Position numbers and translations under genes: made by a program. 22,681 bases of DNA from a virus, in the IMG/VR virus record IMGVR_UViG_3300025120_000609, positions 1 through 22,681 of that record; one strand, written 5' to 3'. The notes beneath the pieces were generated by a model, which did not search any database, was not told where the DNA came from, and worked only from the letters and a program-made list of their open reading frames with translations. Positions 1-22,681 of the stretch are shown here, piece by piece. How positions within the stretch are numbered: position 1 is the first letter of the stretch; each line of letters opens with the position of its first letter.

Positions 1-38
1 GTTATCGCCATTGGGTTAATAACTTTAAACTTCTTCAT
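1..38 (-). CDS. 5' end of a leftward gene cut by the window edge
   Basis: Only the first 12 codons are present, beginning MKKFKVINPMAI. The ATG at 38 is preceded on the minus strand by TGGAG, a few bases upstream, which is a usable ribosome binding site. The gene follows hairpin A just as its neighbours follow theirs, so it probably belongs to the same leftward unit. Function cannot be judged from so few residues. Confidence 0.6.
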   Translation of the reverse strand, partial: MKKFKVINPMAI

Positions 39-54
39 GGCAAACTCCATTATA

Positions 55-103
55 ATAATATATATAATACTTTCATATAACATTCAAGTATTATATATAT
101 TAT
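55..103 (-). repeat. Intergenic AT hairpin A (conserved-loop family)
   Basis: Perfect 16-bp arms at 55-70 and 88-103 enclose the 17-base loop TTTCATATAACATTCAA (+ strand). Loop, closing C-G pair and position directly upstream of a ribosome binding site match hairpins B, D and E, although the arm sequence differs. The stems are almost pure A/T and no U-tract follows, so it is not a normal intrinsic terminator. A role in mRNA processing, stability or translation is inferred. Confidence 0.8.
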
Positions 104-108
104 AATTA

Positions 109-843
109 TTATATGTACTTAGCTCCATTGCCATGAGCCACAATAGCAATGCTCTTGGCATTGATATCTGAACCACTACATAGCTTACAGCTATCACAGG
201 TAGTACGTCTACCTGCTTCTTCTGATGCAGGACATAATATCTCTTTGCCCTTTACCATTGCATTGACATTGTCAATAACTCTGAATGTTCTAATGCCACT
301 ATCCCATGAAGCCATAGCTTCATCTAGACTGTCGGCACTCTTCATACATAAGTCATATCTTTGATTGACTGACTGATGAGTATAACCTGTTCTACCTTTT
401 GACTTTGCCAATAAGGAATCCCAAACATAAGAAGGGATTGCAGATGGGTCACCATAAGAACCTAGTCGTATGGTTTCATCAAGTCCAAGTTCAGCAACAT
501 CTTTATGTCCTCTGACTCTTGTATAGCCACCCTTCTTGTATGTTTTCCAAACATTCAAAGGTGCTTGATAGATAGCAACATAACAAGCTCTGTCTTTGGC
601 TAACTTCCTATCGGAAGAAGGCTCAACAGCAGTTCCTCTAAGCTTACAGTCTCCACAAATAGAATAGTCCAAGCCAAGCTTATTAGCTTCACGTGGGTCT
701 ATGTCCTTGCAGAGTATCCATGTCTGTATCATGCTACCTGTCTTGCTATTAGCAGAACCTTTTTCAAAGCCTGTTGCAATCATAACAATATCTTGACCAT
801 CAATCATTGATTGACCTTCATATAAAATGTAACCATTAGCCAT
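109..843 (-). CDS. Conserved phage protein with cysteine pairs (DUF7227-like by recall)
   Basis: A 244-residue protein. The start at 843 is supported by TGGAG a few bases upstream. Visible landmarks are Cys45, a CGDC pair (Cys63, Cys66) and a C-terminal cluster (Cys204, Cys216, Cys219, Cys222), which could hold zinc or an Fe-S centre. The stretch around TWILCKDIDPREA and CGDCKLRG, then ACYVAIYQAPLNVWKTYKKG, resembles a widespread phage/plasmid family that I recall as DUF7227, of unknown function; I could not check this. It lies between hairpins A and B in the leftward unit. An enzymatic role is not evident. Confidence 0.85.
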   Translation of the reverse strand: MANGYILYEGQSMIDGQDIVMIATGFEKGSANSKTGSMIQTWILCKDIDPREANKLGLDYSICGDCKLRGTAVEPSSDRKLAKDRACYVAIYQAPLNVWKTYKKGGYTRVRGHKDVAELGLDETIRLGSYGDPSAIPSYVWDSLLAKSKGRTGYTHQSVNQRYDLCMKSADSLDEAMASWDSGIRTFRVIDNVNAMVKGKEILCPASEEAGRRTTCDSCKLCSGSDINAKSIAIVAHGNGAKYI

Positions 844-875
844 CGTAATTCTCCATTACTGTTTAAGTTATATAT

Positions 876-917
876 ATAATAAATATACTTTCATATACAT
901 TCAAGTATATTTATTAT
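876..917 (-). repeat. Intergenic AT hairpin B (conserved-loop family)
   Basis: Perfect 13-bp arms at 876-888 and 905-917 surround the 16-base loop TTTCATATACATTCAA (+ strand), identical to that of hairpin E. The right flank reads, on the minus strand, TTAGTAATATAATAATAAAT, a block shared with hairpin C. It lies between the genes at 933-1184 and 109-843. Confidence 0.85.
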
Positions 918-932
918 TATATTACTAAGTGT

Positions 933-1184
933 TTAGTACTCTCTCACTTTGTTGTGAATGTAAACATACTCTTTAATATCCAAGAGAATATCTTCATACT
1001 CTCTTTTTGCCAAGTCATTTAGACCATCTTCAAAAGAGGTATAAGTCCAAATCATTTTATTGGTAGCTATGCAAGTAAGAACACAACTCCCTTCCTTAAG
1101 GTTGGTAACCTTTTCGAGTACGTATCTGCTACCCTTTGCAATAACATCATCTGACATATTTTGATATCCAAAATTAAAACGCAT
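933..1184 (-). CDS. Small hypothetical protein
   Basis: An 83-residue protein starting at 1184, with AGGAG about 7 bases upstream of the ATG on the minus strand, so the start is well supported. I do not recognise the family. The sequence is mixed alpha/beta in character, with two cysteines near the middle (SCVLTC) and a charged C-terminal half rich in Asp, Glu, Lys and Tyr. No membrane segment or signal peptide is visible, so it is probably cytoplasmic. It lies downstream of the tRNA-Trp and its structured spacer and upstream of hairpin B. An accessory early phage function is only an inference from position. Confidence 0.75.
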   Translation of the reverse strand: MRFNFGYQNMSDDVIAKGSRYVLEKVTNLKEGSCVLTCIATNKMIWTYTSFEDGLNDLAKREYEDILLDIKEYVYIHNKVREY

Positions 1185-1219
1185 AGTAAATCTCCTAGAT
1201 TTAAGTTAATACAGTTAAA

Positions 1220-1344
1220 GAATATTAGGTGGTACATGGGTTCTTTTCACATATTACTGCTACTTCGACCATAGTATTTCTTTGCTTTTCTCCACCTAAT
1301 ATTCAAGTGAATAGTGAAAGTATCACTACTTACTTGAATATTAG
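1220..1344 (-). repeat. Structured spacer F with two mutually exclusive hairpins
   Basis: On the minus strand this lies between the tRNA-Trp and the gene at 933-1184. Arms 1296-1308 (CTAATATTCAAGT) and 1332-1344 (ACTTGAATATTAG) pair perfectly over 13 bp, and an inner TAGTGA/TCACTA stem extends that hairpin. Separately, 1220-1232 (GAATATTAGGTGG) pairs perfectly with 1292-1304 (CCACCTAATATTC). Bases 1296-1304 belong to both, so only one hairpin can form at a time. The first arm begins 2 bases after the tRNA's CCA end. Confidence 0.7.
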
Positions 1345-1346
1345 TT

Positions 1347-1420
1347 TGGCAAGGATTGTAGGAATTGAACCCACATTTTCTAGGTTGGAACTAGATGTCT
1401 TTCCATTAGACGAAATCCTC
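1347..1420 (-). tRNA. trnW: tRNA-Trp (anticodon CCA)
   Basis: The minus strand folds into a full cloverleaf. It has a 7-bp acceptor stem (GAGGATT/AATCCTT with one G-U), a 4-bp D stem (GTCT/AGAC), a 5-bp anticodon stem (TCTAG/CTAGA) with loop TTCCAAC, and a 5-bp T stem with loop TTCAATT. The anticodon CCA (1386-1388) reads UGG. Base 73 is G, the known bacterial Trp identity base, and CCA is encoded at 1347-1349. All stems are intact, so it is probably functional rather than an attachment-site remnant. It sits 23 bases past the stop codon of the gene at 1444-1716, with a dyad repeat between them. Confidence 0.93.
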
Positions 1421-1427
1421 ATAAACT

Positions 1428-1445
1428 GTCCGACATCGGACTGTT
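1428..1445 (-). repeat. Dyad repeat copy 1 (AACAGTCCGATGTCGGAC)
   Basis: An exact copy of the 18-base word on the minus strand. Its core GTCCGA-TG-TCGGAC is a dyad with 6-base arms and a 2-base centre. It spans the gap between the stop codon of the upstream gene (1444-1446) and the tRNA-Trp 5' end at 1420. A 2-base centre is too short for an RNA loop, so a protein binding site is more likely. Confidence 0.85.
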
Positions 1446-1716
1446 AGTACTCATCGGAGTAAACTTCTCCGAAGTCTTCCCACTCCTGCTCCCATGAAGG
1501 TTGACCATCATCTTCCTCTTCTTCTTCTCCGAAGTTTTCTTCCCACTCCGAAGGAGTTATCCCTGTCTTAATGAACTCTCGTTCATCAGCAGAAAGATGT
1601 GGCATAGCCACTTGGATAAGCTCCCCATCAATCCAAGATTGATATTGGTCAACAGAGACATCAATCTCCATTGAGTTAGTCTTGCCACTAATCATAGATG
1701 TTTTTGTAATCTTCAT
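1444..1716 (-). CDS. Conserved small phage protein with acidic tail
   Basis: A 90-residue protein beginning MKITKTSMISGKTNSMEIDV. The start at 1716 is chosen because AAGGAG stands 7 bases upstream; a longer reading from 1749 would begin inside a dyad repeat and has no ribosome binding site. The middle, with MPHLSADEREFIKTGITP followed by SEW, matches a short protein that I recall from many phages, function unknown. The last 35 residues are strongly acidic (a run of Glu and Asp) with three Trp, which could mimic DNA or mediate protein contacts; this is inference. It is followed by tRNA-Trp. Confidence 0.85.
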   Translation of the reverse strand: MKITKTSMISGKTNSMEIDVSVDQYQSWIDGELIQVAMPHLSADEREFIKTGITPSEWEENFGEEEEEDDGQPSWEQEWEDFGEVYSDEY

Positions 1717-1740
1717 TTGTAAACTCCTTAAGTTTAAAGT

Positions 1741-1758
1741 GTCCGACATCGGACTGTT
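1741..1758 (-). repeat. Dyad repeat copy 2 (AACAGTCCGATGTCGGAC)
   Basis: An exact 18-base copy on the minus strand, inside the 5' leader of the gene starting at 1716 and just after hairpin C in the direction of transcription. Confidence 0.85.
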
Positions 1759-1770
1759 TAAGTTATATAT

Positions 1771-1812
1771 ATAATAAATAATATTTCATTAAAATATTAT
1801 ATTATTTATTAT
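1771..1812 (-). repeat. Intergenic AT hairpin C (divergent-loop member)
   Basis: Perfect 14-bp arms at 1771-1784 and 1799-1812 surround TTCATTAAAATATT. The loop keeps TTCAT but lacks the closing C-G pair and the TTCAA end, so it is the most divergent member. Its upstream flank TTAGTAATATAATAATAAAT (minus strand) is shared with hairpin B. It lies between the genes at 1820-2035 and 1444-1716. Confidence 0.75.
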
Positions 1813-1819
1813 TATATTA

Positions 1820-2035
1820 CTAATTGTTTCTATTGATATGGATTATAAATAATCCTGTCATTAACAAAGTTAATCCCATAGCACCAATCAAACCAATAAA
1901 CATTATTCCCATAGGGAATCCTTGGTTTATTGCTTCACTCATGTAATAACCTTCCTCTTCTGATAAGGTTATCCAAGCCATTAAAGTTACAGGTATTCCT
2001 AAAAGGAATATTAATAATCCATCTAATTTACTCAT
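1820..2035 (-). CDS. Small membrane protein, two transmembrane segments
   Basis: A 71-residue protein starting at 2035, with GGAG about 7 bases upstream. Two hydrophobic stretches (about residues 5-23 and 42-66) are separated by a short acidic loop containing SEEEGYYMSE, so it should span the inner membrane twice. The start lies 1 base from the stop of the gene at 2037-2339, so the two are probably translated together. It is not beside the lysis genes, so a holin role is not favoured. Superinfection exclusion or another early membrane function is possible but unproven. Confidence 0.75.
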   Translation of the reverse strand: MSKLDGLLIFLLGIPVTLMAWITLSEEEGYYMSEAINQGFPMGIMFIGLIGAMGLTLLMTGLFIIHINRNN

Positions 2036-2036
2036 T

Positions 2037-2339
2037 TTAAACTCCGTTTAACATATCATTTAACATCTGAATAGCTTTGCTATTATCAGAGAGTCCGACA
2101 TCGGACTGTTTAACTATGTCTCCATAGTTATTTAATCTTCCATTCTTCAAAGATTCTTTGAACATTTTAGTTTCAAGTTCATTCTTTCTTGAAACATAAA
2201 CTTCCAAAGGCTCATCATGGTCTTTGACCATCTTAATCCAATTACTACGTAATGGCTTATGATTATAATTAGAACCAAAGTTCTTTTTGACATTAGTCTT
2301 GCACCAAATCTTGCCTTTTCGTATTTTGTTACCAACCAT
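2037..2339 (-). CDS. Hypothetical basic protein carrying a dyad repeat in its coding region
   Basis: A 100-residue protein starting at 2339, where AAGGAG precedes the ATG by 7 bases; an upstream in-frame start at 2381 would read through hairpin D and is rejected. The N-terminal half is rich in Lys and Asn (MVGNKIRKGKIW), suggesting nucleic-acid contact, but no known motif is visible. Residues around QSDVGLS are encoded by dyad repeat copy 3. It is followed closely by the two-TM membrane protein. I do not recognise the family. Confidence 0.7.
   Translation of the reverse strand: MVGNKIRKGKIWCKTNVKKNFGSNYNHKPLRSNWIKMVKDHDEPLEVYVSRKNELETKMFKESLKNGRLNNYGDIVKQSDVGLSDNSKAIQMLNDMLNGV
2093..2110 (-). 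repeat. Dyad repeat copy 3, inside a gene
   Basis: An exact 18-base AACAGTCCGATGTCGGAC copy on the minus strand within the gene at 2037-2339, read there as QSDVG. It is in the same reading frame as copy 4 in the next gene upstream. Confidence 0.85.
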
Positions 2340-2353
2340 TTGAAATCTCCTTA

Positions 2354-2408
2354 AGATATATATAATAATTAATACTTTCACAAATTCAAGTATTAATTAT
2401 TTATATCT
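2354..2408 (-). repeat. Intergenic AT hairpin D (conserved-loop family)
   Basis: Inner perfect 11-bp arms lie at 2365-2375 and 2390-2400, with outer 7-bp arms AGATATA/TATATCT at 2354-2360 and 2402-2408. The loop TTTCACAAATTCAA keeps both ends of the family consensus but is 2 bases shorter. The + strand closing pair C-G is kept. It lies directly upstream of the AAGGAG of the gene at 2037-2339. Confidence 0.8.
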
Positions 2409-2439
2409 CTAAATGTTAAAGTTAAAAGATAAAGTAGCA

Positions 2440-3042
2440 TTAAGCTACTTCATCTAATTGAATGTTTTCTTCGATAAGTTCTAGTTGCTCTTTTAAAGCA
2501 ACAAGGAACTCTTCTTTTGAGATACCATTGGTATCTAAAGCTAAGACTGCTTCAAAGGCTATGTCAGAAGCTGTAAGCTTCTTTTGAACCTTTGGTTCTT
2601 CTTTAGCAGACTGTCCGACATCGGACTGTTCAGAAGATTTATCTTCTATTTGAAGAATCTCTTTTTCTTCTGAAGTATCTTCTTGCTTTGGCTTGTTAGC
2701 AAAGTTATAAGCTTTTTGAAGAGCAGACAAAGAGGTAAACCTCTTCTTTGGATTTTTGTTTAACCAAGTAACTATGTTACTATGGTTTGAAAACAACCAC
2801 AAAGCTTCGCTTTTTCTTCTTTTGTCAATGGAATTAATTCCATATTTTAAAGCTAAAGCTTTACTAATCATCTTACTATTTTCAATAGTTAAGATTTGAG
2901 ACTGAAGAGAACCAAGCTGATACTCAAAGCTCTCTGTACTGAAAACCATCTTTGTAGTTTTCGTTCTCAAAGACTTTTGCTCTTTGTGATAAGTTTTAGT
3001 TAAGTTAGAACCGATAGACTGTAGAGTTGAAATGTTAGTCAT
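2440..3042 (-). CDS. Hypothetical helical protein, first gene of the leftward unit
   Basis: A 200-residue protein starting at 3042, with AAAGGA upstream on the minus strand. It is Lys/Ser/Glu-rich and mostly helical in character, with a central segment (SKALALKYGINSIDKRRKSE then LNKNPKKRFTSLSALQKAY) that could form a small DNA-binding domain, an acidic linker, and a C-terminal helix rich in Leu and Glu. The linker includes QSDVG encoded by dyad repeat copy 4. As the promoter-proximal leftward gene it may be an early regulator, but that is inference from position; I do not recognise the family. Confidence 0.75.
   Translation of the reverse strand: MTNISTLQSIGSNLTKTYHKEQKSLRTKTTKMVFSTESFEYQLGSLQSQILTIENSKMISKALALKYGINSIDKRRKSEALWLFSNHSNIVTWLNKNPKKRFTSLSALQKAYNFANKPKQEDTSEEKEILQIEDKSSEQSDVGQSAKEEPKVQKKLTASDIAFEAVLALDTNGISKEEFLVALKEQLELIEENIQLDEVA
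2613..2630 (-). repeat. Dyad repeat copy 4, inside a gene
   Basis: An exact 18-base copy on the minus strand inside the acidic linker of the gene at 2440-3042, encoding QSDVG. It is immediately followed by CAGTCTGC, so Q and S codons repeat around it. Confidence 0.85.
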
Positions 3043-3065
3043 TTATTTTCCTTTAAGTTATATTA

Positions 3066-3114
3066 ATTAAATTTAAACATCTTTCATATACATTCAAGAT
3101 GCTTTAAATTTAAT
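3066..3114 (-). repeat. Intergenic AT hairpin E (conserved-loop family)
   Basis: Left arm 3066-3081 pairs with 3098-3114 over 16 bp, with a single bulged C at about 3102. The loop TTTCATATACATTCAA is identical to that of hairpin B, while the arms (ATTAAATTTAAACATC type) are unrelated in sequence. It lies in the leader of the gene at 2440-3042, overlapping the start region of the leftward promoter candidate. Confidence 0.8.
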
Positions 3115-3141
3115 ATATAACTAATATGTTTCGATTGTCAA
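3112..3141 (-). promoter_or_regulatory. Leftward sigma70-like promoter candidate
   Basis: On the minus strand, TTGACA (3141-3136) is followed after 18 bases by TATATT (3117-3112). Transcription would start near 3105 and enter hairpin E at once. The -35 box is perfect and the -10 box matches five of six bases. It is the best leftward promoter I can see for the genes at 3042 and below. Confidence 0.55.
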
Positions 3142-3201
3142 GTGGCATCAATAGACTTTGTCGAAGTAAGTATCGACTATGTTTATTTAAGATTACTTCA
3201 A

Positions 3202-3219
3202 CAGTCCGATGTCGGACAC
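3202..3219 (+). repeat. Dyad repeat copy 5, opposite orientation
   Basis: The word reads AACAGTCCGATGTCGGAC on the plus strand (positions about 3200-3217 including flank), unlike copies 1-4, which read this way on the minus strand. It is the only copy in the non-coding control region, upstream of the leftward promoter candidate. Confidence 0.8.
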
Positions 3220-3374
3220 TTGACTTACTACCACTAGGGTAGTAAAAAAGCCATACTCCTCCTCTCCGTACTACCTCTTGTTGCAAAAATGTCACACTTC
3301 TCATCAAAGATGAATAGGAAACTGATAGTAAATGAGTTGCTTACTTAGAATAAGTAGTTGATTTTACTACATTT

Positions 3375-3392
3375 TATATGCTAAAGCATATA
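3375..3392. repeat. Small perfect hairpin
   Basis: TATATGCT (3375-3382) and AGCATATA (3385-3392) pair perfectly over 8 bp around a 2-base AA centre. A 2-base loop makes it more likely a protein-binding dyad in DNA than an RNA hairpin. No T-tract follows it on either strand. Confidence 0.5.
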
Positions 3393-3471
3393 GAACTTGG
3401 GAAGAAGTCTTCAAATCTATGACAAAAGTCTCTTTGAGATGAGAACTCTAGGCAAATCAGCACCCTAGGCA

Positions 3472-3492
3472 GGGGTCGGTGGGGGGTAGGGG
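3472..3492 (+). other. G-rich tract in AT-rich control region
   Basis: Runs of 4, 2, 6 and 4 G are separated by 1-3 bases, within a genome where G runs above 3 are scarce. The pattern could fold as a G-quadruplex or mark a replication or packaging signal. None of these is proven by the sequence. Confidence 0.45.
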
Positions 3493-3591
3493 TTATATAT
3501 GTATGTATATCTACACAGATTAGGTAAATTGACTGTTAACTACAGTAGAAACTGTGAATACATATATGTACAAGCACAGTTAAATAAAGTG

Positions 3592-3620
3592 TTGCATTTA
3601 TATCACACGTATGGTATAAT
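3592..3620 (+). promoter_or_regulatory. Rightward sigma70 promoter P1
   Basis: TTGCAT (3592-3597), a 17-base spacer and a perfect TATAAT (3615-3620). TG at 3612-3613 gives an extended -10. Spacing is optimal for host sigma70. It would drive the rightward gene cluster beginning at 3831. Confidence 0.75.
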
Positions 3621-3645
3621 CGTACATGCCTAAAAATAATTGGGG

Positions 3646-3674
3646 TTGACACGATTGGTAATTAGTGGTATAAC
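3646..3674 (+). promoter_or_regulatory. Rightward sigma70 promoter P2
   Basis: A perfect TTGACA (3646-3651), a 17-base spacer and TATAAC (3669-3674), exactly 54 bases downstream of P1. Transcription would start near 3681, just before the array at 3690-3776. The promoter before the capsid gene uses the same TTGACA and TATAAC boxes. Confidence 0.75.
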
Positions 3675-3689
3675 TTAGGGCATAATTCG

Positions 3690-3776
3690 GTTACACTTAT
3701 ATGTAACACTTAAATGTTATTACTTATTCTTGTTAAAGTCACTTAAATGTATCACTTAAATGTACACTTACTATGT
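3690..3776 (+). promoter_or_regulatory. Array of CACTTAAATGT-type sites (operator or iteron candidate)
   Basis: Copies start at 3694 (CACTTATATGT), 3707, 3740 and 3753 (all CACTTAAATGT), with a degenerate copy at 3765 (CACTTACTATGT). The spacing is 13, 33, 13 and 12 bases. The first two sit in dyads: GTTACA-N6-TGTAAC (3690-3707) and TAACA-N6-TGTTA (3704-3719). Lying just downstream of the P2 start, they could bind a repressor; alternatively they are replication iterons. Confidence 0.6.
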
Positions 3777-3830
3777 ACTCATAACGGTTAATTAAAAGAA
3801 TACTCGTAATAAACAAAAAGTTGCTTGACA

Positions 3831-4034
3831 ATGAAACGAAAATCAGTAAAACTATATACACCAGAGAATATGTTAGAATCATTCTATGATGCTATCCGTA
3901 CTAATAAACTAAAAGAGATGCATATCCCTCATAGTTCCGTATTTTATATACGTTCCCTGATAGAAGCAGACACTGGAGTGCGTTACACTCTCAAGCATGT
4001 TGAAACAGCAATGAAAGCAGAAGGAATGTTGTAA
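3831..4034 (+). CDS. Small hypothetical protein, first rightward gene
   Basis: A 67-residue protein beginning MKRKSVKLYTPENML. ATG at 3831 is preferred to an upstream TTG at 3825; neither has a clear Shine-Dalgarno site. It is basic at the N-terminus, with a likely helical C-terminal part (RSLIEADTGVRYTLKHVETA) that could be a small DNA- or protein-binding fold. I do not recognise it. Its stop overlaps the next gene's ATG by one base (TAATG), so the two are translationally coupled, both under P1/P2. Confidence 0.7.
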   Translation: MKRKSVKLYTPENMLESFYDAIRTNKLKEMHIPHSSVFYIRSLIEADTGVRYTLKHVETAMKAEGML

Positions 4035-4282
4035 TGTTTGAGACTCTCGTACTTGTTTGTGTAATAGGTACTACTAATATATGTCATACACTAGAAGATT
4101 TGGAAGGACCATATAAGACTAAACAGGAATGTATATCACGTGCTTATGAAATAGCAGCAGACCTACCAAGCTACATGCCTAATTACCAAGCTCTTAAGTA
4201 TAAATGCATAAAAGATAAAGAAACATTAGAAGGTAAAGTGAAAATACAATGGCACATGAAAATAGACGAGCAGCTTTACTAA
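4034..4282 (+). CDS. Small protein with N-terminal hydrophobic segment
   Basis: An 82-residue protein that starts on the A of the preceding stop. Residues 1-18 (METLV-like hydrophobic start, with Val, Cys, Ile) could be a signal peptide or membrane anchor. The remainder has four further Cys (CHTL, QECISR, KYKCIK), possibly disulfide-bonded after export. The pattern of a short hydrophobic start followed by KTKQEC and tyrosine-rich helices resembles a second small protein in this window, at 7620-7802. Function unknown. Confidence 0.7.
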   Translation: MFETLVLVCVIGTTNICHTLEDLEGPYKTKQECISRAYEIAADLPSYMPNYQALKYKCIKDKETLEGKVKIQWHMKIDEQLY

Positions 4283-4542
4283 AGAAACATGGACTCAAAG
4301 GTGTAAATAAACCTAAGAGAACCCCTGACCATAAGACTAAATCACATATGGTGTTAGCAGCCGAAGGGCATAGCATGAAATTAATTCGCTTTGGTCAACA
4401 AGGTGTATCAGGTGCTGGTAAAAATCCTACCACTGCAAAGGATAAGGCACGTAAGAAGAGTTATTATGCAAGACATAATGCTCAAGGTAAACCCACTACT
4501 AAGCTAAGTGCTAAGTATTGGAGTCATAAAGTCAAATGGTAG
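4249..4542 (+). CDS. Small basic phage protein ending SAKYWSHKVKW
   Basis: A 97-residue, strongly basic protein that overlaps the end of the previous gene by 34 bases in another frame. Its second half (IRFGQQGVSGAGKNPTTAKD, then RKKSYYARHNAQG and SAKYWSHKVKW) matches a pattern that I recall in small proteins of many marine and giant viruses: an FG-x-G segment, a KARH-type basic segment and a W-x5-W end. Function is unknown. The high Lys/Arg content fits nucleic-acid or virion association, which is inference. Confidence 0.8.
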   Translation: MAHENRRAALLKKHGLKGVNKPKRTPDHKTKSHMVLAAEGHSMKLIRFGQQGVSGAGKNPTTAKDKARKKSYYARHNAQGKPTTKLSAKYWSHKVKW

Positions 4543-4552
4543 GAGAACCAAT

Positions 4553-5665
4553 ATGAGCAAGAAAAAAGTAGTAGCAGAAGTATTAACTATACTTGGTGTA
4601 AAAGCTAGAAAAGGTACTAAGAAAGCCGCAGCCTTACAAGCAAAAGCAGATAAGTTAAAGAAACAAAAAGAGACAGCATCTAAGGTAGATAAAAGAGTTA
4701 AGGATGCTATCACTAAAGGTGGTGGTGACACTAAGAAATATACAAGAAAGATTTCTAATGAAAACTTAAAGTCAGCTGCACCTGCTAAAAAGAAGAAAGC
4801 AGAAACTACTAAAAAAGTTAGAGATAAAAATGTAGAGACTCAGAAAAAAGGTGGGGGTCAAACACAAAAGAATCTTAATTTTAAAAAGAAATATGATATA
4901 CAAGAAGGTATGGGTCTTGATGCTGAATCAGGTGGAAGTCGTAGAGCTGCACAAGATGTAGACCAAGGCAAAGCAGGTACAGTCACACAAGCTAAAGGGC
5001 AGAACTTTGTTGAGTCACAGATGACTAAGACAGGTTTAAAACGTGCTAAGAAGAAAGTAGCTTTAGCTGATAAAGTAAAAAAGGGCGATGCTACTAAGTC
5101 TGATAAAGACGCATTAAAAAAACTAAGAAAGGCTGATGCTGAAGCTACTAGCAGACAACAAGGTGGTAGAAGAAGTAAAGTTAAATTAGAGAAGGGTGAT
5201 TACGTAAATACTCAAACAGGTGAAGTTATTACCGACCCTAAATCTTTATCTGATTTGAAGGGTGGTAGAAACATGTATGTTAAAGACCCAACTCCACCTA
5301 GAATGGCTGCTATAAAAAGAAATGCTGAAGCTAGGGGTATGACTAAAAGAGAAAGAGAAATGGCTGGAATTAAGTCTGGTGAAATAAGGTCTCTTACTAA
5401 ACTATCTAAAACACCTAAAGGCAATGTAGCAGGTAAGGGTGGCACAGGTCGCAATAGACAAAACCTAAACATGGGTGGTCTTACTAAACCTACAGCTAAT
5501 CAAACAGGATTAAAGAAACTACCTACTGCTGTACGTAACAAAATGGGTTACATGTATGGTGGGGGTATGAGCAAAAAACCTAGAATGAGTAGCATGGATT
5601 ATCGTAAAGGTGGTCTTGTCATTATGATAGGACAAGCTAAACCTATGAAGAAAGGTAAAAAGTGA
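4553..5665 (+). CDS. Large Lys/Gly-rich protein, function unknown
   Basis: A 370-residue protein starting at 4553, chosen because AGGAGA stands 6-11 bases upstream; the earlier in-frame start at 4508 lies inside the previous gene. The sequence is low in complexity and very basic, with charged helical stretches (residues 15-110) and a Gly/Arg-rich central part. The C-terminus carries the GYMYGGGMSKKPRMSSMDYR and KGGLV motif that I recall at the ends of many uncultured marine phage proteins. It could be an injected or DNA-binding virion protein, but that is inference. Its TGA overlaps the next ATG. Confidence 0.8.
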   Translation: MSKKKVVAEVLTILGVKARKGTKKAAALQAKADKLKKQKETASKVDKRVKDAITKGGGDTKKYTRKISNENLKSAAPAKKKKAETTKKVRDKNVETQKKGGGQTQKNLNFKKKYDIQEGMGLDAESGGSRRAAQDVDQGKAGTVTQAKGQNFVESQMTKTGLKRAKKKVALADKVKKGDATKSDKDALKKLRKADAEATSRQQGGRRSKVKLEKGDYVNTQTGEVITDPKSLSDLKGGRNMYVKDPTPPRMAAIKRNAEARGMTKREREMAGIKSGEIRSLTKLSKTPKGNVAGKGGTGRNRQNLNMGGLTKPTANQTGLKKLPTAVRNKMGYMYGGGMSKKPRMSSMDYRKGGLVIMIGQAKPMKKGKK

Positions 5666-6285
5666 TGCTTAAAAAAATACTACAAAAAGCACTTAAGCCT
5701 AAGAGCACAATTAAAAAGATTAATGAAAGAATAAAAAAGGCTAAGAAAACTAAAGGTATTAAAGGTGCTAAAGAAGAGTTCAAAGCAAAAGATGAAAAGA
5801 AAGCTTTTGAAAAAAGACAAATGGAAGCTTTAAAAAAAAGAATAGCAATTAAAGAAGCAAAAGATAAAGCTGAACGAAAAGGTAAAGGTGCTATTAAATC
5901 TAAAAAAGAAACTTCTTTTAAGGATGCTACTAAAGGAGATACAGTTAATTCATTAAAGAGTAAAATGCTTAAGGCTAAAACTTATAAAGAATATGAAGCA
6001 CTTAGAAAAAAACTAGAAAAACTTCAAAAACTAAAGGCTGATAGAAAGTTTGGTAGGCTTTCAAAAAAAGACCAATTCGATACTTTGGTAGAGCAAGCTA
6101 GACAAAAGAAAATTGATGATATGGGTAATCCCAAATTTGCAAAAGGAGGAACAACAATGGCAATGAAAAAGAAAACTAAGTATATGGCTAAAGGTGGAGC
6201 TATGAAAAAAACTAAGTATATGGCTAAAGGTGGAATGAAGAAGACAAAGATGATGTCTCGTGGTGGAGCTGCTAGACGTAAGTAA
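5665..6285 (+). CDS. Lys-rich helical protein with C-terminal MAKGG repeats
   Basis: A 206-residue protein starting at the ATG that overlaps the upstream TGA (TGATG), with AAAGG upstream. Residues 1-155 are about one third Lys, with Glu, Ala and Leu, and likely form long coiled helices. Residues 165-206 hold three repeats of the type MKKTKYMAKGG ending RRK. The best ribosome binding site of the gene is internal: AAAAGGAGG at 6141-6149 before an in-frame ATG at 6157. A separate 42-residue repeat peptide may therefore also be made. Function unknown. Confidence 0.75.
   Translation: MLKKILQKALKPKSTIKKINERIKKAKKTKGIKGAKEEFKAKDEKKAFEKRQMEALKKRIAIKEAKDKAERKGKGAIKSKKETSFKDATKGDTVNSLKSKMLKAKTYKEYEALRKKLEKLQKLKADRKFGRLSKKDQFDTLVEQARQKKIDDMGNPKFAKGGTTMAMKKKTKYMAKGGAMKKTKYMAKGGMKKTKMMSRGGAARRK
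6141..6159 (+). promoter_or_regulatory. Strong internal ribosome binding site
   Basis: AAAAGGAGG (6141-6149) precedes an ATG at 6157 by 7 bases, in frame within the gene at 5665-6285. It is stronger than the site at the gene's own start and would give a 42-residue basic peptide, MAMKKKTKYMAKGG onward. Confidence 0.6.
6163..6270 (+). repeat. Tandem repeat coding MKKTKYMAKGG units
   Basis: Three in-frame units begin at 6163, 6202 and 6235 (39, 33 and 36 bases). The first two share ACTAAGTATATGGCTAAAGG almost exactly. The third has drifted to ATGATGTCTCGTGG. Units end in Gly-Gly. Confidence 0.75.
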
Positions 6286-6989
6286 TGTCGTATCTTATAA
6301 GTAACGTACCACATTTTAAATGTTGGGTACGTAAGGAGTTTACCTGTAATCATATGGATTATCACGGTGAATACCTACACGCATTAGCTTTCGCAGTTAA
6401 TACCATTCCTGATAGGTCGTTAAGTTTTCAGGTAGTCTTCACAGGTTGTACAGAAGAAGAGAATGTACACGGTGGTGCTATGTGGGCAAGGATGCCAATA
6501 CAAGCATTAGTAGCTGACATACCTGTAGATGAATGGGCAGAACCAATGGAAGACCACTTATGTCAACCTTGGGATTGTGAATCAAGAAACCATAGTGTCA
6601 TAGTTATGGACAGGGTAAGTTCTAGTCCTTGGTTATGTAAGATAGCTAATGATTTCTACACAGCTAGATATATGTTTACGGTTGACTATACAGACCATGA
6701 CATAGCAGATGACCCTGCACAGCATAAACAATCACACGTAATGTACTTGTTAGATGCAGGAAAATGGACAGGCAATATAGTTGCACTTCCAAATAACAGA
6801 GTAAGAGCTACTAGTCCTGCTCTGTGGGTTACAGGAGAAGGAGCACCTGACTTTGCACCGTCACAGTGGACACACTCAGCAGAGTCACATGAATCTTACT
6901 TAGACCCATTCACTACGTTTAACAATTTATATGAGGATAGAGATGGCACTAGCAAAGGCAAAAAGAACAATAAAAAAAGTAGCAAGTAA
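6285..6989 (+). CDS. Conserved marine-phage protein of unknown function
   Basis: A 234-residue acidic protein that starts on the last A of the previous stop (TAATG). Landmarks are an N-terminal part with FKCWVRKEFTCNH, a central QPWDCESRNHSV, and YMFTVDYTDHD followed by QHKQSHVMYLLD and ALPNNRV. The FTVD...EHK...HV...PNNR order matches a protein that I recall in cyanophages and pelagiphages, always of unknown function. Four Cys and many aromatic residues suggest a compact globular fold. It ends in a short Lys/Ser tail that overlaps the next gene. No membrane segment is seen. Confidence 0.8.
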   Translation: MSYLISNVPHFKCWVRKEFTCNHMDYHGEYLHALAFAVNTIPDRSLSFQVVFTGCTEEENVHGGAMWARMPIQALVADIPVDEWAEPMEDHLCQPWDCESRNHSVIVMDRVSSSPWLCKIANDFYTARYMFTVDYTDHDIADDPAQHKQSHVMYLLDAGKWTGNIVALPNNRVRATSPALWVTGEGAPDFAPSQWTHSAESHESYLDPFTTFNNLYEDRDGTSKGKKNNKKSSK

Positions 6990-7230
6990 ATTAAAGAAAG
7001 CTAGTAAAGCTCACGCAGGTCAAGCTAAGTCTTTATCTAAACTTAAACTAAACAAAGGGGGAAGCACAGTCAATGCTGCCGGTAATTACACTAAACCAAC
7101 CATGCGTAAGAAGATATTTAACAGAATCAAAGCAGGTGGTAAGGGAGGTGCTCCCGGTCAATGGAGTGCAAGAAAAGCACAAATGACAGCCAAAGCCTAC
7201 AAGGCAGCAGGTGGTGGATACAGAAACTAA
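6943..7230 (+). CDS. Small basic protein, DUF5872-like C-terminus
   Basis: A 95-residue protein. ATG at 6943 is preferred to 6931 because GAGGATAGAG directly precedes it. The N-terminal half is Lys/Ala-rich; the C-terminal half (KAGGKGGAPGQWSARKAQMT then AKAYKAAGGGY) matches the GKPGQWSARKAQ...Y...GGGY pattern that I recall as DUF5872 in viruses of marine microbes. Function unknown. It overlaps the previous gene by 47 bases and is coupled to the next by TAATG. The repeated Gly-rich ends across this cluster suggest related virion-associated peptides. Confidence 0.8.
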   Translation: MALAKAKRTIKKVASKLKKASKAHAGQAKSLSKLKLNKGGSTVNAAGNYTKPTMRKKIFNRIKAGGKGGAPGQWSARKAQMTAKAYKAAGGGYRN

Positions 7231-7529
7231 TGAACAAAAAGAAAGACCCTAAAGTTGGAACAGGAAAAAAACCTAAAGGTTCAGGCAGAAGACTCTATAC
7301 AGATGAAAACCCTAAAGACACAGTTAGCATCAAATTTGCAACCGTTGCAGACGCAAAAGCAACCATTGCAAAAGTTAAAAGAATTAATAAACCATATGCG
7401 AGAAAGATACAAATACTTACAGTCCTTGAACAACGAGCCAAAGTATCTGGGAAGAGGGAGCAAGCAGCTCTCGCAAAACAAGCAAAAGAACAATTAAAGA
7501 AAGCACATGATAGAAAAACAAAAAAATAG
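7230..7529 (+). CDS. Small basic conserved protein (GSGRRLYTDENPKDTV type)
   Basis: A 99-residue protein that starts on the final A of the preceding stop. The segment KGSGRRLYTDENPKDTVSIK, followed by KPYARKIQILTVLEQRA, is one I recall from many marine phages and giant viruses, without assigned function. The C-terminal 30 residues are a Lys/Ala helix. The Arg/Lys-rich start suggests DNA or RNA contact; this is inference. The next gene, the Cys-rich peptide, begins inside its last 23 bases in another frame. Confidence 0.8.
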   Translation: MNKKKDPKVGTGKKPKGSGRRLYTDENPKDTVSIKFATVADAKATIAKVKRINKPYARKIQILTVLEQRAKVSGKREQAALAKQAKEQLKKAHDRKTKK

Positions 7530-7620
7530 ATGTGAGACGTGTGAATGTTACGATTGTGACTGTGATGAGTGCAACTGTGATTGTCACGAAGAAGAGGAGG
7601 TACAAGGAGTACCTGTATAA
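7507..7620 (+). CDS. Cysteine-rich 37-residue peptide
   Basis: A short gene whose product is dominated by Cys9, 12, 14, 17, 19, 22, 24 and 26 plus His27 (core CETCECYDCDCDECNCDCH), then an acidic tail. Such dense Cys-Asp-Cys spacing could bind metals such as zinc or copper, or hold an Fe-S centre, in the manner of a metallothionein; no family is recognised. ATG at 7507 lies 23 bases inside the previous gene and the stop overlaps the next ATG (TAATG), which supports real translation. A clear Shine-Dalgarno site is not seen. Confidence 0.65.
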   Translation: MIEKQKNRCETCECYDCDCDECNCDCHEEEEVQGVPV

Positions 7621-7802
7621 TGATTGAGTTTGTGTTAGTGTTTATGATGGGATTAAGAGTAGTAGACCAAACACAAACCTTTGAAGACATAGATAGATGC
7701 TTGTATTTTGCAGAAAGATTACACAAGCAACCTTCAATACCAAAACAGGAAGGACCTAATCTGAAAATAACAGCATATTGTAAGCCAAGAAGGAAAAGAT
7801 AA
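7620..7802 (+). CDS. Small protein with hydrophobic N-terminus
   Basis: A 60-residue protein starting at 7620 on the A of the upstream stop, with AAGGAG 11 bases before. Residues 1-14 (MIEFVLVFMMGLRV) are hydrophobic and may act as a membrane anchor or signal. The rest reads DQTQTFEDIDRCLYFAERLH then ITAYCKP, with two Cys. I recall this pattern from several marine podoviruses near their lysis genes, function unknown. A periplasmic role is inferred from the N-terminus. Confidence 0.75.
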   Translation: MIEFVLVFMMGLRVVDQTQTFEDIDRCLYFAERLHKQPSIPKQEGPNLKITAYCKPRRKR

Positions 7803-8242
7803 TGTTAGCAGAACTCGCGGCAGCAAATGCAGCTTTTAGTGTAATCAAAAGTTTCGTATCTAACGGAAAGGAACTTACAGGTTGTGCTAAACATATATCA
7901 GATTTTGTATTCTCAAAGGAACAACTAGAAAAGAAAGCAAAGAAACAAAAGTCTAAAGGTGGTGGCTCTGACCTAGAAGAGTTCATGGCTCTTGAGCAGA
8001 TAAAAGAAAAAGAAGAAGAACTCAAGAAGATGATGATATACATAGGTAGACCGGGATTATGGCAGGATTGGCAAGAGTTCCAAGCAGAAGCAAGAAAGTC
8101 TAGACGATACCAAGAAAAGATGGCAGCGAAACGTCAGGCAGAGTTGGTAGAGTATATGGGTTACGGAATAGCTATGATATTTGTATTATTCTTTGGTGGA
8201 TTACTAGCTTGGATTGTTGGTAAATGGACAGGCAGATTTTAA
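7802..8242 (+). CDS. Conserved phage protein with C-terminal membrane anchor
   Basis: A 146-residue protein coupled to the upstream gene by TAATG. The N-terminal helix (MLAELAAANAAFSVIKSFVS) is followed by a Lys-rich linker, a conserved block (SDLEEFMALEQIKEKEEELK then MIYIGRPGLWQDWQEF), and one hydrophobic segment at about residues 120-142 ending near the C-terminus. I recall the IGRPGLW-x-DW-x-F block from cyanophages and pelagiphages, with unknown function. It is likely inserted in the inner membrane with a cytoplasmic helical domain; a lysis-associated role is inferred from its neighbours. Confidence 0.8.
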   Translation: MLAELAAANAAFSVIKSFVSNGKELTGCAKHISDFVFSKEQLEKKAKKQKSKGGGSDLEEFMALEQIKEKEEELKKMMIYIGRPGLWQDWQEFQAEARKSRRYQEKMAAKRQAELVEYMGYGIAMIFVLFFGGLLAWIVGKWTGRF

Positions 8243-8394
8243 CACCATGCGTAGGTATCTGTACATTACAAGATGATATCTGCATAGGGTGTAATAGAAC
8301 AATAGAAGAGATTAAAGAAGCATATGAAAGCATCACAAAAGTCACTAGCAAATTGGACAAAACAAAAGTGGAGAACCAAAAGTGGCAAACCTAG
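8224..8394 (+). CDS. DUF1289-like small Cys protein
   Basis: A 56-residue protein encoded across the end of the previous gene and the start of the next, in a separate frame. The N-terminus reads TPCVGICTLQDDICIGCNRT, with Cys9, Cys13, Cys20 and Cys23 in the C-x3-C-x6-C-x2-C order of the DUF1289 family, then TIEEI as in family members. Bacterial DUF1289 proteins are often described as predicted Fe-S proteins. Start ATG 8224 is 19 bases before the upstream stop; no strong Shine-Dalgarno site is seen. The C-terminal 20 residues overlap the next gene, so its exact end product deserves checking. Confidence 0.75.
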   Translation: MDRQILTPCVGICTLQDDICIGCNRTIEEIKEAYESITKVTSKLDKTKVENQKWQT

Positions 8395-8569
8395 TACACA
8401 AGGGTCGAAAGCTACCGGTGAACGTTATCTACCTGAAAAAGCAATTAAGGCTCTTTCTAGTTCTGAATACGCCGCCAGTTCGGCTGCTAAACGCAAAGCA
8501 GCTAGAGCAGGTAAACAGTTTTCTAAACAACCCAAAACGGTTGCTAAAAAAACGGCAAGATTTAGATGA
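8324..8569 (+). CDS. Small basic conserved protein (NWTKQKWRTKSGKPS type)
   Basis: An 81-residue, highly basic protein starting at 8324 inside the DUF1289-like gene. Its sequence (LANWTKQKWRTKSGKPSTQG, ATGERYLPEKAIKAL, then KQFSKQPKTVAKKTARFR) matches a small protein that I recall in many marine phages and some plant or algal viruses, of unknown function. It is probably a nucleic-acid or virion-associated basic protein, which is inference. Its TGA overlaps the next ATG (ATGA). Confidence 0.8.
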   Translation: MKASQKSLANWTKQKWRTKSGKPSTQGSKATGERYLPEKAIKALSSSEYAASSAAKRKAARAGKQFSKQPKTVAKKTARFR

Positions 8570-8691
8570 AAAAAGACGTATTGTATCTAAACTTGGCGAA
8601 GCCGCTGCTGAAGCTAGGAAACTATCTATTCAACAAGCACGTGAAAGCTCTAAGAGAAAGACAAAAAAAAGAAGGTAAGAGGAGACTATAA
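8566..8691 (+). CDS. Small basic peptide
   Basis: A 41-residue peptide, MKKDVLYLNLAKPLLKLGNY then LFNKHVKALRERQKKEGKRRL. ATG 8566 overlaps the upstream TGA, and its TAA overlaps the next ATG, so it forms part of a stop-start chain. An amphipathic N-terminal half and basic C-terminal half suggest membrane-surface association. I favour this frame over a longer overlapping reading that would be a shadow of its neighbour. Function unknown; the location directly before the holin candidate hints at lysis timing, unproven. Confidence 0.6.
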   Translation: MKKDVLYLNLAKPLLKLGNYLFNKHVKALRERQKKEGKRRL

Positions 8692-9083
8692 TGTTTACAG
8701 CACTCATAGGACCTATAGCAAATCTAGCTAGTTCATGGATGGACAGCAAAGTTGAGAAAGTTAAAGCTGATGGTCAAGCTAAAGTAGCACAGGCAAAAGC
8801 TAAAGCAGTTGTTGCAGAGAAAGTAGCCACAGGAGAAGTAGCATGGGAGAAAACAATGGCAGATGCTACAGATGGAAGCTGGAAAGACGAATTTGCCTTG
8901 ATTGTTTTACTATTACCTGCTATACTAGTCTTCGTACCTAGCATGACAGAATACGTAAGAGTAGGCTTTGAAGTATTAAATACATTACCTGAATGGTATC
9001 AGTATCTTTTATTTATAGCAATTAGTGCATCCTTTGGTATTAAAGGTGCAGGTCAAGCTATGAAGATAATGGGTAAGAAATAA
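8691..9083 (+). CDS. Holin candidate (3TM GTA-type)
   Basis: A 130-residue protein starting on the A of the previous stop, with GGAG upstream (8681-8684). Residues 1-17 are weakly hydrophobic (ALIGPIANLASSWMD), residues 18-60 form a Lys/Ala-rich charged helix, and two clear hydrophobic segments follow at about 68-83 and 104-117. This layout and position before an endolysin fit the three-TM holin family seen in gene transfer agents and marine phages. It would open the inner membrane so the signal-less endolysin can reach the cell wall. No Cys-rich or antiholin feature is seen. Confidence 0.75.
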   Translation: MFTALIGPIANLASSWMDSKVEKVKADGQAKVAQAKAKAVVAEKVATGEVAWEKTMADATDGSWKDEFALIVLLLPAILVFVPSMTEYVRVGFEVLNTLPEWYQYLLFIAISASFGIKGAGQAMKIMGKK

Positions 9084-9347
9084 TTGAAAGACACAGTATC
9101 TGCGATTAACAAAATAATAACAGAGTCTATATTACCTAGTGTTCAGATGCATGGGGGTCATGTAGAATTAAGGTCTTTTAAAGATGGTATAGCAACAGTA
9201 TTTTTAAGTGGTGCTTGTAGTGGATGTGCAATGTCTACACAAACATTAAAGATGGGAATAGAAAATATGTTAAAGTATTACATACCTGAAGTATTAGCTG
9301 TTGAAGGTATAGAAGACCCTAACTCTACAGTCAATCCCTATTATTAA
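9084..9347 (+). CDS. Nfu/NifU C-terminal-domain Fe-S carrier
   Basis: An 87-residue protein with HGGHVELRSFKDGIATVFLS then GACSGCAMSTQTLKMGIENM, the signature of the NifU C-terminal (Nfu) domain. Cys45 and Cys48 form the CxxC that, at a dimer interface, holds a 4Fe-4S cluster for transfer to target enzymes. The whole protein is one domain. No ATG is available: a TTG at 9084 directly follows the holin stop in the same frame. Nfu genes are known as auxiliary genes in some marine phages; support of host or phage Fe-S enzymes during infection is inferred. Confidence 0.88.
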   Translation: MKDTVSAINKIITESILPSVQMHGGHVELRSFKDGIATVFLSGACSGCAMSTQTLKMGIENMLKYYIPEVLAVEGIEDPNSTVNPYY

Positions 9348-9364
9348 TAAACAAAGGAAACTAA

Positions 9365-9832
9365 ATGAACTTAATTAAACTGCAAGATGAATTAGCTAAT
9401 GACGAAGGAATTAAATACGAAACATACCACTGCTCACTTGGGCATTTAACCGGGGGAATAGGTCATCTTATTACTGAATGGGATGAAGAGTATTATGATA
9501 AACCTGTAGGAACTAAAGTACCTAACGAGCAAGTAAATGATTGGTTTGAGAGTGACATTAAAACAACTATAAAGGATTGTAACTTACTGTTCTCTCAATT
9601 TAATAATCTGCCTGACGATATACAACATGTATTAGCTAATATGTGTTTTCAATTAGGCAGACCAAGACTATCCAAATTTAAAAATATGATTGCTGCCGTA
9701 GAAGATTTGGACTGGGAAAGAATGGCAGACGAGATGGAAAACAGTAATTGGTTTAGGCAAACACCTAACAGAGCCAAACGGTTAATAGCAATCGTTGATA
9801 GACAATTTGTAAGAGAAAGTGTTCCAACATGA
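9365..9832 (+). CDS. Endolysin, T4-type lysozyme (GH24) with Cys in the catalytic triad
   Basis: A 155-residue muramidase that cuts the glycan strands of peptidoglycan. AAAGGA precedes ATG 9365. The N-terminus, ELANDEGIKYETYHCSLGHL then TGGIGHL, contains Glu14, Cys23 and Thr29, matching the E-8-(D/C)-5-T triad of phage lysozymes (Glu11, Asp20, Thr26 in T4). The Cys at the Asp position is an accepted variant. No signal peptide or SAR segment is visible, so it depends on the holin. Length is close to T4 lysozyme. No spanin gene was recognised nearby. Confidence 0.88.
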   Translation: MNLIKLQDELANDEGIKYETYHCSLGHLTGGIGHLITEWDEEYYDKPVGTKVPNEQVNDWFESDIKTTIKDCNLLFSQFNNLPDDIQHVLANMCFQLGRPRLSKFKNMIAAVEDLDWERMADEMENSNWFRQTPNRAKRLIAIVDRQFVRESVPT

Positions 9833-10191
9833 GTAGACAATTAACTGAAAGACAACAAAAGTTTCTTGATGTACTATTTGATGGTGCAGGTGGAGATGTA
9901 GCACAGGCTAAAGTTCTTGCAGGATACTCTGAAACTTCTAGTACAACAGATATAATAAAGTCTCTTAAAGAAGAGATTATGGATGCTACACAATTATATA
10001 TGGGTAGAAACGCACCTAAAGCTGCTGTGGCTATGGTAAGTGGTGTAGATGACCCTACCCAGCTTGGCATACGAGACAAGCTCTCAGCAAGCAAGGAACT
10101 GCTAGACAGAGTAGGTTTAATCAAGACCGAGAAGGTACAAGTAGAAGCATCAGGTGGGGTAATGATATTACCACCAAAGAATAAAGAGTAA
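9829..10191 (+). CDS. Terminase small subunit candidate
   Basis: A 120-residue protein overlapping the endolysin stop by ATGA. The start, LTERQQKFLDVLFDGAGGDV then AQAKVLAGYSETSSTTDI, is typical of the N-terminal helix-turn-helix of small terminases, which recognise phage DNA and present it to the large subunit. The middle (RNAPKAAVAMVSG...RDKLSASKELLDRVGLIKTE) fits the oligomerisation region, and the Gly-rich end with LPPKNKE is common in the family. Position two genes before TerL supports the call. The next gene also looks DNA-binding, so which is the true TerS is not certain. Confidence 0.78.
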   Translation: MSRQLTERQQKFLDVLFDGAGGDVAQAKVLAGYSETSSTTDIIKSLKEEIMDATQLYMGRNAPKAAVAMVSGVDDPTQLGIRDKLSASKELLDRVGLIKTEKVQVEASGGVMILPPKNKE

Positions 10192-10192
10192 C

Positions 10193-10594
10193 ATGAATAG
10201 AAGTTTAGGCAAGTGGAAGCTACCACAACCTACAGATATAAAAGACGAAGAAGGTAAAGAGTGGTCTAAGATACCACGTATATCACGAATAGTACCTTTT
10301 GGTTATGTAAAGAATGAAGAAGACCCTGACATACTTAATCCGATACCCTTTGAACTTGAAGCCATTGAGATGGCTAGAAAATATGTAAAACAGTATTCAT
10401 TTAGACAAGTTGCTAATTGGGTTACTCAAAAAACAGGTAGAGAAATATCTCACGTAGGATTAAGAAAAAGGTTAATGCATGAGCAACAACGTAAGAACCA
10501 AGCTAGAACTCTCAGAAAATGGTCTGAGTATGCCCAGAAAGCAATCGAAAAGGCGAAAGCCATCGAAGAAGAAAGACTCGGTTCAAAAGCCTAG
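10193..10594 (+). CDS. HTH-type protein next to TerL
   Basis: A 133-residue basic protein starting one base after the previous stop. A region around residues 55-98 (ELEAIEMARKYVKQYSFRQV, then NWVTQKTGREISHVGLRKR) reads like a resolvase/homeodomain-type helix-turn-helix, followed by a long basic helix. Proteins of this pattern (FGY...EDPDILNPIP...HTH) lie beside TerL in marine phages that I recall. It may help in DNA recognition for packaging. It is not obviously a full recombinase because no catalytic domain is present. Confidence 0.75.
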   Translation: MNRSLGKWKLPQPTDIKDEEGKEWSKIPRISRIVPFGYVKNEEDPDILNPIPFELEAIEMARKYVKQYSFRQVANWVTQKTGREISHVGLRKRLMHEQQRKNQARTLRKWSEYAQKAIEKAKAIEEERLGSKA

Positions 10595-12026
10595 TGTAGT
10601 AGAAATAGAACGTGTAGATGATGAAGAATCTCTTAACGTAGTATTTAAACCAAACACAGGACCACAGACGCAGTTTCTTGCTGCAGGTGAAAGAGAAGTA
10701 TTATATGGAGGTAGTGCAGGTGGTGGCAAAAGTTATGCCATGCTTGCTGACCCACTCCGATACATGGGTCATCCATCATTTAGTGGATTACTATTAAGAC
10801 ATACAACAGAAGAACTACGAGAGTTAGTATGGAAGTCGCAAGAAATATATCCTAAGATTTGGAAGGGTATAAAATGGTCAGAGAGAAAGATGCAATGGGT
10901 AGCACCATCAGGTGCTAGATTGTGGATGTCATACCTTGACAGAGACGATGACGTATTAAGATATCAAGGATTGGCATTTAGTTGGATAGGTTTTGACGAG
11001 TTAACCCAATGGGCAACTCCTTTTGCGTGGAACTACATGCGTTCACGTTTAAGAACAGCATCATCAGACTTGCCAATCTATATGAGAGCAACTACAAATC
11101 CGGGAGGTCCGGGTCATGGTTGGGTTAAGAAAATGTTTATTGACCCTGCTCCTTATGGAAAGACATTCGATGCGACAAATATTGAGACAGGGGAAGTACT
11201 TAAGTATCCAGCAGGACATAGCAAAGCTGGAAAAGCATTATTTAAACGGAAGTTTATCCCTGCAAGATTATCTGACAATCCGTATCTCTCTAGAGAAGGC
11301 GATTACGAAGCAATGTTGCTTTCATTGCCAGAGCAACAACGTAGGCAATTACTTGAGGGCGATTGGGATATTAAAGAAGGTGCTGCCTTTACGGAGTTTA
11401 ATCGTGATATTCACGTGGTTGAGCCTTTCCGTATCCCTAGTAATTGGGTCAAATTTAGGTCTTGTGATTATGGGTATGGTTCTTATAGTGGAGTGCTATG
11501 GTTTGCTGTCTCACCATCTGAACAACTTATTGTCTATAGAGAACTCTATGTTAGCAAAGTCCTTGCCACAGATTTGGCAGATATGATAAATGAACTAGAA
11601 GCTGAAGATGGTAATATGAAGTATGGTGTCTTAGATAGTTCTTTATGGCACAAACGTGGAGACACAGGACCTTCACTAGCAGAGCAAATGATTATGAGAG
11701 GGTGTAGATTTAGACCTTCAGATAGAAGTAAAGGTAGTCGTGTATCAGGAAAGAATGAGATACACAGACGTTTGCAAGTAGATGAGTATACAGAAGAACC
11801 TAGAATAGTGTTCTTTGATACTTGTACTAATATGGTATCACAATTACCAGCTATACCTTTGGATAAAAAGAATCCTGAAGATGTAGATACTAGAGCAGAA
11901 GACCACTTGTATGATGCGTTAAGGTATGGTATAATGTCAAGACCACGATTTAGTATATTTGATTACGACCCACATGGCACACCTACAAGAAGTATGCCTG
12001 TAGCAGACTCAACGTTTGGATATTAA
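10479..12026 (+). CDS. terL: Terminase large subunit (TerL)
   Basis: A 515-residue packaging motor: ATPase plus headful/cos nuclease. Numbered from 10479, Walker A GGSAGGGKS is at 77-85, Walker B with Asp173-Glu174 (WIGFDE), and the coupling motif TTNPGG at 205-210. The C-terminal nuclease carries likely metal-binding Asp330 (RSCDYG), Asp386 (GVLDSS) and Asp475/Asp479 (EDHLYDALRYG). AAGG lies 7 bases before ATG 10479; a second ATG at 10530 (MPRKQSKRR) is possible and would shorten the overlap with the previous gene. It works with the small terminase and the portal. Confidence 0.95.
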   Translation: MSNNVRTKLELSENGLSMPRKQSKRRKPSKKKDSVQKPSVVEIERVDDEESLNVVFKPNTGPQTQFLAAGEREVLYGGSAGGGKSYAMLADPLRYMGHPSFSGLLLRHTTEELRELVWKSQEIYPKIWKGIKWSERKMQWVAPSGARLWMSYLDRDDDVLRYQGLAFSWIGFDELTQWATPFAWNYMRSRLRTASSDLPIYMRATTNPGGPGHGWVKKMFIDPAPYGKTFDATNIETGEVLKYPAGHSKAGKALFKRKFIPARLSDNPYLSREGDYEAMLLSLPEQQRRQLLEGDWDIKEGAAFTEFNRDIHVVEPFRIPSNWVKFRSCDYGYGSYSGVLWFAVSPSEQLIVYRELYVSKVLATDLADMINELEAEDGNMKYGVLDSSLWHKRGDTGPSLAEQMIMRGCRFRPSDRSKGSRVSGKNEIHRRLQVDEYTEEPRIVFFDTCTNMVSQLPAIPLDKKNPEDVDTRAEDHLYDALRYGIMSRPRFSIFDYDPHGTPTRSMPVADSTFGY

Positions 12027-12027
12027 T

Positions 12028-14157
12028 ATGGCAGAAGACGAAATAAATATAGAAGATGATGCTGTATCTTTAGAAGATTCAGTAGACTCTGATATCACAG
12101 ATACAGAAGTAAAAGGCATAGCTAACCATGTTATGTCTCAATTTAAAAAATCAGAAGACTATAGATATGATGATGAGACACGATGGGTTCGTGCCTATAG
12201 AAACTATAGAGGTATATATGGTCCTGATGTACAATTTACAGAAGCAGAAAAATCAAGAGTATTTATAAAGATAACTAAAACTAAAACGTTAGCAGCCTAT
12301 GGTCAAATAGCTGATGTATTATTTGCAGGAAATAAATTCCCTATAAGTATAGAACCAACTGAATTACCAGAAGGAGTAGCCAAAGATGTTTCTTTCGACC
12401 CTAAAGAACCTGAACAACTACGTAACCAAGAAAATCAAGATAATGTGCAATCTCCCTATGGTTTTAGTGGTGACGGTAAAGAATTACCTGCTGGAGCTAC
12501 AGCAAAAAGTTTACAAGAAATGCTTGGACCTTTATCAGATAAGCTTGGAGAAGTTGAAAACCTTAAAGAAGGCAGTGGCAAAACTCCTACAGCGATAACA
12601 TATAGTCCTGCTATGATTGCTGCTAAGTCTATGGAAAAACAAATCATGGACCAACTGCAAGAATCAAATGCTAATAAACATCTTAGAAGTACAGCTTTTG
12701 AAATGGCATTATTTGGAACAGGAATAATGAAAGGACCATTCGCAGTTGACAAAGAATATCCAAATTGGAATGAAGAAGGAGAGTACTCACCTGTTTTTAA
12801 AACTATTCCTCAAGTCAGTCACGTATCTGTTTGGAACTTTTATCCTGACCCTGATAGTACTAACATTGACCAAGCTCAGTATGTAATAGAAAGACATAAA
12901 ATGTCACGTTCTGAATTACGTGCTTTAAAAAATAGACCTTATTTTAGAGATACTGTAATAGAAGAAGTTATAGAAGATGGTGAAAACTATACTAAAAAAT
13001 ATTGGGAAGATGATTTAATAGATTATAACCAAGATAGTTACGTAGAACGTTTTGAAGTTCTTGAGTATTGGGGTATGTTAGATACAAGTCTATTAGAAGA
13101 ACAAGGTATTGATATACCTAAAGAGTTACAGGACTTTGAAGAACTACAGATTAATGCTTGGGTTTCAGGTGGCAGATTACTAAGAGTTGTTCTTAATCCA
13201 TTTAAACCTGCTAAGATACCTTTTATGGCAGCACCTTATGAATTAAATCCGTATTCATTTTTTGGTGTAGGTCTAGCAGAAAACATGGATGATACACAGA
13301 CATTAATGAATGGCTTTATGAGAATGGCTGTAGATAATGCTGTATTATCAGGTAACTTACTTATAGAAGTAGATGAAACAAACTTAGTTCCGGGTCAAGA
13401 CTTATCTGTATATCCGGGTAAAGTATTTAGAAGACAAGGTGGTGCTCCGGGTCAAGCTATCTTTGGTACAAAGTTTCCTAATGTATCAAATGAAAACTTA
13501 CAGTTGTTTGATAAAGCAAGACAACTAGCCGATGAAAGTACAGGACTACCATCGTTTTCTCATGGTCAAACAGGTGTGTCAGGTGTAGGTAGAACTGCAT
13601 CAGGTATATCTATGTTAATGAACGCAGCAAGTGGCAGTATTAAAACTGTTATTAAGAATGTAGATGATTATTTACTTAAACCATTAGGTGAAGGATTATT
13701 TAGATTTAATATGCAATTTAATTTTGACCCAGAAATAAGAGGTGATTTAGAAGTTCATGCTAGAGGAACTGAAAGCCTAATGGCAAATGAGGTTCGTAGC
13801 CAAAGACTAATGCAATTTTTACAAACTGCATCTAATCCTGCCCTTGCTCCGTTTGCTAAGTTTAATTATATAATAAGAGAAATAGCAAAGGCTATGGATT
13901 TAGACCCATCAAAAGTAACTAATAATATGGATGAAGCAGTATTACAAGCAGAGTTACTTAAGCAGTTTCAAGGACCTACACCACCTCAAGGGCAATCTCC
14001 AGCAGGTGCAAACCCAATGGACCCCACAGGAGCAGGTGGTGGAGTAATAGGAACAGGTCAAGCACCTCAACCAAATGAACAAGGATTTAGTGGAAATGGA
14101 CAAGCAAATACTGGGCAACCTCAAACCCCTAGTCAACCACCAACTACAACTCAATAA
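12028..14157 (+). CDS. Portal protein
   Basis: A 709-residue protein starting just after the TerL stop, with GGAT upstream; the TTG at 12016 is rejected because it lies inside TerL. It forms the ring at one capsid vertex through which TerL pumps DNA. Evidence is position, length and a typical N-terminal core: DDETRWVRAYRNYRGIYGPD then EKSRVFIKITKTKTLAAYGQ and DVLFAGNKFPISIEP, followed by HVSVWNFYPDPD and a long helical region with GISMLMNAASGSIK. The last 60 residues are Pro/Gln/Gly-rich and likely disordered. The next gene overlaps this tail. Confidence 0.9.
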   Translation: MAEDEINIEDDAVSLEDSVDSDITDTEVKGIANHVMSQFKKSEDYRYDDETRWVRAYRNYRGIYGPDVQFTEAEKSRVFIKITKTKTLAAYGQIADVLFAGNKFPISIEPTELPEGVAKDVSFDPKEPEQLRNQENQDNVQSPYGFSGDGKELPAGATAKSLQEMLGPLSDKLGEVENLKEGSGKTPTAITYSPAMIAAKSMEKQIMDQLQESNANKHLRSTAFEMALFGTGIMKGPFAVDKEYPNWNEEGEYSPVFKTIPQVSHVSVWNFYPDPDSTNIDQAQYVIERHKMSRSELRALKNRPYFRDTVIEEVIEDGENYTKKYWEDDLIDYNQDSYVERFEVLEYWGMLDTSLLEEQGIDIPKELQDFEELQINAWVSGGRLLRVVLNPFKPAKIPFMAAPYELNPYSFFGVGLAENMDDTQTLMNGFMRMAVDNAVLSGNLLIEVDETNLVPGQDLSVYPGKVFRRQGGAPGQAIFGTKFPNVSNENLQLFDKARQLADESTGLPSFSHGQTGVSGVGRTASGISMLMNAASGSIKTVIKNVDDYLLKPLGEGLFRFNMQFNFDPEIRGDLEVHARGTESLMANEVRSQRLMQFLQTASNPALAPFAKFNYIIREIAKAMDLDPSKVTNNMDEAVLQAELLKQFQGPTPPQGQSPAGANPMDPTGAGGGVIGTGQAPQPNEQGFSGNGQANTGQPQTPSQPPTTTQ

Positions 14158-14302
14158 GTATTTAGATGCTTTAATAGAACAGCATCATAAAGCTATAGAA
14201 CAAGCAGAAGATACAGTTGTTATGTACAGAACTCAAGGTGCAATAACAGCATTAAGAAGATTAAAGTATTTGAGAGACGAGGTAAATAAAAACGATGGCT
14301 AA
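14075..14302 (+). CDS. Small helical protein after portal
   Basis: A 75-residue protein that overlaps the portal end by 83 bases in another frame. The conserved part is LNKYLDALIEQHHKAIEQAE then MYRTQGAITALRRLKYLRDE, a two-helix pattern I recall in the same place in marine podoviruses. The start could be 14075 or 14096 (both ATG, in frame); the first 25 residues are not typical and may be later acquired. A helper of head assembly is inferred from position only. Confidence 0.7.
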   Translation: MNKDLVEMDKQILGNLKPLVNHQLQLNKYLDALIEQHHKAIEQAEDTVVMYRTQGAITALRRLKYLRDEVNKNDG

Positions 14303-16361
14303 AAACTCTATAACAGAACAAATGGAATTGTTTGAAGATGGTGGATTTAAAGACCAAGGGAAAACTAAAGACCCTATATCTAAAAATCCTGTACCTGTTG
14401 GTTCTACTCAAGAAGAAGTAAGAGATGATATACCTGCTCAATTAAGTGAAGGTGAATTTGTTTTACCTGCCGATGTAGTTAGATATCATGGCTTAGAAAA
14501 GATTATGGGTATTAGAGACCAAGCTAAACAAGGTTTACAGAGAATGGAAAATATGGGTCAGATGGGTAACTCTGACCAAGCTACTATACCTGATGGTATA
14601 CCTTTTAAACAAATGGCAGAAGGTGGGGTAGTTCCGGGAGTTAATATACAAGGACCTACAACTCAACTAACTAAACAATCTATGTTTGCCAAACCTGCTC
14701 AAGTACAACCTCAACAAGTAGCACAGCCTGTTACTGTACAAACACCTCAAGCACCTGTTTATGCATCTTCTCAAGTAAAACCTAAAACACCCTATACATT
14801 TGAGCAAGCTATAGGTACACCATTTGGACAACAACAACAATCAGAAACACGTGTATATGTAAATGATGCAGGTGAAAAATTATATATACCTTTCGTTAAT
14901 GGACAACCTATATATCCTGTTCCTGCTGGGTATACACCTGAACCTGTAGCAGAAAAAGAAAAAGAACAAGAGCAAACAGTAACTGATGTACGTGCTAGAA
15001 GTGCTACTACTCAAGATAGTGGGGATGATAATGTAGGTATTCAATCTACAGCAGTATCTGATTTGGCTAAAGCCTCACAAAGAAAAGATTCAGGATTAGG
15101 TAAAGGTTTAGCTACAGGTTTAGGTGCTTTAATAAATCCTATAGCAGCTATTGGTGGAACTATTATTAGTAATCTTATGGGTAAAGATTCTGCTTATCCT
15201 ACAGCAGATGCTGATAAAATATTAGGTGCTGAAGATGACGCAGAAGCTATGTTTGACACAGCATATGGACCAGAAGAAATAGCAGAAGATAATTCACAAA
15301 AAGCATTTGGTACAAACATAAGAAACTCTAGTGTTATGTTTGGAGCTACTCCTACTTTTAAATTTGGTAAAGAAGCAGGCGATGTTGATATAGCTAGTAA
15401 TGGTGTTTATCATGCAAGTGGTTTAGCAATGAACGCAGATGGTTCTGCTTCATTAACAGAACAAGGAACTGTTTCATATAAATCTTTTGCAGATTTTAGT
15501 AAACATATGTCGGCTTCTTTTGATACAGGATGGCATGGCTCTACTATATCTAAAGATGAATACTTTGGAACAGGAGTATTTCAAGGTAAAGGATTAAGTA
15601 AAGATGCTCAAGAAAAATATAGTTCATGGGCAGACAAATTAGGTTATAATAGTACTGGGGGTACAAAGAAAGCATCCGTAGAAGAAGATAAAAGATTTAC
15701 AACTGGTTCTGAAGATATAGATACTAAAACTACTACTACATCTAAACCTTTTGGTAAAGATGCAGATAGGTTCAGAGGAAGTACCCCCCCTAGTAGTACA
15801 AAGTATACTGGAGCTTTTCCAACATCTAGACTGTCAGTTTCAACAAAAGGAGATTCACGAGTTTCTGACCCAAAAGGTAGTGTAACTCAAGTAGACCAAT
15901 TTAGACAGCTTTCCCCTTTAGCTCAAAGAGAACTTAAAGTAGGCTTAGCAAGAGACCCTAGTTTATATAAAGACCCTTTTGAAAATATATCACCTAATAA
16001 ATTAGCATCTTTAAAAAAAGCAGCAAAGAAAACTCAAGATATATATGATGATATGTATAAAGGCAGAAAAGGTGCAGCCATTTCAAATATAGTTTCTCAA
16101 GAATATTTAGATAGAAATGAAGAAGCTTCTCAAAAAGGAGGTGACTATGGTGTAGGTAGTAGTTTGTATAGTGACTTTGGAACTGTAACACCAAGTTATG
16201 ATGATAATAATTCTAGCGATGATGACGGTGGTCAAAGCAGCGGTGGTGGTTCTGCATCATCCGATATGGGATTTTCTACTGCATCAGGTGGTTTTATACA
16301 AAGAAAGAATTTACCTAAAGCTAATAAGAAGAAGCGAGGTGGGTTAGCTTCAAGACGATAA
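14295..16361 (+). CDS. Large structural candidate between portal and scaffold
   Basis: A 688-residue protein. Residues about 40-115 (VRDDIPAQLSEGEFVLPADV, then RYHGLEKIMGIRDQAKQGL and IPFKQMAEGGV) are a block that I recall in many marine phage structural proteins. The rest is low in complexity: Gln/Pro-rich at 115-185, a small hydrophobic Gly/Ala/Ile stretch near 270-295, a Ser/Thr/Lys-rich half, a Ser/Asp/Gly run and a basic end GGLASRR. It could be an internal virion or ejection protein; that is inference from size and position. It overlaps the previous gene by 8 bases. Confidence 0.7.
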   Translation: MAKNSITEQMELFEDGGFKDQGKTKDPISKNPVPVGSTQEEVRDDIPAQLSEGEFVLPADVVRYHGLEKIMGIRDQAKQGLQRMENMGQMGNSDQATIPDGIPFKQMAEGGVVPGVNIQGPTTQLTKQSMFAKPAQVQPQQVAQPVTVQTPQAPVYASSQVKPKTPYTFEQAIGTPFGQQQQSETRVYVNDAGEKLYIPFVNGQPIYPVPAGYTPEPVAEKEKEQEQTVTDVRARSATTQDSGDDNVGIQSTAVSDLAKASQRKDSGLGKGLATGLGALINPIAAIGGTIISNLMGKDSAYPTADADKILGAEDDAEAMFDTAYGPEEIAEDNSQKAFGTNIRNSSVMFGATPTFKFGKEAGDVDIASNGVYHASGLAMNADGSASLTEQGTVSYKSFADFSKHMSASFDTGWHGSTISKDEYFGTGVFQGKGLSKDAQEKYSSWADKLGYNSTGGTKKASVEEDKRFTTGSEDIDTKTTTTSKPFGKDADRFRGSTPPSSTKYTGAFPTSRLSVSTKGDSRVSDPKGSVTQVDQFRQLSPLAQRELKVGLARDPSLYKDPFENISPNKLASLKKAAKKTQDIYDDMYKGRKGAAISNIVSQEYLDRNEEASQKGGDYGVGSSLYSDFGTVTPSYDDNNSSDDDGGQSSGGGSASSDMGFSTASGGFIQRKNLPKANKKKRGGLASRR

Positions 16362-16422
16362 CCTACATACAGGCTACTTATCCCCCAACATAATGGCTAC
16401 GATAACCCCAAGGAGAAACTAA

Positions 16423-17304
16423 ATGGCTGAACAAGCACAAGAGATGGTGGTAGATGCTACACCAAAGAAAAAAGCATTTATGGAAAAACCTTCTACTCAC
16501 GAAGAAAGAATTAAAAGAGACGAAGAAGAACTTAAACAGTTAATGGAAGAACAAAAAGGTGAAGCTGAATCTGTTGAAGAAACGAAAGCAGAAGATGAAG
16601 AAGAACCGAAGACTGCTGAAGAAAGAACTTTTAAGAAACGTTATGGAGACTTACGAAGACACTCCCAAGAAAAGGAGAAAGACTTTCAAAAGCAACTTGA
16701 TGATTTAAAAAGTCAATTAAGTAAGGCTACTAAAAAAGAAATGAAACTGCCTAAGTCTGATGAAGATATAAGTGAATGGGCAAAAGAATATCCTGATGTA
16801 GCAGCTATAGTAGAAACTATTGCAACTAAAAAAGCTAGAGAACAATCAGAAGACATAGCTAAAAGAATTAAAGAAATAGACGAAAGGGATGCTAACTCTA
16901 TTAAAGAGAAAGCAGAAGTAGAATTGTTAAGACTACATCCTGATTTTGCAGATATAAGAGAAAGTGATGAGTTCCATGAGTGGGCAGAACAACAACCTAA
17001 ATGGGTGCAAAATGCATTATATGAAAACGACAATGATGCAAAATCTGCCGCAAGAGCCATTGACCTCTATAAGTCAGACAAAGGAATTGGTAAGACAAAA
17101 GAGAAGTCAAATGATTCAGGTGCTGCTAAAGCAGTCTCAACGAAAAGCAAAACGTCTGTTTCAGAAACTAACAACGCAGTAACTTTTAAAGAGTCTACTG
17201 TTGATAAAATGAGTGCCGATGAATATGCAGCTAAAGCTGATGTAATAATGGAAGCTATACGTTCCGGTAACTTTATATACGATTTATCTGGTTCTGCTAG
17301 ATAA
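16423..17304 (+). CDS. Scaffold protein
   Basis: A 293-residue, acidic, highly charged helical protein directly upstream of the capsid gene, with a perfect AAGGAG 7 bases before ATG 16423. It guides coat subunits during procapsid assembly and is then released. The N-terminal 90 residues are Glu/Lys-rich coiled coil (EERIKRDEEELKQLMEEQKG), the middle includes FADIRESDEFHEWAEQQP, and the end (MSADEYAAKADVIMEAIRSG, then NFIYDL) is the typical coat-binding tail. No protease domain is seen. Sequence alone does not prove cleavage. Confidence 0.85.
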   Translation: MAEQAQEMVVDATPKKKAFMEKPSTHEERIKRDEEELKQLMEEQKGEAESVEETKAEDEEEPKTAEERTFKKRYGDLRRHSQEKEKDFQKQLDDLKSQLSKATKKEMKLPKSDEDISEWAKEYPDVAAIVETIATKKAREQSEDIAKRIKEIDERDANSIKEKAEVELLRLHPDFADIRESDEFHEWAEQQPKWVQNALYENDNDAKSAARAIDLYKSDKGIGKTKEKSNDSGAAKAVSTKSKTSVSETNNAVTFKESTVDKMSADEYAAKADVIMEAIRSGNFIYDLSGSAR

Positions 17305-17308
17305 ACAG

Positions 17309-17336
17309 TTGACAAATAGTTATTTATACATATAAC
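17309..17336 (+). promoter_or_regulatory. Sigma70-like promoter before the capsid gene
   Basis: TTGACA (17309-17314), a 16-base spacer and TATAAC (17331-17336). Both boxes equal those of P2 (3646-3674). It lies right after the scaffold stop codon and would raise capsid output above that of the upstream genes. Confidence 0.65.
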
Positions 17337-17525
17337 TAGTATCAACTATAATGTGACCCCTCCACGTGGACAACTCACATACTACACTACACTTGAAAGC
17401 CTACCTGATGGTATGAGCCTACACTTGATTAGCTATCAAACGTACAACCTCAAATACTATTAGCCGATGACGAGTAAATTTTAGCACTTCGGTGCATTTG
17501 TTCAATTTTCAAAATGGAGATGAAA
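17337..17525 (+). promoter_or_regulatory. Structured leader of the capsid gene
   Basis: About 190 non-coding bases. An outer stem ATGTGA/TCACAT (17351-17356, 17375-17380) flanks the perfect palindrome TCCACGTGGA (17361-17370). CTACACTTGA occurs twice (17387-17396, 17419-17428). A GCAC/GTGC stem with the very stable TTCG loop closed by C-G lies at 17484-17495, about 20 bases before the ribosome binding site. This may protect or tune the capsid mRNA; that is inference. Confidence 0.5.
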
Positions 17526-18599
17526 ATGGCATTTAAAACTGCAGCAGGTTACGGTAATCTGCCTAATGGTAATTTCTCCCCAGTTATTTACTCTAAGCAG
17601 GTTCAGTTAGCCTTTAGGAAAAACTCCGTTGTCGAATCTATTACAAACTCCGATTACTTCGGTGAGATTAGCAACATGGGTGATTCCGTAAAAATAATAA
17701 AGGAGCCAGAAATCACCGTTAAGGAATACGCTAGAGGTGCAAACGTGCAACCTCAAGACCTTGACGATGAGGACTTTACATTGACTATTGATAAAGCAAA
17801 CTACTTTGCTTTTAAAATAGACGATATCGAAGAAGCTCATAGTCACGTAAACTTTTCTTCACTAGCAAGTGATAGAGCAGGTTACAGACTAAAAGACAAC
17901 TTTGACCAAGATGTTCTTGGTTACTTGTCAGGATTTAAGCAATCCTCAAATAATGCATTAGCAGGAACAGCAAACGATGTAGTTAATGGTACTAAGTCAG
18001 TATCAACTGCTGGTTCAGATGAACTGCTAACAAGCATGAAGCTAAGAAAAGATAGCTTTGGTAACATCACTACTTCTAGTGCTGGTGACCACTCTATCCC
18101 AATAGCTCCAAGACTAGGTGGTGCAACTGCACAAGCAACTGCTACAGCTACTCCTTTACAGGTTATAGCTAGAATGGGCAGATTGTTAGATACACAGTTT
18201 GTAGACACTGATGGTAGATGGCTTGTTCTACACCCAACTTTTATTGAAGTTCTAAAGGATGAAGATTCACGTCTTCTAAATGGTGACTTCGGTGAGTCAG
18301 GTGCATTAAGAGCAGGTTTATCTGTTGGAAAGATACATGGCTTTGACGTGTATATGTCCAATAACTTACCTTCAGTCGGTACAGGTCCGGGAACATCTGG
18401 AACTGCTAACCAAAATACAAACTTTGGTGTTATCGTTGCAGGACATAGTTCAGCAGTAGCTACTGCCGAGCAAATCAACAAGACAGAGACTTATAGAGAC
18501 CCTGATTCTTTTGCTGATATTGTTCGTGGTATGCATTTGTATGGTAGAAAGATTCTTCGCCCTGAAGCAATCGTTACTGCCAAGTATAACGTAGGGTAA
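17526..18599 (+). CDS. Major capsid protein
   Basis: A 357-residue coat protein. ATG 17526 is chosen because GGAG lies 6 bases upstream; an ATG at 17514 is embedded in that ribosome site. The order of genes (portal, scaffold, this, decoration) and the sequence KQVQLAFRKNSVVESITNSD, then GDSVKIIKEPEITVKEYARG and a C-terminal DPDSFADIVRGMHLYGRKIL, support an HK97-fold coat of the P22-like branch. GC content and codon use are a little higher than its neighbours, as expected for a highly expressed gene. It has its own promoter and leader. Confidence 0.9.
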   Translation: MAFKTAAGYGNLPNGNFSPVIYSKQVQLAFRKNSVVESITNSDYFGEISNMGDSVKIIKEPEITVKEYARGANVQPQDLDDEDFTLTIDKANYFAFKIDDIEEAHSHVNFSSLASDRAGYRLKDNFDQDVLGYLSGFKQSSNNALAGTANDVVNGTKSVSTAGSDELLTSMKLRKDSFGNITTSSAGDHSIPIAPRLGGATAQATATATPLQVIARMGRLLDTQFVDTDGRWLVLHPTFIEVLKDEDSRLLNGDFGESGALRAGLSVGKIHGFDVYMSNNLPSVGTGPGTSGTANQNTNFGVIVAGHSSAVATAEQINKTETYRDPDSFADIVRGMHLYGRKILRPEAIVTAKYNVG

Positions 18600-18610
18600 G
18601 GGAGGTATAA

Positions 18611-19138
18611 ATGGCAACTTATGATTTAACTTCTAAAGATACAACTGGTGTAGAATCAGATGTAATCGCGGCATACCCTTCGGCTAAGAATACTAACGTA
18701 GTTAAAACTGTAGAAACTTACGTTGACTTTGATGCTCTGATTGCAGGTGGTTTAACATTTGCAGATGGTGACATTCTACAAGCTCTTGAAATACAGGCAG
18801 GTAGTTTAGTCCTCAACGCAGGTGTTGAAGTAATGAAAGTTACTAACTCAGGTGTAACTATTGACGTTGACTTTGCAGCAGGTGATGACATCATTGATGG
18901 TGGTGACACTACTTCTGCTGGTTACTTAGCAAAAGGTACTAATGGTCAGACTAACATTATAGGTACAGGCTCTGCTCCTACCTATACTCAATTTATCGGA
19001 ACTACCGATACTATTGATGTCAAGTTAGTTGCGGCAGCTACAACAGGTAGAATTAGAGTCTATGCTACAATTATTGATTGTAATGGGCATGGATTACTAG
19101 ACAAGCCTGATGAAGTCGATAGAGACCAATTAGCTTAA
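18611..19138 (+). CDS. Head decoration or head-fibre type structural protein
   Basis: A 175-residue acidic, beta-rich protein immediately after the coat gene, with the strong ribosome site GGGAGG 7 bases before ATG 18611. It is rich in Gly, Thr, Asp and Val, has one cysteine, and no membrane segment. Small beta proteins in this position commonly decorate the capsid surface. The segment VKTVETYVDFDALIAGGLTF and TDTIDVKLVAAATTGRIRVY suggest a beta sandwich. The strong ribosome site fits a high-copy structural product. Identity beyond this is inferred. Confidence 0.7.
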   Translation: MATYDLTSKDTTGVESDVIAAYPSAKNTNVVKTVETYVDFDALIAGGLTFADGDILQALEIQAGSLVLNAGVEVMKVTNSGVTIDVDFAAGDDIIDGGDTTSAGYLAKGTNGQTNIIGTGSAPTYTQFIGTTDTIDVKLVAAATTGRIRVYATIIDCNGHGLLDKPDEVDRDQLA

Positions 19139-19148
19139 ACTTTTTCTA

Positions 19149-19172
19149 GGGGAGCAGGGCAACTTGCTCCTC
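19149..19172 (+). repeat. Hairpin between decoration and adaptor genes
   Basis: GGGGAGCA (19149-19156) pairs with TGCTCCTC (19165-19172) over 8 bp (one G-T) around an 8-base loop. No T-tract follows, so it is not a full intrinsic terminator. It may partly terminate transcription or protect the upstream coat mRNA. Confidence 0.55.
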
Positions 19173-19191
19173 TACACTTATAGGAATTATT

Positions 19192-20136
19192 ATGGCAGAA
19201 ACTTATCTAACACTAACAAATAAAGTAATAGCAAGGTTGAATGAAGTTGCATTAACTTCTACAACCTTTTCTAGTGCTAGAGGTATACAAGTTCAATGTC
19301 AGAACGCAATAAATGAATCAATAAGATATATAAATCAAAAAGAGTTTCAATATCCTTTTAATCATGCTATAGATACAAAGACGTTGACAGCAGGAGTTGT
19401 AAGATATTCCGTTCCTACAACAACAAAGACTGTAGACTATAATACATTCAGAATAATAAAAGATTCTGATTTAAATGTATCAGGTGGTAATTTAAAAATA
19501 TTAAACTATAATGATTATATAAATAGTTTTATTACTCAAGAAGATGAAATAAATAGTACGACTACTAGTACAACACATACAGATAGTGTGACTACTATAA
19601 CAGTAACTAGTACCACAGGTTTTGATACTACAGGAACTTTATTTATAGGTAATGAGCAAATTACGTATACAGCTATAGGTTCTAGTACTACATTTACAGG
19701 ATGTACTAGAGGTGCAAATAGCACAACAGCAGCTTCTATAGCTAGTGGAGTAACTGTAACACAGTTTGATGGTGGTGGTGTACCTGAATTTGTAGTAAGA
19801 ACTCCTGATAATAATTATCTTCTATATCCTTTTCCAACAAAATCTCTTACTTTAAAGTTTGACCACTTTACTTTTCCAACAGATATGTCTGCTCATGGAG
19901 ATACCACAACTATACCTGATAGATTTGCGGCAGTTATAATAGATGGTGCTACTGCATTTGTATATCAGTACAGAGGAGAAACACAGCAGTATCAATTAAA
20001 CTTTGGAAGATTTGAGCAAGGCATTAAAAATATGCAGACATTATTAGTTAATAGGTTTGACTATGTTAGGTCTACTTATATACCACAGTCTAATTCAGGA
20101 AGTCGTAGCACTACATTAAATTTAAGGGTAAGTTAA
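19192..20136 (+). CDS. Adaptor or tail-tube type protein with an inserted beta module
   Basis: A 314-residue protein starting at 19192 with AGGA upstream. Residues 1-115 (a helical start MAETYLTLTNKVIARLNEVA, then ARGIQVQCQNAINESIRYIN) and 195-314 fit the head-to-tail adaptor or tail-tubular type that attaches below the portal in podoviruses. Residues about 121-193 are a Thr-rich segment including TGTLFIGNEQITYTAIGSST and FTGCTRGANSTTAA, a module that I recall in many phage fibre proteins. It therefore looks like a domain insertion. It precedes the large tail protein by one base. Confidence 0.75.
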   Translation: MAETYLTLTNKVIARLNEVALTSTTFSSARGIQVQCQNAINESIRYINQKEFQYPFNHAIDTKTLTAGVVRYSVPTTTKTVDYNTFRIIKDSDLNVSGGNLKILNYNDYINSFITQEDEINSTTTSTTHTDSVTTITVTSTTGFDTTGTLFIGNEQITYTAIGSSTTFTGCTRGANSTTAASIASGVTVTQFDGGGVPEFVVRTPDNNYLLYPFPTKSLTLKFDHFTFPTDMSAHGDTTTIPDRFAAVIIDGATAFVYQYRGETQQYQLNFGRFEQGIKNMQTLLVNRFDYVRSTYIPQSNSGSRSTTLNLRVS

Positions 20137-20137
20137 T

Positions 20138-21652
20138 ATGGCAGACTTATCGCAAGTAGCTGCTTTACCTTTTAACTGTGAAGGTGGTTTAGTATTAAAC
20201 AAATCTACCTTTATGATGCAACCCGGAGAAGCATTAGAGTTAGAAAACTTTGAGCCTGACATTGAGGGTGGTTACAGAAGAATAAATGGATTCTCTAAGT
20301 ATGTAACAGCAGTTGTACCACAGACTGCATCATCTACAGAAAAAGTACTTATGGTAGCTACATTTGGTAGCAAGGTACTGGCAGCTAGAGGAACTAGTAT
20401 ATTTAGTGCTGACCCCGGAGGTTCATCTTGGACTAGCATAGATAGTGGTAGAACAGGTGCATTAAAGTATAGATTTGAAAGATTTAACTTTGATGGTACA
20501 GATAAAATAATAGTAGTAGATGGCACAAATGCACCTACAGTATTTAACTCTAGTTTATCTGCAACAGACGTAAGTGACAGTTCAGTAGCAGGTTCTAAGT
20601 TTGTAGTATCACATAGAAATCATATGTTCTATGCAGGTAAATCAACTACTAAACAGGAAGTTATATTTAGTGAACCCTTTGATGAAGATGGTTTTAGTAG
20701 TGGGCAAGGTGCAGGTAGCTTTAAAGTTGATGATGAGATAACAGGACTTAAAGTTTTCCGTGATGACTTATTTGTATTTTGTGAAACTAGAATATTTAAA
20801 TTGTCAGGTAGCTCAAGTGCTAACTTTGCTGTAACAGATGTAACAAGAGATATAGGATGTATCAATGGAGATACAATCCAAGAATTTGCAGGTGACTTAA
20901 TATTCTTAGGTCCTGATGGTTTAAGAACCATTGCAGGTACAGCAAGAATTGGTGACGTTGAATTGGGTACTATAAGTTCTAATGTGCAGTCTATTTTTAA
21001 TGAGAACATAGCTAGTGCATCAGACTTTGACAGTATAGTTATACCTGATAAGACACAGTATAGAATATTCTTTACTAAAGCTAATACAGATGAAACACTA
21101 ACTAAGGGTATCATATGTGTTATGCGAGGACAAAGGTTTGAGTTTGCAGAGATACGTGGTATCAAACCTGCTAGTACAGACCACTTTGTATCTGAAGGTA
21201 ACATAATAGTACTACATGGTGCATATGAAAGTGGCTATGTATATAGACAAGAATCAGGTAATGATTTTGATGGCACAACAATAGCCGGTAAGTATAGAAG
21301 TCCTGATTTAACTTTTAATGACCCCGGAATAAGAAAACATATGCAAAGGGTTGTTGTCAACTATAAACCTGAAGCAGCCATAGATGCTGACTTATTTGTG
21401 AGATATGATTATGAAGCTGCATCGTCATCAAGACCTGCGGCATATCCGTTAGATTCAGGTGATGTTGTTGCTATATATGGTACATCAGTTTATGGAGTAC
21501 CTACATATGGTGGTGCATCACAACCATTAGTTAGACAAGCAGTAGAGGGTTCAGGATTTGCTGTTGCACTAAGAGTAAATGATGGGGGTGCAACTGCACC
21601 TTATTCACTCAAAGGATTTCAGTTAGAATATCAGTTAGGAGCTAGAAGATAA
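20138..21652 (+). CDS. Large tail protein, P22 gp10-like stabilisation type
   Basis: A 504-residue beta-rich protein. The opening (FNCEGGLVLNKSTFMMQPGE, then LENFEPDIEGGYRRINGFSK) and repeated blades with D-x-G/S turns (GTDKIIVVDGTNAPTVF; NHMFYAGKS; DDLFVFCETRIFKLSGSS; GDLIFLGPDGLRTIAG) match proteins annotated in marine podoviruses as stabilisation or tail tubular proteins, of beta-propeller character. It would plug or extend the tail beneath the adaptor. Ribosome site AAGG lies 10 bases before ATG 20138. The end touches the fibre gene ATG. Confidence 0.78.
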   Translation: MADLSQVAALPFNCEGGLVLNKSTFMMQPGEALELENFEPDIEGGYRRINGFSKYVTAVVPQTASSTEKVLMVATFGSKVLAARGTSIFSADPGGSSWTSIDSGRTGALKYRFERFNFDGTDKIIVVDGTNAPTVFNSSLSATDVSDSSVAGSKFVVSHRNHMFYAGKSTTKQEVIFSEPFDEDGFSSGQGAGSFKVDDEITGLKVFRDDLFVFCETRIFKLSGSSSANFAVTDVTRDIGCINGDTIQEFAGDLIFLGPDGLRTIAGTARIGDVELGTISSNVQSIFNENIASASDFDSIVIPDKTQYRIFFTKANTDETLTKGIICVMRGQRFEFAEIRGIKPASTDHFVSEGNIIVLHGAYESGYVYRQESGNDFDGTTIAGKYRSPDLTFNDPGIRKHMQRVVVNYKPEAAIDADLFVRYDYEAASSSRPAAYPLDSGDVVAIYGTSVYGVPTYGGASQPLVRQAVEGSGFAVALRVNDGGATAPYSLKGFQLEYQLGARR

Positions 21653-22681
21653 ATGGGAGCTACATACACAAGACAGTCCTCTTATACAGATGGAGACGTT
21701 ATAACTGCTGCGCATACCAATGATGAGTTTAATCAGTTATTAGCAGCTTTCCAAGCAAGTACAGGACATACCCACGATGGAACTGCTAATGAAGGTGGTG
21801 CTGTTACTAAGCTATTAGGTAATACACTTACCTTTGGTGCAGGTACAGCAGGTACAGATATAACAATTACATTTGACGGTGAGACATCAGACGGTGTTCT
21901 CAAATGGATGGAAGACGAGGATTATTTTGAGTTTAGTGATGACATACTTATCGCTTCTACAGAGAAGCTACAATTCAGAGACACAGCTATATACATCAAT
22001 TCAAGTGCCGATGGACAACTTGACCTTGTAGCTGATACAGAGATACAGATAGCAGCCACTACCATAGATATAAATGGTAATGCTGACATATCAGGTAACT
22101 TAGGTATAGGTGGTAATTTAACTGTCACAGGTACAACTACATTTAATGGTGGTACAATGACATTAGGTGATGCTGCCACAGACAATGTTGTGTTTGGTGC
22201 AGACGTAGATTCTAACATTATACCTGATGATGATAATACATATGACTTAGGTTCTTCTAGTCAAGAGTGGAAAGATATATACATTGATGGTGTTGCATAT
22301 CTAGATGCAATAAACTTTGATGGCACAGCAATTACATCAACCGCTGCCGAGATAAATATACTTGATGGTGATACAAGTGCCACATCAACAACAGTAGCAG
22401 ATGCAGACAGAGTTGTACTTAACGATGGTGGTACAATGAAGCAAGTAGCAGTCACTGATTTGTCTGCTTACTTTGATGATGAAATAACTGCAATGCCTAA
22501 TCTTGTAACTACAGCAGCTACAACAGTGGGTGCGTTAAACTCTGGTAGCATTACAAGTGGCTTTGGTACTATTGATACAGGGTCATCTACAATCACAACT
22601 ACAGGTTTAATTACAGGTGGTTCTTTAGATATAGATGATGTTGTTATAAACGGAACAACTATTGGACACACAGACGATACA
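21653..22681 (+). CDS. Tail fibre-like protein, C-terminus outside the window
   Basis: An open frame of 343 codons with no stop before the window ends. ATG 21653 follows the previous stop directly. The start, YTDGDVITAAHTNDEFNQLL then GHTHDGTANEGGAV, is a common opening of podovirus fibre or appendage proteins. The rest is repetitive beta sequence rich in Gly, Thr, Asp and Ile (SGNLGIGGNLTVTGTTTFNG, DDDNTYDLGSSSQEWKDIYI, STAAEINILDG), as in trimeric fibres that recognise the host surface. The receptor-binding tip is missing from this window. Confidence 0.85.
   Translation, partial: MGATYTRQSSYTDGDVITAAHTNDEFNQLLAAFQASTGHTHDGTANEGGAVTKLLGNTLTFGAGTAGTDITITFDGETSDGVLKWMEDEDYFEFSDDILIASTEKLQFRDTAIYINSSADGQLDLVADTEIQIAATTIDINGNADISGNLGIGGNLTVTGTTTFNGGTMTLGDAATDNVVFGADVDSNIIPDDDNTYDLGSSSQEWKDIYIDGVAYLDAINFDGTAITSTAAEINILDGDTSATSTTVADADRVVLNDGGTMKQVAVTDLSAYFDDEITAMPNLVTTAATTVGALNSGSITSGFGTIDTGSSTITTTGLITGGSLDIDDVVINGTTIGHTDDT

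Follow-up and report, generated by a model that had tools for sequence, protein, structure and literature searches.

The 18-base dyad word AACAGTCCGATGTCGGAC, together with the first gene of the early operon through which it is scattered, points to a previously unrecognised DNA-binding regulator with its set of control sites in HMO-2011-type marine podoviruses. In the reading preferred here, to which a probability of about 60% may be given, the dyads are dispersed operators read by the product of this gene (gene 1), whose binding would repress or block the early operon. The gene-1 product is very probably the cognate binder because its residue 106 follows the type of the dyad arms, while repression or blocking is suggested by the position of the sites and by the parallel with the stoperators of phage L5. 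The window, that is, the whole stretch of 22,681 nucleotides that was analysed (positions 1 to 22,681 of IMG/VR record IMGVR_UViG_3300025120_000609), is a fragment of an HMO-2011-type podovirus, as its large terminase is 80.9% identical to that of HMO-2011; its leftward arm is early, and genes for terminase, portal and capsid occupy the rightward one. A published account calls phages of this type dominant and widespread in the ocean (PMC9038755), and the literature searched on them mentions no repressor or promoter. For these phages there is now a candidate regulator of the early genes, along with its sites and the code by which it would recognise them.

A search of the whole window with a tolerance of up to three mismatches found five exact copies of AACAGTCCGATGTCGGAC (Table 1), exactly where a sequence-only reading of this DNA had placed them, and one additional match, which is the 1428 copy read in reverse; the mean expected from 100 dinucleotide shuffles is 0.00. 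The core GTCCGANNTCGGAC also occurs in five exact copies, with none in the rightward arm. The same reading had seen four of the five copies follow transcription, and indeed four are oriented with the leftward transcripts and one is opposed. The copies at 2093 and 2613 both lie within genes, the former 58 nt ahead of the next start codon. A close relative (G004) has a sixth copy, after the gene orthologous to window 109-843, in a place that falls beyond the left end of the window. A gene for tRNA-Trp (CCA) at 1347-1420, within the leftward early arm, adjoins one dyad copy.

Table 1. Dyad copies, gene 1 and promoter candidates, in window coordinates
Feature	Position	Strand	Remarks
Dyad copy 1	3200..3217	+	Exact 18-mer; upstream of the early promoter candidate; reversed relative to the early operon
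Dyad copy 2	2613..2630	-	Exact 18-mer; within gene 1, coding for the linker motif SDVG
Dyad copy 3	2093..2110	-	Exact 18-mer; close to the 3′ end of gene 2037-2381
Dyad copy 4	1741..1758	-	Exact 18-mer; 5′ leader, 25 nt ahead of the start of gene 1444-1725
Dyad copy 5	1428..1445	-	Exact 18-mer; 3 nt past the stop of gene 1444-1725, just upstream of tRNA-Trp
Gene 1, first of the early operon	2440..3042	-	200-aa candidate cognate regulator, from covariation and co-occurrence
Predicted recognition helix, residues 105-116 (LSALQKAYNFAN)	2695..2730	-	Helix in both AF2 models
Ser106 codon	2725-2727	-	In the predicted recognition helix
Early promoter candidate, TTGACA-N18-TATATT	3112..3141	-	About 100 nt upstream of gene 1; sigma-70-like, strong
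Divergent (late operon) promoter candidate, TTGACA-N17-TATAAC	3646..3674	+	Conserved on the opposite strand in relatives

The first contigs of relatives were found in IMG/VR by exact search with the 18-mer and hold three to six copies each; 80 IMG/VR loci were then fetched with the gene-1 protein as bait. Over 77 of these 80, with the pattern GTCC(A/G)-N4-(T/C)GGAC and the early side counted from 600 bp upstream of gene 1 onward, the early side holds 366 sites in 305.7 kb, where dinucleotide shuffles predict 0.2, and the late side none in 209.5 kb. Wherever a locus extends more than 3.5 kb past the gene-1 start, as 47 do, it carries four to seven copies. The typical places are about -175 to -300 from gene 1, about +400 within gene 1, and the downstream gene junctions, and the copy inside the gene is kept in relatives with its reading frame unchanged. 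This count of the word across relatives, a check which the sequence-only reading had named, reveals neither even scatter nor a lack of conservation. Among 50,697 phage records, the isolates with gene 1 are CRP-1, CRP-345 and HMO-2011, and these are also the isolates read that have dyad sets, located mainly in the early arm and formed as GTCCAA-N2-TTGGAC in CRP-1 and CRP-345 and as GTCCG-N4-CGGAC in HMO-2011. Six other isolates showed no dyad set in the stretches read (the first 12 kb of five CRP phages, and 20.8 kb of MW202701). The system does not simply go with a temperate lifestyle, because CRP-2, CRP-3, CRP-207 and CRP-603 have an integrase and lack the dyad set in the stretches read; no gene-1 relatives were found in bacterial genomes, which thus give no prophage support. 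Single copies in two GC-rich contigs (G005/G006, or L010/L011) were regarded as chance. The word GTCCAAGGTTGGAC in the integrase genes of CRP-1, CRP-345, G002 and G003 was not counted as a site; it encodes the protein sequence LSKVG and is mismatched to the arm type of the genome in G002 and G003.

Arm type is usually common to all copies within one genome. When L058, L060 and L062 are compared with the window, every aligned dyad shows A for G at arm position 5 and T for C at position 10, within flanks that are up to 54/54 identical, the 2093 copy being unaligned for L058 and L060. Such joint change of the copies implies a reader acting in trans. In L074, the arms are CCCC..GGGG in the in-gene copy and in one downstream copy, and partly so in two more. 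Another contig, L012 (sites at 234, 725, 1830 and 3113), has one GTCCGA dyad as well as three GTCCAA dyads and possibly records a switch in progress; it is without gene 1, and residue 106 is unreadable there. What is conserved in the dyad is the base identity of the arms and not the centre, which is a pyrimidine-purine step in 255 of 268 sites. The orientation read from this step (TG:CA) is 112:29 for downstream copies (43:10 as votes per genome) and 34:4 for in-gene copies, and the promoter-upstream copy has no orientation bias overall but is mostly reversed in clade-I flanks (6/7). Pairing of the flanks at -1/+1 and -3/+3 is enriched yet lineage-structured, and is not decisive between a DNA and an RNA site.

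The gene-1 protein changes with the arms. In a first comparison of 54 gene-1 proteins with the arm type of their genomes, 51 of which have a uniform type, residue 106 is Thr with A:T arms (GTCCA/TGGAC) in 34/34 cases and Ser or Lys with G:C arms (GTCCG/CGGAC) in 17/17. From a second fetch came 49 more proteins, each below 97% identity to the first set; of these, 48 fit: 44 are Thr/A:T, one (L216, SSLTALK, A:T) was placed by eye, and three are Ser/G:C, including L171 and L205, which are the contigs G001 and G002 met earlier; Ser cases are few in this set, which counts mainly through its lack of Thr/G:C pairs. The one exception, L152, has Ser106 yet A:T sites, and it carries Arg110 and Arg113. 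Hybrid arms (GTCCG..TGGAC) pair with hybrid helices, Ser106 with Arg or Lys113 (L085, L093 and L094), and the helix of L152 (Ser106 with Arg113) is likewise of this hybrid kind. On a tree built without helix 105-116 and without the dyad-encoded linker, arm type and residue 106 each change 13 times, and among independent pairs 10 of 11 co-change and none opposes (p = 0.002). Residues 106 and 113 are the best predictors of arm type, at 99% and 95% against a baseline of 80%. Residue 141 covaries perfectly with arm type and was excluded because the dyad itself encodes it.

Models from AF2, with an alignment made of the fetched IMG/VR loci, give gene 1 an all-helical domain (pLDDT 94.6), where residues 106, 110 and 113 follow one another at i, i+4, i+7 along a high-confidence predicted helix. 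This domain has no structure match in PDB at E<0.001 and matches no known DNA-binding fold, a point against the operator reading, and profile searches of Pfam, NCBIfam and PDB sequences gave no hit of note; in PHROGs, only a few gene-1 members match, weakly, and mostly to families without function. DNA-binding proteins would gain a fold if this predicted domain is borne out. The odds of a wider proposal may be put as even: the gene-1 protein would represent a new family of sequence-specific DNA-binding proteins, whose all-helical domain resembles no solved structure and which would direct the early transcription of HMO-2011-type phages from the scattered dyads; helix residues 106, 110 and 113 would set its specificity, and hybrid protein/site pairs would record the change of operator type. 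A switch of one residue and one base pair, with many independent events and hybrid intermediates, makes the evolution of operator specificity directly testable.

In the operator reading, a homodimer of the gene-1 product would bind the palindrome in double-stranded DNA, and each subunit would set helix 105-116 against arm position 5, Thr106 with A:T and Ser106 or Lys106 with G:C; the pyrimidine-purine centre would provide the flexible step of the site. Each version of the protein, that of the window on one side and that of L058 or CRP-1 on the other, would prefer its own site type, GTCCGATGTCGGAC or GTCCAATGTTGGAC. Occupancy upstream of the early promoter and at the co-oriented sites in gene 1 and at the junctions would lessen initiation, block elongation, or both, and the outcome would be an autoregulated shut-off of the early operon, or a silencing of the prophage in the manner of stoperators. 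Judged by this parallel, the protein most likely regulates its own operon, the early one, as a repressor or a roadblock. Against the reading it counts that a lysogeny repressor would not usually be encoded first in a strong early operon. Repressor, roadblock and activator look alike at the level of sequence. TTGACA boxes stand at -78 to -123 in several relatives, and L058 has a perfect TTGACA-N16-TATAAT. A G-rich tract, GGGGTCGGTGGGGGGTAGGGG, occupies 3470-3495 between the divergent promoter candidates. Since dyad copy 1 is upstream of the early promoter candidate, it should lie outside the early transcript.

That position bears on the possibility that the dyads act as RNA, as hairpins of the early transcripts in nut/put-like antitermination or in mRNA processing, perhaps with the gene-1 protein as an antiterminator like lambda N. 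Most transcribed copies share a single orientation, and their hybrid arms are always G..T, which is compatible with G-U pairing, and never A..C; both features would be unexpected for a purely symmetric DNA dimer if RNA polymerase were indifferent to orientation, and they can reflect either a stoperator-like orientation dependence or a role at the transcript level. Gene 1 is first in the early operon and has an Arg-rich stretch (IDRRRR), and, as with HK022 put and lambda nut, short hairpin-forming words stand in early transcripts near the first gene. A two-hairpin element was suggested by the first 46 sites, 27 of which have a variable hairpin 2-10 nt upstream against 7.5 expected; it was dropped after the larger set gave a weaker excess (73/225 against 40) and similar stems downstream. 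The transcribed copies could pair, but one conserved copy, mostly reversed in the clade-I flanks, sits beyond the promoter candidate, and a second hairpin is not a general feature. Unlike put and nut, the dyads have no conserved loop, and no boxA was seen; the identity of the stem bases is conserved and switches together with a protein residue, a covariation that points to DNA. The put RNAs of HK022 differ further in being about 70 nt long, with two long stem-loops, in occurring twice per genome and in acting independently of protein (PMC9378689). An Rfam scan found the tRNA only and nothing at the dyads, which also counts against an RNA element. Altogether the arm base identity, the pyrimidine-purine centre and the reversed copy upstream of the promoter favour a DNA site, and a role of the dyads as RNA is unlikely.

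A positive factor, with the gene-1 protein at DNA sites aiding RNA polymerase by Q-like antitermination or activating internal promoters, is about as unlikely as an RNA role. It would suit the first place of gene 1 in the operon, and also the copies that precede the promoter or adjoin promoter-like AT-rich intergenic elements in the orientation of transcription; however, copies in coding linkers and near gene starts fit roadblocks at least equally well, and the analysis showed no terminators that would require antitermination. The AT-rich elements form a second intergenic repeat on the minus strand (60-110, 870-920, 1765-1815, 2356-2406 and 3058-3118), an inverted repeat with a variable stem and the conserved loop CTTGAA(T/A)...TGAAAG. 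It contains boxes like TTGAA(T/A)-N17-TATAAC, in relatives often stands 20-60 nt upstream of a dyad, and may be an internal promoter, a terminator or a processing site. Several palindrome copies near the gene of their putative binder could also be partition or chromosome-organising sites of the ParB/parS kind, but this is very improbable: with the window itself being a fragment, a ParA-type ATPase (PF13614) was sought in four relatives, two of them near full length, and not found, while 14/14 control genomes were positive, and both the transcription-linked orientation and the confinement to the transcribed early arm would be unexpected. A small mobile palindrome or selfish repeat without a regulator, which the sequence-only reading had also offered and which an exact multicopy repeat with some copies in coding linkers, in one reading frame, might suggest, is hardly tenable and is refuted unless the covariation is coincidental, as the places are conserved in distant relatives, the late side has no copies, and all copies switch arms in concert with the protein residue.

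The operator reading is close to the other suggestion of that note, binding sites of a phage regulator after the L5 stoperators, which is well supported by the early-arm confinement, conservation, orientation, uniform arm type and residue co-switch; a replication protein as binder, its other proposal, is without support, and the binder that it left unnamed is, on these data, very probably the gene-1 product. The covariation of residue and site expected of a phage operator and its cognate dyad-binding regulator is found here. L5-type stoperators are a dispersed word of 13-14 bp at the promoter and gene junctions, mostly in one orientation relative to transcription and with a known orientation dependence, and their lineage-specific variants track the regulator (PMC6550527, PMC9283540). 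The dyads resemble these Cluster A sites as a short word dispersed at junctions and promoter, mostly oriented with transcription, with variants tracking the candidate regulator. They differ in number and spread (four to seven copies in the early arm only, against 20-30 genome-wide in L5) and in form, being dyads whose arms change together, whereas the L5 site is an asymmetric 13-bp word bound by a monomer. The candidate binder also differs in being the first early gene and in having no detected relationship to an HTH family or to PDB entries; homology to the HTH repressor gp71 of L5, judged indirectly by searches of Pfam, NCBIfam, PHROGs and PDB, was undetected. Hence the dyad system is not an L5 system by membership, and would be L5-like in its working if the proposed repression holds. 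Operators of the lambda CI type share with it a palindrome near the early promoter and a presumed dimer with a specificity-setting helix, but they form one clustered region, whereas the dyads are scattered through operon and coding sequence, and no sequence relation of gene 1 to known repressor families was detected. Because the CRP-1 early gene gp06 (L048:2783-3187) belongs to the Pfam family Phage_L5_gp82, HMO-2011-type phages and L5-type mycobacteriophages share at least one early gene family. The early gene at window 109-843 belongs to phrog_2554, of unknown function, with relatives in phages of Mycobacterium, Gordonia, Klebsiella and Roseobacter.
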